Position numbers and translations under genes: made by a program. 54,706 nt of DNA, taken from positions 1-54,706 of IMG/VR virus record IMGVR_UViG_3300011269_000005; one strand, written 5' to 3'. This stretch comes from a virus. Shown here in pieces: positions 1 through 54,706 of the stretch. How positions within the stretch are numbered: position 1 is the stretch's first letter; each line of letters begins with the position of its first letter. Below the pieces are notes generated by a model. It made no database searches, was not told the DNA's origin, and saw only the letters and a list, made by a program, of their open reading frames with translations.

Positions 1-123
1 ATAACACTGCTACCGATCGTGTTTTCATCAGAATCCTATCGAACAGCCGCCCGCTCGAGCAGTGATGGTGGCTCCCGTTGTGACGTCTTGAATATCCAGC
101 ATGTCATTCGCCGCGGTCGTTAC
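1..123. repeat. Terminal direct repeat, left copy
   Basis: The first 123 bases are identical to the last 123 bases of the window (54584-54706). Either the sequence is a closed circle written with an overlap, or it is a linear molecule with a short direct terminal repeat. The repeat contains the stop of one collagen-like gene overlapping the start of another (TGATG at 26-30), so the reading is continuous across the junction, which favours a circular or circularly permuted genome. Confidence 0.97.
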
Positions 124-1140
124 AGTATGGCTCGTGTCAGAGCATGTAGTGCCGTTCGAGATTGTGCACGTAAGTCCGCTTGCCGGAGACGCGCCGTTGA
201 CCCGAAGTGTGAAGGCGTCCGATTTGGCGTTGCCTTCGGCTGCAGTCGTATGACAGAACATCTTTGTGATGGAGGCTGCTTTACCGATAGGCAACTGTAC
301 GAGCGCTTCTGTCGTGGCGGCCGTCCCGAGACCGATGGCCGGTACGAAATCGGTCACTGCCGATACCGGTAAGGCGCTCGACCCGCCCGTCCACCAATGA
401 TCGCTTGGGCCTGCAACTCCCGTACTTCCCGTAGACCCAGTTGCCCCAGTAGCCCCTGCGGCTCCACTTGAACCTGTTGCGCCGCTCGCCCCGGATGCAC
501 CCGATGCTCCAGTCGCCGCGGCCGGCCCTGTTGGCCCAGTAGAGCCCGTGGCACCGGTTGCGCCATTGGAACCATTGGAGCCCGCCGCACCTGAAGCACC
601 ACTTGCTCCGGTAGCGGCAGCCGGACCTGTAGGGCCGCTTGGGCCTGTCGCTCCGGCAGCACCAGCCGCACCTGACGTTCCGCTTGCTCCAGATGCACCG
701 GAGGCACCTGTGGAACCGGCTGCTCCGGAGGCTCCGGAAGCGCCGGTTGCGGCTGCTGGCCCGGTAGGACCCGTGGGGCCAGCAGCTCCGCTACTTCCAG
801 AAGCGCCCGAGGAACCGGCGGATCCGGATGCTCCAGATGGACCTGTCATGCCCGTCGATCCTACGGGACCTGATATGCCCGTGGCTCCAGTGGCTCCCGT
901 GGGACCGGTAGTGCCAACAGAGCCTGCCGCGCCGGTACTACCTGATGAGCCCTCAGGTCCAGTCATACCTCTTTGGCCCGTCATTCCGGTAGCGCCAGTC
1001 GCGCCCGGAGGACCTTGACCGGGTATGTCCGCTGTGGAACTTTGCGGCCCCGCTACTCCCCAGGGCCATTGCACCGCCCATACTGGCGAACTGGACAATG
1101 CCAGTAATAGCGAGACCAGAAGAGCGCGAGAGGCTATCAT
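28..1140 (-). CDS. Exported collagen-like virion protein (370 aa)
   Basis: Residues 1-22 form a Sec-type signal peptide with a hydrophobic core and a VWA cleavage site. Residues ~40-245 are Gly-X-Y triplets (GAT, GPT, GSS, GAS), the collagen-like repeat used in trimeric phage fibres. The last ~120 residues are a non-repetitive C-terminal domain with paired cysteines, probably a trimerisation or receptor-binding head. The start overlaps the stop of tail tubular A (ATGA) and its own stop overlaps the start of the next collagen-like gene across the window junction. The position between tail tubular A and B implies a tail or fibre component; this is inferred from context. A signal peptide on a virion protein is odd. 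Confidence 0.85.
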
Positions 1141-1769
1141 CCGGGAAGCCTCGATATGAGCCAGGAATGATCGGGCAAAGGATCCGGCGGCAATTCGATC
1201 GCGTTCGCCCGGATCGCGGCCATGATAGCGGCCTTGTATTCCCCTTGGGCGAGTTGGCGTTTATTGGCGGTCTGGATCAGATCCTCCGCCATCTCCATTG
1301 CGAGACGGCAGGCCAGCGCCATCACGAAACACGAGTCGAACTGGTTCGGGTCGGTCACCTTGCGCATGTAGCGGATGCCCAGCGGTGCCGGAAAGTTCGT
1401 CACGATGGTCTGGCCCTCTATGCGGTAGTCGCTGCCATCTACGACCAGGCCGAGCACTCTCGTACTTCCAGGCGAGATCACGTCCCCCATGCCGCCCGGC
1501 GAGAAGCGCCCGGCCTGGATCAATTTCAAATAGTCGTCAGGAAGCTGGTAGGCGTGGCTGTAACCGAAGGCTGGAACGTCCAAGAGGGCTGGGAGCAATA
1601 CCCGCTTCATCGCGAATGACCACTGGTGCGCACGAATCTCGTTGTCACGCTCCATTGCGTAGATGGCGTTCAGTGAGCGCGCCGACTTGACGTTATCGGT
1701 GAAGCTGAGAATCCGCTGCTGGCCCAGCTTGGTCAGCGCGAGGTTCGCGATGTCAACATCCGAGGGCAT
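1137..1769 (-). CDS. Tail tubular protein A (T7 gp11-like head-tail adaptor)
   Basis: 210 aa. The N-terminus ([15 protein letters not shown]) and the following pattern of an acidic/aromatic helix with the HQWSFAMKR motif and [10 protein letters not shown] are hallmarks of the T7 gp11 family. That family forms the dodecameric ring joining the portal to the tail nozzle. Length is normal for the family. It lies downstream of the capsid genes and upstream of the tail tubular B parts in transcription order, as in T7-like phages. The start ATG at 1769 lies inside the 3' end of the preceding HNH gene (17-bp overlap). A second ATG five bases upstream is out of frame. Confidence 0.9.
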
Positions 1770-2175
1770 TGCATTGCTCCCGTTGGAGTCGGCTTCTGTC
1801 TAAGGCGCACTGTCTGCAACGACCTCGACCTTTTCTTGGGCCGCCCGCATAGCGATTCGCAGGAGTTAATTCGTGGCCTCGTTTGCAATGCGTAGGACAT
1901 TTGAGCGGCGAACGTCCGATATTCTCGGCGTGGGTAACCGGCTCGACATGATATGGACTGGCGCATCCGCGATTGCGGCAGAGATGATCCATCTCCTTGC
2001 CCTCGGGGATCGGTCCTACGAAATGCTCATAAGCGACGCGATGCGCTGTGTACATCCGGTCGCCAAGGCGGAAGATTCCGTAGCCGCAGGTGTCCCGATA
2101 GGCCATCCATTCCCAACAGCCATCCGGTGAGATAATTACCTTGTCGAGAAATCGCGCTAACTGTTCTTCTGTCAT
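1753..2175 (-). CDS. HNH endonuclease (homing-type, free-standing)
   Basis: 140 aa from the ATG at 2175, chosen because it forms an ATGA overlap with the upstream 55-aa gene; an in-frame ATG at 2190 would add five residues. The core WEWMAY...GYGIFRLG...AHRVAYEHF...MDHLCRNRGCASPYHVEPVTHAEN matches HNH_3-type nucleases: DH, N and H of the motif and the Cys pairs are visible. A second Cys/His-rich block (CKRGHEL...CRQC) resembles a DNA-binding zinc knuckle. It sits between structural genes and overlaps the tail tubular A start, as expected of a mobile intergenic homing nuclease. Confidence 0.88.
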   Translation of the reverse strand: MTEEQLARFLDKVIISPDGCWEWMAYRDTCGYGIFRLGDRMYTAHRVAYEHFVGPIPEGKEMDHLCRNRGCASPYHVEPVTHAENIGRSPLKCPTHCKRGHELTPANRYAGGPRKGRGRCRQCALDRSRLQREQCNALGC

Positions 2176-2339
2176 CTTGTCGCTAGGCATTCGCGCTGCT
2201 CCAGCGCGCGCAAGAATTGTCGCGCTAGAATGGCTAGATCGTCATCGGGATCGGCATTGACTCGATCTAGGATCTTATTCGCAAGCACAATAGCTGCGAC
2301 TTTTTCCTCAAGCTGCGTGGGCGGTTTGGATGATGCCAT
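2172..2339 (-). CDS. Small hypothetical protein (55 aa)
   Basis: Reads MASSKPPTQLEEKVAAIVLA at the N-terminus and continues as an acidic/basic helical peptide. It starts directly after the TAG of the upstream gene (TAGATG) and its TGA overlaps the HNH start. Not recognised; support is the tight stop/start packing typical of this genome. Confidence 0.55.
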   Translation of the reverse strand: MASSKPPTQLEEKVAAIVLANKILDRVNADPDDDLAILARQFLRALEQRECLATR

Positions 2340-2624
2340 CTAACCGATGAGCGTATAGCCTTCTTCAAAGGCTTTCGCTGGTGAGATCGATTTGTAGCCG
2401 TCCTCGTAAACAACGTAATAGTCGCCCGGCATCGGCATGTACCTGCTCACAACAGCCTTGGCTACGATTACGGGCGCGTAGCCGGGGTCCAAGATCGGCA
2501 GGATTACGTCTCCATTCGGCAGAACCTTGAGACCTTCGCCAATCTTGAGTGCCCAGACTTCCTTGTGACACAGATATTTGGGCATCTGGCGCGATGCATT
2601 ACTTTCGCTCATGGAGTCTCCCAT
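2340..2624 (-). CDS. Conserved phage protein with PKYLCHKEVWALKI motif
   Basis: 94 aa from ATG 2624, preceded by AGGAG with 5-nt spacing; ATG 2612 is an alternative with its own GGGAG. The block PKYLCHKEVWALKI ... GDYYVVYEDGYKS.SPAKAFEEGYTLI is a recurrent small-phage-protein signature (I recall it from many phage structural regions). Its function is unknown. It follows a secreted protein gene and precedes a 55-aa gene without gap. Confidence 0.75.
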   Translation of the reverse strand: MGDSMSESNASRQMPKYLCHKEVWALKIGEGLKVLPNGDVILPILDPGYAPVIVAKAVVSRYMPMPGDYYVVYEDGYKSISPAKAFEEGYTLIG

Positions 2625-2632
2625 AGAATCTC

Positions 2633-3070
2633 CTACGGATTCCCCGGCTTGTGCAGACAATGGGCGAATTCGGCCGTCGAGACGTTCAGAGTCCCCGAAT
2701 CCGACACGCATTGCCAACCCAACGATGGATCGCCAGTGACCGCGTTATCGACCACGCCAGCGCCGTGCTGGATGATGAGGCCGTGAGTTGCGGTTGGTGT
2801 ATCGACTGGAGCAGCGAGTTGTGGCGGGAATGCAAAGCAGCGCAGATTGCCGCCTTCCGTCCAGCTCCACACCCAGTTGCACCGCGGCCCCGAGGCCGGA
2901 TCCATCACGATGACCGGCGTGCTCGTACCTACCGCCACGGGGGAGCCTGTGGTGCCCTTGGCGTTGATTGCCCAACCATCCGCGGTCAGAGTCGGCGATG
3001 CCGCAAATGCCCATGCTGCAGCAACGAACGATGCGACGAATAGAACGATTACCATCCGTAAGTGCCGCAT
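2633..3070 (-). CDS. Exported protein of unknown function (145 aa)
   Basis: Start at ATG 3070, which forms TGATG with the previous stop; a TTG one codon upstream is less likely. The N-terminus MRHLRMVIVLF followed by an Ala-rich stretch ending WAFAA is a signal peptide. The mature part is a beta-rich ~120-residue domain with four cysteines, which fits disulfide formation after export. It belongs to the capsid/tail minus-strand operon, so a virion-surface role is inferred only from context. Confidence 0.65.
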   Translation of the reverse strand: MRHLRMVIVLFVASFVAAAWAFAASPTLTADGWAINAKGTTGSPVAVGTSTPVIVMDPASGPRCNWVWSWTEGGNLRCFAFPPQLAAPVDTPTATHGLIIQHGAGVVDNAVTGDPSLGWQCVSDSGTLNVSTAEFAHCLHKPGNP

Positions 3071-3264
3071 CAATTCACCGCTGCGATCTTACCGGAGAAG
3101 TAATTGATGAGCTCTTCAAGGAAAGTGATCACCTGAATGTTTCCGCCGGTGAGCTTCGTTAGATCGACACGGAACTCCATATCGCCCGCGCCCGGTGCCG
3201 AAGTGCCCGCGGTAATCTGAAATTCGGTCTGGCCGACCGTTTTGCTCGCGCTGATAGATGCCAT
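3070..3264 (-). CDS. Small hypothetical protein (64 aa)
   Basis: MASISASKTVGQTEFQITAG at the N-terminus, then an amphipathic segment rich in V/I/L. The ATG at 3264 is preceded by GAGG seven to eight bases upstream. It lies between a head-like protein and an exported protein. Not recognised. Confidence 0.6.
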   Translation of the reverse strand: MASISASKTVGQTEFQITAGTSAPGAGDMEFRVDLTKLTGGNIQVITFLEELINYFSGKIAAVN

Positions 3265-3282
3265 CGCTTACCTCGGAAGGAA

Positions 3283-3298
3283 GGGGGCCGAAGCCCCC
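3283..3298 (-). terminator. UUCG-tetraloop hairpin downstream of the 180-aa gene
   Basis: On the minus strand GGGGGC-TTCG-GCCCCC forms a perfect six-pair stem with a very stable UUCG tetraloop, followed by a pyrimidine run (TTCCTTCC) and then the ribosome site of the next gene. It may be a partial terminator, an attenuator or an mRNA-stabilising end; there is no long U tract. Confidence 0.5.
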
Positions 3299-3304
3299 AT
3301 CCGG

Positions 3305-3847
3305 CTACTGCATCTTGTAGGAAATTTCCAGCAAGATTGTCCCACCCGCGACGATGGCCGCTTCCGCGACAACCACCACGTCATATTCGGTCTGCGGATC
3401 TGCGGCGAGGCCAAGAACCTGCCAGATCATCTGGTCGGCGTTGAGCAGTGTGTAGAAATTGGTATTCGCGAATATCTGCTCCGCCTTCGTCGCGGCATTG
3501 GTCATCGCGACCGCATCGCCAAAGAACTGATCGGCGCCGGTCACGCCACCTGCCAACGTCAGCCATCCCGTGGTCGAGCTGAATCCGCCACGCAATGGAG
3601 TCTCCCAGAGGCCGATATCGACCGTCGTAGAGGCCGACAACGCGGCATTCGACAATAGACAAGAGACTACAACGGCATTTGCCGGAAGCGTGAAGAACCC
3701 ATACATCGAGGCAATTGAGTCCGCGGTCACGGTCAGCACGCGCGCCCGCTTCATGAAGTTGCGGCCTGCGGTGCGCAGATCGGACGGTAGCGGCGGTGAA
3801 GCGTCGCGATTGGTTATCACTCCTGATTTACGAATGAATACAGCCAT
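3305..3847 (-). CDS. Putative capsid decoration/head protein (180 aa)
   Basis: Starts at ATG 3847 with GGAGG upstream. Lies two genes downstream of the major capsid protein. The sequence is beta-rich and Ala/Val/Thr-rich without signal peptide or membrane segment (e.g. VTADSIASMYGFFTLPANAV), like small phage head proteins. No family recognised with confidence; the head-protein call rests on position and composition. Confidence 0.5.
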   Translation of the reverse strand: MAVFIRKSGVITNRDASPPLPSDLRTAGRNFMKRARVLTVTADSIASMYGFFTLPANAVVVSCLLSNAALSASTTVDIGLWETPLRGGFSSTTGWLTLAGGVTGADQFFGDAVAMTNAATKAEQIFANTNFYTLLNADQMIWQVLGLAADPQTEYDVVVVAEAAIVAGGTILLEISYKMQ

Positions 3848-3882
3848 TTGTCTTTACCTCCGTCCCCGCCAGGGCAACGGTG

Positions 3883-4119
3883 CTAAGGCAACGTGGTCCA
3901 TGCGCCCATCGTTGACGTTTGACGGCCTTGCACACCCGTCGTCTGCGCAGGCAGAGGCGGCGGGTCAGGGGCGACCACCACAAGGACGGCCGCCCCCAAA
4001 TCCGTGATAATCAAATCCAACTCGGCGAGTTGCGGACCTGTCAGGCTGGCCGTCAACACCAACGCAGCCAGATTCGCCCGAGCTGTCTTGAGCCGTGCGG
4101 AGAGCGTCTCCTGCGTCAC
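3883..4119 (-). CDS. Small protein (78 aa), GTG start
   Basis: Starts at GTG 4119, which overlaps the TGA of the upstream 44-aa gene (GTGA). Residues 1-50 are helical (LSARLKTARANLAALVLTAS), followed by a proline-rich linker and a short tail. Resembles small head-associated proteins next to capsid genes; function unknown. Confidence 0.55.
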   Translation of the reverse strand: MTQETLSARLKTARANLAALVLTASLTGPQLAELDLIITDLGAAVLVVVAPDPPPLPAQTTGVQGRQTSTMGAWTTLP

Positions 4120-4250
4120 GGCTTTTTCACATCGGCCGGCTTCGCTATCGGAGCCGCCATTTTCTTCGGCGGGTCGTCCGCGCCCTTGGTGGCCGACTCC
4201 GGGCCAGCCACTCCGACACGATGGACGATTCGCTTTACTTCATCGGCCAT
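4116..4250 (-). CDS. Small charged protein (44 aa)
   Basis: MADEVKRIVHRVGVAGPES start with GAGG eight bases upstream; Lys/Pro-rich C-terminus. Directly downstream of the capsid gene and GTGA-coupled to the next gene. Not recognised. Confidence 0.5.
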   Translation of the reverse strand: MADEVKRIVHRVGVAGPESATKGADDPPKKMAAPIAKPADVKKP

Positions 4251-4267
4251 TTGCTTACCTCACCTCT

Positions 4268-5173
4268 TTACTTGAGGCAGTTCACCAACATGACCTTCTT
4301 TTCCTGGAGTCGGCACGCACCGAAATACGCGTCGATGTAGATCTGCCACGGATGTCCGCGCAGGTCGAAGCGCTGCGTGATTTTCGTCTCGATGCCCTGC
4401 CAGGTGCCGAAGTGCATCCCACCGCCGGCGTACACCGGAACCTTCCGATAGGCCAGCGTCGAATCGAGCCCGAGTTGCTCGCTATGGATGAACTGGATAC
4501 CCAGGAAGCGTGTGATCTTGCCTTCCGCGAGTACCGGCGCATCTGGCTGGTTGAAGTCGCGGTTGATGACCTGCGCCTCAGCCAGCAGATTGTCGAGCTG
4601 AGTCGCCGATGCGACGCACCAGAGCTTCTCGACATCCAAATCGACTTCGTTCTGCAGGAGCAATCGCCGGGCTTCACGGAGTTTGGCGACGGTCAGGCCA
4701 GTATCGGCCGACGCCCCGAAGTTCGACGCGATGATATTGCCCGACGGGAACGCGGTCGTATCATTGCCGAGCTGGCCGGTCTTGCTCGTCTCATCGAATG
4801 CCCGAATGCACTCAGCGTCGTGCTGCCGATTCATGGCCGCCTGCAATGCCTCCGCGTAACTGGAGCGCGGGTCGGCCATCGTCTGGATTTCGTCCCACTT
4901 ATCAAAGGGGACTGCCCCATCGAACGGCTTCGGCGTGACCCACCGATCGTCATGCGGCACATCCATAAACGTGATCGGCTCCAACCGCACCGTCCGCTGC
5001 TGGACGCCCAAAATGCCGATCTGTTTTACGGCCTGGGCCTGCTGTGACCCGGTATGGACGCCCTGTTTGAAACTGCTTACTATACGCTCATAGCGCTGTT
5101 GAGCAAGCAATTCGAAGATTTGGGTAAACTTGTACTCAAAAAGTGCCACTACGCTCTGATCAATAGTAGCCAT
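4268..5173 (-). CDS. Major capsid protein
   Basis: 301 aa. Features shared with the short-tailed-phage capsid family include a long N-terminal helix (YKFTQIFELLAQQRYERI), the VPHDDRWVTPKPFD strand, central LTVAKLREARRLLLQNEVD, and a C-terminal GHPWQIYIDAYFGACRLQEKKVML segment, where native capsids of this family end with an acidic/aromatic strand and a V-x-EKKV motif. Length is typical for an HK97-fold shell protein. It sits downstream of the scaffold gene but separated from it by an accessory block. The stop lies close to the start of small head genes. Confidence 0.88.
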   Translation of the reverse strand: MATIDQSVVALFEYKFTQIFELLAQQRYERIVSSFKQGVHTGSQQAQAVKQIGILGVQQRTVRLEPITFMDVPHDDRWVTPKPFDGAVPFDKWDEIQTMADPRSSYAEALQAAMNRQHDAECIRAFDETSKTGQLGNDTTAFPSGNIIASNFGASADTGLTVAKLREARRLLLQNEVDLDVEKLWCVASATQLDNLLAEAQVINRDFNQPDAPVLAEGKITRFLGIQFIHSEQLGLDSTLAYRKVPVYAGGGMHFGTWQGIETKITQRFDLRGHPWQIYIDAYFGACRLQEKKVMLVNCLK

Positions 5174-5175
5174 CG

Positions 5176-5718
5176 CTACTTAACCTCTTTAAGTATCACT
5201 TGAGTCAAGTGAGACTCAAGGTAAGAGGCTACTTTGCGAGCGATCTCAACGGAATCTCTCAGATGGCCAAGCGCAATATTGCAGTGGCGACAAAGCAGTG
5301 CACGCACCTTCCCCGTTGCGTGATCGTGATCGACGTGACGAGTTACTTCGTCGATGGAGTCGGCACAAATCGCGCACTGGAAAGATTGCGCAGCGAGCAT
5401 CGCCTGAAATTCAGCGAAGCTCATCCCATATTTGTGTCTCAGATCTCTGTCGTGGAAGTAGGAAGGATCCTGCGCACGTTTAGCGGCGTTCCATTGCCGA
5501 TTACGCACGCGTCCCTGTTCACGTAGCTCTTCGGGCCCTTCGCGGATTTTCTGGCGTTGAAGACAGGCAGCATTCTTCTGCCGATACGGGAACAGTTTAT
5601 ACTGCTCGCGCCGTTTCGCCTTGCGTCGTTCGTACCAAGATGGATCAGACTCCGTCTTGCGTAGTTCCCACGCTTTATAGGCTTCGGCTTTTTTGGCTTT
5701 GAGTTCTTCCGGAGTCAT
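5176..5718 (-). CDS. Endonuclease VII-like HNH nuclease
   Basis: 180 aa. Residues ~115-153 carry CAICADS...VDHDHATGKVRALLCRHCNIALGHLRDS, the zinc-binding His-Me core of the T4 endonuclease VII family (Holliday-junction/branched DNA nucleases and related homing nucleases), with two CxxC pairs and the DHDH catalytic centre. The N-terminal ~90 residues are Lys/Arg/Gln-rich and helical, unlike T4 gp49. It may resolve branched DNA before packaging, or be a selfish intergenic nuclease: it sits immediately upstream of the capsid gene (2-bp gap). Confidence 0.88.
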   Translation of the reverse strand: MTPEELKAKKAEAYKAWELRKTESDPSWYERRKAKRREQYKLFPYRQKNAACLQRQKIREGPEELREQGRVRNRQWNAAKRAQDPSYFHDRDLRHKYGMSFAEFQAMLAAQSFQCAICADSIDEVTRHVDHDHATGKVRALLCRHCNIALGHLRDSVEIARKVASYLESHLTQVILKEVK

Positions 5719-5823
5719 CCGGTGCAGCCTCTAGTTAATCCCTCGATCAACGTCGACGCGGCCTACCCGGATAACCGGAACCTTGTCTAGCTCAAATAAC
5801 GCTTGAGCATACTGGCGGCAGTC

Positions 5824-7515
5824 TCATCCTGCTTCAGCGGACCTCCGTAGGCTACCCGCTACCGCGAGCATTAGCACAAACACTGTGCCAAGGGAAATAG
5901 CCTTACCAATGCGGCGGATCGGCGTTGGATGGGAAAGATAGTCGCGCGTCGCGGCATCTTCTGGCTCGTACTCGCCCCTAGTCGTGGTTTCCCAGCCGCT
6001 CGCAGCGATGTTCGCCGGCGTGAAGTAGGCATCATTCAGATTGATGTAACCCTTCGGCTGCGCATGGCTGAGATTCACCGCAATCAGGATCGCGATGGTC
6101 AGGATTATCAGAATGTGCCCATGTTTCACGTGGAACATTGCCTCGAAGGCCCACAGCGAGAGTAACGGCATAAAGAGCGCGGGAAGTGCGAGCGTACGCC
6201 AAGGGAACTGAAAGTATTGAAGGATCGAGATGTGATCCCAGACGGGCGTGCTGTAACCGGTCGCCAGGAAGGCGCCGATTATTGATGCGGCGGCGAACGC
6301 ACAAACAAGTGATATCCGTTCGGAATCGGAATCTCCTCGCCACAATCGGGACAGTGCCAGCCGAGCAGGACCTTGCCGTTCTCGGCTATTACTGTCACTG
6401 GGATCGCCTGGGGATGCTCGCAGTTGATCATGAAAGGCATAGATGACTCTCCTTAAGGAGGCGGCGGCAGCACAGGCTGCCAATGGGTGGGCTTGATTCC
6501 GAAGACGCCACGGGCTGTCCAGCAAGATAGATTGGCTGCCCATCTCATCACTACAAGTTGGTCTACCCATAGATAATTGCCGGGGGCGGGGACGTAGCCA
6601 ATTACCCAAGTTCCATCGTGTGGCGCGGTCTCTATGGTTTGCCACTCCATAAGCAAAGAATAGACCCGTTAGGGCCAACGCGATATGCGGCAGGCCGAGC
6701 GCATAGTCCATGCCGAGCGGCGAATAGCCGAATTGCCAGTGGCCCCAAACGAGTTGATTCAGCCAGATGAAATGGCGATGGTAATCGAAGAAGTCGGTGC
6801 GCAGCAATTCGGGCCGGACATACTGCATCTCGAAGAGGGCGGGAAGCCAGAAATAAGCGCTGAGACCTACAGCACCGGCCAGCGCCCTGGGGGAGCGCCA
6901 ACCGGTGCCTCGGCTGGAGGAGATTGCAATGAATGTTGGAAACATTAGCAGAGCGATGGCATTGTGCGCAAGTGGCAGCAGCGCGAGCGCGAAGGCCGCG
7001 AAATACCACGGCCACGCGAGCAGGACATAAAGGCCAAGCGGCGCGACGCAGAGGGCGGCCATTTCCGCCATACGGACGCTCACGTATAAGTCAATAGATT
7101 GATAGGGTGCCCACAACCAGGCGACGGAGGCTCCGAGTGATGCCCACTGAGAGAATCCCAAGTGCCGCCCTATTCCGTAAACTGACGCGGCGCCTACGGC
7201 AACTAGAAGTGCAAGCGCGAGCTGTAAGGAGACGGCTAGCCCGCATCCGAGCTTCCAAAACGGGAGTGCCACCGCGTAAATGAGCGGTGGACAGAATTCA
7301 AATAGTGGCTGGCCGCGACCGCTCGATAGATCTGGCGCCCATAAAGGCGGGAAGCCGGAGCGGCTGAATTCAACTAGCCGAGCGGGGTAGGCCATCGAGT
7401 CATGTCCGTCAATCAGAAGTGGCTGGAATAAAGGGAGTGTGAAGGTCAGATATGCCACGCTCGCGATTAAGGCTAGAATTAGCTTGTCGCGGTTATGTAA
7501 TACTTGATAACCCAA
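5824..7515 (-). CDS. Polytopic membrane protein, PTPS-related/GT-C-like, with out-of-frame gene cassette inside
   Basis: 563-aa frame with a TTG start at 7515, the only start after an in-frame TAA. The motif DGHDSMAYPARLVEFSRSGF-PLW-PDLSSGRGQPLFEFCPPLIY matches the first loop of the 6-pyruvoyl-tetrahydropterin-synthase-related membrane family (PF10131-type; GT-C-like lipid-linked sugar transferases). About eight to ten hydrophobic segments follow. Near the end, QYFQFPWRTLALPALF and TTRGEYEPEDA are further family-like blocks. Residues ~288-410 (roughly 6650-6290) are non-hydrophobic and read a foreign-looking frame: they overlie two genes in another frame (6453-6650 and 6279-6440). Role inferred: transfer of a sugar or lipid at the membrane, i.e. 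host-surface change. Confidence 0.65.
   Translation of the reverse strand: MGYQVLHNRDKLILALIASVAYLTFTLPLFQPLLIDGHDSMAYPARLVEFSRSGFPPLWAPDLSSGRGQPLFEFCPPLIYAVALPFWKLGCGLAVSLQLALALLVAVGAASVYGIGRHLGFSQWASLGASVAWLWAPYQSIDLYVSVRMAEMAALCVAPLGLYVLLAWPWYFAAFALALLPLAHNAIALLMFPTFIAISSSRGTGWRSPRALAGAVGLSAYFWLPALFEMQYVRPELLRTDFFDYHRHFIWLNQLVWGHWQFGYSPLGMDYALGLPHIALALTGLFFAYGVANHRDRATRWNLGNWLRPRPRQLSMGRPTCSDEMGSQSILLDSPWRLRNQAHPLAACAAAASLRRVIYAFHDQLRASPGDPSDSNSRERQGPARLALSRLWRGDSDSERISLVCAFAAASIIGAFLATGYSTPVWDHISILQYFQFPWRTLALPALFMPLLSLWAFEAMFHVKHGHILIILTIAILIAVNLSHAQPKGYINLNDAYFTPANIAASGWETTTRGEYEPEDAATRDYLSHPTPIRRIGKAISLGTVFVLMLAVAGSLRRSAEAG
6279..6440 (-). CDS. Small zinc-knuckle-like protein (53 aa), nested
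   Basis: MPFMINCEHPQAIPVTVIAE start; contains CPDCGEE preceded by C7/H9 and followed by H44 and H52, a plausible zinc site. A strong AAGGAG lies eight bases before the ATG. It lies out of frame inside the larger membrane-protein frame and directly downstream of the 65-aa gene, so the two form a small cassette. Function unknown. Confidence 0.7.
   Translation of the reverse strand: MPFMINCEHPQAIPVTVIAENGKVLLGWHCPDCGEEIPIPNGYHLFVRSPPHQ
6453..6650 (-). CDS. DUF551-like phage protein (65 aa), nested
   Basis: Start ATG 6650 (MEWQTIETAPHDGTWVIGY) and end PTHWQPVLPPPP. The WQ-IETAP-DGT opening and PTHW-P-PPP close are the signature of the DUF551/DUF7681-type small phage proteins, so this reading frame is almost certainly a real gene. 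It sits out of frame within the larger membrane-protein frame. The stop overlaps the ribosome site of the 53-aa gene. Confidence 0.8.
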   Translation of the reverse strand: MEWQTIETAPHDGTWVIGYVPAPGNYLWVDQLVVMRWAANLSCWTARGVFGIKPTHWQPVLPPPP

Positions 7516-7538
7516 GTGGGTTCGGTTATCTTGTTTCT

Positions 7539-7943
7539 GTGGAAAATCGCAATCCGATTGACGAAGCGTTCAAGATATTACATGCGGACATGGACGCAAC
7601 ATGCCCCGCAGCGCTCATTGAGCGTGGCCGCCGGATGTGGCGCGTACTTGGCTTAACTAACACAGATCTGGCAGCTATAGAAACTTGCATCGGTGCTCCT
7701 AAGCTAGAGCAACTCCTTTCGCTGGCCTCTTGTGATGCCCCCATGGTACAAGCCGTGACACGGCTCGCGCGTGAATTTAGTCATATGAGCTTGCGTGCAT
7801 TCAGTCGTAGTTGGCGTACAAGCAAAAAGGGCGGACTGGTACGTAGCCCGCGTAAGGCGGCTGCCGCTCGTGCTAATGGAAAGCTCGGAGGACGACCTGC
7901 CTTATCCAAGACCCGTAAGCGGAAGCCGCGCGCGCGTGAATAG
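7539..7943 (+). CDS. Putative DNA-binding protein on the opposite strand (134 aa)
   Basis: Plus-strand gene inside a minus-strand region. Start uncertain: GTG 7539 is given; an ATG at 7452 would extend 29 residues into the divergent membrane gene, and ATG 7587 is possible. The helical middle (WRVLGLTNTDLAAIETCIGA) and the basic C-terminus (RKAAAARANGKLGGRPALSK) resemble small phage regulators with an AT-hook-like AxxNGxLGGRP tail. A divergent position relative to the membrane gene suggests it may regulate that accessory unit (a moron). No family recognised. Confidence 0.55.
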   Translation: MENRNPIDEAFKILHADMDATCPAALIERGRRMWRVLGLTNTDLAAIETCIGAPKLEQLLSLASCDAPMVQAVTRLAREFSHMSLRAFSRSWRTSKKGGLVRSPRKAAAARANGKLGGRPALSKTRKRKPRARE

Positions 7944-7980
7944 AAGATACGCGGCGCAGCCTGTACTGAGTAGGACAACT

Positions 7981-8292
7981 TTATTTCCAACACGGTACAG
8001 AAACGTTCCGCATTTCCTCGTGCATCGGCCATGTCCATCCATGGCGCGCGGCCCATCCTTCGGTGCGCGGACCCGGCACGTTAGCCCAATTATAGGTCTC
8101 GCACATTGCTACGTCGCCGTGCCGCACATAGCTGGTGATTGTCGCCCATTCTTCAAGACTGTGATACCAAGGATAGCCGTAAATTGGACGATCGCAGACC
8201 CAAGCCCCTGACTGATCGGGGCCGCTCCCCATCCACGTCCCGAGTGTGAATGAGAAGGCTAAGACAATGATGATAACCCTCGTGATCTCCAT
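7981..8292 (-). CDS. Exported or membrane-anchored small protein (103 aa)
   Basis: Start ATG 8292, just after the previous TAG; a GTG at 8313 is an alternative. Residues 4-23 (TRVIIIVLAFSFTLGTWMG) are one hydrophobic segment, then an aromatic, Cys-containing domain (four Cys, many Trp/Tyr). Likely secreted or periplasmic. Not recognised. Confidence 0.6.
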   Translation of the reverse strand: MEITRVIIIVLAFSFTLGTWMGSGPDQSGAWVCDRPIYGYPWYHSLEEWATITSYVRHGDVAMCETYNWANVPGPRTEGWAARHGWTWPMHEEMRNVSVPCWK

Positions 8293-8293
8293 A

Positions 8294-9022
8294 CTAGCGA
8301 ACCGAACGTACACGCTGATCTACCGGCTTGCGGCGGCGGGCTCGTCGTGAATGCGGCGTCTCAATTAATGCTCGGCCTGTCCTATTATGTGCGAATCCAA
8401 GATATTGAGCCGGGAATACCTGCTGCCAACCATGCCCTGGATCCCAAGTCGCCTGATAGGCTCCAGGTAGCATCGCCGCCGGATTCCACGGCCCACTCAG
8501 TTTGCGCATCAGATCCCAGGGACCTTTACTTCCCGGCACAAAATACGCTGGCAATACGAAGTTGCTGAGCATCATCCCGTGCTTGATCTGCCCTTGAGTG
8601 TCGTCCTCGACTGGGTCGCATGCCTCGTAGGCCAGAAACAGCGCGTTCGGCAGATCCGACCATTGTGCGGTCTGGTCGATATATGGGTCGCCGAGCATTT
8701 CGAGAATCTCATGGCTGATGGTCACGGAGGGCTTCATCCCCGCATCAAGGGTCGTCTTGGCGAAGGCGAAACCGATAGGTCCGCCGCCTGAACCGGTCTC
8801 ATGAAAACCTGCTGCTCCGGCAACTGTGGAATCGTCCGCTATAACAAATTGCCATGACGCGGGATTCATCTTCTGGTCTTTCGAGACGAATTTAAATCCG
8901 ATGAGTTCCGTATCCCAATACCTTGCAAAATCTTGATTTGCTTGGGCCGCAACGGCGCTCATGACTGCTGCGACTTGCGCATCAGTCATCACGGTGGATA
9001 TGTTCTGGTACTGGATAATCAT
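8294..9022 (-). CDS. Zincin-like putative metallopeptidase (HEXXE)
   Basis: 242 aa. Residues ~100-113 read VTISHEILEMLGDP: an HExxE centre followed ~25 residues later by AYEACDPVEDD, supplying further acidic ligands. I recall similar proteins with SHE-LEML-DP and SNFVLPAWF blocks in other phages and bacteria, usually unannotated; here SNFVLPAYF is present. A zinc peptidase acting on a cell-envelope or virion substrate is an inference from the motif. The C-terminal ~25 residues are Arg-rich. The gene begins directly after the TGA of the small anchored protein upstream and is followed by another anchored protein. Confidence 0.55.
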   Translation of the reverse strand: MIIQYQNISTVMTDAQVAAVMSAVAAQANQDFARYWDTELIGFKFVSKDQKMNPASWQFVIADDSTVAGAAGFHETGSGGGPIGFAFAKTTLDAGMKPSVTISHEILEMLGDPYIDQTAQWSDLPNALFLAYEACDPVEDDTQGQIKHGMMLSNFVLPAYFVPGSKGPWDLMRKLSGPWNPAAMLPGAYQATWDPGHGWQQVFPAQYLGFAHNRTGRALIETPHSRRARRRKPVDQRVRSVR

Positions 9023-9286
9023 TCAGTTCCCTCCGCCGCCTATGTAACATCCAGGCAAGACGATCAACGCGGGCACTGGCGTAGCGCCTGGGCTGGGACT
9101 CGCTACTGGAGTCGGTTGCGCTGCAAGAAGGGCGCTGCGAGCCTGTTGACATTCTCCTGGATTCAAGAACCCGCCTGGCGGTCCCTCGAAATAAACCCCG
9201 TCCACGTTGTTCAGGGGATTCTCGACGATAAAGAAGTATCCAGCCAGGATGATTCCGACTAAGAGTTTTGCCCAGTGCCGTTTCAT
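9023..9286 (-). CDS. Small membrane-anchored protein with Pro/Ser-rich tail (87 aa)
   Basis: ATG 9286 chosen: it makes an ATGA overlap with the glycosyltransferase stop and has GGAG upstream. KLLVGIILAGYFFIV is a single transmembrane segment; the C-terminal half is Pro/Ala/Ser/Thr-rich and ends CYIGGGGN. Resembles spanin- or anchor-like peptides in layout but no family is recognised. Confidence 0.55.
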   Translation of the reverse strand: MKRHWAKLLVGIILAGYFFIVENPLNNVDGVYFEGPPGGFLNPGECQQARSALLAAQPTPVASPSPGATPVPALIVLPGCYIGGGGN

Positions 9287-10365
9287 CGCATCTCCATCAG
9301 CGCGGTCGGCCATGCTCGCTTAGACTCCTCATCGAAGCGCTGTAGACCGTGGTAATTGTGATTGTGCAGGTGATCTTCCTGTCGCCGGCCCGACCAGGCA
9401 ATATTCATCTTGCTGATGATATCGACTGTGCTGGTGGGATCGGCCTGAAACATTCTGGCCACCCATGAGACTTCAGGCGATACAACGACGGGCACATTTG
9501 CAATCACGAAATCGGCGCTAACGATGTTGAAAGTCTCGCTGAAGGAGACCTGCATTCCAAGGTCCATCAGCCGGACTAAGGACATGAATTCGCTACGGTC
9601 CAGCCAGGGATGACCGACGAGCGTGTGCGGCGGTTTTACGTTCGCGAATAATGCGCGCAGATTCTTCAGTACCTGGGCTCCGTTCATCTCGATTCGATCC
9701 GAATTGATGTGGAATCGGATCGTGAAGCCCCGTGCGTTCGCCCAATCGATTGCGGCACAGGCCTGAGTGAGTTGGTTCTTCATAGGCCGGATCGCCCCGA
9801 AGCATCCAATGTCCACTACATCATCCGCCGGCAATCCCTTACGCGGTTCCAGCGGCGCGAGCGGGTAATAGTTCGGCGTGTAGGGGATATGAACACCAAA
9901 GATCCGTCGAAAATCGGTTTGTGCCCGCAAGGAATTAGCCGATACCGTGACATGGGCCAATTTCGAGTACGCGAATAGCCATTCCATCGCATTTCCCTCG
10001 TTCGCAAGGAAGGGCAATTCACTGTGCATGCGGACATTCCATCGGATATCAGGGTGCAATCGAGTCAGTAGGGCTAGCTTGGCCGGTCGGACCCATAGGG
10101 CCTCCAAGATAGCGTGTGTCGGTCTGGATGCCGTAACGGCGCGGTCTATCTCGTTGTCATCCTGTATACGCTCGAATGCCGCCTCGATGCCGAGGCTCTG
10201 GAGCATATCGGTAACGTAGTTGACCGAATTTCGCAGCCCGGTCCAATTGGTATTAGGCCAGCCTCGCGGCTGCGGGTGTGGTGGATGCGGAGGATGAGGG
10301 TGGTGGTGCGGGTCGTAGTAATCGCCACGTTTCTTGAGCAGAAACAGAACCTTAACAGGCTTCAA
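9283..10365 (-). CDS. Glycosyltransferase-like protein (GT-B fold, GT4-like)
   Basis: 360 aa from TTG 10365; a stop lies three codons upstream and no ATG occurs in the first 50 residues. GGAG precedes by 11 nt. An N-terminal strand VKVLFLLKKRG is followed by a His/Pro-rich loop. DIGCFGAIRPMKNQLTQA matches the inter-domain 'G-(F)-G-R-x-K-N' region of GT-B enzymes. The C-terminal domain holds SFSETFNIVSADFVIANVPVVV, the position where family members carry the ExFG-x-x-x-EA donor-sugar motif (here a weak match). Likely modifies a surface glycan, virion or DNA; the substrate cannot be read from sequence. Confidence 0.65.
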   Translation of the reverse strand: MKPVKVLFLLKKRGDYYDPHHHPHPPHPPHPQPRGWPNTNWTGLRNSVNYVTDMLQSLGIEAAFERIQDDNEIDRAVTASRPTHAILEALWVRPAKLALLTRLHPDIRWNVRMHSELPFLANEGNAMEWLFAYSKLAHVTVSANSLRAQTDFRRIFGVHIPYTPNYYPLAPLEPRKGLPADDVVDIGCFGAIRPMKNQLTQACAAIDWANARGFTIRFHINSDRIEMNGAQVLKNLRALFANVKPPHTLVGHPWLDRSEFMSLVRLMDLGMQVSFSETFNIVSADFVIANVPVVVSPEVSWVARMFQADPTSTVDIISKMNIAWSGRRQEDHLHNHNYHGLQRFDEESKRAWPTALMEMR

Positions 10366-10371
10366 CGGATT

Positions 10372-11292
10372 CTATGCTCCCTGCGCTCCGATGCGAATCA
10401 GCCGATCCCATTCCTGTCGTTCCGGGCCGCCTGGATTCGCGATGACCTTGCCGGACCATTCCTTATCGAGTTTGAGCATATCCAAACGGGCGCGCGCCGC
10501 CGCCGGGCTCATATCGAAACCGTTGCGCCCACCGTCCACGAATTTGTCCTCGACGCCGGCTTTTTCGCCGATCATCGCGAACAGTTTCATGAAGGCAGAG
10601 GTGCCGATAGCGTCTTCGACCTTGCCGAGAATTTCGCTGGCTTTCTCACCCGCAATCTTTTCGCCGACCAGGGGAACAACGAATTCGCGCACGGCGCGGC
10701 GCGCTAGCTCCTGTTTCTGATTGAAGACCTCGCCCGGCCATTCTTTGTGCAGGGTCTCCATGTCGAGCTGTTCCTGCTGTTCTTGCGCGCGGTCTTGCGC
10801 AGCCACGGCTTCATTCATATAGCTATTCCAGCCGTTGGCGATCACGTCGACTTGGCGCTGGTTGAGGCCGGCTATGTGGAGAAGCGGTGCCATCTTGCCC
10901 GCGAATTCTTCGCCGCCTTCGACTGTGGGGAGCTTGTAATCAGCCGCCGTCTTCGGTCGGCCGAGACGATCATATACAGCGGCAATCTCTTCGGGCTTGG
11001 CAACGCCGAAATCTTTGGGCACCCGGAGCAGGTCCTCCTTGGGTACACCAATGAGCTTCTGCGCCTCCCGAGCGTCACGCGCGGCGGCCTCGGGATCCTT
11101 CCAATGATTCAGCTCGGCATAGCCCTTAAGGTCCTTATCCGTAAACGTCGAGTACCAAGGCTCAGTGCCAGAGCTTGGTGCCGGCTGCTGCGTCGAGGAT
11201 GCTGCCGATGGTTGAGAAGCCTGCGACGGTGCTGGCGCTCCCGCTGCAGGATCCGTTATCGCTGCCGTGCCAGATGTTGGCGCTCCTGCCAT
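10372..11292 (-). CDS. Scaffolding/head assembly protein
   Basis: 306 aa. A disordered Ala/Pro/Ser/Gln-rich start is followed by WYSTFTDKDLKGYAELNHWK, ALxxR-AQKLIGVPKEDLLRVP and YDRLGRPKTAADYKLP, a pattern I associate with scaffold-like proteins next to podovirus capsid genes. The rest is helical and charged (coiled-coil-like), ending GPERQEWDRL. ATG 11292 has GGGAGA six bases upstream. The gene is expected next to the capsid gene but here it is separated from it by ~5 kb of accessory genes. Confidence 0.75.
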   Translation of the reverse strand: MAGAPTSGTAAITDPAAGAPAPSQASQPSAASSTQQPAPSSGTEPWYSTFTDKDLKGYAELNHWKDPEAAARDAREAQKLIGVPKEDLLRVPKDFGVAKPEEIAAVYDRLGRPKTAADYKLPTVEGGEEFAGKMAPLLHIAGLNQRQVDVIANGWNSYMNEAVAAQDRAQEQQEQLDMETLHKEWPGEVFNQKQELARRAVREFVVPLVGEKIAGEKASEILGKVEDAIGTSAFMKLFAMIGEKAGVEDKFVDGGRNGFDMSPAAARARLDMLKLDKEWSGKVIANPGGPERQEWDRLIRIGAQGA

Positions 11293-11386
11293 TGTCTTTC
11301 TCCCATATTTTGCCGTCGCGAAATAGAATTAGCCAGCCCCATGTTTCGGGCCAAACGGCTTGTATGCCAAAGTCAACGAATCTCAT
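11162..11386 (-). CDS. Overlapping ORF across the scaffold start (74 aa)
   Basis: Begins at ATG 11386 in an ATGA overlap with the upstream gene. The first 32 residues (MRFVDFGIQAVWPETWGWLI, LFRDGKIWEKDN) lie before the scaffold start; the remaining ~42 are encoded out of frame over the low-complexity N-terminus of the scaffold. The Trp-rich start and coupled initiation argue for translation; the overlapping tail looks unconstrained. Could be a real short gene whose stop was lost. Confidence 0.4.
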   Translation of the reverse strand: MRFVDFGIQAVWPETWGWLILFRDGKIWEKDNGRSANIWHGSDNGSCSGSASTVAGFSTIGSILDAAAGTKLWH

Positions 11387-11796
11387 TGAGTCGGGCCACC
11401 ACCGGCGGGCGTGTTGTATGCGGCCTTACCTGGATGAGTGCTCATAAAATGCGGGTCGCGGGCGTTCAGTAGGAATTGCTTATAGGCGTTGACTAAAGCT
11501 TCGTTGGCTACCCCGCCGGTCTTCAGCGCGAGGGCCTTGACCGTTGCGATATCGCTCGGAGCCCATGCGTCGCCTTCCGAGGTGCCGCCGCGTCCCTGAA
11601 GAATAGATTTCATATCGGCAAGCTGAGTCGGCAGTCCGATATCGACCCAAGGTTTCGCGGTCGCCGGATTGATATAATTCTGATCGCCTTTGGGATCTTT
11701 GATGAGCCATTGATCGCGTTTACTTTGATCCACCACCTTGAAATCAAAGCGCGGATCGTCCGTGTAGGGGAACGAGAGATTCGAGGATTGCGGCAT
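11383..11796 (-). CDS. Hypothetical protein (137 aa)
   Basis: Soluble protein opening MPQSSNLSFPYTDDPRFDFK, with WLIKDPKGDQNYINPATAKPW and a helical C-terminal half. In many phages a protein of this size lies between Bbp19-like and scaffold genes. No function recognised. Confidence 0.6.
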   Translation of the reverse strand: MPQSSNLSFPYTDDPRFDFKVVDQSKRDQWLIKDPKGDQNYINPATAKPWVDIGLPTQLADMKSILQGRGGTSEGDAWAPSDIATVKALALKTGGVANEALVNAYKQFLLNARDPHFMSTHPGKAAYNTPAGGGPTQ

Positions 11797-11801
11797 GTTT
11801 G

Positions 11802-12149
11802 TTATGCGTCGAGCGGTTGTTGCATCCGCGATCTTAAATCCCGTTGGAATACGCGATCCGTTTCGATCAATTCGTCTTCGCTCACGTTAAGATAGAAATA
11901 GAATTGCTGCCACACTTCCTGACGTCCAGCGGCTGCCGCAGTCGCAAGCGCATCGACCTTACCCGCGCGATCAAATCGTAGAGTTGAAATATCAGCGCCA
12001 CAAAAAGCCCGCAAGTGACCAAGGACAAGAGCAGCATCCATACTTGGGCGTCCAGTGTCATCAAGTAGCAACCTCCGAAAAGCAATGCTCAATCCACGGT
12101 CGCGACGGACAACGCCTAGCCGATTCCAGAGATGCTCGATGATATTCAT
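11802..12149 (-). CDS. Bbp19-like phage protein
   Basis: 115 aa. The block ALVLGHLRAFCGADISTLRFDRAGKVDALATAAAAGRQEVWQQFYFYLNVSEDEL matches the Bbp19-like domain (named from Bordetella phage BPP-1), recognised by DLR-FCG, the D-x-x-x-x-A-x-x-x-G-R-x-E-V stretch and a terminal L-(N/D)-x-D helix. It normally sits close to portal and scaffold genes, as here. Role unproven. ATGA overlap with the upstream 69-aa gene. Confidence 0.75.
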   Translation of the reverse strand: MNIIEHLWNRLGVVRRDRGLSIAFRRLLLDDTGRPSMDAALVLGHLRAFCGADISTLRFDRAGKVDALATAAAAGRQEVWQQFYFYLNVSEDELIETDRVFQRDLRSRMQQPLDA

Positions 12150-12355
12150 CCCTTACTGTTCTGAGTGAGACACTTCTGAATCTCTCCCGCTACTCCCGGT
12201 GTTAGGCTAAGCTCGCCCTTAAGAATGCGCTCAATATGACGATTCGCTACGCCTAGATTCGTCCATTGGGTCGCACCGGCTTCATCACCTGCGGCCTCGG
12301 CCTTAAGTTGGATGGCGTTGCGTTCAGCGATGTAGTCGTCTATGGTTTTTCTCAT
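12146..12355 (-). CDS. Small hypothetical protein (69 aa)
   Basis: MRKTIDDYIAERNAIQLKAE start, helical and charged. It is coupled upstream to a small membrane peptide (ATGA at 12352-12355) and downstream to the Bbp19-like gene (ATGA). Not recognised. Confidence 0.6.
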   Translation of the reverse strand: MRKTIDDYIAERNAIQLKAEAAGDEAGATQWTNLGVANRHIERILKGELSLTPGVAGEIQKCLTQNSKG

Positions 12356-12453
12356 CTGAGCCAGCCGAGCCCAATTGCGACTATCTGGACTACCAAGATG
12401 ACGAGGAGGGCTGTAAGGCAGATGTCGTAGAGCACGTACTTAATCGTTCGCAC
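12352..12453 (-). CDS. Single-span membrane peptide (33 aa), GTG start
   Basis: From GTG 12453: RTIKYVLYDICLTALLVILV continues to VQIVAIGLGWLR. One strong transmembrane helix follows a basic start. The stop is ATGA-coupled to the next gene; the 5' end overlaps the previous 33-aa gene. Possible holin-like or membrane accessory peptide; function unknown. Confidence 0.5.
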   Translation of the reverse strand: MRTIKYVLYDICLTALLVILVVQIVAIGLGWLR

Positions 12454-12541
12454 GCCTAATGATGTAAGCCCTTCGCACCCAGCGTTTCATACTTTCGTTA
12501 GCCCGCGCTTTCTGTTCGGGACTCGCATCGCTGTTAGCCAT
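12440..12541 (-). CDS. Small basic peptide (33 aa)
   Basis: MANSDASPEQKARANESMKR then a basic tail. Overlaps the end of the preceding gene by eight bases and the start of the following membrane peptide. Not recognised. Confidence 0.4.
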   Translation of the reverse strand: MANSDASPEQKARANESMKRWVRRAYIIRRAND

Positions 12542-12725
12542 GATGAAGACCTTTGAGAAAGCGGGCGAAGACGGCGCGCTTCTTTGTCGTCGGATTGCTT
12601 GAATGCGCAGCCGCGGTTAGTTTCGCCGCTGGTATCTTCTGTCCTTCCGGCACGCCCAGGGATCGGTGGAGCGCCCCCTTGCTCCCAGGTTTGGATAGCG
12701 CTTCTTGGATAAAATGCTTTGCCAT
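12534..12725 (-). CDS. Conserved small phage protein (63 aa)
   Basis: MAKHFIQEALSKPGSKGALH, then RSLGVPEGQKIPAAKLTAAA, is a small-protein signature I recall from many phages near head genes. Function unknown. It starts 17 bases from the divergent HNH gene, on the opposite strand. Confidence 0.72.
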   Translation of the reverse strand: MAKHFIQEALSKPGSKGALHRSLGVPEGQKIPAAKLTAAAHSSNPTTKKRAVFARFLKGLHHG

Positions 12726-12741
12726 GCTAATATGTCATCCT

Positions 12742-13290
12742 ATGGAATGTGGATGTGGGTGCGGTCAACAGCCACTCTATCCCGGCGCTCGCTTCGTTCA
12801 TGGCCATCACCTGAGGCTTCCGCAGTATCAGCGCAAGCCGCTCGTACGCGAAGCGAAGAGCTGCGAGCAGTGCGGTCGCGCCTATATGCCCAAAAAGCGC
12901 AGTTCCTATCGACAAGCCAGATTCTGCTCGCGGCCCTGTGCCAAGGAATCGCAGATAATTCGCGCGAAGAATTGCCTGAACTGTGGAAAGCGTTTTCTGG
13001 ATAATAACGGACACAGCCTGAATTGTTCGCGCGAGTGCCGCGCGGAATGGGCGCTCAAGCAGCAGAAAGCTGGAAACTACCGGCACAACGCGTGGAGGGT
13101 TTTCGAACGCCGGTGTGCCGACTGCGGATTCGATCGTGTGCCAGAGATTGTCTTGATCCACCATATCGATGAGGATCGACAAAATGGCGCGATCTCCAAC
13201 CTCATTCCGGTTTGCCCAACTTGTCACGCAATCCGCCATTTTAATTCCAGCGGTAGCGCTAAGCTCCCATCCTATCGGTATGTTGGATGA
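12742..13290 (+). CDS. HNH endonuclease with N-terminal zinc knuckles, opposite strand
   Basis: 182 aa from ATG 12742 (MECGCGCG); ATG 12724 would add six residues. An N-terminal CGCGCGQQP..RFVHGHHLRL region, then two CxxC-type knuckles (CEQCGRAY, CLNCGKRF), then a CADCG...IHHIDEDRQNGAISNLIPVCPTCHAIRH block with HH, N and H of an HNH site. It is the only gene on the plus strand in a ~5-kb minus-strand stretch, which fits a mobile homing nuclease inserted between structural genes. Confidence 0.85.
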   Translation: MECGCGCGQQPLYPGARFVHGHHLRLPQYQRKPLVREAKSCEQCGRAYMPKKRSSYRQARFCSRPCAKESQIIRAKNCLNCGKRFLDNNGHSLNCSRECRAEWALKQQKAGNYRHNAWRVFERRCADCGFDRVPEIVLIHHIDEDRQNGAISNLIPVCPTCHAIRHFNSSGSAKLPSYRYVG

Positions 13291-13302
13291 ACTTCTCAGC
13301 CA

Positions 13303-13626
13303 TTAGCTTAGTTTATCCAGCCAGTCGGCTATCTGTTCGCGCGTCCAACGATGTGCATCATTGAGATGAGGCAGAACCGTGGCAATGGAGGCATCGCGCT
13401 GGCAATCGCATGGATAGGGAAGGGACACTTTCCAATCATCCGATTCTGCATGGTATCCACCAAGCATGGCTGCCCGGCCTACGCAGGCGGATCCGCCGCC
13501 GTAACTGTAGGTGTTGAAAGCTTGGGCTGGCGCTAACTCACAGCCGCGCCGTATCGCACTCGCTAGCCGTTGATATAGTGAGGTATCCGACTTGAGGATG
13601 ATCCATTCTTTGTCAGCTAGGAACAT
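13303..13626 (-). CDS. Conserved phage protein with HLNDAHRWTREQIADWL end (107 aa)
   Basis: C-terminus LPHLNDAHRWTREQIADWLD is a recurrent motif in small phage proteins; CDCQ upstream suggests a metal-binding turn. It starts inside the 3' end of the upstream gene (14-bp overlap). Function unknown. Confidence 0.7.
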   Translation of the reverse strand: MFLADKEWIILKSDTSLYQRLASAIRRGCELAPAQAFNTYSYGGGSACVGRAAMLGGYHAESDDWKVSLPYPCDCQRDASIATVLPHLNDAHRWTREQIADWLDKLS

Positions 13627-13861
13627 TCGACGCCTCCCTCAGTTTAGATGCTGCTTCGTTAGCTTGGGCCTCGCCTATACACACCGGGCATTCCAGCAGC
13701 CGCTTACCCGCGAGCATATGCGTCGTGTGCAATTGAAGTTCGAGCAGTCGGATAATGTTCGCGGCAAAGTCTCGCAGAGTCTTGTCGTAACCGTCCTGCC
13801 GTGCCTTCAGTGCGGCGACTTCAAGATTGGGCGGTGGTACATGCTGATGATGATTGCTCAT
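13613..13861 (-). CDS. Hypothetical helical protein (82 aa)
   Basis: MSNHHQHVPPPNLEVAALKA start, helical middle, CPVC pair near residues 61-64. ATGA overlap with the upstream 115-aa gene. Not recognised. Confidence 0.55.
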   Translation of the reverse strand: MSNHHQHVPPPNLEVAALKARQDGYDKTLRDFAANIIRLLELQLHTTHMLAGKRLLECPVCIGEAQANEAASKLREASNVPS

Positions 13862-14205
13862 TTCGGATCGCCCTCCCCCATCTCCATGCAGGCCATCTGA
13901 GCGACGCGGGCTTCAAGTTCCTTGATGCGAGCCTCGACCGGACGCCAGCCGGGACGCAAGTCGTCAAGCTCCTCGGCGTAGAAACCCTCATTCAAGATTC
14001 GATAATACTGATACTCTTCTGGACGATGGGCCTTTGCGTACGCGAGCCATGCCTCATCCCAGACCGCGCGGTCCACAGTTGCCCCAGGGGCACCACATAT
14101 AGGCACCCGCAACTTGGATCGCTCGATAACGGTAGCGCGCCAAGCCAATTCAGCGGCCTTACGTTTCGCTTGTTCAGATTCCCGTTGCTCTTGCGCCGCG
14201 CTCAT
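13858..14205 (-). CDS. Hypothetical charged protein (115 aa)
   Basis: Helical N-terminus rich in A/E/K/R (SAAQEQRESEQAKRKAAELA), a central WRATVIERSKLRVPICG stretch and a coiled-coil-like end. ATGA-coupled on both sides. Not recognised. Confidence 0.55.
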   Translation of the reverse strand: MSAAQEQRESEQAKRKAAELAWRATVIERSKLRVPICGAPGATVDRAVWDEAWLAYAKAHRPEEYQYYRILNEGFYAEELDDLRPGWRPVEARIKELEARVAQMACMEMGEGDPK

Positions 14206-14354
14206 TTCGTCCGGCCCTTGCGTTTTACCTTCAGGAACTTCGCCATTAGCTTCTTATCGTCGGCGTCATTGTCCGCATTCTTGAGACGGCTCATCAGGCT
14301 GCCCCGGTCATCCGCATCGGGCTCGGCATGAATCAGCTTTGCGCCCTTAGCCAT
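14202..14354 (-). CDS. Small charged protein (50 aa)
   Basis: MAKGAKLIHAEPDADDRGSL then Lys-rich C-terminus (FLKVKRKGRTK). The stop overlaps the next start (ATGA) and the start overlaps the end of the preceding gene. Not recognised. Confidence 0.5.
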   Translation of the reverse strand: MAKGAKLIHAEPDADDRGSLMSRLKNADNDADDKKLMAKFLKVKRKGRTK

Positions 14355-14517
14355 TATTCAGCTTGTCCGCCTCCGTCCAGGCGCGCTTCCCGATCAATTC
14401 CATGAAATGCTTATTGCAGCAGAAGCGCACCTTGGTCTTCTCATCCTTGACATAGATGACCCGCCAAGACGGGGCAACCAGGCATCCGTATTTCTCGCAA
14501 TGTGCCGGATTAGCCAT
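14347..14517 (-). CDS. Small putative zinc-binding protein (56 aa)
   Basis: MANPAHCEKYGCLVAP start; C7, C12, C34, C35 and H38 could bind a metal. Overlaps its neighbours by eight bases on each side. Not recognised. Confidence 0.55.
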   Translation of the reverse strand: MANPAHCEKYGCLVAPSWRVIYVKDEKTKVRFCCNKHFMELIGKRAWTEADKLNNG

Positions 14518-14674
14518 TCTTGTGCCCGCGGTTATATACGCTGGATTCCCCCATGGCCTTTGCGAATTTGGGATTGGAATTCACGGAACCGTAGAACACG
14601 TTCTTGCCTTTGGAGACCCCATACCGTTTCAGGAATTTACTCATTACCGTCTTGCCCGCAGCCGTCTGAGGCAT
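14510..14674 (-). CDS. Conserved small phage protein (54 aa)
   Basis: SKFLKRYGVSKGKNVFYGSV-N resembles a recurrent small phage protein (KGK-VFYAS-NKG). Ends with a basic tail. Just upstream of a Cys-rich gene stop. Function unknown. Confidence 0.6.
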   Translation of the reverse strand: MPQTAAGKTVMSKFLKRYGVSKGKNVFYGSVNSNPKFAKAMGESSVYNRGHKNG

Positions 14675-14675
14675 C

Positions 14676-14975
14676 TCAGTTCCCTCCGATGATCGTCGGC
14701 ATGTCCAACCGCTTAATCGATGTCACCACTCCCGACTTATGGGATAGCATCGCGTCCTTGCGCTTGCGCAGCCAGCCATTGAAAACTGAGGTAAACGCGA
14801 AGGCGGTCTTTGCCGGCAGCTCGCCATCCTGCTCGATGCGTACCATCGTGTCGAGTATCACCGACGTGTAACAGTCTCGGCAGAGCGAGAAGCGCCGGTC
14901 AGGATGGTAGTAGTCCGCCTCGACCCGCGCCATCTTGTCGCAGCCCTTAATCGCGCATTGCGCCTGAACGATCAT
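14676..14975 (-). CDS. Putative zinc-ribbon protein (99 aa)
   Basis: C7 and C12 (CAIKGCDKMA), then C32 and C35 (LCRDCYTSV) form a plausible four-Cys zinc site; the rest is helical. ATGA overlap with the upstream gene. Function unknown. Confidence 0.6.
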   Translation of the reverse strand: MIVQAQCAIKGCDKMARVEADYYHPDRRFSLCRDCYTSVILDTMVRIEQDGELPAKTAFAFTSVFNGWLRKRKDAMLSHKSGVVTSIKRLDMPTIIGGN

Positions 14976-15223
14976 GAGATCTTCCGTACCGATTTCACTG
15001 CGCTCATCGGTATCTCATGGTAATGGTTCACGTTTCCACTGCTCCCATCGAGGGAACCGCCAATCGCGATCTTCGTCTTACTCCTCTTGAGCAGATAGCC
15101 AACCGAACGCATCACTGGCGCTTCTGCAAACATTTCGGCAACTTCATTTGCGGTACGCCAGCCACGGGCTGACATCGAATCCAGCCATTCGATTTCGACG
15201 ATCCGCTCTTTTCTTCTGCCCAT
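14972..15223 (-). CDS. Conserved phage protein with VEWLDS...SVGYLL motif (83 aa)
   Basis: Start ATG 15223, forming TAATG with the upstream stop; an ATG two codons earlier is possible. VEIEWLDSMSARGW..., SVGYLLKRSKTKIAI and HEIPMSAVKSVRKI follow the layout of a small family common in tailed phages. Function unknown. Confidence 0.65.
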   Translation of the reverse strand: MGRRKERIVEIEWLDSMSARGWRTANEVAEMFAEAPVMRSVGYLLKRSKTKIAIGGSLDGSSGNVNHYHEIPMSAVKSVRKIS

Positions 15224-15420
15224 TAGCACTTACACTGATCGGTGAGGTGCTTGCTCGCGTGTATCAGCATATCCGCGGCAGAGACCTTGCCCAGATTCGT
15301 CGACATCGAAAACTGCCCCGTCACGTCTGTGATGATCACTATAATGCCGTGCTGCGGATATTCATCCTTCACGGCTTCCATCGCGCTTTGGGAGGCTTGG
15401 GCTATTTCGGTAGGGTCCAT
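15223..15420 (-). CDS. Small hypothetical protein (65 aa)
   Basis: MDPTEIAQASQSAMEAVKDE helix followed by GIIVIITDVTG strand; ends DQCKC. TAATG overlaps at both ends. Not recognised. Confidence 0.55.
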   Translation of the reverse strand: MDPTEIAQASQSAMEAVKDEYPQHGIIVIITDVTGQFSMSTNLGKVSAADMLIHASKHLTDQCKC

Positions 15421-15590
15421 TATTCGTCTTTTAGATCCTCGATAAATCCTATGCGCAATTCTATCCCCGCGTTCGGCACCCTAGACAATGGACTTCTTAT
15501 TAACCACGGCAACCCGGATTGAAGACGAATCGGACCGCAGAATTCCTCCGTCAACTTCATGACTGCTTCCTGATATTCGGGCCAGGTCAT
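15420..15590 (-). CDS. Small hypothetical protein (56 aa)
   Basis: MTWPEYQEAVMKLTEEFCGP start and acidic end. Stop and start overlap with neighbours (TAATG; 4-bp overlap). Not recognised. Confidence 0.5.
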   Translation of the reverse strand: MTWPEYQEAVMKLTEEFCGPIRLQSGLPWLIRSPLSRVPNAGIELRIGFIEDLKDE

Positions 15591-15772
15591 TGCTCTACCT
15601 TAAGACCGATCGCTCTTATCCGCACCTCTATACAATACTCGCGGCCTGCATGCTCGAATTTGCCGATTCCGATGCGTTCATTATCGTCGGCCGGGTCTTG
15701 CGCTGTTTCGAGTTGGATCCGCATCGATGCTAATAATGCGTCATCTAAGAGGCTCGCCCACTCTACGACCAT
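15587..15772 (-). CDS. Small hypothetical protein (61 aa)
   Basis: MVVEWASLLDDALLASMRIQ then GREYCIEVRIRAIGLKVEQ. Starts in a TAATG overlap with the portal stop. Not recognised. Confidence 0.55.
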   Translation of the reverse strand: MVVEWASLLDDALLASMRIQLETAQDPADDNERIGIGKFEHAGREYCIEVRIRAIGLKVEQ

Positions 15773-17532
15773 TATTCTCCGACTCCAGGTTGCGGTTGCG
15801 GCGAATTCAGCACCGTCGAATGCGCTTGGGCCAGGTCCTTAGCTGCTGCCGCTGCCTGCGGTGCTGCCTGCACCATCATCTGCGCGTTCTGCGCCTGCTG
15901 CTTGTTCGCCTGCAATTCCGCCATCTGCTCGGGCGAATAAAGTAGCTTGGCCGGTACGCCATTAATCTCGGCAAGTTCACGGGCGGTCTTCTCCGGGTCG
16001 AAGATGTCGAAGACTTCAGGATGACCGGCTTCGGCGTAGGGCGCTAGCTGCTGAAAGGTCTGGAGTATCCCCACACCATCTTGAGCGCGCTGGAGACGGT
16101 TCAGCGGGGACGAATACTCAATCTTGATGATCCCACCGCGCTGGCGAAGCTTGTCGGGCATTGGTCCTAGCGAGTCGAGTTGTCCAGCGTGCGCCAAGAC
16201 ATCAAGCTCTCGATTGATGCAGTTGCCTAGAAATTCAGATTGCTGACGACCCATCCCGGGAGTGAGGAGGATGCCCCGCTCTTGAGCCAAGAGCAGGGCT
16301 TGCGTAGCAGTCATGTCGGGGTGCTCGAGCAGCATCTCGAACATATTCCCGTAGAACGCCGCCTTGATACTCTTGCGCCGCACCTCCATCTTCTCTTCGG
16401 CAATGTCTACCTTCGCGCCGGAGACGAAGGGATAGGCGAGTTGCTTGCCATCGTCGCTAACCATTCCGTAGTTAAGTGCCCCGGGTCGCAAGGAGAATGC
16501 TTGACCGACCTCTGGGAGAAGTACAGGAGGATTGGCAAGAAGCTGCGCAGCGTTGATGTCGGTCCTAGACATCTCATTGAGCATCTTGATGTCAGAGAGA
16601 GAAACAAATGCTGGCCCTCTCCCGTATACTTCACGCGGTCCCACCATAAATCTGCTTGTTGCATAAGGCATCACCCGATATCCCGATTCGCAGACCAGCT
16701 TGATCGGGTTCATGCAGAGGTAGAAAGACTCGTAGGCCATACCCTGTACGTCGGTCCGACCGAACGCGGGATTCTTGCGCGGCCGGACCACATGCAGCCA
16801 TTCGAAGTCGCGATGCATCTGGGAGGGGTTGGCGAGTGCCGCCTGGACACCATCCGGCAACGCTTTCACCCCCCACATGTCGGCCGCCTGAGTTGCCGAG
16901 AATGGAAACTTACGAAACACCCGATCTATAATCCCGACGTGGTTCTCGGCGAAGTAGAGGTCCTGCAGGGGGATAGCGCGATAGCGGAGGTTCTCGCCCA
17001 TCGCCTCGTCGATGAACATCGAGCCAGTGCCGAACGCGGTCAGCCCGAGCATATTCTCGTGTGCTTGGCTGGCAAAGTTTGCCTTTGGCGAATAGCGCGC
17101 GGCGAATAGGATGTCGTTTAAATCCTCGAGATAGGTGCGAACCTCGCGGTCATCCTTTAGGTCTGGATCGACTGGCGCTAGCATATGCCAACGCTGGGTG
17201 CGCGGAAACAACATCGACTCGAATAGGGCAGCGCAGTTCTCGAGGGCCTGCGGTGCAGTCGATTCGAAGATGTATTCCGTCCTACGTTCGGCCTGGGGAA
17301 CGCCAAGGACGCTGCGCTGAAAGACGTTCTGATGCGGCAACACTCGGCGGGCGATGTCGGCCCAATAAGGTTCCCAGTTGTAGCGGATGCCTTGAAGAGC
17401 CTGGAATTCGCGGATTAGTTCTTGCGCTGTAGCATCGCTGGTGGAGTTGACCTTGCCTAGCTCCCAGTCTTGAACCGGCGCGCGCCAGAAACGCGGGTCT
17501 TTGCGAGGTCGGGTACTGAATGCTGCGGCCAT
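15772..17532 (-). CDS. Portal (head-tail connector) protein, T7 gp8-like
   Basis: 586 aa, in the normal range for this family. Family features include a QGIRYNWEPYWADIARRVLP opening and the FESTAPQALENCAALFESMLFPRTQRWHML block, in which a conserved acidic/aromatic segment is followed by W. Further matches are FGTGSMFIDE, YRAIPLQDLYFAEN and a C-terminal IEYSSPLNRLQRAQ with a Q/A-rich tail. The protein forms the dodecameric ring at the packaging vertex, binding terminase and scaffold. The ATG at 17532 has no strong Shine-Dalgarno; a hairpin lies 33 bases upstream. Confidence 0.92.
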   Translation of the reverse strand: MAAAFSTRPRKDPRFWRAPVQDWELGKVNSTSDATAQELIREFQALQGIRYNWEPYWADIARRVLPHQNVFQRSVLGVPQAERRTEYIFESTAPQALENCAALFESMLFPRTQRWHMLAPVDPDLKDDREVRTYLEDLNDILFAARYSPKANFASQAHENMLGLTAFGTGSMFIDEAMGENLRYRAIPLQDLYFAENHVGIIDRVFRKFPFSATQAADMWGVKALPDGVQAALANPSQMHRDFEWLHVVRPRKNPAFGRTDVQGMAYESFYLCMNPIKLVCESGYRVMPYATSRFMVGPREVYGRGPAFVSLSDIKMLNEMSRTDINAAQLLANPPVLLPEVGQAFSLRPGALNYGMVSDDGKQLAYPFVSGAKVDIAEEKMEVRRKSIKAAFYGNMFEMLLEHPDMTATQALLLAQERGILLTPGMGRQQSEFLGNCINRELDVLAHAGQLDSLGPMPDKLRQRGGIIKIEYSSPLNRLQRAQDGVGILQTFQQLAPYAEAGHPEVFDIFDPEKTARELAEINGVPAKLLYSPEQMAELQANKQQAQNAQMMVQAAPQAAAAAKDLAQAHSTVLNSPQPQPGVGE

Positions 17533-17564
17533 GCTTTATCGACTCGCGAGAAACCACGAAGCAA

Positions 17565-17585
17565 CCGCTGATATACAATCAGCGG
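17565..17585 (-). promoter_or_regulatory. Perfect inverted repeat upstream of portal gene
   Basis: CCGCTGAT-ATACA-ATCAGCGG, eight paired bases and a five-base loop, in the 130-bp gap between the proline-rich gene and portal. No U tract follows on either strand, so an operator, attenuator or RNA processing site is more likely than a terminator. Confidence 0.5.
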
Positions 17586-17662
17586 GGCTCCAGCGATTAG
17601 ACCAATGGACAAGCGGGTGATTTAATGAAGAACCCAGCATTTGTCCGTGTGTTTGTCCGTCT

Positions 17663-17878
17663 TTATTGATTTGCGCCACTGCCAGAGCTACCTAGGACAG
17701 ACTTCGTGCCAAGGTTCGTCTGAGGCACGTTGCCTGGCTGCGTCAGCACGGTAGCCGCATAACCACGTCGGCGGCGAATCAAGTTAGCAGCGTCCGCCTG
17801 TTGCGCGGCGGTATCGATGGTCGGAGGTGGCGGCGGCGGAGGGGGCGGAGCTGGCGGTTTAGGTGCTGATGGGAACAT
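17663..17878 (-). CDS. Proline-tract small phage protein (71 aa)
   Basis: MFPSAPKPPAPPPPPPPPP at the N-terminus, then DAANLIRRRRGYAATVLTQP and a short GT(K)SVLG end. I recall this layout (basic RRRGYAATILT followed by KSLLG) in small proteins encoded just before podovirus portals. A very strong Shine-Dalgarno (AGGAGG, six-base spacing) precedes ATG 17878. Function unknown. Confidence 0.72.
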   Translation of the reverse strand: MFPSAPKPPAPPPPPPPPPTIDTAAQQADAANLIRRRRGYAATVLTQPGNVPQTNLGTKSVLGSSGSGANQ

Positions 17879-17916
17879 CTATTCCTCCTTGCCGACGAGC
17901 TTGAATGCACTTAGGC

Positions 17917-18036
17917 TCACGATCTGGCGACTTCCATTATCGCAAGTATTGCTGTCATGGCGAATATGAGCGTCGCGATGATAAGGGCAGCGGTCAATAG
18001 GTGCCCATTGAACGCATCATTCCTCTTTCCCGACAT
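17917..18036 (-). CDS. Small membrane peptide (39 aa)
   Basis: From ATG 18036 (overlapping the small terminase end): MSGKRNDAFNGHLLTAALII then ATLIFAMTAILAIMEVARS, one transmembrane helix. No clear Shine-Dalgarno; a TTG at the helix start is an alternative. Not recognised. Confidence 0.45.
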   Translation of the reverse strand: MSGKRNDAFNGHLLTAALIIATLIFAMTAILAIMEVARS

Positions 18037-18529
18037 GGATCGTGATCGCGAATGCTTGTTGCAGGCTAGGATTCTCTGCCTGGAACATCCCAAGATGGCG
18101 GGCGAGTCCTTCGAGCGCTGCAACCTTGGGCGCTAACCTAATCTTTTTGAGCCGGCCGATATGGGTACGTTCTTCGCCGCGACCTTCATATAAGTCTTCT
18201 TCTTCAAGTCCAGCGATAGCACGCGCTGCGTCTTCGGGCATCTCGCTGATGCTCAGCATGCGACCGTCTTTGTCATACATCGATTGCGGATTTAGGAAGG
18301 CAATTCGCGAGTATTCCTTGAGTACTCGGGCTGCTGACACATCGGCTTTATCGGCGATTTGTAAGGCTTTTGTTGATAGAGCATCCTTAACGTCAACTCG
18401 CTTCAACAGCCGAGACCCGATGGAATAAGCGGTCTTTGGAGAATAGCCGGCCCGGATGGCTGCTTGTGTGGCATTATCCTCTTTCAAGTATTCGTGTACA
18501 AAGAGCGCCTGACGTGTGTTGAGGGGCAC
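18017..18529 (-). CDS. terS: Terminase small subunit (Terminase_2/XtmA-type)
   Basis: 170 aa from GTG 18529. LNTRQALFVHEYLKEDNATQAAIRAGYSPKTAYSIGSRLLKRVDV is the classic DNA-binding helix-turn-helix of this family (F-x-x-x-Y-L-x-D-x-N-A-T-x-A-A-I-R-A-G-Y-S). A DVSAARVLKEYSRIAFLNPQ middle and a DP/D-GR repeat follow, as is usual. It recognises the packaging site and loads the large subunit, which here is 23 kb away on the circle. A -10-like box lies seven bases from the GTG. Confidence 0.92.
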   Translation of the reverse strand: MPLNTRQALFVHEYLKEDNATQAAIRAGYSPKTAYSIGSRLLKRVDVKDALSTKALQIADKADVSAARVLKEYSRIAFLNPQSMYDKDGRMLSISEMPEDAARAIAGLEEEDLYEGRGEERTHIGRLKKIRLAPKVAALEGLARHLGMFQAENPSLQQAFAITIHVGKEE

Positions 18530-18536
18530 ACTGGAG

Positions 18537-18565
18537 ACTTAACAGATTTTGTTGAGAGTTGGCAA
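18537..18565 (-). promoter_or_regulatory. Candidate promoter for the structural operon (minus)
   Basis: On the minus strand TTGCCA, a 17-base spacer, TTAAGT. The predicted transcription start falls at or one base from the GTG of the small terminase, so the message would be leaderless. The -10 match is modest. Confidence 0.4.
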
Positions 18566-18569
18566 TGCC

Positions 18570-18598
18570 TTGACCACACATTGAGTACATGCGACAAT
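18570..18598 (+). promoter_or_regulatory. Candidate sigma70 promoter driving the early plus operon
   Basis: TTGACC, 17 bases, GACAAT. The ATG of the downstream gene is at 18605, seven bases after the -10 box, so transcription would begin on the start codon. Lies back-to-back with the minus-strand candidate, giving a 75-bp divergent control region. Confidence 0.6.
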
Positions 18599-18604
18599 CA
18601 CTAC

Positions 18605-18979
18605 ATGCCTACAGATAACCATCACCACAGTGTTAAGATGGCGATTCAAAGCGGTGCTCTACCGAAACTTGATGGTTCAATCGCATGCGTGGACTGCGGC
18701 GAACCAGCCAGCGAATACGACCATCGAGACGAAACCGATCAAGTGAATGTCGAGCCTGTCTGCCACAGATGCAACATGAAGCGCGGGCCAGCGGCTGTAA
18801 AAGGCAATAGACGTATGATCCGAATCAACCTCACGCAACGCCAACATCAAGAGTTTCGCGCATGTGCGGTACTGGTCGGCCGATCAATTACCGGGATTCT
18901 TACCGAGGCAGCGCTTAGATTCATCAAGGAGAATCGCCCACTTCTCACAAATGTAAATAAATCTACAACACCCCCTTGA
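18605..18979 (+). CDS. Zinc-knuckle/HNH-like plus ribbon-helix-helix fusion (124 aa)
   Basis: Two parts. Residues ~22-62 read CVDCGEPASEYDHRDETDQVNVEPVCHRCNMKRG, a two-CxxC zinc module with a DH pair like degenerate HNH nucleases. Residues ~75-115 (MIRINLTQRQHQEFRACAVL, then TGILTEAALRFIKEN) look like a ribbon-helix-helix DNA-binding domain. Its first-gene position behind a promoter that overlaps its start codon suggests an early regulator, possibly autoregulatory. Alternatively it is an HNH nuclease with an added DNA-targeting domain. No Shine-Dalgarno precedes the ATG. Confidence 0.65.
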   Translation: MPTDNHHHSVKMAIQSGALPKLDGSIACVDCGEPASEYDHRDETDQVNVEPVCHRCNMKRGPAAVKGNRRMIRINLTQRQHQEFRACAVLVGRSITGILTEAALRFIKENRPLLTNVNKSTTPP

Positions 18980-19009
18980 CAGACATGTCTACAATGTATT
19001 AGATTGTAG
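18976..19009 (+). promoter_or_regulatory. Early promoter with two palindromic operators
   Basis: Consensus TTGACA at 18976-18981; -10-like TTAGAT at 18999-19004 (17-base spacer). Two inverted repeats overlie it: AGACATGTCT at 18981-18990 and CTACAAT-N7-ATTGTAG at 18989-19009. Both would place a dimeric repressor on the polymerase site. It precedes the run of small early genes starting at 19036. Confidence 0.65.
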
Positions 19010-19013
19010 TTAT

Positions 19014-19038
19014 CATGCTGACGGGGAGAAAAGAGATG
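19014..19038 (+). repeat. Repeated leader, copy 1 (GCTGACGGGGAG type)
   Basis: CATGCTGACGGGGAGAAAAG then AGATG at the gene start. Same block as at 20231. The GGGGAG serves as ribosome site. Confidence 0.7.
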
Positions 19039-19389
19039 ACTTATCGACGCATCAAGACGATTACGAGCCACACGGGATATTCACGCTTCTTGGCGGAATG
19101 TGAAGACCTACCAGCCGACAAGGCTTTCATCCCTACGCCACGTGACATCAAATCACCTTTTGCCCATAGCCCTTCAACGATCATATCGCTTCACGAAGGC
19201 AAGCACGTTTTCGTGAAAGAGACGAGCCACAAGCGATATGAGGTCTATGAACTAGGGATGGCGAATTACGACAACCTGATGAGCGATGATGAGGCGACCG
19301 CACGATATATCGAAGCTGGGCGATTGGGCGAGAGTCTCCACACTGGCCTACCTGCAAGCTCAATCGACCGCACACACTTTGTCCGCTAA
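19036..19389 (+). CDS. Early hypothetical protein (117 aa)
   Basis: MTYRRIKTITSHTGYSRFLA start. ATG 19036 follows the repeated GGGGAG leader; an upstream ATG at 19015 lies inside it. Soluble mixed alpha/beta composition, no motif recognised. First gene after the operator-bearing promoter, so a candidate early host-takeover protein. Confidence 0.6.
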   Translation: MTYRRIKTITSHTGYSRFLAECEDLPADKAFIPTPRDIKSPFAHSPSTIISLHEGKHVFVKETSHKRYEVYELGMANYDNLMSDDEATARYIEAGRLGESLHTGLPASSIDRTHFVR

Positions 19390-19390
19390 T

Positions 19391-19419
19391 CAACCACGCT
19401 GACGGAGGAATGAAAAATG
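19391..19419 (+). repeat. Repeated leader, copy 2 (GCTGACGGAGGAATG type)
   Basis: CAACCACGCTGACGGAGGAA then TGAAAAATG, near-identical to copy 4 at 20391. GGAGG is the ribosome site. Confidence 0.7.
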
Positions 19420-19836
19420 ATGTTCGAGATAACCAATGTGCTAGGCGAGACGAGGCCAGTAACGCAACTGTACTCATGGAACGAGGACAGCAAAGACTAC
19501 GCAGCTTATAACTGCCCATTTTGCTGCTCGGCCGTCAGCACGCAGCGCAACGTGGTCGCATGCGAAAATCCGTGGTGCCTCGCTAACCCTATGATGCCAG
19601 TAGCGGAAGCCCAGAAGCTTCGCGACAAGGCCAGCACGCGTGAACGCGAAGAGATTGAACGCAAACGCAATCATGAGCTAGCGATGATTCGCATTCGCGA
19701 GGATAACGAGCGTAGGATCCACGGGTATCAGGAGTTCGCAATAAGGGTGCGTGCGGTTAATGGCTGTCTGCGCTGCTCGAATCAGTATCACGACAAGATT
19801 CGCAAGCATCGCGCGGAATGCCCAAAAGCAGCATGA
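19417..19836 (+). CDS. Early zinc-ribbon/coiled-coil protein (139 aa)
   Basis: MMFEITNVLGETRPVTQLYS start; YNCPFCCSAVS followed by VVACENPWCLANP forms a zinc-ribbon-like CxxC...CxxxxC; residues ~65-105 are a highly charged helix (KLRDKASTREREEIERKR); C-terminal LRCSNQYHDKIRKHRAECP adds Cys/His. Probably nucleic-acid or protein binding. No family recognised. Confidence 0.65.
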   Translation: MMFEITNVLGETRPVTQLYSWNEDSKDYAAYNCPFCCSAVSTQRNVVACENPWCLANPMMPVAEAQKLRDKASTREREEIERKRNHELAMIRIREDNERRIHGYQEFAIRVRAVNGCLRCSNQYHDKIRKHRAECPKAA

Positions 19837-20003
19837 GGCACACACCATCAATCTTTAAGCAGATGGATTCTTATATCAAACGCAACAAGCGACTTGAACA
19901 GAATTGCATCAGACGCCATGCCAAACGATGGTCGCCAAAATGTTTTCGCTGCCGTAGAGCTTGCGCCATGATGCTGCGGTCGCTCGGGATCGAGATTCTA
20001 TGA
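19833..20003 (+). CDS. Small basic protein (56 aa)
   Basis: ATG 19833 in an ATGA overlap with the preceding stop. Lys/Arg-rich with CFRCRRAC near residue 40, possibly metal- or nucleic-acid-binding. Not recognised. Confidence 0.5.
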   Translation: MRHTPSIFKQMDSYIKRNKRLEQNCIRRHAKRWSPKCFRCRRACAMMLRSLGIEIL

Positions 20004-20242
20004 AGAGAAAAGATTTTGTCCGCGGACAATACGCTGGCCCAGTTGGCGGAATGGGTGTCGATAATACGGGCGTAGTTCCGGTCAGCCCAGAGCAGGAAGA
20101 AATCGATTTGCTGCGCGATTTCCTTGATGACGTTCGCGAACGAATCCTTACTGCTATACGCCAATGGCCGGAAGATGCGTTAATGCCACTGGCTGAATGG
20201 GTTGATAAATATGACGCAATCCGACTAACCAACCCACGCTGA
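20000..20242 (+). CDS. Small acidic protein (80 aa)
   Basis: ATG 20000 in an ATGA overlap. MKRKDFVRGQYAGPVGGMG then an acidic helix (EIDLLRDFLDDVRERILTAI). Its TGA is part of the repeated GCTGACGG leader of the next gene. Not recognised. Confidence 0.55.
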   Translation: MKRKDFVRGQYAGPVGGMGVDNTGVVPVSPEQEEIDLLRDFLDDVRERILTAIRQWPEDALMPLAEWVDKYDAIRLTNPR

Positions 20243-20259
20243 CGGGGAGAAAAGAGATG
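20231..20259 (+). repeat. Repeated leader, copy 3 (GCTGACGGGGAG type)
   Basis: ACCCACGCTGACGGGGAGAA then AAGAGATG; nearly identical to copy 1 and overlapping the previous stop. Confidence 0.7.
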
Positions 20260-20385
20260 ACCCTTCTAATTACCGCATTAGCCTTCACCGCGTACATGAT
20301 CGTCGGCCAGATAACGCGCAATCGCCTGCAGGCCCGGCGCTACGAGCACATGCTCAATCGCATGATCGAACTAGAGCGCCGCTAA
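20257..20385 (+). CDS. Small membrane protein (42 aa)
   Basis: MTLLITALAFTAYMIVGQIT then a basic amphipathic tail. One transmembrane helix. Preceded by leader copy 3. Not recognised. Confidence 0.55.
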   Translation: MTLLITALAFTAYMIVGQITRNRLQARRYEHMLNRMIELERR

Positions 20386-20390
20386 CCAAA

Positions 20391-20416
20391 CCACGCTGAC
20401 GGAGGGATGAAAGATG
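20391..20416 (+). repeat. Repeated leader, copy 4 (GCTGACGGAGGGATG type)
   Basis: CCACGCTGACGGAGGGATGA then AAGATG; differs from copy 2 by two substitutions in the shared core. Confidence 0.7.
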
Positions 20417-20563
20417 TTCAACTTCGGGATTCGCACAGTCTGGGTAGAATGCAAAGGCCTCGTCGTCCATTTCACGATGATTTGCGGTTGTTTGCTGCGT
20501 TTAGACGCAAACGGCCATCACGCTGGGCAACATCTTTGCCGTAAGCACAGGCACCAAGCTTAG
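20414..20563 (+). CDS. Small Cys/His-rich protein (49 aa)
   Basis: MFNFGIRTVWVECKGLVVHF start; four cysteines (C13, C24, C26, C42) and six histidines. Leader copy 4 supplies GGAGG. Not recognised. Confidence 0.5.
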   Translation: MFNFGIRTVWVECKGLVVHFTMICGCLLRLDANGHHAGQHLCRKHRHQA

Positions 20564-20574
20564 GGAATGAACAT

Positions 20575-20721
20575 ATGGATAACCTCGATTTAATCACCCG
20601 TCTCGCGTACCGCTTGGCTCAATACCATATTTGCGATCATCCGAGCCTCAAGGAAGAAGGATGCGCGGTGTGTTTAGTTTTATGGGAAGTAGGGCAGATA
20701 AAGAAGGAGGAACGCCAATGA
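20575..20721 (+). CDS. Small protein (48 aa)
   Basis: MDNLDLITRLAYRLAQYHIC start; C20, H22, C30 and C33 may bind a metal. Ends in a 4-base overlap with the next start. Not recognised. Confidence 0.5.
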   Translation: MDNLDLITRLAYRLAQYHICDHPSLKEEGCAVCLVLWEVGQIKKEERQ

Positions 20722-20852
20722 CCACACTACTACTCACGTCCCTCAGTCCCTTCGCGGCATGGCTGCTCTGGGGCGGCCTGACGCTCGGCGTTGCTTGGCT
20801 GATGGTCCGGGGCTGCGCCATAATGGATTGGCTGCTCGGGGCGCAGGGATGA
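20718..20852 (+). CDS. Small membrane protein (44 aa)
   Basis: ATG 20718 with strong AAGGAGG nine bases upstream. MTTLLLTSLSPFAAWLLWGG, then LTLGVAWLMVRGCAIMDW: two short or one long hydrophobic segment. Not recognised. Confidence 0.55.
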   Translation: MTTLLLTSLSPFAAWLLWGGLTLGVAWLMVRGCAIMDWLLGAQG

Positions 20853-20992
20853 AGACCTACCAACGCGACGCTAAGCGCAAGCGCCTCTGCGAACAGCGCG
20901 GACTCTTCAGCCGGGCGCAGCGCCGCTTTGTACGTCACTGGCGCAAGGTCACCAAACGACGCCTCGACGAGCTAAAGGCATGGGGGTTCTAA
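20849..20992 (+). CDS. Small very basic protein (47 aa)
   Basis: ATG 20849 in ATGA overlap. MKTYQRDAKRKRLCEQRGLF then RRFVRHWRKVTKRRLDELK: about one third Lys/Arg, likely nucleic-acid binding. Not recognised. Confidence 0.5.
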   Translation: MKTYQRDAKRKRLCEQRGLFSRAQRRFVRHWRKVTKRRLDELKAWGF

Positions 20993-20994
20993 AA

Positions 20995-21129
20995 ATGAAA
21001 TTCATACCATCAATCGCAATCGAATACGGTCTGTTCGCCTTGGCTCTTGCGACTATCGTAACCGTGGTCGGGCGCCAATACGCTGACATGCTTGTCGGCT
21101 TTATCCAGGGCGTGACGGTCGCGCTATGA
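20995..21129 (+). CDS. Small membrane protein (44 aa)
   Basis: MKFIPSIAIEYGLFALALAT then IVTVVGRQYADMLVGFIQGV; one transmembrane helix. Starts directly after the previous stop. Not recognised. Confidence 0.5.
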   Translation: MKFIPSIAIEYGLFALALATIVTVVGRQYADMLVGFIQGVTVAL

Positions 21130-21150
21130 ACTCCGCAGAAGGAGCAACGG

Positions 21151-21279
21151 TTGAACGGCCTGTTAGTTAGCGGCCAACTAAACGAAGCGAAGTTCGCGAC
21201 AGGTCGTGATCCCGTGGCGAAGATTCAGTGCAGACTGCGCCGCTACGAAGAAGACAGCATCTGTGGAGTCGCACGATGA
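21151..21279 (+). CDS. Small protein, TTG start (42 aa)
   Basis: TTG 21151 preceded by AGAAGGAG seven bases upstream; reads NGLLVSGQLNEAKFATGRD after the start. Its stop makes ATGA with the next gene, which supports translation. Not recognised. Confidence 0.5.
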   Translation: MNGLLVSGQLNEAKFATGRDPVAKIQCRLRRYEEDSICGVAR

Positions 21280-21425
21280 GAAGTGGACTGTGTCGTAAGC
21301 TCGTGTGGTGTATCGCTTGCAAACGGTGCTGGATCGGCTGCGGACTACCGAAAGGAACCTGCGTCGATAGCTTGGATCACTGGATAATCTGCGGACCCTG
21401 TAGTGATGAAGATCCAGGCTGTTGA
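21276..21425 (+). CDS. Cysteine-rich small protein (49 aa)
   Basis: Nine cysteines (e.g. CIACKRCWIGCG and CGPCSDEDPGC), likely binding two metals. ATGA start. Not recognised. Confidence 0.55.
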   Translation: MRSGLCRKLVWCIACKRCWIGCGLPKGTCVDSLDHWIICGPCSDEDPGC

Positions 21426-21484
21426 CCGGAGCAGCGAACCGGCGGAAGTCTTCGCGGAGACTCCGCCTGAAGGGAGGAAAGCGA

Positions 21485-21772
21485 ATGAACGAAGCTAAGC
21501 TAGCATTACTGGAGCGGTGCGCCAGAGAGGGCACGCTAGCGACCGCAATCGCCGAAGATGGAAGTCTCGGAGAGGAGATTATCCGCAACGTCCGCGAGAG
21601 CGCTTCGATGACTAACGTCGCAACCCGCTACACCCGCGCCTACGGATATTTGAGAAGCGCCGTGGATGGCGCGCTGGATCTGCTAACTAGAGGCGTGACT
21701 ACGCTGGAATGCGGAGCTTACGACCGCCTCAAAGATGCCGTCGAGCGAATCGACGAGGAACTAAATCAATGA
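21485..21772 (+). CDS. Helical early protein (95 aa)
   Basis: ATG 21485 chosen for GGGAGG seven bases upstream; the frame also stays open to a TTG at 21422. MNEAKLALLERCAREGTLAT start, all-helical, acidic. Not recognised. Confidence 0.55.
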   Translation: MNEAKLALLERCAREGTLATAIAEDGSLGEEIIRNVRESASMTNVATRYTRAYGYLRSAVDGALDLLTRGVTTLECGAYDRLKDAVERIDEELNQ

Positions 21773-21951
21773 ACCGCCCAATGATCAACTTCGATCTGCG
21801 TGACTGCTACAAGCGGGCTAAGGGCGGATATATGGCTTGCTTCGACGAGAGCGGAATTCATGCAGTATTCCTCAAGCGCGGTAAGGTCTGGCGGGTTGCG
21901 CGGCTTGAACTCTGGTGGGCGATAAATCCCAAACCCAAGCTGCAAGGCTGA
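21769..21951 (+). CDS. Small protein (60 aa)
   Basis: ATGA start. MNRPMINFDLRDCYKRAKGG then VFLKRGKVWRVARLELWWAI. Not recognised. Confidence 0.5.
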   Translation: MNRPMINFDLRDCYKRAKGGYMACFDESGIHAVFLKRGKVWRVARLELWWAINPKPKLQG

Positions 21952-22036
21952 ACAATCATGACGCCGCTCCTTACAACAACCCTCTAGAGATGGACCCGCG
22001 CGCCGACTGGGTGCAAATCCAATCGGAATTATATAT

Positions 22037-22065
22037 TTGACGAACCTACGGTCTACGGGTAGTAT
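22037..22065 (+). promoter_or_regulatory. Sigma70 promoter for the Panacea gene
   Basis: TTGACG, 17 bases, TAGTAT (5/6 and 4/6 matches). It lies in a 368-bp stretch without protein genes (21952-22319). A transcript from here would cross the tRNA gene in antisense before reaching the ATG at 22320. Confidence 0.65.
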
Positions 22066-22143
22066 GGGGACCGGCATCGCGCCTTGCTAGCGCTGGCTAT
22101 TCCGGACCCGCCTCTTACCGGATGGCTGGCGCTTGTCTTAAGA

Positions 22144-22231
22144 CCGAGGGTGGGCGATTCGAACGCCCGAAGGCCCGGTGGACCTTTCCGGTTTTTGAGA
22201 CCGGTGCAATAAGCCACTCTGCCAACCCTCG
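22144..22231 (-). tRNA. Class II tRNA, anticodon CAA, serine-like body
   Basis: The 88-nt minus-strand RNA folds fully. Acceptor is CGAGGGT/ACCCTCG. D stem is GCA/TGC with an AGTGG loop. Anticodon stem is CCGGT/ACCGG with loop CTCAAAA (C32 T33, CAA, A37 A38). A seven-pair variable arm AAGGTCC/GGGCCTT follows, then T arm GGGCG-TTCGAAT-CGCCC and discriminator G73. CCA is not encoded. CAA would read UUG (Leu). However, the GCAGAGTGG D arm, G73 and the overall body are those of tRNA-Ser, which normally has CTTGAAA (UGA) in an otherwise similar loop. C1-G72 is unusual, and two more pairs extend the acceptor outward (22232 with 22144, 22233 with 22143). Neighbouring genes are on the other strand. 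Confidence 0.85.
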
Positions 22232-22319
22232 GTTGTTACGGTCAGCGGGAGGGAGACGCAAGAGGCTGGGTGGCTCGTTTGGCAGACGCATCCTCGGCAA
22301 CCGCGAGCGGGGTTTCATC

Positions 22320-22748
22320 ATGGCTAGGGTTCATGACGTTGCGGCCTACATTTTAGGCGAGCGCGGGAGCATGACCACTTGGAAACTTCAGAAGTTGGTC
22401 TATTACTCTCAGGCGTGGTCGCTCGTTTGGGACGACAAGCCACTCTTTCAAGCTCGTATCGAGGCGTGGGCGAACGGACCAGTAGTTCCCGTCCTCTACA
22501 GCCATCATCGTGGTGCTTATCAGATCTCGCACTGGCCCAACGGCAGTCGAAGTGGGCTGACCACAAAGGAGCGCGAGACCGTAGATGCGGTGGTGAATTT
22601 CTACGGGCCTAAGACTTCTCAATGGCTCAGCGATCTGACCCATCTAGAAGCCCCGTGGATAAATGCTCGAAAAGGGCTTGCCCCTGGCGAGCGTGGCAAT
22701 GTGGAGATTACTCCCGCTGCGATGCTGGAATACTACAGCAGCCTGTAA
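22320..22748 (+). CDS. Panacea-domain protein (SocA/PanA-type antitoxin, DUF4065)
   Basis: 142 aa from ATG 22320. The sequence ARVHDVAAYIL..., TTWKLQKLVYYSQAWSLVWD and IEAWANGPVVPVLYSHHRG, then WLSDLTHLEAPWINAR, is the Panacea signature (formerly DUF4065, phage GepA/SocA). The family includes antitoxins of diverse toxins and phage-carried solitary copies. No toxin gene is adjacent: upstream is the tRNA and small genes, downstream only a 21-codon frame and a terminator. A phage-borne antitoxin that neutralises a host toxin-based defence is the inferred role; a general chaperone-like role is the alternative. Confidence 0.85.
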   Translation: MARVHDVAAYILGERGSMTTWKLQKLVYYSQAWSLVWDDKPLFQARIEAWANGPVVPVLYSHHRGAYQISHWPNGSRSGLTTKERETVDAVVNFYGPKTSQWLSDLTHLEAPWINARKGLAPGERGNVEITPAAMLEYYSSL

Positions 22749-22883
22749 GATCCGTTGTCCAAAAAGCCAAATCCCATGGTGCCGTCGCAACCGAGGTCGA
22801 CAGCAGTTTAGTCGTAGTGTAAAAGGTGAAAGCGTACCGACCTTATTGGAACTGGCACGCACGAACATATAGGAGAGACGCTT

Positions 22884-22949
22884 ATGCATGAAAGAGCTGG
22901 CCCGACGCGCCTTACGCCTTACCCCAAAGAGGTAATGACTAAGGGCTGA
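22884..22949 (+). CDS. Possible micro-ORF (21 aa)
   Basis: ATG 22884 with AGGAGA seven to nine bases upstream; reads MHERAGPTRLTPYPKEVMTK plus one glycine. Only the ribosome site supports it. Confidence 0.25.
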   Translation: MHERAGPTRLTPYPKEVMTKG

Positions 22950-22983
22950 ACTGGCCAATTCAGGTCGTCAGCAAGTGGAATTG

Positions 22984-23019
22984 CGGGCCATCCAACTCGG
23001 ATGGCCCGTTTTCATTTCA
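22984..23019 (+). terminator. Rho-independent terminator of the early plus operon
   Basis: CGGGCCATCC-AACTC-GGATGGCCCG, ten perfect pairs, followed by TTTTCATTT. It ends the plus-strand run that begins at 18.6 kb, just before convergent minus genes. Confidence 0.85.
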
Positions 23020-23107
23020 GCGCAGCCAGATTTAAGCCGACATCAACCATAGATCCTCCAGAATTCAGGCCCTTAATGCCGAAAGAAGGCGCGGGCGTCG
23101 GTCAGGG

Positions 23108-23320
23108 TCATCGTGGTTGCTCCACGCACGGGAATAAATCTGGGTAATAGGGGTTCCACTTATCTACCTCCAACAGCGCCCAGTGTCGGCAGCGACGACA
23201 GATCCAAGCTCTACCCATTGGCTTGAGCAGGATAGCCGTCCCGCGTACCACGATGTCGGCCTCGATCTCCTGCCAGTCATGCGGATCTGGCGTTTTGTTA
23301 GCGGCAAGCCCTTCCTTCAC
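23108..23320 (-). CDS. Small protein with Cys pair (70 aa), GTG start
   Basis: GTG 23320 overlaps the stop of the upstream gene (GTGA). WICRRCRHWALLEVDKW suggests half a zinc ribbon with the later C near the end. Last gene of the replication cluster. Not recognised. Confidence 0.55.
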   Translation of the reverse strand: MKEGLAANKTPDPHDWQEIEADIVVRGTAILLKPMGRAWICRRCRHWALLEVDKWNPYYPDLFPCVEQPR

Positions 23321-23511
23321 TGGCAGGCGTTTCCCTTCGTTAGTTTGTCGAGTTCCCGTTCCTCGCTCCGCAACGCGCGGTCGACCAAAACCCTCAGCTG
23401 CGCGCGGATGATGTGGTCGCAGACTCCAGCTCTCCTGAGCCGTTCAACCTCACGGTTCAGGTGCTGCTGAATCATCTCCGTGGCCTTCACGTGTGCTGTC
23501 AAATCCATCAT
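23317..23511 (-). CDS. Small helical protein (64 aa)
   Basis: ATG 23511 has GGAGG close upstream (an ATG one codon later is equally possible). MMDLTAHVKATEMIQQHLNR start, then a basic amphipathic helix. Not recognised. Confidence 0.55.
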   Translation of the reverse strand: MMDLTAHVKATEMIQQHLNREVERLRRAGVCDHIIRAQLRVLVDRALRSEERELDKLTKGNACQ

Positions 23512-23560
23512 TAACCTCCGATGCGTACACGTCCATAAACGTATTCTAGGTGTAGGGCGC

Positions 23561-23591
23561 AAAAAACCAGAGGAGATACAGCAAAACCTCT
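23561..23591 (-). terminator. Weak terminator-like hairpin after the RepA-like gene
   Basis: On the minus strand AGAGG ... CCTCT with a 13-base loop, then GGTTTTTT. Short stem, good U tract. Confidence 0.35.
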
Positions 23592-23650
23592 TTAGTTCAT
23601 TGCCTTATTCGCTTGCTGTTGCTGTATGGATCACTTAAGGTCTACAGCAA
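23576..23650. repeat. Three TACAGCAA/TTGCTGTA motifs
   Basis: ATACAGCAA at 23576-23584, its inverted copy TTGCTGTAT at 23619-23627, and TACAGCAA at 23643-23650, with an extra TTGCTG at 23614-23619. They fill the 140-bp gap between the RepA-like gene and the two small downstream genes, so they may be an operator for those genes or part of a replication origin. Confidence 0.5.
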
Positions 23651-23653
23651 ACA

Positions 23654-25687
23654 TCAATCTTGCGATTCCCCGCCAAACAGTTTATCGGTCGGCTTCGCCC
23701 CATCGTAAGGCAACCAATATCGGTAGCCCTTCCCTCTCTTGCTGCGCTCAAGCTGCTTGTTCTCGTAAAGCTGTTTTAAGGCGTTCTGTGCCTCCGGTCG
23801 GTTAATCTCCAATGCCTTCATCACTTCTGTGACCGAAAACTCCTTCCCTGGCTCATCACTCTCGATTAGCGCCATCACCCGCGGTGCATAGACGACCCAT
23901 TTCATCCAGTTCTTGAAGTCCCCTTTCGATGCCGCGATCCCATCGAGACCTACATTCACCACGGTCGGGCTAATCGGCACCCCGCGCGGATCCCGCGCCA
24001 TCGTGCTTTCGACTGTGAAGAGATTATCCGCCCATTTACGAGCCAATATGATCGGGCTGAACCTAGCCGCGATCCCTTGACTACCCAACGCCGCCACCGC
24101 CGCTGTCGCGATATCGGGCAGGTGCTTCGGTGAATGATGGCTCGCCTCGACGTGGCTTTCAGTCTGGGATGCCAATGTCTGCATCATTCCGACGGCTTCC
24201 CGAGTGCCTGCATAGCTCATTTCGTCCTTGATTCCCACGAAATCAAACAGCATATCGCAGGCGATAAAGGCCGTTTTATGACGGATTGCCTGTTCCGCGA
24301 TTGCGTCCAAAACGGCTCTCGGTTCAGCAGCCGCACCTTGCTCCGTATTGACGTGTACCAGCGCCAACGGGTCTTCTCGCGCATTCCAGCCCATCCTCAG
24401 CAACTCCATGCGAGCCGTCATCACTTCGTCCTCAGAGGCAGCATAGATAACATGGCCCTGTAGGGTCTGCCGCCCCAAGAACGGCAGGCCCTTGGCTATC
24501 GCCAGCGCAAGACTGCGCAAAATCGTGCTCTTCCCGTGATGCTTCCCGCCAACGATCAGAGAAATCGCGCTCGAATAAAGCAGGCTCTCTACAACCGGTT
24601 GGCGCTTCAAGTAGGCTTCGTTGGCGATGACCGCTTGATCGCGGTCTTCCCAAATGATGAGTGAACGCGCTGGAACAATTCCGTTGGCGTTGCGGTTCTG
24701 AACAGTCGGGAGCCTGAAGGTATCCTGTAGCTGCGTCGCCAGCCATTGCAGTTCCTCATCTATCTCGACTGGCGTCAGTGCCGGATCGCGCGTCAGCCCG
24801 TCTTGGGGCAAGTTCCGGTGCTTGTTCAGCGAGGCTACCCAGTTATCCAAGGTCGAGCTGGCTAACATCCCCCGTGTCAACTCGCGCTCAGGTCCAAGCG
24901 GCGCCTTATTGAGCATCCCCTCGCTCTCGCCCTTCACCCGGTCATAGAGATTCAACTTCCACGACGTAACGTCAGGAGTCCGCAATGCGGGCACCTCAGA
25001 GCCGTTCTGCGTCCCGTTCTGCCCTGAGGCTAGCTGTCGTCCCGTCCCCCGCTTGACGCCGCCCTCTGCGGGTGCTACTCGTGAATTCTCCTCCGAGTGT
25101 GAAGAAGCTACGTTCGCCGCCCCGGATGCTCGTTCCCCCGACGCCGGGGCGGTCGCGTCTTCGACTCCTATAGTCCAAGCCGCCCCGTTATGTTGGCGTT
25201 CGGTATTTCGCCTTGAGGCCGATCCCCCTGGGCGATCTGATTGAGGCGATATGCCAACTCGCCGAGTTCCTTCCGTGTCAGCATCTGCCGCCCCCCTAGA
25301 TCTATTTCGTAGGCGTCCATCGGCCGTCCCTCGAACGTCCGCAATCGCCGAATCTTGATCTTCCGTGCCCTCATCGCGTCCTCCTGACTGGTTAGCCAAA
25401 TTGGCACGGGCGGCGGGAGTCGAACCTTGCGGAGCATGGCTAGCACTCTCCGCATTTTGCGCCACCTCCGGGTTAACGACCCGGTGCTCTCCCTCGAGAG
25501 CTTCGCCCGTAAACTCCGCCTCTGTCAGCGTCCGCTCGATATCGCACGACAGATAGATGTTCCGCGTGAATTGATGCGCCCTCGCTCGGCATGGCGGCCC
25601 GTGCTTCTTGCACGCCGTCGTGAACGTTCTGGCGTCCTGCCAGGTCACGTCTTCCAGGTCGGCGGCAAGGTCAGAGAGCGTCATCAT
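23654..25687 (-). CDS. RepA-like replicative ATPase (RecA-fold) with winged-helix end
   Basis: 677 aa from ATG 25687, chosen for the ATGA overlap with the upstream stop. Three zones. Residues 1-~85 form a small globular domain with Cys/His (TACKKHGPPCRARAHQF). Residues ~90-255 are a low-complexity Gly/Ser/Arg/Glu-rich linker. Residues ~340-600 are a RecA-like AAA_25/RepA ATPase: Walker A GGKHHGKST near residue 380, Walker B AFIACDMLFDF near 474, then ASHHSPKH. A C-terminal winged helix follows (FSVTEVMKALEINRPEAQNALKQLYEN). The likely role is origin or helicase function with host polymerase. Residues 104-173 overlap a separate gene in another frame. The ATPase alone could also start internally (Met near 24916). 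Confidence 0.78.
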   Translation of the reverse strand: MMTLSDLAADLEDVTWQDARTFTTACKKHGPPCRARAHQFTRNIYLSCDIERTLTEAEFTGEALEGEHRVVNPEVAQNAESASHAPQGSTPAARANLANQSGGRDEGTEDQDSAIADVRGTADGRLRNRSRGAADADTEGTRRVGISPQSDRPGGSASRRNTERQHNGAAWTIGVEDATAPASGERASGAANVASSHSEENSRVAPAEGGVKRGTGRQLASGQNGTQNGSEVPALRTPDVTSWKLNLYDRVKGESEGMLNKAPLGPERELTRGMLASSTLDNWVASLNKHRNLPQDGLTRDPALTPVEIDEELQWLATQLQDTFRLPTVQNRNANGIVPARSLIIWEDRDQAVIANEAYLKRQPVVESLLYSSAISLIVGGKHHGKSTILRSLALAIAKGLPFLGRQTLQGHVIYAASEDEVMTARMELLRMGWNAREDPLALVHVNTEQGAAAEPRAVLDAIAEQAIRHKTAFIACDMLFDFVGIKDEMSYAGTREAVGMMQTLASQTESHVEASHHSPKHLPDIATAAVAALGSQGIAARFSPIILARKWADNLFTVESTMARDPRGVPISPTVVNVGLDGIAASKGDFKNWMKWVVYAPRVMALIESDEPGKEFSVTEVMKALEINRPEAQNALKQLYENKQLERSKRGKGYRYWLPYDGAKPTDKLFGGESQD
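25168..25374 (-). CDS. Nested small gene inside the RepA-like frame (68 aa)
   Basis: Out of frame with the surrounding ORF. ATG 25374 has a perfect AGGAGG five bases upstream. MRARKIKIRRLRTFEGRPMD then AYEIDLGGRQMLTRKELGEL: a compact basic protein with ordinary composition, unlike the low-complexity host frame at this place. Reads like a small phage protein (YEIDIGGR-MLTRK- type); function unknown. Confidence 0.65.
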   Translation of the reverse strand: MRARKIKIRRLRTFEGRPMDAYEIDLGGRQMLTRKELGELAYRLNQIAQGDRPQGEIPNANITGRLGL

Positions 25688-25923
25688 TCTGGATGCCCAG
25701 GGCAACCAGTCTTCGGATCGAAACCTTCGCATGGCCCAGTCGGCAGTAGTTCATGTCCCTTTGCTAACTCGTCCATCAAAGCCTCGCGCAATTCTATCGG
25801 CGAGCGGAAATGACCGCCGTCATCTTTCGTGACCCACTGTAGCGCGCGACGTAAGTCGCGGTCCGAGTAGTGAAGTAGGCCACGCACCGATTGAGCCAGA
25901 TGGATTACGCGGTACGGTTTCAT
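25684..25923 (-). CDS. Small protein of the replication cluster (79 aa)
   Basis: ATG 25923 forms ATGA with the DnaA-like gene's stop. MKPYRVIHLAQSVRGLLHYS then DRDLRRALQWVTKDDGGHFR; ends with GFDPKTGCPGHPE. Not recognised; its place between DnaA-like and RepA-like genes suggests a replication accessory. Confidence 0.6.
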   Translation of the reverse strand: MKPYRVIHLAQSVRGLLHYSDRDLRRALQWVTKDDGGHFRSPIELREALMDELAKGHELLPTGPCEGFDPKTGCPGHPE

Positions 25924-26267
25924 CTGCACTGCTCCATCAATCTTTCGACCAGCCGCGCGAACTGGGGATTCTGCCGCATCCGCCGCGCCACGACGTTGCA
26001 GGAGTGAATGACCGTGGCGTGGTTGCGCCTGAAACTCATGCCGATGCGCGGGAAGGACCAGCCGCACAACTCCCGCACTAGATAGGCCGCTACATGCCGT
26101 GCGGCAGAGACGTGCGCGCGGCGAGTCTCCGTGGCAAAATCGAACTCGGGCGATAGCCGGAACTCGCTACGCACGACATCGCGAATTCGGTCGAGCAGAT
26201 CAATCCGAGGTTGCGACAGCGCTACTAGCCACTCAGGGTCGAACTGGCCAATTAGTTCAGGTTCCAT
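25920..26267 (-). CDS. DnaA domain IV-like DNA-binding protein
   Basis: 115 aa from ATG 26267. HVSAARHVAAYLVRELCGWS, FPRIGMSFRRNHATVIHSCN is the DnaA C-terminal helix-turn-helix (basic loop, S-x-P-x-I-G-x-x-F-x-R-x-H-x-T-V signature) without any AAA+ domain. Such stand-alone proteins bind DnaA-box-like sites or imitate host DnaA. With the RepA-like ATPase it probably forms the phage's origin-recognition and loading pair. Confidence 0.9.
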   Translation of the reverse strand: MEPELIGQFDPEWLVALSQPRIDLLDRIRDVVRSEFRLSPEFDFATETRRAHVSAARHVAAYLVRELCGWSFPRIGMSFRRNHATVIHSCNVVARRMRQNPQFARLVERLMEQCR

Positions 26268-26460
26268 CTTTCCCCTTCTTCGGAAACGCACAGGCAAAAC
26301 ACAACCCGCCGTTGCTACGGTATTCGCTGATTATTTCTTTCGTCATGGCGTTGTACCGGACGATAGCGATCTCTCGTCCGCAAGCCTCGCAGATCGCCGT
26401 CACGTCGCGGTGCGCGGGCAGCTCCGCCGCCCCGAATAACTCGCCCTGTCTGACGCTCAC
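26257..26460 (-). CDS. Zinc-ribbon small protein (67 aa), GTG start
   Basis: GTG 26460 overlaps the previous TGA. ICEACGREIAIVRYNAM...GGLCFACAFPKKGK: two CxxC pairs 30 residues apart form a zinc ribbon. Overlaps the DnaA-like start by 11 bases. Function unknown. Confidence 0.65.
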   Translation of the reverse strand: MSVRQGELFGAAELPAHRDVTAICEACGREIAIVRYNAMTKEIISEYRSNGGLCFACAFPKKGKDGT

Positions 26461-26693
26461 GGCATCGTGCCCAATGCATCTTCGAGAGTCCGAATTAGTC
26501 GACGGATGTCACCTTTGCGTAAGTGTATCCCAGCATCGCTTTCTCGGTAGTCAGGTTCATGGTTCTTTGCTGTAAGCCACATGAACTTTCCGAGTGGATC
26601 GGCGGAACTTTCATGAATCTCTATTTCGGAACCTCGCGAATCCTTAATAATCGGCCAGCGTCGAAATCCGCGGTTGTCTCGTCTAGGTTTCAT
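26457..26693 (-). CDS. Conserved small phage protein (78 aa)
   Basis: ATG 26693 sits seven bases after AGGAG; ATG 26699 is closer to it and less likely. DSRGSEIEIHESSADP...GIHLRKGDIRRLIRTLEDAL resembles small phage proteins with an E-ESS-A...HL-x-x-x-A-x-x-L pattern. Function unknown. Confidence 0.6.
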   Translation of the reverse strand: MKPRRDNRGFRRWPIIKDSRGSEIEIHESSADPLGKFMWLTAKNHEPDYRESDAGIHLRKGDIRRLIRTLEDALGTMP

Positions 26694-26800
26694 CGGCATT
26701 CTCCTCCGCTCGGAAGGTGGGCGTAACTCCGTGATGTAATCCGTCGCGTGCGCAGCGTCAACGGCGCGGCCTTTGTAGTGGACCGTGGTCCAGACTGCTA

Positions 26801-26995
26801 CTAACTGTCAGCCGCTACCTTGCCGTTTCTGGGAACCCGAACCACTGGCTGCTGCTGTGTCAGGAATTTACGCGCCAGAAGCGCCCACAAATCGGCAACG
26901 TCCTGCTGGCGCCGCATTGCCGCTAATTTAAACTGAAGATATTCCGCGCGAGTCAAACGAACGCGAGTGAGTATATCCGAAGCTGATGTGGCCAA
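26801..26995 (-). CDS. Putative ribbon-helix-helix-like protein (64 aa), TTG start
   Basis: TTG 26995. TRVRLTRAEYLQFKLAAMRR then QDVADLWALLARKFLTQQ looks like strand-helix-helix. As the first gene of the minus replication unit and next to tandem operator repeats, it may be the local repressor. Not recognised by family. Confidence 0.45.
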   Translation of the reverse strand: MATSASDILTRVRLTRAEYLQFKLAAMRRQQDVADLWALLARKFLTQQQPVVRVPRNGKVAADS

Positions 26996-27025
26996 TGTCT
27001 AGCCTCTATCCGAAAGGTATTGCAA

Positions 27026-27061
27026 AGTTGAATGGACCATCGAAGTTGAATAGACCATCGA
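27026..27061. repeat. Tandem 18-bp operator-like repeat
   Basis: AGTTGAATGGACCATCGA followed by AGTTGAATAGACCATCGA (one mismatch), then a truncated unit. Lies between the minus -10 box and the 26995 start, where a bound repressor would block the replication unit. Confidence 0.65.
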
Positions 27062-27090
27062 ATGTTGCATATGTCACGCGTAACTGTCAA
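27062..27090 (-). promoter_or_regulatory. Candidate promoter for the replication cluster (minus)
   Basis: On the minus strand TTGACA, 17 bases, CAACAT. A perfect -35; weak -10. Back-to-back with the plus unit. TGTTGCAT/TGTTACAT motifs recur at 27063, 27149 and 27158. Confidence 0.45.
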
Positions 27091-27127
27091 GCCAAGCGCC
27101 AAGACGAAACCTATCAACAGCCCCCAC

Positions 27128-27156
27128 TTGACGCCATCATGTTATGCGTGTTACAT
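27128..27156 (+). promoter_or_regulatory. Candidate promoter for the ParB-like gene
   Basis: TTGACG, 17 bases, TTACAT, ~35 bases before ATG 27191, leaving room for the AAGGAGAG ribosome site. Confidence 0.5.
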
Positions 27157-27190
27157 CTGTTGCATGTTTAGGGTAAGGAGAGAACAAGCT

Positions 27191-27850
27191 ATGGAATCCC
27201 CCGTTGACCTAACGGACGAGTCCCGTGTCGACCGCGCGCCCGCCCAAACTCGCCAGGCGCGTAAGTTATCCCCACAGGAACGCGCGACCCTCCGGCACTG
27301 TGAAAATGCCGTTACCAAGGGTCTGAAGACGTTCTACGAGGTGGGCGACGCACTTAAAACGATCCGCAACCAGCGGCTCTATCGTGAGACCTTCGCATCA
27401 TTTAGGGCCTACTGCCGCGCCCGTTGGGGCTTCGAAGCCGCGAGGGCGAGGCAGTTTATCGCCGCGGCCGATGTTTTCAAGGATGTCGCCGAGGTGAGCG
27501 ATATTCAGCCAGCCAACGAAGCCCAGATGCGCTCGCTTAGTCATCTGGATACCGAGCATCGTCAGCAGGTATGGAAGCTCGCAACCGAACGAGCAGCACA
27601 ACCAACGGAGGCGCTGATTAAAGAGACTATCCGCGAAGTCGTGCCGCAAGAAACCGAAGAACGAAGCATAGCCGTGGCCGACACCGCTGTACTGGTCGAG
27701 CAGATGATTGTAAATGCCGAAACGATGCTGACGACGGTGCTCAATTGGGATGTTCGGCAAGGTCTAGGTTCCGACCAGCGCGACGAACTCCGTCGGCTGA
27801 TTCAGAAAGTGCGGATCGCGATGCGCGATGTGGAAATCCAACTCCGCTAG
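27191..27850 (+). CDS. ParB-related/DUF3102-like DNA-binding protein
   Basis: 219 aa. The frame is open upstream but ATG 27191 has AAGGAG nine bases before it. The core FYEVGDALKTIRNQRLYRET, FASFRAYCRARWGFEAARAR is shared with ParB/Spo0J-like and DUF3102 proteins of phages and plasmids (the helix with R-Y-C-x-x-R-W-G before a helix-turn-helix). A long C-terminal helical part follows. It may organise phage DNA or regulate; a partition role is possible but no ParA-like gene is present. Confidence 0.6.
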   Translation: MESPVDLTDESRVDRAPAQTRQARKLSPQERATLRHCENAVTKGLKTFYEVGDALKTIRNQRLYRETFASFRAYCRARWGFEAARARQFIAAADVFKDVAEVSDIQPANEAQMRSLSHLDTEHRQQVWKLATERAAQPTEALIKETIREVVPQETEERSIAVADTAVLVEQMIVNAETMLTTVLNWDVRQGLGSDQRDELRRLIQKVRIAMRDVEIQLR

Positions 27851-27860
27851 GGACGACAGC

Positions 27861-28022
27861 ATGGACGCACTGACGATTTTGTTACACGCAGTATGGATTG
27901 AAGCAAACTGGCAAACTTACTTGTATCGCCGCAATCTTTATCGACTAGCCTGCAATTTTCCATTAGACCAAGACAGCCTTTGCGGCCGTAATCTGTTTTG
28001 GATGAGCATGCGCCAAATATAA
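27861..28022 (+). CDS. Small aromatic protein (53 aa)
   Basis: MDALTILLHAVWIEANWQTY then LYRRNLYRLACNFPLDQDS. Eleven bases after the previous stop. Not recognised. Confidence 0.4.
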   Translation: MDALTILLHAVWIEANWQTYLYRRNLYRLACNFPLDQDSLCGRNLFWMSMRQI

Positions 28023-28050
28023 AATCGGGCCGTTTCGTGCGTTAGAGTGC

Positions 28051-28079
28051 TTGACAGTGCCTCGCGCTTTTGCAAATAT
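28051..28079 (+). promoter_or_regulatory. Promoter giving a leaderless message
   Basis: TTGACA, 17 bases, AAATAT; GTG start at 28088 lies eight bases after the -10 box, so transcription should begin on or next to the start codon, as with phage lambda PRM-cI. Confidence 0.55.
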
Positions 28080-28087
28080 CGTGAGGC

Positions 28088-28246
28088 GTGAAATCCCAAA
28101 AACAAACCAGTTTTAAAAAAATCCGCTGCGTGGTCTACCTGCCGCCCGCGAGCCATAAACTCTTACGAACGCTCGCTTCTCGGGATTCTCTTAAGACCAG
28201 CCAGAAGGGCGCGCAACTCATTATTGAGGGACTTCGCAATGCATGA
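28088..28246 (+). CDS. Ribbon-helix-helix-like regulator (52 aa), GTG start
   Basis: GTG 28088. SFKKIRCVVYLPPASHKLLR then TLASRDSLKTSQKGAQLIIE: a beta strand followed by two helices, the size and order of an Arc/MetJ-type repressor. The TGA overlaps the next ATG (ATGA). Autoregulation is an inference from the leaderless promoter. Confidence 0.6.
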   Translation: MKSQKQTSFKKIRCVVYLPPASHKLLRTLASRDSLKTSQKGAQLIIEGLRNA

Positions 28247-28518
28247 GGCGCGGGAGCGGGGTACGAGCATCGCACAGGACCGTCGAGATGGCTGAGCAAT
28301 CCATTTGCAAGGGTTGCGGCGCGCCGATTACTTGGGCGGTCACCGAGCACGGCAAACGCATCCCGCTCAACAAGCCGGAGAAGCGGTTCATCCTGGTGCT
28401 TGTCCAGACTCCAACTTATGATCGCGGCGATTTCTATGAGGCACGCATGCGGGAGACATACGCTTCCCACTTCTCATCGTGCCCGAAGGCGGACGAATTC
28501 AGGAAGGAGAACGGCTGA
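28243..28518 (+). CDS. Small zinc-binding protein (91 aa)
   Basis: ATG 28243 (ATGA); a start at ATG 28288 (MAEQSICKGCGAPITW) is more family-like. CKGCGAPI...HGKRIPLN and later H/C (YASHFSSCPKA) form a zinc site typical of small phage nucleic-acid proteins (ITWA-T-HGK-IPL). Function unknown. Confidence 0.6.
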   Translation: MRRGSGVRASHRTVEMAEQSICKGCGAPITWAVTEHGKRIPLNKPEKRFILVLVQTPTYDRGDFYEARMRETYASHFSSCPKADEFRKENG

Positions 28519-28652
28519 TGGCGGAACTAACTCGCGCCGAATTGAAGGCCGCAGTCGAAAAGGAGCCTTGTCACTGCGACTCGGGACTTATCTGCGACCG
28601 CTGCGACTGGCTTGAGGAGATGAGCCAGGAGGAACACGAACACAATGGCTAA
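28518..28652 (+). CDS. Small Cys-rich acidic protein (44 aa)
   Basis: TGATG start. MAELTRAELKAAVEKEPCHC then DSGLICDRCDWLEEMSQEE: four cysteines, probably one zinc. Overlaps the nuclease start by eight bases. Not recognised. Confidence 0.5.
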   Translation: MAELTRAELKAAVEKEPCHCDSGLICDRCDWLEEMSQEEHEHNG

Positions 28653-29520
28653 CGTCGTCCGACTGTCCGCCACGCAGGTTGGGATGTTCCTACGCTGCCC
28701 GCGTCAATGGGCATTCAGATATAAAGAATTCCTGAAGATTCCGCCATCCGGTGCGATGAAACAGTCAGGCGTCTTCCATAGCACGGCCGAGCGGAATTAT
28801 CGGCAGAAGGCGACGACACTAACGGATCTCCCGCTCGACGAGCAGACCGATTTCTTCGCCGAGACCTGGGAGAAGGAATTGACGCGCGAGGAGGTTGTGT
28901 TCGATCAACAGAAGGGCGAGACGGCAACGGTGCTCAAGGATCAAGGCGTCATGATCGTGAAAGAGCATCACGCCAGAATATCGCCCTTCGTTACTCCGGC
29001 ATCGGCCGACTCGGTCGAGGAAAAGATTACGCTCTCGTTGGCAACCGACAAGGGTGCTGGCGTCAATTACGAACTGGTTGCCGTGATCGACGTGACCGAC
29101 ACCAACGGAGTTATCCGGGACAACAAGGCGCTCGGCAAGACGCCCAATCAGAAGGACGTTGACCGCGACATCCAACTCTCGACCTACGCGCTCGCTAAGC
29201 GCTTCCAAACTCAGAAGGCGGAACATGGGTTGGCGCTCGACATCGTGGTCAAGAACAAAACGCCCAAAGCGGTCACGCTGACGACGAAACGAACACGTGA
29301 GACCTTGCAGATTCATCTCCGTGACACTATCGGTCATGTCGCCAAGGCCATAGCCGCTGAAGCATTTCCCGCGAATCCCACTGGCTGGTGGTGCGATCCG
29401 CGGTGGTGCGGATATTGGTCTCGTTGCATGGGGCGCGGACTTAAGACCGTCGATATGGGTCAGAACCTCGAACCGCAACTGAAGGAGAGCATCGACAATG
29501 CCGAACGAACAAAACAATAG
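28645..29520 (+). CDS. PD-(D/E)XK exonuclease (RecB/Cas4-like)
   Basis: 291 aa. RLSATQVGMFLRCPRQWAFR at the start (S-x-x-Q-x-x-x-F-x-x-C-P-R), H45 in the GVFHSTAE helix, D near residue 150 in AVIDVTDTNG followed by VIRDNKALG, then QLSTYALAK: the PD-(D/E)XK-like core. The C-terminal WWCDPRWCGYWSRC gives three clustered Cys which, with the N-terminal Cys, could hold an iron-sulfur cluster as in Cas4/AddB. Likely the resecting nuclease of the phage recombination set. Confidence 0.85.
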   Translation: MANVVRLSATQVGMFLRCPRQWAFRYKEFLKIPPSGAMKQSGVFHSTAERNYRQKATTLTDLPLDEQTDFFAETWEKELTREEVVFDQQKGETATVLKDQGVMIVKEHHARISPFVTPASADSVEEKITLSLATDKGAGVNYELVAVIDVTDTNGVIRDNKALGKTPNQKDVDRDIQLSTYALAKRFQTQKAEHGLALDIVVKNKTPKAVTLTTKRTRETLQIHLRDTIGHVAKAIAAEAFPANPTGWWCDPRWCGYWSRCMGRGLKTVDMGQNLEPQLKESIDNAERTKQ

Positions 29521-30625
29521 CCAAGAGCCTGAAGTCGAAGTCGATTCCGGCCAGCTGATCGCCTCGCTCGATAAGGCAACTATCGACATCCAAATCTCGA
29601 CGGCCCGTGCTTATCCACGCTCGCTCGACAAGGTGCGCAAAGATGCTCTCGCCCTTGCGACCGCCGACGAAGCAACGGCCCGCTCGATGTTCTATGTGCT
29701 TCCCCGCGCCAACAGCAAAATCGAAGGTGCCACCATCCGCTTCGCCGAAGTTATCGGCTCTTGCTGGGGCAATATCCGATATGGCGCCCGCGTCGTTAAC
29801 ACGGACGAAACCTTCATCACCGCCCAAGGAATGGCCTTCGACCTCGAAAAGAATATCGCGATCACGATGGAGGTCCGCCGTCGCATTCGTGACAAATACA
29901 ACCGGCGTTACAACGACGACATGATCCAGGTGACTGGCAACGCCGCTTGCTCCATCGCTCTCCGTAACGCCATTCTCCGCATCGTTCCTGGCTGGAAGTC
30001 CATTTACGAGCAGGCCAAGGCAGCCTCGACCGGCAAAGGCCAGACAATGGACGTGCGCGTAGCCAATGCGATCAAGGCGTTTAACCAGATGGGTGCAAAG
30101 ACCGTCGATATTCTTCGCGTCCTCAAACGCCGAGGCATCCCTGATATCACCCTCGACGATTTGATCATGCTCAATGGCATCCGCACCGCGATTCAGGACG
30201 GAGAGACCACGTGGGGCCAAATTCTCGATGACCTGCCCAAGTCCGAAGAAGAAATGGCAGAACAACTCAAGCGCGACTTCAAAGGTCCATTTGAGACCAC
30301 CGCCGAGGCCATCATCCCAGATCGGCCCGAAGCGTCTGCCGCCGGTAGCGAGAGCGCTGATGCTAGTTCTCCGCCCCCCCGGAGCAGCACTACGCCTCGC
30401 GCCGGCGGCAGCTCAGAAGACCGGCTGCTCAACAAGCAGGAACTGAGTGACCTGGACGAGATGTGCGTCTCGCTAGGCATCGAAGACGACGACGTTAGCC
30501 AAGCCCTATTCGAGTACACAGGCGGGAAGATCACCAGTCGACGAAAATTGCCAGTCTCTCAGTTGGCCGGATTCATCAAGCAATTACAAGGCGCATCGTC
30601 AGCGCCAGCCCGGCCAATGAATTGA
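29498..30625 (+). CDS. Putative single-strand annealing/recombination partner protein
   Basis: 375 aa. Overlaps the nuclease end by 23 bases with its own GGAG. MFYVLPRANSKIEGATIRFA, EVIGSCWGNIRYGAR and ACSIALRNAILRIVPGWKSI are conserved-looking blocks I have seen in uncharacterised phage proteins next to PD-(D/E)XK nucleases. A Pro/Ser-rich linker (~285-315) and a ~60-residue C-terminal domain follow. Nuclease plus annealing protein is a standard two-gene arrangement, so the function is inferred from position; the fold is not proven. Confidence 0.5.
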   Translation: MPNEQNNSQEPEVEVDSGQLIASLDKATIDIQISTARAYPRSLDKVRKDALALATADEATARSMFYVLPRANSKIEGATIRFAEVIGSCWGNIRYGARVVNTDETFITAQGMAFDLEKNIAITMEVRRRIRDKYNRRYNDDMIQVTGNAACSIALRNAILRIVPGWKSIYEQAKAASTGKGQTMDVRVANAIKAFNQMGAKTVDILRVLKRRGIPDITLDDLIMLNGIRTAIQDGETTWGQILDDLPKSEEEMAEQLKRDFKGPFETTAEAIIPDRPEASAAGSESADASSPPPRSSTTPRAGGSSEDRLLNKQELSDLDEMCVSLGIEDDDVSQALFEYTGGKITSRRKLPVSQLAGFIKQLQGASSAPARPMN

Positions 30626-30645
30626 ATCGGGGGGCAGCCGAACAA

Positions 30646-30915
30646 ATGCACACAAGAACTTTGGAAGAGAAGCGTGTCATGCAGGCCAGCTCGCCCGTAA
30701 TGACCGTCAACCAACTCGCCGACTATTTGCAAATTCACACGAGCACGGTCTATCGGATGCTGAAGCGGGGCGACCTAGCTATCTGCGTGTTCCGCGTCGG
30801 TTCCGACTACCGCTTCATCCGATCTGGTGTGGATGCATGGATTGCGGCCAGCCTCCCGTCCCTTGACACGCTGGATAGACGGCTTACGCAAATGGGGAGA
30901 AAAAAGATCCCATGA
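30646..30915 (+). CDS. Excisionase-type helix-turn-helix protein
   Basis: 89 aa from ATG 30646; other starts are TTG 30622 (overlaps the previous stop) and ATG 30679/30700. MTVNQLADYLQIHTSTVYRM, LKRGDL..FRVGSDYRF and VDAWI are the helix-turn-helix_17 (Xis/MerR-like) signature. No integrase is seen, so it is more likely a transcription factor than an excisionase. Confidence 0.8.
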   Translation: MHTRTLEEKRVMQASSPVMTVNQLADYLQIHTSTVYRMLKRGDLAICVFRVGSDYRFIRSGVDAWIAASLPSLDTLDRRLTQMGRKKIP

Positions 30916-30974
30916 GCGCGCACAATCGCAGCGCCAAGCTGTCGCGATACGCTAATCCGGGAGAGACAAGATGA
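30912..30974 (+). CDS. Coupling micro-ORF (20 aa)
   Basis: ATGA overlap at both ends: MSAHNRSAKLSRYANPGETR. Its last codons provide GGGAGAG for the next gene, so it may act mainly as a translation-coupling leader. Confidence 0.4.
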   Translation: MSAHNRSAKLSRYANPGETR

Positions 30975-32758
30975 AGAAGTGGACTATCACCCCGTTAGCC
31001 GTTTCACTATTCCTGATGCTAGCGACACTATCTTGGGCGCAAGGAATATCATATCCTTCGTGTCGATCTGACGGTGGCCAAGGTACGACCGCCGCCGATT
31101 CAATTAGCGCAACTCTATCATCTCCGTTAGGCGCTACCCGGCAGATGGGGCCGTTGGGCGTTTATTTAAGCAGTGGTATACCATCTTATTATGCAGGCTT
31201 CGCCTTCTTCGGATTAGGCGGTTTAGTATATGATGGAGGAGTATCGTCTAGCGGTACTACATCAATGTTTGTATTGCGGCATCAATTTGAGGGAATATTC
31301 TTAGATGACGCAGCCCTGCCCACCGATTGCACGCCCTCTTTAATATCGGGTGCATTTGTAGGTAATCCATGTCCTAAGAAACTGGTAGTTACCGATGGCT
31401 GCGGCGCTTGGAGTACTGAGTATGGCTATAGAACGGTAGGATTAGGCGGAACGGCGATTTACGCGCCTCTTCCATATCGTCAACAATATATAGGCGACTC
31501 ACTTCATCCCGGTATTGATGCTGCTCTCGTGCCTCTACTAACGCCCGCGTATGATATAAATGGAGGGCATCAATCGGGCGGTATTTTTTCGGCAGGTGCT
31601 TACGACTCTCACATACCGAATATAAGCGTTTATCCATGGAACGGTCCCATTCGGCCGGGTACTGAAGTAGTGATTGATGATATAACGCATGGTATTATGG
31701 TAGGAAAGGTAGGGGCGCTGGTCCGCTCAATGCGAGTAGACTATAGTAGCGGTGGCTATCAAGGCGATCCTAACTATAAAGCATTTAGTCCGATATTACG
31801 AGGCAATCTACAATCATATCTAACCGTTGAAGGGATGGGCTTTCAAATTAGCTTAGGAGATATGGGGAGCCCGGTTTATACATTTAGCCCAGACTGCCCT
31901 CAAGTAATAGGTCATATGGTGGCATTAGATAGCCCCGATAATATTGTTACTATTGAATTAGACAACGGAGCCGTGTTGCCCGGTCTTATTGCATCGAGCA
32001 ATGGCCAAATAGCGCAATTGAACGAAGCAGGCAATTCCGTGTGTAGAAAAGATAATACTCCCACACCACCAATGCTAGGAGAAAATTGGCTTCCTAATAT
32101 TACCATGAGCGCATATTTAACAGGACGCTATAAGTTAATGGATGATTTTCTATCATCTAAGTGCGTATATCCCGATGGACGCAATTGCGGCGCTACAACG
32201 TGGGGAGATTTTATAGCGAGCGTCGATTCGCGTATTCAAGCGGTGGGCGCGAAGGACAATTCTGATGCGACGGGCACGAATACCCAAGGCGATGTTTACT
32301 GGAACGTCCACCTATATACCACTACTACCGTGAGCCCCAACGACATCTACAACAGGATTCTCATTGCCGTTATGCCGGGTACTGGAAAAACTGGGTATTA
32401 TGGTTCGGTCCTTGGCGCAATGGTAAATTGGGGGCTAGCGATTCCACCCATCATCGATCCCTACACACTTCAATACGACGACTACATACCAAATGTTGTT
32501 CAGGGCGGTGTCGGTGTAGAGACGGTTGTACTAGCTAAAGGCCGTAATACTTCTAATAATCTCGAAGCACAACAAGGTAATACTATTGTTATCGGTGGTG
32601 TAATGTTCAACGCACAACCGAATCCCCCCGGTACACCGCCAGCTCCACCTGCCCTCTCACCAACTCCAGATGGAGGTACGATCCCCGCTGGAGACTTCAA
32701 CGGCGCGTCACCAATAGCCCCAGGTGGGGATGCGCCGAATGGAGCGCCGATCCTCTGA
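30971..32758 (+). CDS. Large exported protein of unknown function, A/T-rich codons
   Basis: 595 aa. Residues 1-23 are a signal peptide (KWTITPLAVSLFLMLATLSW then AQG). The mature part is Gly/Ser/Tyr/Pro-rich and predicted beta-rich. Near residue 295-320, ISLGDMGSPVYTFSPDCPQV then IGHMVAL resembles the GDSGSPV...GH turn of chymotrypsin-fold proteases, but the usual serine is Met. A Pro-rich tail ends the protein. Between ~31,060 and 32,600 codons end often in A or T, unlike neighbours, which suggests recent transfer. It lies in the recombination operon, not with virion genes. May be a secreted moron. Confidence 0.6.
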   Translation: MKKWTITPLAVSLFLMLATLSWAQGISYPSCRSDGGQGTTAADSISATLSSPLGATRQMGPLGVYLSSGIPSYYAGFAFFGLGGLVYDGGVSSSGTTSMFVLRHQFEGIFLDDAALPTDCTPSLISGAFVGNPCPKKLVVTDGCGAWSTEYGYRTVGLGGTAIYAPLPYRQQYIGDSLHPGIDAALVPLLTPAYDINGGHQSGGIFSAGAYDSHIPNISVYPWNGPIRPGTEVVIDDITHGIMVGKVGALVRSMRVDYSSGGYQGDPNYKAFSPILRGNLQSYLTVEGMGFQISLGDMGSPVYTFSPDCPQVIGHMVALDSPDNIVTIELDNGAVLPGLIASSNGQIAQLNEAGNSVCRKDNTPTPPMLGENWLPNITMSAYLTGRYKLMDDFLSSKCVYPDGRNCGATTWGDFIASVDSRIQAVGAKDNSDATGTNTQGDVYWNVHLYTTTTVSPNDIYNRILIAVMPGTGKTGYYGSVLGAMVNWGLAIPPIIDPYTLQYDDYIPNVVQGGVGVETVVLAKGRNTSNNLEAQQGNTIVIGGVMFNAQPNPPGTPPAPPALSPTPDGGTIPAGDFNGASPIAPGGDAPNGAPIL

Positions 32759-32766
32759 GGGGCTAG

Positions 32767-33255
32767 ATGGGCGCACCGATCCACATAACGATTCTTGGCC
32801 CAGTGGCCCCGTTCCAGAAAAAGGTGGCGACTTGGCACAGCAATGATGGTCGCTCCGGCACTCGCGCTTACGATGCAGGGTCGTACGCGAAGTGGCGAGA
32901 TTACGCCCGTATGGTCGCTGCGCAGGCGGTTGGGGATCGCGCCCCCTTTCAGGGTCCGGTGGAAGTGGAGATACGCATCTATCGTGAGATCCCCGCCAGC
33001 ATCTCGAAGCGGAATCGGGAGCGGGCCCTGGCGGGAACATTGCGGCCGATCACTACGCCCGACCTCGACAACAACATGAAGGCTATTGCCGATTCGGTTC
33101 TGACTGGCGTAGTAATTCGCGACGACAAATTCATCGTGAGTGCCCAACTGGGCAAGTGGTACTCGGACAAGCCTCGCGTCGAGATCACCGTCACAGAATG
33201 GGCAGCCGGACAGACCGGTGTACCGACGCAAGATGGCTTATTCCGGTGGGGGTGA
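32767..33255 (+). CDS. rusA: RusA-family Holliday junction resolvase
   Basis: 162 aa. TTPDLDNNMKAIADSVLTGV and VIRDDKFIVSAQLGKWYSDK carry the D-x-D-N-x-x-K and DD of RusA metal-binding active site (D and K residues present). It resolves branched DNA made by the nuclease and annealing genes upstream. Follows the secreted protein gene after eight bases. Confidence 0.92.
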   Translation: MGAPIHITILGPVAPFQKKVATWHSNDGRSGTRAYDAGSYAKWRDYARMVAAQAVGDRAPFQGPVEVEIRIYREIPASISKRNRERALAGTLRPITTPDLDNNMKAIADSVLTGVVIRDDKFIVSAQLGKWYSDKPRVEITVTEWAAGQTGVPTQDGLFRWG

Positions 33256-33259
33256 CACC

Positions 33260-33553
33260 ATGATCGATCTCGCCGAGTTGAAGCGGTTGGAGCAGGCGCG
33301 CACGCACCATCATGAGCTAATATCCTGTGCCTACCATCAGGTCGTTCATGTGGGTGGTTGCGCTGGTCCGCAAGCTACTTGGACCGATTCGGAATATGTC
33401 GCTGCCATCGCCAACGCCGGCCCTGACATCCTCGCGCTGCTCGAAGAGGCGCGGGAAATTGTTGACTACCTTGCGGACTACGTAACGGAATACGGACTCG
33501 CTTATGCTCCCGCCGACGCGTTTCTCGCGAAATTCGGAGAGGGGAAGCAGTGA
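33260..33553 (+). CDS. Small early protein (97 aa), Ead/Ea22-like end
   Basis: ATG 33260 (frame open upstream). MIDLAELKRLEQARTHHHEL then YVAAIANAGPDILALLEEAR: the AxAxPdxLxLLEEA pattern is common in small lambdoid Ea-type proteins. Function unknown. Confidence 0.55.
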   Translation: MIDLAELKRLEQARTHHHELISCAYHQVVHVGGCAGPQATWTDSEYVAAIANAGPDILALLEEAREIVDYLADYVTEYGLAYAPADAFLAKFGEGKQ

Positions 33554-33726
33554 TGGAGTTCACGCCGGACAAATTCCAATTGCCGATGCTCTATGCGCGA
33601 CGTGACGAAATGATTCGGTGGCTGATCGAGGAGAAGAAGTTTAACCCGAAAGCCGCGCCTAAATGTGTAGACGCTTTTCTTAAGAGCATGAAATACGTGC
33701 TCCAAGAAAACAAGGAGACCGGATGA
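33553..33726 (+). CDS. Small hypothetical protein (57 aa)
   Basis: TGATG start. MEFTPDKFQLPMLYARRDEM, IRWLIEEKKFNPKAAPKCVD; helical. Ends in ATGA with the next gene. Not recognised. Confidence 0.5.
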   Translation: MEFTPDKFQLPMLYARRDEMIRWLIEEKKFNPKAAPKCVDAFLKSMKYVLQENKETG

Positions 33727-34214
33727 AGAAATCACAATTCCCGTTTCAAGCACAGATAGGTGCGCTCACCGCTAGCTGGGCCGAGCACGAAAGACGTATC
33801 CGTGCTGATGAACGCGAGAAGGTGCTCGCCAAGATGTTCGCGCTCAACAAGCGCATCAAGGCCCTGTTGCTCGACATTTTGAAATCGACCGCTAAGCAAG
33901 CTGGTCGCGATGGCGATGCCGAGGTGCATATCGCGGGTATAGGGAAGGTCTACCCCGCCCCGAAGCGCAAGGCGGTAACCGCGAATGCCAGTCAGGTGGC
34001 CACGGTTTACGACGCGCTCTATCAACTCGTTGGCAAGTCTGTAACCGCGAAGGCACTCAAGGGGTCAACTGGCTTGGGACTCAAGTTCATCGGTTCGGCA
34101 TTGCGTTCACTAGTCGAGTCCGGGTTGGCCGTTGAGGCGAAGCGCGGGTTTTTCCAAGCGAAACCTGCTGAGACAAAAGAAGATGGAGATGAATGGCCAC
34201 CTGGATTCAACTGA
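33723..34214 (+). CDS. Winged-helix-like protein (163 aa)
   Basis: ATGA start. A charged N-terminal helix (~25-60) and a C-terminal VYDALYQLVGKSVTAKALKG...LGSALRSLVESGLAVEAKRGFF, which looks like a winged helix (S-x-x-x-L-x-x-L-x-x-x-G-x-V). Possible transcription regulator. Family not recognised. Confidence 0.5.
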   Translation: MKKSQFPFQAQIGALTASWAEHERRIRADEREKVLAKMFALNKRIKALLLDILKSTAKQAGRDGDAEVHIAGIGKVYPAPKRKAVTANASQVATVYDALYQLVGKSVTAKALKGSTGLGLKFIGSALRSLVESGLAVEAKRGFFQAKPAETKEDGDEWPPGFN

Positions 34215-34339
34215 CGCGGCCGGCCGAGGGCGGCACGTACGTTCAGTTCTCTGATGGTAAGGACGCCCGCATCTACCAAGAGTCGCCCAGCGAAGTGAAA
34301 CGGCTGATTAAAGCCAGTGACAAAGCATTACAAGCCTAA
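34193..34339 (+). CDS. Small protein (48 aa)
   Basis: MATWIQLTRPAEGGTYVQFS then DGKDARIYQESPSEVKRLIK; GGAG seven bases before the ATG. Small basic phage protein, not recognised. Confidence 0.5.
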   Translation: MATWIQLTRPAEGGTYVQFSDGKDARIYQESPSEVKRLIKASDKALQA

Positions 34340-34484
34340 GCATTCCGACGATCCACTGTCCAGCGACCCGCAGTGGCTGCTGGAGACGTTCAACCGGGTC
34401 GCTGCTGAGTTGGTGTTCGACGTGGCGTATCCGCGCGTCAAGTTGCGGGATGACCTCGGGGCGCGTAATGCCGAATTATGCTGA
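34317..34484 (+). CDS. Small protein, GTG start (55 aa)
   Basis: GTG 34317. TKHYKPKHSDDPLSSDPQWL then LETFNRVAAELVFDVAYPRV. Overlaps the previous end by 23 bases. Not recognised. Confidence 0.45.
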   Translation: MTKHYKPKHSDDPLSSDPQWLLETFNRVAAELVFDVAYPRVKLRDDLGARNAELC

Positions 34485-34499
34485 TTGAGCGGGGTGACC

Positions 34500-34835
34500 A
34501 TGAAACCAAAATGGCAGCGGGCGCGAATCGTCTCGGCTTGTAAATACAAGGGTTTGGAATTCTGGGTGAGAGTGGGGCCGCCAGCCGCGATACAGTCAAC
34601 CAGGAACCCTAAAAATGCAGGCGGTGCCATTTTCAATCGACCGATTGTATGCTTCGAGACGAACATCGAAACCGACGATCACGCAGATGATCGGCGTCGC
34701 AAAGATGGCGTATGTGTCGTCGCACAGTCGGATGTAGAGTTACTCGCCCGCGACGACAAGGACTTCGCAGAGGATGTGGATTTAGTCTCTTGGGAAGTAT
34801 GGAATGTTCTGTCTCAGGCTCGGCGGTCGGCTTAA
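34500..34835 (+). CDS. Hypothetical protein (111 aa)
   Basis: ATG 34500 with GGGG upstream; the frame extends to a TTG at 34485. MKPKWQRARIVSACKYKGLE; ends in a 4-base convergent overlap with the first minus structural gene. Not recognised. Confidence 0.5.
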   Translation: MKPKWQRARIVSACKYKGLEFWVRVGPPAAIQSTRNPKNAGGAIFNRPIVCFETNIETDDHADDRRRKDGVCVVAQSDVELLARDDKDFAEDVDLVSWEVWNVLSQARRSA

Positions 34836-34921
34836 GGCACGGGATTGAGAATATTGGTCTCGTAGAATTCCGTCCCTAGAGCGTTCCAGCAGGCATCGGA
34901 AATTCCGCGTATTGTCGTCAT
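34832..34921 (-). CDS. Small peptide at the 3' end of the structural operon (29 aa)
   Basis: ATGA overlap with the upstream stop: MTTIRGISDACWNALGTEFY. Very short; support is the coupling. Confidence 0.35.
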   Translation of the reverse strand: MTTIRGISDACWNALGTEFYETNILNPVP

Positions 34922-35463
34922 GGTCCGCCTTTCGACCCTTCCGTATTCGGGAGAGCGCCGATCGATAAACACTCATCGCTCAGCCGTTCGCAAGTTCTCT
35001 TCGAGTATGGCCCCGCTAACGCCAGCGTACCGTCCGCGTTGACGACAACGAAATAGTAGCCCCTGACGTAGCCTTCCGACACGCAATCGATCGAGCACAG
35101 GTCAGTGCACATGCCGGTCGTGAGACATGCGGGATAATTAATGATGTCGCCAAAGACGCCGAAGCCGGGGCCTGTCGGCGCGCAGTTTGCACCTACGGGA
35201 TGCGGTAAGCACTTCGGCCCATGTTCATAATGGCAACTCCCAAGATCGTCCCTGCAAATCCGCTGCGACGGGAACGGCCCGATCTTGAGGTTGCCGAGGA
35301 AGTAGAACCAGGGGAGCCCATTACCAGCCTGACAGACGCCCACGCCCGCCGCTACCGACAATAGACCAAGGCTCACAACCACTGAGAGCCAAGCAGCAAG
35401 TCGTCTACTTGCCAATGACGGGCGTCGTAACGACGGGTAATTTATGGGTCTCGTGGGCACCAT
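34918..35463 (-). CDS. Exported Cys-rich protein (181 aa)
   Basis: An Arg-rich N-terminus then a hydrophobic core (AAWLSVVVSLGLLSVAAGVG) and VCQAG: a signal peptide, possibly lipoprotein-like. The mature part holds about a dozen cysteines and Gly/Pro loops; likely disulfide-bonded outside the cytoplasm. Not recognised. Confidence 0.55.
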   Translation of the reverse strand: MVPTRPINYPSLRRPSLASRRLAAWLSVVVSLGLLSVAAGVGVCQAGNGLPWFYFLGNLKIGPFPSQRICRDDLGSCHYEHGPKCLPHPVGANCAPTGPGFGVFGDIINYPACLTTGMCTDLCSIDCVSEGYVRGYYFVVVNADGTLALAGPYSKRTCERLSDECLSIGALPNTEGSKGGP

Positions 35464-35475
35464 TTCCCGTTCCCT

Positions 35476-35661
35476 TCACGGCACTTCCACACTCTTCATC
35501 TCGTCCCTTATTTCAAGTAGCGGGAACGTCATCTTATGCTCGAACGGTCTCGCCGTCACGATCTCCACGGTGCCGTTATCGTTTACGGCGAGCACGCGAA
35601 AATGTACGGACCGCATGATGCCCTCTTGCCCCTTGTACCATTTGTCTATTTTGAGGTCCAT
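35476..35661 (-). CDS. Small hypothetical protein (61 aa)
   Basis: MDLKIDKWYKGQEGIMRSVH start, beta-rich, ends SVEVP. Not recognised. Confidence 0.55.
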   Translation of the reverse strand: MDLKIDKWYKGQEGIMRSVHFRVLAVNDNGTVEIVTARPFEHKMTFPLLEIRDEMKSVEVP

Positions 35662-35667
35662 ATGCTT

Positions 35668-35991
35668 CTATGCCGCTTTCTTGAGCCAGCGGTAAAACGT
35701 ATATCTGCTTACACCTAGAGCCAAGGCTGCGTCGGCTGCCTTACCGTATCGCGCCTTAGCATCCATCGCCAGCTGATGCTTGAGAATCCTGACGGCCTTG
35801 ACACTCTTGGCACCCTTGGCCCGTACGGGCTCGACAATCATTGCTAGTATCTCCATAGGCGGCAATGCGGTCTCATCGGCGCTCCGCCTGTCGTCCTCCC
35901 GTAACCGAAGCCACGCCTGCTTAAGTCGTGTCGCGCCAGGCTCTGGTGTGTGCAAGATCATTTCCATTAGGTCCGCCGTCGTCGCAATCAC
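35668..35991 (-). CDS. Fis-type helix-turn-helix protein (107 aa)
   Basis: GTG 35991 overlaps the previous TGA. The C-terminus AADAALALGVSRYTFYRWLK is a Fis/helix-turn-helix_8 unit (A-A-x-x-L-G-V-S-R-x-x-x-Y-R-x-L-K). The N-terminal part is helical. Likely a regulator, perhaps of late genes. Confidence 0.7.
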   Translation of the reverse strand: MIATTADLMEMILHTPEPGATRLKQAWLRLREDDRRSADETALPPMEILAMIVEPVRAKGAKSVKAVRILKHQLAMDAKARYGKAADAALALGVSRYTFYRWLKKAA

Positions 35992-36092
35992 GCCACCAGG
36001 TATAGCAAAGTCCCTAGAATCCCGCCGATCACGCAGCTGCAGGCCGTCACGATCAGTGCCATCCAGAGTTCATCCCAAGTGTCGCCGGTCAA
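35988..36092 (-). CDS. Small membrane peptide, TTG start (34 aa)
   Basis: TTG 36092 overlaps the upstream TGA. TGDTWDELWMALIVTACSCV then IGGILGTLLYLVA: one membrane helix. Stop is GTGA-coupled. Could belong to a lysis unit. Confidence 0.4.
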   Translation of the reverse strand: MTGDTWDELWMALIVTACSCVIGGILGTLLYLVA

Positions 36093-36400
36093 TGTCCGCC
36101 CTCCGGTCCCTTGTAATGACCTAGCAGGATGCTGCGCAGTTCTTTTATGTCGTCTCGCAACTCAGCCAAACGACCGGTATTTTCAGAGTGCTCCCTTTCC
36201 GCACGAACACTGATCTCCAAATGGAATCGCTCATCAGCCTTAACATGATCCGCAAATTCCTGTTGCATTCGCTCGAAAGCCTGTTGAAATTGTCTGCGTG
36301 TGCGAAAGAAAGTCGTGATCCACGTAATTAGAATACCGAGTCCGAAACTCACGGGTCCCCACCACCACGTAAACGACCATGAATCTGATTGCCGATCCAC
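36089..36400 (-). CDS. Membrane-anchored coiled-coil protein (103 aa)
   Basis: GTG 36400 with AGGAG upstream. A Trp-rich start, one membrane helix (VSFGLGILITWITTFF), then a charged helix to the end (QQAFERMQQEFADHVKADER). This layout fits an inner-membrane spanin or a holin-like accessory; no lysis family is recognised. Confidence 0.55.
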   Translation of the reverse strand: MDRQSDSWSFTWWWGPVSFGLGILITWITTFFRTRRQFQQAFERMQQEFADHVKADERFHLEISVRAEREHSENTGRLAELRDDIKELRSILLGHYKGPEGGH

Positions 36401-36488
36401 TAACTCTATCTCCTGCTAGCTCCCGCTTACTTATTAGAACTGCTGGAAGTTAACAAGATCGGCCTGCGCTATATTAGGCCAAGGGGTG

Positions 36489-37925
36489 TCACGGTGCCCC
36501 CACTCCTAACCCGCAGTTCCCGCAACTAGGCGGCGGTTCTGGCGCACCGAAGGGCGCAAGTGTGATTAACCCGAGCTGCTCAACTCGCTGATTCGCCGTG
36601 GTGCGCGTCGGTGTCGCGGATGATTGAAGACCAAGGGACATGCCGAGTGCCCCATCGGCTACAGGCACATTATTCCCTAAATACAGCGACGCATTGAGCG
36701 TTGGATCATCGTATACTACCTCAAGATCCGCTTGACCTTGATTCAGTCCTGTGATGCGTGTCACGCCAGCTGGTGCCGACGTGAATGTTCCAGCCCCAGG
36801 CAATGCGCCCACACGCAGCAGAAGTTCGTCGCTCGCCGTCGGGTTGAGCGCGGGTATCGGCATATTCTTGTTCGCCTGATTCACTGAGAGCGTCTGGCTA
36901 ACATCAATCGGCGTCGTCGTATTCAAATTGCCCACGCTGACAATCACACAGATATTGCCGTTCGTCGTCGCGTTGGTGAAATTCCACGATGCCGCGTCGC
37001 CCCCTGCCTTGGTGTGAGTGTAGATTGTTAGCGAAGCCGCATTCGGATTAGCATTCGCGTTCGTAATCTGCGGCCCTAGTGTCCAACCCGCAGGCGGAGT
37101 AATTGCCGGCGTCGCGCTGCCGATGTCCATGATTGTAAATTCGACATCACCGTTCTGTGTTTCCGAACTTGGCGTTAGCGCGCTACAATTCCCGGCGCCC
37201 GAAATAAAGGCTCCACCCGAGACGAGAACCGCCCCCGCACTGCTGCCGTTCGAGGTCTGGAGCTCGATCGCCGCTGCCATCCAATTGCCCGATGCGCCAT
37301 TGCTGATACTGGCCATCGGCGAGGGGAAGGTCGTGCCGGACACTCCGAAAAAGCCCGTCGCGGTCCCACCGATTAGAAACCCGCCAAACACGGGATCTAT
37401 TACACCAGCGTCGAAGCCCACCGTGATATTCTGGTTCTCGCGAGCAACAAGCAGGATAGCCGATCCAGATTTGGTTGGCGCGTTCGTGCTCGCGAACGTG
37501 ACAGAGCTGACACCCGTTGCTGTCGAGAAGTTGGTCGCCCCAACCTGTGGGGCGGCTCCATCGGTCGAATAGAAGACACGCACACGGATGACGATGTCCG
37601 CACCGGCCGAAGTCGTGCAATTTACCGTCGCGCCGGCATCCGCACCCACCGCCGTTTTGGTGAAATGATAAAATCGTTCGGTGCTATTGGACTGGTTACC
37701 GCCAGTGATAAGCGTGAATCCCGTCGGCGTATTTGGGTTCTGGCTGTTATCGGTAAAACAGCCGAGGTAGATCAAATCATTCGCCTGGATATTGCTGGGA
37801 AGCACAACAGAAGCGGTTGTTGCTGGGCTCCCAGCGCTGCCAACCGCCTTCCCGCGCTGAACGATCGACGCTTGCGCGGGGATGGTCCATAGAAACGCGA
37901 GCAGACATAGGAACTTCTTTACCAT
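36489..37925 (-). CDS. Exported adhesin-like fibre protein (478 aa)
   Basis: Signal peptide (MVKKFLCLLAFLWTIPAQAS). The mature protein has two similar beta-rich units, each with a P-x-G-(F/W)-T-L motif (PTGFTLITGG; PPAGWTLGPQ), and a C-terminal PPPSCGNCGLGVG tail. The N-terminal half of the 747-aa tail tubular fusion at 48.7 kb has comparable units. Position at the 3' end of the tail operon suggests a receptor-binding or accessory fibre. Confidence 0.6.
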   Translation of the reverse strand: MVKKFLCLLAFLWTIPAQASIVQRGKAVGSAGSPATTASVVLPSNIQANDLIYLGCFTDNSQNPNTPTGFTLITGGNQSNSTERFYHFTKTAVGADAGATVNCTTSAGADIVIRVRVFYSTDGAAPQVGATNFSTATGVSSVTFASTNAPTKSGSAILLVARENQNITVGFDAGVIDPVFGGFLIGGTATGFFGVSGTTFPSPMASISNGASGNWMAAAIELQTSNGSSAGAVLVSGGAFISGAGNCSALTPSSETQNGDVEFTIMDIGSATPAITPPAGWTLGPQITNANANPNAASLTIYTHTKAGGDAASWNFTNATTNGNICVIVSVGNLNTTTPIDVSQTLSVNQANKNMPIPALNPTASDELLLRVGALPGAGTFTSAPAGVTRITGLNQGQADLEVVYDDPTLNASLYLGNNVPVADGALGMSLGLQSSATPTRTTANQRVEQLGLITLAPFGAPEPPPSCGNCGLGVGAP

Positions 37926-39124
37926 CCAAGTTCTAATCCTATCTTCGTTGGCATCGATGTATTCGAGTAGAAGCTTTCGCAGAATGGTCGCGCGCTACTG
38001 ATCAGCGCGCACTGATTACCGAGGGTCGTCACGCCGCCAGGGCCAACGGTCAGGTCGGTGCCCAGCCGCACCGCCGTCCCATCACTCACCTGAAAGCTCA
38101 CAAGCGCTTGTTCCGTGATCGTGCCGAAGTTGTGCGGGACATTCGCGCTATATTCATCGCGGTTGCCCTGCGTCGCGGTCGAGACATACTTGGTCGAATC
38201 TAAGGGAACATTGCTTACTGCCTGCCAATGATGCGTCACGCCCGTTACCGCATACTGCAATGGCGTCGAATCGCCCGAAGGCGAGGTATACGCACTGCGC
38301 TGCGGACCCACGAACGCAGCGATTCCGTTCGTTCCTGGATTGATGACCCAAGTCAGACCGAAATCCTCTACGATACTATCGTCAAATTCGGCATCGTAGG
38401 CGATCTGATCGATGAGAAGGCTATTATTGTTGGCGTTAGTCGCGCAATTGTTACACCCAAAGGAGTCTATCCTGAGACCGTTTGATTTATAGACATTGAT
38501 CGTTATGCTGCCCTGTGCCCAAGCGGTCTGCGAATTCACTCCCACCGTGGTGATGGTCTCGAACAAAAACCAGTTAGTAAGGCCGCTGCCGAAGGTCAAC
38601 TTAAAGGCGCCGCTGTTGCCGAGATTGGTATTGGCAGAATTCTTAAGCTGTAATTTGCCACTGGATTGAAGAACTAAGTAGGTTTGATCGGTTCCGCGCG
38701 CCCCCTGTGGGTTGCTGCTATCACACCAGAGGAATATGGCCGGGCTGCCGGCCGGCGCGACCTCGGCTCGGAACCACGCATATGTAATTAACGTCTGCGC
38801 GGGATTGCCGAGCTGACTAGCCCTCGTAGCGACGGTCGGCCCTGGATTCTCGCCGCTATGACCGTTCGGAACAATCTTGAGATAGGAGCCAGTCACATTG
38901 CTGCCTGGGAGTGTCCAAGGTACCGTCTGGCCGGACACGATGCTGGATGTGGAAGGATCGATTAGGACGTAAGGAGCAATAGCTGGGACGGTACTCTGCG
39001 TACCGTACTCGTCCCACGTCTCGAGAAAGGTGAAGGATGCACCAGCCGGAAGTGCCCATGCGCTCCAACACCAGAGCAGTGCGCCAATAATTACGCCCAC
39101 GGCGACGATTGAACGTAATCGCAT
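37919..39124 (-). CDS. Exported fibre-like protein (401 aa)
   Basis: Signal peptide ([20 protein letters not shown] then SAWA). A jelly-roll-like beta-rich mature part (ETWDEYGTQ, FLWCDSSNP, LQLKNSANTNLGNSG) resembling carbohydrate-binding or fibre-shaft domains. Overlaps its neighbours by seven and one bases. Function inferred from the tail-operon context. Confidence 0.55.
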   Translation of the reverse strand: MRLRSIVAVGVIIGALLWCWSAWALPAGASFTFLETWDEYGTQSTVPAIAPYVLIDPSTSSIVSGQTVPWTLPGSNVTGSYLKIVPNGHSGENPGPTVATRASQLGNPAQTLITYAWFRAEVAPAGSPAIFLWCDSSNPQGARGTDQTYLVLQSSGKLQLKNSANTNLGNSGAFKLTFGSGLTNWFLFETITTVGVNSQTAWAQGSITINVYKSNGLRIDSFGCNNCATNANNNSLLIDQIAYDAEFDDSIVEDFGLTWVINPGTNGIAAFVGPQRSAYTSPSGDSTPLQYAVTGVTHHWQAVSNVPLDSTKYVSTATQGNRDEYSANVPHNFGTITEQALVSFQVSDGTAVRLGTDLTVGPGGVTTLGNQCALISSARPFCESFYSNTSMPTKIGLELGW

Positions 39125-40638
39125 CAGTTTATCCGGTGCTCAAGCTTCACGGTCAAATCTAAGGCAGTGCAGGTGCCCGCCGTGATTTGCATACAGATAT
39201 AATCGCCCGCCGTCAGGGTCGCACTACTGACTGTGACATCAGCTGCACCCACAGCGGTGGGCGTGCTGGATACCAACGTTGTCGGTGAGCCACAGGCGTT
39301 CACCGTCGCCCCACAGTCCTGAATCTTGAGGGTCGGATTCCCCGCGCAGGTGAACAGACCTGCGGTGATAACGCCATTTTCAACGGTGCCCGCCTTGACC
39401 ACTTTGTGGCAGTCGAATAGCACCGTCGTGCCCGGTAGCGCGGTAAGATTCCCGGTATCGAACGTCATGAACCCCCGCGCCATATTCGCCGCAGAAACGT
39501 CGGAGCCGATGGTCAATGTCGCTACGGGGCAGTTGCCGTTCTGAGCACACGCCGCCGGTTGCGCAGGCACTGTCGCCTCCGATACGATATTCCAGTTTGT
39601 GCCGTCAAAACGCGCGTAGATTATTAAGATATTGCCGTTCGATGCGCCGATCTGAAGCTGCGCGCCCCCTACTGCCGCATAGTTAATCGTCCCCGTCGAT
39701 GCCGTGAAATTGTTAACAAGAACGGCACTCGCGCCTTGAGTCGCTTTATAGATAATCGTCTGGCCGACCGTACATGTAGCCGTGTCGAGATTTGGTGTGA
39801 CATTGCTCGCCGCGAGGGTTTGATCCCATTCATCTTGGGTATTGCCCGACGTGCAGGTTAGATCGGGCGTCGTACCCGATGCCGTATGCACTGATAGGAA
39901 TCCGCCGCCAGCCACACCCGTGGCCCCAGTTGGCCCTGTAGGTCCAGTTGGACCCGTAGGACCGGTCGGTCCCGTCGCCCCAGTAGCTCCGGTAACACCC
40001 GTCGCACCTGTAGGTCCAGACGGGCCTGTAGGTCCAGTAGGGCCTACGGCGCCGGTCGATCCCGCTCCGCCTGGTCCTGTAGCTCCCGTAACCCCGGTAG
40101 CTCCGGTCGCCCCCGTCGGGCCTGTAGCTCCCGTCGCGCCCACTCCGCTGGGTCCAGTCGGGCCAGTCGCCCCCGTGGGGCCTGATGGACCGGTGGCACC
40201 AGTCGCCCCCGCGCCTGAAGGTCCGGTTGCCCCGGTGACGCCAGTAGCTCCGGTAGGGCCGCTAGGTCCAGTAGGGCCGCTTGGACCACTCGGACCTGTG
40301 GAACCCGTTGCTCCGGTGGCTCCTGTCGGGCCGGTTGGACCAGACGATCCGATGGGACCGACGCCGCCACCTATATTGCAACTCCAGACGCCAGCCACCC
40401 GAATGGCTTCTACTCCTGTGCCGCCGCCTACGCATACCGGCGTCGCTTTGCAATCGTTACAAAAGACCTTCGTCGCATCGACCTGAGGAACTAGAGTACC
40501 GTTCGTCAAATCTACAAAGTTGACTGGCGCATAGGTGAGGGAGGTTCCGTTCAGTCGAATGGGCGGCGTGGCCAATGCCCACGCTGCGATCAATAGGAGC
40601 ACCAGCATGGGGAATAGAATTATCGGCATTCGTTTCAT
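39124..40638 (-). CDS. Exported collagen-like fibre protein (504 aa)
   Basis: Start ATG 40638 so that the signal peptide ([20 protein letters not shown] then ALA) is at the N-terminus; the frame runs on upstream over the previous gene. A ~100-residue beta region is followed by ~140 residues of Gly-X-Y ([12 protein letters not shown]) and a ~240-residue C-terminal head with seven or more Cys. Third collagen-like protein in the genome; likely a trimeric fibre. Confidence 0.8.
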
Positions 40639-40646
40639 GATTGTGC

Positions 40647-41195
40647 CTATGGTATCGGGAGCAACGAGATTTGCCCCCAGCCCGCCCATGTTCCTGGCGT
40701 TCCACCGACGACGCAGACAATCGCGCGCGGTCCCCCGAGCACTGGCGGCTGAATCCAGAACCAGTCCCCTATGGCGAACGTCCCACTAGTCGGCTTTCCC
40801 TGTGCGACCCCCTGAAACCCAGCGAGCATTTCCTGGATGATGAGGATAGCGTTATCGAGCGCTGCCTCGTGTGAACCTGCTGGGAATGGATCTTGCGGAT
40901 TATAGACAGCGGTCTGCGCCCGTGGCGTATGCCGCGTGATAAGTATCTGGCCGGCTGTTGCCGGAGCTACGCCAAAGGTAACCGTGCCACCTTCGCTATA
41001 AACGTTCAGCTTCGCGTCGAGGGCACCGCTCACGGTGTAATCGGTATTGAGGATTTTCGTCGTCACTACTCCGAGGGAATCCGTGAACTGAACGATCAGG
41101 TCAGGGATCGCCCTGAAATAGAAAGGATAGGGGAAGGCCGTGGCGATCCCGTCCGTCAAGTAGATTATGGTGAGAGTCTCGTCTTCGACTGCCAT
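40647..41195 (-). CDS. Tail fibre N-terminal anchor (T7 gp17-like)
   Basis: 182 aa. [60 protein letters not shown] and [12 protein letters not shown] are the virion-attachment domain of T7 gp17 (PF03906). It lacks a distal receptor part, so fibres are probably assembled with the exported proteins encoded just downstream. Confidence 0.85.
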
Positions 41196-41201
41196 GAGCT
41201 G

Positions 41202-42737
41202 CTAGCCCTCCCTATCAAATGGCGAGAAATTCATATCCGCGAACTTTGGTCGATTCATGTAGGTTTCCGGGTTAGCTCGCAGCACCGTCCTCGCCTCGCC
41301 CGCACCTAAGAGCATATATTGCGCAGCCTCTGCGACGTGAGAATCCATAGACTTCACGGCTTCATCGTGGTACCGCTCCTCGCCCACAACTTGCACTCGC
41401 TTGTAATGATAGCCACCAGCCAACGCCTTCCGAAGCTTCTGGCAATTCGGATGGACCATCATGCCGGGACTGCCATCGATTAGTTTGTTCAGGAAGTAGG
41501 CGAAAGTCTCACGACGCTTGATAGGATCGTTCGTGTGCGCCGGATGCGCGTCAATCCCGGCAGCGCGGAGCACGGTGAACGGCGTACTATCGTCGGTCTG
41601 CGCCCGCGCCTCGCCCGCTGGATCGCCCGTGATGGCAGCAAACGAACATCCCTGGTAACGCTCGCGCATTATCTGGGCTAGGAGGCCACCGAATTCGAGC
41701 GCCCCCATATCCTCCGTAACCACCTCCGAATGAATCCGCCACGCACCCATTGCTGTCCGTTGACCAAAAGTTGCTGCGGGAGTTCGTCCAAAGTCAATTC
41801 CAACGTATAGCGGAATGCCCCGGATAAGGGGGAACTCTTTGCAGTGAACTGAATCCTTATACTCCGGATAAACCGGTTTGCCTTCCTGGACAAAGCCGTA
41901 GTCTCCGTCGACATAGACCTTGATCCAGTCATCCGACTTGCCGGCCATAAGGCGCTCATAGTAACCGGGAGGTAGATTTTTGATGTTCTCAGCGGCGGTC
42001 GACCGTCCGCTAGGCTGGGCAAAGAATTCTTGGAGCTTTTGCCGATCTGTCTGAAGCGTTCCGAGTTCCCGGAGCCGCTGGGCGATTTCCTCATTGCGCA
42101 TCACCATCTCCGGGTCTGGGAAATCCGCCATCTTCGCCCACCAGTGATCGGTGTCGGGCGAGTTGGTATCCATGACGATTTGGGGCATCGCGCAGGTATG
42201 GGTAACGTTCCCTTCTCCATCGCGGATGGTGCGCGGGAAACGACCGACCCGGCCGGTGAGTCCGTCGAGGATCGCCTTGGGCAATTCGCGCGCCTCGTTG
42301 ATCCAGGCATCGCTGAGGTCCATCGAAAGCAGTTTGCGGATATCGTCGGGCGTATCGAGCGCGAGGAAGATGATTTCCCAATCGACCTTCGGATTATCGG
42401 CTGTAATGTGGTGTGTCGGCGGTCCTTTATCACGCCAGTTACCAACCGTCGGCGGCACCCAGACATGCCAAGTCTTGATGGTCGTGGTCGCAAGTTCAGG
42501 GTAGGAGTTACGCACGATGGCTGTGCGGCGGCGTATCACGCCATCTGGTCCTGACTTCTGGCGCGTGAAATTATATAGCAGCTTTGCGATGCATGCCGTC
42601 GATTTTCCACTGCCGAAAGGTCCTCTGACGCCGCAGATAAGCGCGTTGCTGACAACAAACTGTTCCGCTACCGGCCCCGGCGGAAACCAATCGAACTTGA
42701 GCAAGGGCGGTGGCGGGATTCCGATCCGAGTTTTCAT
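41202..42737 (-). CDS. terL: Terminase large subunit
   Basis: 511 aa. N-terminal ATPase: Walker A GPFGSGKST (residues ~39-47), an adenine/Walker B region with WEIIFLALDTPDD, then SDAWINEARELP. C-terminal RNase H-like nuclease: YVGIDFGRTPAATFG near residue 310, TGDPAGEARAQTDD and HDEAVKSMDSHVAEAAQYML. Length typical for T7-like phages. Pumps DNA through the portal with the small subunit. ATGA start from the 37-aa gene. Confidence 0.95.
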   Translation of the reverse strand: MKTRIGIPPPPLLKFDWFPPGPVAEQFVVSNALICGVRGPFGSGKSTACIAKLLYNFTRQKSGPDGVIRRRTAIVRNSYPELATTTIKTWHVWVPPTVGNWRDKGPPTHHITADNPKVDWEIIFLALDTPDDIRKLLSMDLSDAWINEARELPKAILDGLTGRVGRFPRTIRDGEGNVTHTCAMPQIVMDTNSPDTDHWWAKMADFPDPEMVMRNEEIAQRLRELGTLQTDRQKLQEFFAQPSGRSTAAENIKNLPPGYYERLMAGKSDDWIKVYVDGDYGFVQEGKPVYPEYKDSVHCKEFPLIRGIPLYVGIDFGRTPAATFGQRTAMGAWRIHSEVVTEDMGALEFGGLLAQIMRERYQGCSFAAITGDPAGEARAQTDDSTPFTVLRAAGIDAHPAHTNDPIKRRETFAYFLNKLIDGSPGMMVHPNCQKLRKALAGGYHYKRVQVVGEERYHDEAVKSMDSHVAEAAQYMLLGAGEARTVLRANPETYMNRPKFADMNFSPFDREG

Positions 42738-42847
42738 TTCACAATGTCGCCATCTGTGATAACATCGTTGTTAGCGGTGCCAGGTCTATACCGGGAGTAC
42801 GAGATCATTCGGAATCCTAGAGAGCAGGCCTGGCATCTTGCTTTCAT
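42734..42847 (-). CDS. Small protein between ejection protein and terminase (37 aa)
   Basis: ATGA overlaps on both sides (42844-42847 and 42734-42737). MKARCQACSLGFRMISYSRY with one CxxC. Not recognised; the double coupling is strong support. Confidence 0.55.
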   Translation of the reverse strand: MKARCQACSLGFRMISYSRYRPGTANNDVITDGDIVK

Positions 42848-45800
42848 TGTAGCCTCGGGACTATGGCATTAGACGGACCTGCCACGCCGAACTCATTAGC
42901 GACCGGGGGTGAACCACTCAGAGCCTGTATGGCATCGGGCGAGAGGCCACGGAGCGCTTCTTTATGATTCTCCACCATATCGGCGATCTTCGGGTCATCG
43001 AGCATTCCCACGTTCGCGATATGGGATGCTCGCGCTAGAATATTCTCGATGGTTACCTTCTTTAGTTGGTCGGGATCGGTCGGATAATCCTTGTCGTTGA
43101 TGTAGCTTTCGAGATCTTCCCGCAGCCCGTCCGCCCTATCGGCGTTCCATTTCTCGGTTGCGCCTGGGAACTTATCGAGAAATTGTGGCGGATGCTGTGC
43201 ATTCACGTTCAAGCGTGCCAATTCGTTCACGACGTTATCATGGCTTACCTTTGTCACGTTGACCGGATAGAGCAACCGTGCGGGTAGCCCCATCGTCGGA
43301 TTTGGCGCTGGCTTGTTGAAGATGTCCACCTTCGGCTGAACGTTCTGTGCCAATCCCGCAGTTGGCGAGAATGGCAACCCAGCCTCGGTTAGTGGGTCCA
43401 ACTTATGAATCCCCGGAATGCCGGTTTCGAGTTCCTGCGCAACCGTCTGGGGGTTGCGTGCCAGCGTATCCGTCCCCATCGCGACGCCTCTCAACAACGC
43501 CGACCAAGGAACGAGACCGGATGCTTCTGAGCCGACAAATTGCTTAAGCGCTTTCGGTTCACCGTCTGCGATGTCGGTCCAGAGCTTCTTGATGTTGACT
43601 AAGCCCTGCACGATAGAATCGTTCGCCATCGAATTGCCGATTGCGCGCGCTGCGGCGCCCGCCTTATCGAGCGCATCGGGATCGCTCATAGCATCGCGAT
43701 TCTGTAGATAGTTCCCGATAATGCCGAATGGCGTATCGAGCGGCGGAGGCAGTGCTACTAGCGAATCGCCGAACCTCGCTTTCGGTGAGCCGTACTTATC
43801 GAGCACGAGGTTCCCCTGATGGAATTCGTGGGCAATAGCCACGCTCATCATCGCGCCAAATGCCTGCTTCGCGAGCGCGGCGCTGCGTTGCTGAGCGGTC
43901 CCGTAGGCGATGTCGGACGCTTGAGTGAGCGCGCCCAGCCCCGGCGTGTAATCAAGGCCCATCTTCTTGACGTTATACGCAATGCGGAAAAACGGCATCA
44001 ATTGTTTGAGCACGGGGTACTGGAATACATCCGAGACGCTTTTCGCGAATGTGCCCTGTTCAAGTTGATTCACGAAGGTCATCGAATCGGCTTCTTTACT
44101 GGCGTTCAGCCGCATCTCGGCAGGCATGTCATTGATGGTGCCGTGATACAGTTCGGTGGCACGATTGTAGCCTTTGATACCGTCAAGCCCTTCCGCGGCG
44201 GCCTGGTCGACCGCGTCGCGCCACGCCAACATGTGCCCGGCCATCGAGGTCCCGGCAGAATGCACGAATTGATGGACGCCCGTCAGGACGTTCCCGCCAA
44301 GGCGCAGCACATTGCCGAGATAATCCACACCCTTCCCGATTCCGCTACTCTCCCAGTCGGCGGTGTCAGGATTGTATGCACCGAGCCCGAAAGCCTGTCC
44401 CGAGATTGCGCGGTGCGCACCGTAGCCGAAAGGATTGTCAGCCTCGATACTGCCGCCTTCCATTTGCGACAGCCGCTTGCCCGTCTTGCCGCTCTCCAAG
44501 CCGATGTCGGCAGAATGCCAGAAACCATTCACTATACCTTGGATACCTGCTAGCGGCTCGCCGAGCTTGACGCCCGATCCCGGCATCATCCCCTGAATCA
44601 GCCGCGTCGGGAGGGTCATCAGCCCAGATACCGTGCTCGAAGTGGCGATCCGGCTGGAGGTCCGGCCAGCGTTACTTAGCAGATTGTTGAAGTAATACTC
44701 GTTGAATGCGTTGTAGAGAGATCGCCCCAGTCCCACATCCTCAGACATTTGCCGTGCGACGCGGGCGAACTTATCGGGACCACCAAGCTGATGAAGCAAG
44801 TCGGACAATCTCTGTGCGTTGTCACCCTCGCCAAGTTGCTGGGCGATCTTGGCCGTCGCTGCCACAAACGCATTCCCCGGCTTATTGGGGTCAAGAATTT
44901 GGAGGCTACGGCCAACATCTGAGCGCGTACCGGCCAAGACGGAATAGTTTTCGGCGAATGCGGCGAAGCGATTGCCGAGTTGCTGAAGGCCAGTACTCAC
45001 ATCCTCGCCCTTCGCTGCGCGCGCCCAGAGGTCTTCATTGAAGGAATGGATACCTTTATTTTCTTCATGGTAAGTGCTGGCCAACGCCTGAACATGCGCG
45101 GCCAATTGAGGCTTCTCTGCACCTTGGGCATAATAAGATTCGAGGTCCTGCCGGAGTGACTTCGATTCGTCCATCGTGAGCGATTCAGGGACGGTAGTTG
45201 CGATCTCGGGCTTGCCGAATTCGGTTGCGGTCTGCTCGCCGACGCGGACGGCCTTGAGGTTGTCGAGTTGCTTCTGAGCGAGGGTTGAGGCTGCTGCCGC
45301 CGGCGTCGCGTGCTCGGGCGGAATTACGGGAGCCGGCGCGGCGGATGCGGGGGTTGCCGCACTACCCGCTACAGCGCCGGTCCCTTCAGCGGTCGCCGGA
45401 GGAGGAGATGCCGGAGTAGCCGCCGATTTTATCGGATTGCCCTGAGTATCGAGAATTGTGCCCTTCGGGAATTCTGTTACGCCCTCTGTTGTCGCCTCTG
45501 CACCCTTTGCAGCTTTGACCGCCGTGCCTGCTTCTTCTGTGGCATCAACGGCTTCGCCAGCTTTCCCGATTCCCAACGGCAGTGTAGCCACCTGCGTTCC
45601 GAGGCTAGCTATCTTGCCTATGGTATCGGGATCGATAGGTGAATTCGGATAGACGCGCTTCGCGATACTGCTGGCAGCCTCGGCCACTATATCACTAGAC
45701 TGTAAGGCTTCCTGTTGAGCCGTGGGAACTCCGGCAGGTGGTCTAGCGGGAGTCATCGGCGGCGCTAGCTCGGCATTCGCAGTGACAGGTTGTGCCGTCT

Positions 45801-46302
45801 CGGGATGTATCAGCCTCAGCAATTCGGGATGTTCAGCCAGCAGCGTGCGGCCATTCGCCACGTCCTGATTATCTGCCTGGCGTGCTGCGTACTGCTGATC
45901 GACGGATGCGGGACCGTTCGCGCCGTGAGACGCGCGGTCAGCATAGTTGGCGGCAATCCCACTAGGCGATCCACCGGATGGTCCGGCTATCTTGAGCACA
46001 CTGTCCGCGTATTCGTCCGATGTCGGGAATCCTGGGCCAGGGTCGCCTCGCCCGTAGTAAGACTTCAGCCCTTCTCGTTCGTTGCCATTGTGCTGATCCA
46101 CCAACGATCCGAGGATCGTTGTCCCGGCCATCCGATTGTATGCGGGATCGCGTAGACGGCTAGGATCGAAACCATAAGCCTTTGCCGTCTCTGGTTCGAT
46201 CTGCATCAACCCGACCGCACCAGCGCCGGCATCCTGTGGATTGGCCCTGCCACCAGTTTCCTGCTGAATTACAGCATTCACCAATTCTGGGCGGGCTGGC
46301 AT
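42844..46302 (-). CDS. Internal virion protein with N-terminal lytic transglycosylase (T7 gp16-like)
   Basis: 1152 aa. Residues 1-90 are an SLT domain: ELVNAVIQQETGG (catalytic Glu15), GAVGLMQIEPETAKAYG and YNRMAGTTILGSL. A Pro/Ala-rich linker and a long helical body follow. The protein cuts peptidoglycan and forms the ejection channel on infection, matching T7 gp16 in order and domain layout though shorter. TAATG start from the upstream ejection protein. Confidence 0.9.
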   Translation of the reverse strand: MPARPELVNAVIQQETGGRANPQDAGAGAVGLMQIEPETAKAYGFDPSRLRDPAYNRMAGTTILGSLVDQHNGNEREGLKSYYGRGDPGPGFPTSDEYADSVLKIAGPSGGSPSGIAANYADRASHGANGPASVDQQYAARQADNQDVANGRTLLAEHPELLRLIHPETAQPVTANAELAPPMTPARPPAGVPTAQQEALQSSDIVAEAASSIAKRVYPNSPIDPDTIGKIASLGTQVATLPLGIGKAGEAVDATEEAGTAVKAAKGAEATTEGVTEFPKGTILDTQGNPIKSAATPASPPPATAEGTGAVAGSAATPASAAPAPVIPPEHATPAAAASTLAQKQLDNLKAVRVGEQTATEFGKPEIATTVPESLTMDESKSLRQDLESYYAQGAEKPQLAAHVQALASTYHEENKGIHSFNEDLWARAAKGEDVSTGLQQLGNRFAAFAENYSVLAGTRSDVGRSLQILDPNKPGNAFVAATAKIAQQLGEGDNAQRLSDLLHQLGGPDKFARVARQMSEDVGLGRSLYNAFNEYYFNNLLSNAGRTSSRIATSSTVSGLMTLPTRLIQGMMPGSGVKLGEPLAGIQGIVNGFWHSADIGLESGKTGKRLSQMEGGSIEADNPFGYGAHRAISGQAFGLGAYNPDTADWESSGIGKGVDYLGNVLRLGGNVLTGVHQFVHSAGTSMAGHMLAWRDAVDQAAAEGLDGIKGYNRATELYHGTINDMPAEMRLNASKEADSMTFVNQLEQGTFAKSVSDVFQYPVLKQLMPFFRIAYNVKKMGLDYTPGLGALTQASDIAYGTAQQRSAALAKQAFGAMMSVAIAHEFHQGNLVLDKYGSPKARFGDSLVALPPPLDTPFGIIGNYLQNRDAMSDPDALDKAGAAARAIGNSMANDSIVQGLVNIKKLWTDIADGEPKALKQFVGSEASGLVPWSALLRGVAMGTDTLARNPQTVAQELETGIPGIHKLDPLTEAGLPFSPTAGLAQNVQPKVDIFNKPAPNPTMGLPARLLYPVNVTKVSHDNVVNELARLNVNAQHPPQFLDKFPGATEKWNADRADGLREDLESYINDKDYPTDPDQLKKVTIENILARASHIANVGMLDDPKIADMVENHKEALRGLSPDAIQALSGSPPVANEFGVAGPSNAIVPRLQ

Positions 46303-47807
46303 TAGTGGGGCATCGCCTCCGGATGGGCCTTCATGTAGGCCGCTATTTTCCGCGCATCATCGTCGGTGATAGCAGGTGTTGGTCCGGGGGCTAGTGGCGG
46401 CCTAGCGGCAGGCGTCCCGCCGCGCGACGGTCTCGGGTTCGCCTTGACGGCATCCTCCATCGCTTTCTGATAAAAACTCGGAGCTTCCGCCGGATGCCCG
46501 TAAATCGCGGCTTCGTAAGCCATCGTCGCCTGCTGCCGGGCGCGCGCGAATGCTCCAGGCTGGCGCATCTCCATAATGCGATCTTGCCGGGTCTCGGGAT
46601 AATAATTCGAGTCGATGGCAGCGCGTGCGCGGATATTCGCTTGCCCCGCGGGCGTCTTGATGCCTGTGAGATGCTGATGTAGTTCGAGATTCAATTCGCT
46701 GGCACTGCGACCATCAAGTTGCCGAGTCGCCCCCGCAAGCCCTATATCGCGTTGAATCCCGTTGATCTCATCCTCGGAACTGGCACTCGCTATCCGTTGA
46801 TGCCAGCCGTCGAGCACGTCCGGCGCGGTAGCGACCGTATAGTCATAGCCTGTGAAGCCACGAAAATCCTTATCATCGATCACGCGATGGGCAGCATCGT
46901 TGTTGAGCCGATCCATGTCGGGCTGCCCATTCTGCTTGATGTAGTTCTGCTGATATTGAATCGCAGCCATCCGCGCCGCGCCCGCGTTCGCTTCCATCGC
47001 ACGCACTGGCGCACCTATCGCGGTGGTCTGCGCTGATAACAATGACGATTCCTGCTGAGGCGTGAACTTACCGGGGTTGGCCTTGATGAAGTCTTGGAGC
47101 AGTGTGGGATGCGCCGCATCGGGACTGCGCGCAAGTGCCTGCGCACGCTCGAGAGTGGCCTGATCCTCGAATTGTTGCTTGTAGAATGCGGCCGCCTGGG
47201 GATTCTTCGGCCACATCTGATCGACCATTCCCGCATATTTCGTGCGTGCTGCCACTGATGCGGGGCCTTCGGTGATCGAACCATCCTGCGCTATTCCGAA
47301 ATCACCGCCAGCGGCACCCGCCAGTTTTGTGCCGAGCGCTTTTAGTTGGGTATCCTGTTCTCGCGCAGTCTGTGCCGTGCCCGCCATGAGCGCATCGCGA
47401 TAGATAGATCCCTGAATCGCGGGCAAGCGCTGTTGTAAATAACCGGAGATGTGAGCATTGGCCGGATCTCCGATCATCTTCTGGGAGATTTCATTACCCT
47501 GCTGCTGGACGGTCGAAGCCCATTGGTCACCGGGAAGCTGTTTCGCATCGGCGTAGACCTTGGCGATCTGGTCTTTGTACCGTTCTTCGGCCGCATCAGC
47601 ATCGAGTATATTTTTGTGGCGTGCCTGTACCGCTAGGATGTCGCCTATCCGATTTAACGATTCCCCTGCTCTGACAGCACCGCGCAATCCCTCCGCAATT
47701 GGATTAACAATCTCTGGTACATTGAGCAGAGGAGGTCGTGGCCGATTCGGGATCGTCGGCGTTGGAACTGTCTCGCCAATCTGCGGTATTTGCGCGAAGC
47801 CCCCCAT
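46302..47807 (-). CDS. Internal virion protein (T7 gp15-like)
   Basis: 501 aa, helical, Ala/Gln-rich. The N-terminus MGGFAQIPQIGETVPTPTIP with NVPEI resembles T7-like internal virion proteins; position between gp14-like and gp16-like genes is the main evidence. Part of the ejected channel. Confidence 0.75.
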   Translation of the reverse strand: MGGFAQIPQIGETVPTPTIPNRPRPPLLNVPEIVNPIAEGLRGAVRAGESLNRIGDILAVQARHKNILDADAAEERYKDQIAKVYADAKQLPGDQWASTVQQQGNEISQKMIGDPANAHISGYLQQRLPAIQGSIYRDALMAGTAQTAREQDTQLKALGTKLAGAAGGDFGIAQDGSITEGPASVAARTKYAGMVDQMWPKNPQAAAFYKQQFEDQATLERAQALARSPDAAHPTLLQDFIKANPGKFTPQQESSLLSAQTTAIGAPVRAMEANAGAARMAAIQYQQNYIKQNGQPDMDRLNNDAAHRVIDDKDFRGFTGYDYTVATAPDVLDGWHQRIASASSEDEINGIQRDIGLAGATRQLDGRSASELNLELHQHLTGIKTPAGQANIRARAAIDSNYYPETRQDRIMEMRQPGAFARARQQATMAYEAAIYGHPAEAPSFYQKAMEDAVKANPRPSRGGTPAARPPLAPGPTPAITDDDARKIAAYMKAHPEAMPH

Positions 47808-48290
47808 CTATGGCCCCTTCTTCCCCGGCACATATCCACCATAGCCGCCTGAGACCCCGGTGAGCAGCGATGTCCCAATGCCGCCATAGAGCGCGTCTTC
47901 TGCATTGGAACGATAAATACGACTTTGATATCTCTCCACCGCTGCCGCATCAAATGCCTGATGGCGTTCGAGTTCTCCACCGTACCAGATATTGAGAGCG
48001 TCCATGCGGGCATTCGTAGCGCTCTGCTTCTCAACGGTCTGCACGCTGCCGCCAGTTCCGATGTTGGCCTGTCCAAAGGCTGCCGCCTGTTCGCCGAGCG
48101 CCGCCGCCGATCTACGTTGCGACTGCGCCATATTCGCTGCCGCCGTATTGCTTTCGGACACGCCTTGCTGCGTCAGAACTGCGGCATTATAGTCCGCCGC
48201 TTTGGCCTGAGCTGAGAACTGATTGCTCCTCTGGATAGCCCCGAACACACCAGCGGTGGTTCCTACAATGGCCATCGTCACCGGGTCCAT
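47808..48290 (-). CDS. Internal virion protein (T7 gp14-like)
   Basis: 160 aa. MDPVTMAIVGTTAGVFGAIQ start with a small hydrophobic patch, then A/Q-rich helix (QAKAADYNAAVLTQQGVSES) as in gp14-type ejection proteins. Ends GYVPGKKGP. Adjacent to the gp15-like gene. Confidence 0.8.
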   Translation of the reverse strand: MDPVTMAIVGTTAGVFGAIQRSNQFSAQAKAADYNAAVLTQQGVSESNTAAANMAQSQRRSAAALGEQAAAFGQANIGTGGSVQTVEKQSATNARMDALNIWYGGELERHQAFDAAAVERYQSRIYRSNAEDALYGGIGTSLLTGVSGGYGGYVPGKKGP

Positions 48291-48707
48291 TCAACTAATC
48301 CTCGAATAGAGCATGGCGTCGCCACCGTCGCCAAATTTCCGCATAATGCCTTCGGTCTCGAATCCTAGGATCTCAGTCACCCAGCGGTGGCCTCTCAGAT
48401 TGCCCATATATACGACTGTTTCGATTCGCCGTGCGTCGAATTGACGGAGCCACGCCCGCATCAATTTGCAGATCTGCAGGAAATATCGGCTCGCCAATTT
48501 ATCATCGGTAAATGCCCAGCAACGAAAATTGCCAGGATTCTGCTCACACACACCCATACAGGCCACTACGCCTTCATCTACGATGCCCGCGAAGCCGTTG
48601 ATCGCCAGAGTCTCGACGTAATCCGCACGCTCTAGCAACGGCTCGACGGTAACCCCGCGTTTTAGCATCGCCTCCAGATGCCAGCGCTCTAGTTTCTCCA
48701 CTCGCAT
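48291..48707 (-). CDS. GNAT-like gp13-type internal virion protein
   Basis: 138 aa. ACMGVCEQNPGNFRCWAFTD, ARRIETVVYMGNLRGHRWVT and EILGFETEGIMRKFGDGG follow the GNAT acetyltransferase fold as in T7 gp13-like proteins. The acetyl-CoA loop is not clearly present. TGATG overlap with tail tubular B C-part. Confidence 0.75.
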   Translation of the reverse strand: MRVEKLERWHLEAMLKRGVTVEPLLERADYVETLAINGFAGIVDEGVVACMGVCEQNPGNFRCWAFTDDKLASRYFLQICKLMRAWLRQFDARRIETVVYMGNLRGHRWVTEILGFETEGIMRKFGDGGDAMLYSRIS

Positions 48708-50950
48708 CAGTCTTCAGTCTCGAGATTCGGATACATTCCGACAATCGTCACAGGATAGGGTTCGTCGTTAACATAGGTCATCCGGCCCTCGACCTCAGAG
48801 CCGCCTGGCCAATTCATCGCGTAGGTCTCCTCAGGCCACATGCCATTATAGACCTTCAGCCGTTCATCCATCGGATCGTCGGGATCGCGAAATTCCAGCC
48901 CATCCATTACGGTCTCAGGCGGGTCGCTCAATTCGGCATCTGGGTCTTCGCGGCCTGCGCGGCCGCCAAGCGTATTCAGAAACCGGAAAGTTACATCCAC
49001 GATGCGCTTAACCTTGGCCTGCGCAGTCCCATTCGGCGCGCTCGCCTCGATCGGCATCGTGGTAAGACGGCAGCTCTGTGGCAGTCCCCACTGAACGATG
49101 CTCGCTACCCATTCCAGCGTAATCTGGCCGCCAGTCACGACGCGATCCGGATGTCTGGCCCCATCCGTCAAGACTTTTACGGTCTGGCCTTCGAGACGAT
49201 CCATGCCTGTAATCACTTTTGTCGGCGGACCATTGTAAGTGCCGCCGGAATCCGAATATAGCGACTGGGTTGCCAAATCGTCGCCGGTGAGAAAATGCGG
49301 CGCCATGAATTCGATATAACGTCGCGTAACTCCGTTGATCGTGCGATTCACCACCATCCACAATTCATCCTGCGATCCTGTGGGCGATGGGATGCAGGCA
49401 ATCGTCTCCAGCGCTCCGATCATCGGATGGCGGTGCCACGCAATTACCTGCTGTTCCTCGTTGAAGGTGAGACCCACCAAGTTGCCATCACGCATCCCCC
49501 CAGGGAATGGCTGCGGCGGCACTGGGGGCACAACCCCGCAAGATTTCCCGACAACACTTACATTCTTGATCAGGAAACTGTAGGCAAACCAAGCTGTTCT
49601 ATACCGCACCACTCCGAATTGGAGGATTTGCTGCGCTTCCGTATAGGCAAACTCATCTGGGATCGGATTGCAGGAATCCGGAGTGCCCAGATATCCCACC
49701 TGAAAGTCGCTCTGGTTTCCATAGAACGCTAATAACTGATAGCCCGATGGAGCATTCGGAACGGTGGGAGGCCAAATGCCCGTACCCGTACCAGGCGGGT
49801 CTACCGCTGCAAAGAGCAGGAGCGACACATCGTTACGCCAGTCTGGCGTTAATCCCGGTGCCTTGGGACTCCCGTCGTATCCTGTCGCAGTTTGGAATCC
49901 ATTAAAGAGATGCGCCGGATCCTCGTGAACGAAAGCGTAGACGAGTACCGTCCATATATTCAGCGTGGGGCGGGGCAATAGCCACGTATAACTGGGGATA
50001 TCCGATTCCGTATCTGTCGCGACCTTATAGAAGAGCCATGAAGCAGATGGCGGATTTACGGCGTGATTTTCCAAATATGAACCTGACAGAAGTGTCCAAC
50101 CGACAGGGATGACCTGGAAGGGATTCATTCCAGGAGCTGTGCCATTCGACCATATGTGAGCGATCAGGAGGTCGCCCTTCTGCACTCCTGTCGGTCTAGG
50201 CGGATTCAGTTGCGCCCCTGTGAAAAATGGAAACGCGGTATCATGGCTACTGCTACGAAATACAATGTCGCTATCCGCGGTTGCGGATGGCGTGAATATC
50301 GCATCATCAGTCAATAGGGGCGGCTGTGCCTCATTGACGAGGCTCGAAAACAGTGCAAACGTGCCGGAGCCCCAGAAATGAGGATTAGAATCGTCCGCAT
50401 TGGGCTCAGTCCACGTGTCGGAGACGATACCGGCCGTTACATACTCGTAGCCGCCTGCGCCTCCGCCTTGCGGGCCATTCTGCGCTGGCGTGAAAGGACT
50501 GGATAGTGGTGACAGAAGCTTATTGACGAATTCGATGAAATCGACGAGGACCAGCGCATTTTGACTTGGTGTGATCGGATCGCTGGTTTTCGTCTGGACC
50601 GAGTTGGCCGAGGACATAACGGCCGCCCCGAAGCTAATCGTGCCTCCACCGATGCTATAGAAGCTGTACTGATTGAAGACGTAAGCCTGGTTGCTGCCAT
50701 CCCAGGTGAATGTCCACGTCGGAGTACCGCCCTCGAATATATGCCAGAATGCTTGATAACCCGCGATTAGGCCATTTATCCTGTGCCACGTGCCATCTGG
50801 CGGATTGATCTGATGGCCGGTGCCGACGTTACCGGTTACGATAATTAGGTCTCCAGCATGCGTGGTGGTGGAACCGAAAGATGCACTGGACCCGCCGCCA
50901 GTGGACAGCCGGTTAAACGCCGCACGGAGAGTGGGATCGTAGATCGGCAT
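48707..50950 (-). CDS. Tail tubular protein B C-terminal part fused to adhesin-like domain (747 aa)
   Basis: Residues ~485-747 match the C-terminal region of T7 gp12-like tail tubular B: GLTFNEEQQVIAWHRHPMIG, TINGVTRRYIEFMAPHF, YNGPPTKVITGMDRLEGQTV and RVVTGGQITLEWVASIVQWG. Residues 1-~480 are unrelated, Gly/Pro/Thr/aromatic-rich beta units (GDLIIVTGNVGTG; GDLLIAHIWSNGT; PVGWTLLSGS) like those of the exported fibre proteins. So the nozzle protein's second half carries a large new N-terminal domain. The junction reads (M)RDGNLVGL. Must assemble with the 732-aa N-part. Confidence 0.75.
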   Translation of the reverse strand: MPIYDPTLRAAFNRLSTGGGSSASFGSTTTHAGDLIIVTGNVGTGHQINPPDGTWHRINGLIAGYQAFWHIFEGGTPTWTFTWDGSNQAYVFNQYSFYSIGGGTISFGAAVMSSANSVQTKTSDPITPSQNALVLVDFIEFVNKLLSPLSSPFTPAQNGPQGGGAGGYEYVTAGIVSDTWTEPNADDSNPHFWGSGTFALFSSLVNEAQPPLLTDDAIFTPSATADSDIVFRSSSHDTAFPFFTGAQLNPPRPTGVQKGDLLIAHIWSNGTAPGMNPFQVIPVGWTLLSGSYLENHAVNPPSASWLFYKVATDTESDIPSYTWLLPRPTLNIWTVLVYAFVHEDPAHLFNGFQTATGYDGSPKAPGLTPDWRNDVSLLLFAAVDPPGTGTGIWPPTVPNAPSGYQLLAFYGNQSDFQVGYLGTPDSCNPIPDEFAYTEAQQILQFGVVRYRTAWFAYSFLIKNVSVVGKSCGVVPPVPPQPFPGGMRDGNLVGLTFNEEQQVIAWHRHPMIGALETIACIPSPTGSQDELWMVVNRTINGVTRRYIEFMAPHFLTGDDLATQSLYSDSGGTYNGPPTKVITGMDRLEGQTVKVLTDGARHPDRVVTGGQITLEWVASIVQWGLPQSCRLTTMPIEASAPNGTAQAKVKRIVDVTFRFLNTLGGRAGREDPDAELSDPPETVMDGLEFRDPDDPMDERLKVYNGMWPEETYAMNWPGGSEVEGRMTYVNDEPYPVTIVGMYPNLETED

Positions 50951-50953
50951 AAG

Positions 50954-51364
50954 TTAGATTCTGAAGATGCCGCTTCCGTTCCAGACGACCGGGATATTCG
51001 CGCCACTCGTGGCGAGCGGGAAGCCCAAAATCGTGTCAAAGAGCATGAGTAGCGGGGACGTCACATCGGCGGGGCTGCCATCGCCTACCAATTTGTAGAG
51101 GGCTATGAATTTCGCTAGAGAGCCGCCTGGGACTGCGGGGAATGTCGCCGTTGCCGCGTTCAATGTCCCGGCTGTTGTCGTGATAGAACCGAGCGTCTGA
51201 TCTGTTCCGACCCGATTGGCCCCGAGGTCATTTAAGTGGACGTGCGCCGCCAAGTTTGGGGTATACGTATCCTTGAGCAGGCATACTTTGATGGTATCTA
51301 CTGCTGGGTCCAGTTGTGAATCCAGCACGTATTTCCGTCCGCTATCGAACCAGTTATTTGCCAT
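50954..51364 (-). CDS. Phage structural protein (136 aa), common head/tail accessory family
   Basis: DTIKVCLLKDTYTPNLAAHV, HLNDLGANRVGTDQTLG, KFIALYK and LLMLFDTILGFPLATSG follow a widespread small phage structural family (YT...H..L.D). Inserted between the two halves of tail tubular B. Three bases separate it from the next gene. Confidence 0.75.
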   Translation of the reverse strand: MANNWFDSGRKYVLDSQLDPAVDTIKVCLLKDTYTPNLAAHVHLNDLGANRVGTDQTLGSITTTAGTLNAATATFPAVPGGSLAKFIALYKLVGDGSPADVTSPLLMLFDTILGFPLATSGANIPVVWNGSGIFRI

Positions 51365-51365
51365 G

Positions 51366-53564
51366 CTATTTCAGGTTCCCATTGCGGATCATCCAGATTA
51401 CTGCGTCCGGTTCCTGCTGGAATGCGAGCGTCAGGGGACCATTTTTCTCAAAGATATGGTTGGCGAGCGCCGCCAAATCCTCGCTCTGATATTGGTCGGT
51501 GAAAAACTGATACTTCATAATGCGCATCTTCTGACCGCTGGTTTGTGACCAGATGAGCGAATAGCCGATTAAGGTGGGTTTGATGGCGCGCGAGCCGTGG
51601 CGCATCTGTGCCTTACTCGCGATATTTGCCGGGCCGAGCGGTTGCGAAGGATTTGTCTCCTGAATGATATGCTCGCCGCTCGCAGTCCCGACTACGAGCA
51701 CACGACCCTCGACCAGCCACTGAATCGCGTCCTGCGTCGGTAGCGTTATGTTGATGGCCATGTCGGCGGTCACTAATCCGCCTGGGGTTAGTGCCGAGAA
51801 GTTCTCAAAGTCGGCAGATACCGAGAGAAATACCTGCCCGTGGCGCCCGAATACTAGCCGACCGCGAAAGAATGAGACCGTCTGAGGAAAGCCGTCACGA
51901 TTATTGAAGGCCCCGACCGCCCAGTTGGAGGTGGCGTTCGATGCGAATACGACGGCTTGCGGAAGCCGATTGATGGTTCCCGCCTGTGGCTGCTCGATCA
52001 CATCCGCGGTTGCCGTCCAGAGCCGATTATCGACCGTGCCGCCGGAGACATACGGCGTCCATAGCGTCCCATCTACATTGGGACCAGTACCGTCACCATC
52101 CGTATCGTCCTGATGCAACTGAAAAGTATTTCCCGATATGCCGGCCGCCCGATAGAACGTATCGTTCACCTCGACCATGCCAACGACATCCTTGATGAAT
52201 ACGAGATCGCCGTTGGCAAACACCGGGCTGGTAGAAAGCGTCACGACTGGCGGATTTGCGGCCGTGATGCCCGTGATCGTGGCGGCGACGCCCACAGGAT
52301 CTATGCCACGTGCGATTAGCTGAACGAAGCCGAACCCAGGGTCACGGTAAGCCCACCGTATACCCGCAGTATCGCCATTATCCCAGGCCTCGCCGCTGAT
52401 ATGCGTAGGCGGGATCGTGCCAGTGGTTCCCCCGTTCATAGCCTCGTAGGTAATCCCATTGAACCGTCGTCGCTTTCCCTTGGCGACTGCTTTCGTCGAT
52501 TCCCACGGCCTGATGGTCCGCACATTCTGCTCAGTGAGCTGAAAGAGTGCGCCCATGATGCCGGGATCGAAGATATCGGCCGAGGCTGTCAGCGTGATTC
52601 CATTGCCATCCTCGGCAGAGGCGAACACGATTGGATTGGTCCCTGGATTGGCATCGCCGAATGGCCCGCCAGTGAACTGTGACAGACGGTCTAATCTCCA
52701 ATTGGCTGTGCCGAAGTGCAGCAGTTTATAGACGGGAAACTTGGTGCTGCGGTGGGTGATATAGATAACGTCCGCGCTCGGCACATAATCGAGTTGCGCA
52801 AATCCGTTGGCGTCATATAGATCCGTGAAGGCGTAGGGTGTTGGAATTTCATAGACTACCGATGACGGTGACGAGGACGTACCGCTTCCGCTAAAGCCTC
52901 CTCCTCCGGCGGTCACTTGCTGAATACCCACGCCTGAGTAGATTATGGCCCCTGTCGCGAAGACCGTCAGCGGTGCCCATTGCGGCACGCCGAGATTTAC
53001 CCATTGAACGGGATTGGGATCGCCCGCATCAAAATCATAGGTGGTACGCCCGACAGCGGTTTGCCAGATTGGCGGCAGGCCGCTCTTTGAGGTTCCGGCA
53101 TGCCTGCAGCCCTGGATATTGCCATTGCTGTCGACGATGATGTCCCCAAGACTGCGCACGACGCCGGGTGCCCAATAAGTAAATCCGAGATTCGTCCAGG
53201 TCAGGGCGCCATCTATGGTCGTTCCGCCCACCGTGGGATTCCAATTCGGGCCTAGTACTGGGCCGATGGTCAGGCTGGTGACTGGCGCGTGATTCTGGTG
53301 GAACCGCAGATAGTGGTCGCCCCACTCCAACATGAAGGATTCGGTGACGTTGAAGACGAAGGGCATCAGGAACACAAGCCCAGAGTTCTTGGTTTCAGCT
53401 TCAAAGCGCGTGCCTGGGCGACGCCGCACCGGGCCTTGCACCATCGGGATGAAATTCTCGAGCCTGAAACAGCCGGAGCCGTACTGTTTGATATCGGTGC
53501 GGCTCTCGCAGGCGGGGGACAGCTCCCCGCTATTGAAGGCGACTAATCCGGGCGAGGCTTTCAT
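51366..53564 (-). CDS. Tail tubular protein B N-terminal part (732 aa)
   Basis: FNSGELSPACESRTDIKQYG, LENFIPMVQGPVRRRPGTRF and FMLEWGDHYLRFHQ are the N-terminal hallmarks of gp12-like tail tubular B; RLVFGRHGQVFLSVSADFEN-F and MRIMKYQFFTDQYQSEDLAA, LANHIF...LAFQQEPDAVIW are its middle hallmarks. The frame stops at MIRNGNLK, exactly where intact homologues run on as 'DG-L-LTY..EQ.V.AWHRH'. That continuation is found 1.9 kb further on in the 747-aa gene. The two products probably make one nozzle subunit non-covalently. Confidence 0.85.
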   Translation of the reverse strand: MKASPGLVAFNSGELSPACESRTDIKQYGSGCFRLENFIPMVQGPVRRRPGTRFEAETKNSGLVFLMPFVFNVTESFMLEWGDHYLRFHQNHAPVTSLTIGPVLGPNWNPTVGGTTIDGALTWTNLGFTYWAPGVVRSLGDIIVDSNGNIQGCRHAGTSKSGLPPIWQTAVGRTTYDFDAGDPNPVQWVNLGVPQWAPLTVFATGAIIYSGVGIQQVTAGGGGFSGSGTSSSPSSVVYEIPTPYAFTDLYDANGFAQLDYVPSADVIYITHRSTKFPVYKLLHFGTANWRLDRLSQFTGGPFGDANPGTNPIVFASAEDGNGITLTASADIFDPGIMGALFQLTEQNVRTIRPWESTKAVAKGKRRRFNGITYEAMNGGTTGTIPPTHISGEAWDNGDTAGIRWAYRDPGFGFVQLIARGIDPVGVAATITGITAANPPVVTLSTSPVFANGDLVFIKDVVGMVEVNDTFYRAAGISGNTFQLHQDDTDGDGTGPNVDGTLWTPYVSGGTVDNRLWTATADVIEQPQAGTINRLPQAVVFASNATSNWAVGAFNNRDGFPQTVSFFRGRLVFGRHGQVFLSVSADFENFSALTPGGLVTADMAINITLPTQDAIQWLVEGRVLVVGTASGEHIIQETNPSQPLGPANIASKAQMRHGSRAIKPTLIGYSLIWSQTSGQKMRIMKYQFFTDQYQSEDLAALANHIFEKNGPLTLAFQQEPDAVIWMIRNGNLK

Positions 53565-53570
53565 GCAGGC

Positions 53571-54706
<1,136 letters not shown>

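Follow-up and report, generated by a model that had tools for sequence, protein, structure and literature searches.

A short-tailed phage clade that appears to encode its tail nozzle in two open reading frames, with a foreign module at the cut

The nozzle of a short-tailed phage, the exit of the DNA from the virion, is normally made of one chain, because it closes the DNA channel and must change shape at ejection. How can a phage carry the parts of a gp12-type nozzle (tail tubular protein B) in two separate open reading frames, with a third between them? This arrangement occurs in IMG/VR virus record IMGVR_UViG_3300011269_000005, which we analyzed over its whole length of 54,706 nucleotides (hereafter the window). 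The genes at issue and their parts are listed from the start of the first chain onward:

51366..53564, minus strand: nozzle chain 1 (gp732, 732 aa), matching phrog_376 (E 3.5e-106) and ending VIWMIRNGNLK before a TAG stop
52860..53267, minus strand: optional chain 1 insert spanning approximately residues 100-235 (~135 residues), a gap in the alignments of L022, BcepC6B, Carin1, and L004
52032..52256, minus strand: FCCH-like small domain, chain 1 residues 437-511 (PF16190, E 8.9e-5, 22.9 bits, below the cut-off of 29.5)
51365..51368, minus strand: first joint, with the TAG stop of chain 1, one base, and the ATG of the 136-aa gene
50954..51364, minus strand: gp136, 136 aa (phrog_644, E 1.7e-22, positions 4-141; PDB 9d93_Ra, E 2.2e-5)
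48707-50950, minus strand: nozzle chain 2 (gp747, 747 aa), comprising the foreign module (residues 1-485) and the nozzle C-part
49496..50950, minus strand: foreign N-terminal module, chain 2 residues 1-485, without Pfam, PHROG, or PDB match
49496..49534, minus strand: proline-rich linker VVPPVPPQPFPGG (chain 2 residues 473-485), connecting the module to the nozzle C-part
48710..49495, minus strand: nozzle C-part, gp747 residues 486-747, starting MRDGNLVGLTF (phrog_376, E 3.5e-61; PDB 8ck1, E 7.4e-25)

The window carries a 123-bp direct terminal repeat (1-123 and 54584-54706). Because L001 and L002, contigs of two other metagenome datasets, run over its ends at 99.9% identity, it is a complete and circularly closed (or circularly permuted) genome of ~54.6 kb. 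The phage is short-tailed, of the BcepC6B/epsilon15 sort, and its genome includes a portal-like head-tail connector, an adaptor, the nozzle, a gp14-like internal protein, and a transglycosylase protein, as well as several collagen-like fiber genes around the nozzle. The surroundings of the two chains are those of a nozzle, with the adaptor upstream and the gp14-like and transglycosylase genes downstream, and the order adaptor, collagen-like, collagen-like, nozzle is identical in L003:

1137..1769, minus strand: adaptor of tail tubular A type (phrog_394, E 1.3e-52; phrog_9239), upstream of the nozzle via the circular join
53571..54611, minus strand: collagen-like/Gly-rich fiber protein (PF01391, PF21722), immediately upstream of chain 1
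47808..48290, minus strand: internal virion protein resembling T7 gp14 (phrog_418, E 4.3e-14; PF24072 at E 5.5e-5, under its cut-off), downstream
42844-46302: SLT transglycosylase, downstream of the nozzle genes

Other genes nearby deserve mention in their own right. A small phrog_4177 protein (48291-48707) directly overlaps the end of gp747, and other phages of the group have proteins annotated as acetyltransferases at the same position. At 40647-41195, a 182-aa protein has a fiber-type N-terminal anchor (residues 1-127) followed directly by ~50 residues similar to the C-termini of tail fiber families; it is possibly a minimal fiber adapter without a receptor domain. HNH endonuclease genes lie near the tail genes, in L003 at 8052-8495 (after the gp747 homologue) and in the window at 1753-2190 (upstream of the adaptor).

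A preliminary description of this sequence had taken the 732-aa product for the N-terminal part of the nozzle, continued inside the 747-aa protein, and its three minus-strand ORFs are as listed above. Homology bears this reading out. The phrog_376 profile (712 positions) matches gp732 from the N-terminus, with its best stretch at positions 2-264 and a second stretch, and its positions 468-711 match gp747 residues 487-747; jointly, the two pieces span positions 2 to 711. The phrog_30010 profile runs uninterrupted over the cut (190-240 in gp732, 239-302 in gp747). The description had made its case hang on gp12 homologues that align end to end across both pieces, and such homologues were found: the intact nozzles of BcepC6B, Carin1, epsilon15, HTVC010P, and L022 cover both. 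In L022, residues 3-623 align to gp732 and 621-891 to gp747; in BcepC6B gp12, residues 3-515 and 517-766 do so, respectively. With intact nozzles as queries, no strong match was found in the window genome beyond gp732 and the gp747 C-part. A gp12-type nozzle is expected as a single chain; all six genomes with the split that we identified (see below) have two ORFs with a third between them. Among ~80 surveyed loci that carry the C-part, those with an intact nozzle have both parts in a single ORF, the matched segments lying 0-42 nt apart. At the level of sequence, these comparisons confirm a gp12-type (tail tubular B, phrog_376) nozzle encoded as two ORFs.

Chain 1 has extra sequence of its own. 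The insert at 52860-53267, with repeated W-x-P...G motifs, is present in L003, L009, and L019 and absent from L004 and the intact relatives; by these alignments it appears to be a second place where the nozzle bears additional sequence. Stretches matching the FCCH-like domain are found in L022 (315-403), HTVC010P (103-186), and Olaya-1 (102-179), and the domain sits at differing positions among nozzles (window, L022, L102, and L104), as if it had moved within the protein.

Where does the cut fall in the nozzle structure? In an AF2 model of L022, the closest intact relative (mean pLDDT 76.6), it corresponds to the turn RSDG at residues 620-623, a four-residue beta-turn flanked by strands 614-619 and 624-633 (pLDDT ~88). 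By Foldseek, this model matches the Carin1 nozzle 8ck1 with a TM score of 0.80 by target length and T7 gp12 with 0.55-0.58. T7 gp12 has a seven-bladed propeller, then a fiber dock, then a platform (PMC6702177). Because of this domain order, and not by superposition, the C-part probably includes the last portion of the propeller together with the fiber dock and platform.

The joint between chain 1 and the next gene is tight. Stop and start codons overlap in L004, L019, and L021 (TGATG, TAATG) and are separated by one base in the window, which suggests translational coupling. The edges of the cut also resemble each other: as the preliminary description had noted, the junction is partly duplicated. 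IRNGNL and MRDGNL are alike at 13/18 bases across six codons. The repeat is confined to the lineage of the window and L003, however. Chain 1 ends in IRGDVT in L004, IRQ in L009, and IRGDNT in L019, so the repeat is not a general feature of the split.

The split is shared by six members: the window, L003, L004, L009, L019, and L021. In the tree, they form one group (support 97/95) adjoining the intact L022 and L024, a topology that points to a single origin of a split that is old, shared, and fixed in the clade. A candidate seventh member, L091, was rejected, as its copy has frameshifts and no module. When genomes were scanned with the split C-part, the hits were limited to four distant relatives (40-48%); none was a prophage belonging to the split clade, and the collections searched contained no cultured member. 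In the window compared with L003, dN/dS is 0.056 for chain 1, 0.124 for gp136, 0.117 for the module, and 0.023 for the C-part. Every coding segment is under purifying selection, with gp136 and the module least constrained and the C-part most.

In every split member, chain 2 opens with a large foreign module (375-490 residues across the clade) joined to the C-part, usually via a proline-rich linker. L004 and L019 are 84.5% identical in chain 1 and 84.6% in the C-part, and their modules have no clear BLAST match to each other; in L004 coordinates, the DNA similarity stops at 9819, the first joint, and returns at 11027, the first codon of GDLIGF and the first conserved codon of the C-part. L009 and L019 have modules 34% identical beside nozzle halves 74% identical. 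These sharp DNA boundaries indicate that modules have been exchanged between clade members. The lineage of the window and L003 has gp136 and a module without family match; the sister lineage has an Asp-box module instead. The modules of L009, L019, and L021 contain 4-6 Asp-box motifs, compared with ~0.2 in shuffled sequences, and that of L004 contains two. Pfam BNR and Sortilin matches of the sister-lineage modules are below cut-off. Because the Asp-box repeats exceed the shuffle level, a BNR-type propeller is likely in L009, L019, and L021. As a separate observation, L019 and L021 are 99.9% identical in chain 1, 97% in the module, and only 91% in the C-part, a pattern that looks like recent exchange within the C-part.

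What is the window's own module? Residues 1-485 of gp747 lie outside all nozzle alignments, in agreement with the earlier claim of a foreign N-terminus fused before the second chain. The label "adhesin-like" has no support from family or structure matches: the module has no match to Pfam, PHROGs, or PDB sequences, including any receptor- or carbohydrate-binding family. Its only relatives in a search of viral contigs (viral_contigs) are three other contigs, all of the same clade; searched alone against phages it had no match, and a nucleotide search of the region against the phage collection found nothing. The AF2 model of gp747 is too poor to use for the module (mean pLDDT 44). Two candidate assignments were dropped. 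The halves of the module are not detectable repeats (hhalign probability 1.4%), as two tandem lectin-like domains would have it, and a similarity of residues 206-268 to LOX-1 lectin (E 0.93) was judged to be chance. The last 20 residues of the module contain six prolines, compared with 8.8% proline before them. A proline-rich joint between module and nozzle is also present in L003, L009, and L019 and weaker in L004; it is clearest in the window, L003, and L009. That the module changes faster and is replaced at a constant joint fits a host-facing part, and the module may bind a receptor or otherwise contact the host.

Contrary to the preliminary description, the gene between the chains is not new. 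Over its whole length gp136 is homologous to phrog_644 and to the 'Tail wing arm, gp31' of PDB 9d93, matching 9d93_Ra over residues 4-105 ('tail wing arm' is the depositors' molecule name), and the link to 9d93 is corroborated through a related prophage protein (E 2.4e-19). PDB 9d93 is probably from mycobacteriophage Bxb1. Elsewhere, gp136 homologues adjoin very diverse downstream proteins, among them neither a window-type module nor a nozzle. Such varied neighbors are what a portable tail part would show.

Taken together, we consider it likely that the nozzle is made of two chains that fold together, with an exchangeable module on chain 2 at the cut. Chain 1 (gp732) would form the larger share of the nozzle and end with the first of two strands of a beta-hairpin; chain 2 (gp747) would begin its nozzle part with the second strand and continue to the C-terminus. 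The two would pair via the hairpin strands at the cut, making each position of the nozzle ring a heterodimer. The module, in place of the four-residue turn, would hang outside the nozzle on its usually proline-rich linker, in at most one copy per subunit. Before ejection, it would touch the surface of the host, or a glycan of the cell wall or capsule. Because the module starts its own chain and its free end need not return, modules and their companion genes (here gp136) could be swapped without re-engineering the nozzle.

Several other explanations have to be weighed against this one. An assembly error or a decayed gene has next to no chance of being correct. The sequence is indeed a metagenome contig, and the preliminary description had allowed for a misassembly. 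But L001 and L002 cover the first joint at 99.9% identity, and L003 has the same layout with both joints, its nozzle parts 88-93% identical to those of the window. The second joint (~49.5 kb) is covered by one contig of the exact sequence, the homologous joint of L003, and an open frame. Four more lineages have the split, and dN/dS is low; the split is not an assembly error. Covalent rejoining of the halves, whether through an intron, a split intein, or ribosome bypass over the inserted genes, is also very improbable. The short repeat at both edges of the cut speaks for it, but this repeat is absent from the sister lineage, no Rfam match was found in 48000-54706 (E up to 0.5), and only 1 nt separates chain 1 from the next gene, with no space for intein sequence. 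The module, moreover, is in frame with the C-part, is under purifying selection, and has a proline linker. The nearby HNH genes raise the thought that an endonuclease broke the nozzle gene before the modules arrived; as the cut itself is free of HNH genes in all six split members examined, we give this order of events little credence.

Two further alternatives accept the split and differ on what the pieces do. In one, the C-part has left the nozzle, so that chain 2 is a separate tail protein and chain 1 alone a shortened nozzle. That chain 2 is its own gene with a big new N-terminus would suit this idea, which is nonetheless improbable: the cut parts two adjacent strands of one hairpin, the C-part is the most constrained segment, and the genome has no other copy of the C-terminal domains. 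In the other, the two-chain nozzle is real and the module is structural, strengthening the nozzle or docking the collagen-like fibers and the wing-arm protein. The resemblance of gp136 to a tail wing arm, the collagen-like fiber genes flanking the nozzle, and the lack of a match to receptor-binding families are all consistent with such a role, and we regard it as possible, if clearly the less probable view of the module. Rapid replacement of modules beside constant nozzle halves fits host-facing parts better, and the highly varied downstream neighbors of gp136 homologues also speak against a purely structural role.

If the two-chain nozzle with a host-facing module is correct, the clade shows that a core nozzle part tolerates a break, at an exactly defined turn. 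Whether that turn serves as a natural, heritable display slot, where large host-facing modules are swapped at one set position without involving the tail fibers, we regard as an even question. Such a slot may be a second site, besides fibers and spikes, for host-facing parts on short-tailed phages. A literature search of incomplete coverage returned no report of a split tail tubular protein B or of a nozzle display domain. What is new is the pairing of the cut with an exchangeable module, and we found no precedent for it here.

Known systems share parts of this arrangement. The gp12 of Burkholderia phage BcepC6B is of the same family, with the order adaptor, nozzle, small genes, transglycosylase and a C-part 44% identical to that of the window; unlike the window's nozzle, it is a single 768-aa chain with a tight turn at the cut site and no module. 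Bbp13 of Bordetella phage BPP-1 is named in the record as a homologue of BcepC6B gp12. The solved nozzle gp36 of Cobetia phage Carin1 (8ck1) matches the window's C-part in sequence and L022 in fold, but it is one chain and has an extra segment of its own elsewhere in the C-part (~585-668). T7 gp12 (PDB 6r21, 7boy) shares its overall fold with the intact relative L022; it too is one chain without a module, with hardly any sequence identity. The tail tubular protein B of Pelagibacter phage HTVC010P carries ~110 foreign residues 24 residues downstream of the cut site, within one intact chain. The 9d93 gp31 family, homologous to gp136, has further members in Mycobacterium and Pseudomonas F116-type phages; unlike gp136, 9d93 gp31 has no adjoining nozzle and, if our attribution is right, belongs to a long-tailed phage.

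A parallel to the split itself is found in Xanthomonas phages CP2 (ORF19 and ORF20), Olaya, and their kin, which have named hosts; there, two neighboring genes encode a nozzle of this family. These genes encode 463 and 570 aa with a 1-nt overlap (TAATG), in Olaya at L104 2980-6083 and in CP2 at L106 2480-5583, and are annotated as hypothetical or tail proteins. Their cut interrupts a small beta-rich segment, around Carin1 residue 315, and their chain 2 has no large foreign module. Of the re-engineered nozzle proposed in the preliminary description, then, the two chains and the foreign module stand, but a nozzle in two chains is not by itself a unique feature, given the split at another position in CP2 and Olaya. 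The two-chain nozzle seems to have arisen at least twice, apparently independently in the Xanthomonas phages, and its presence in phages with named hosts suggests that a working two-chain nozzle is possible.
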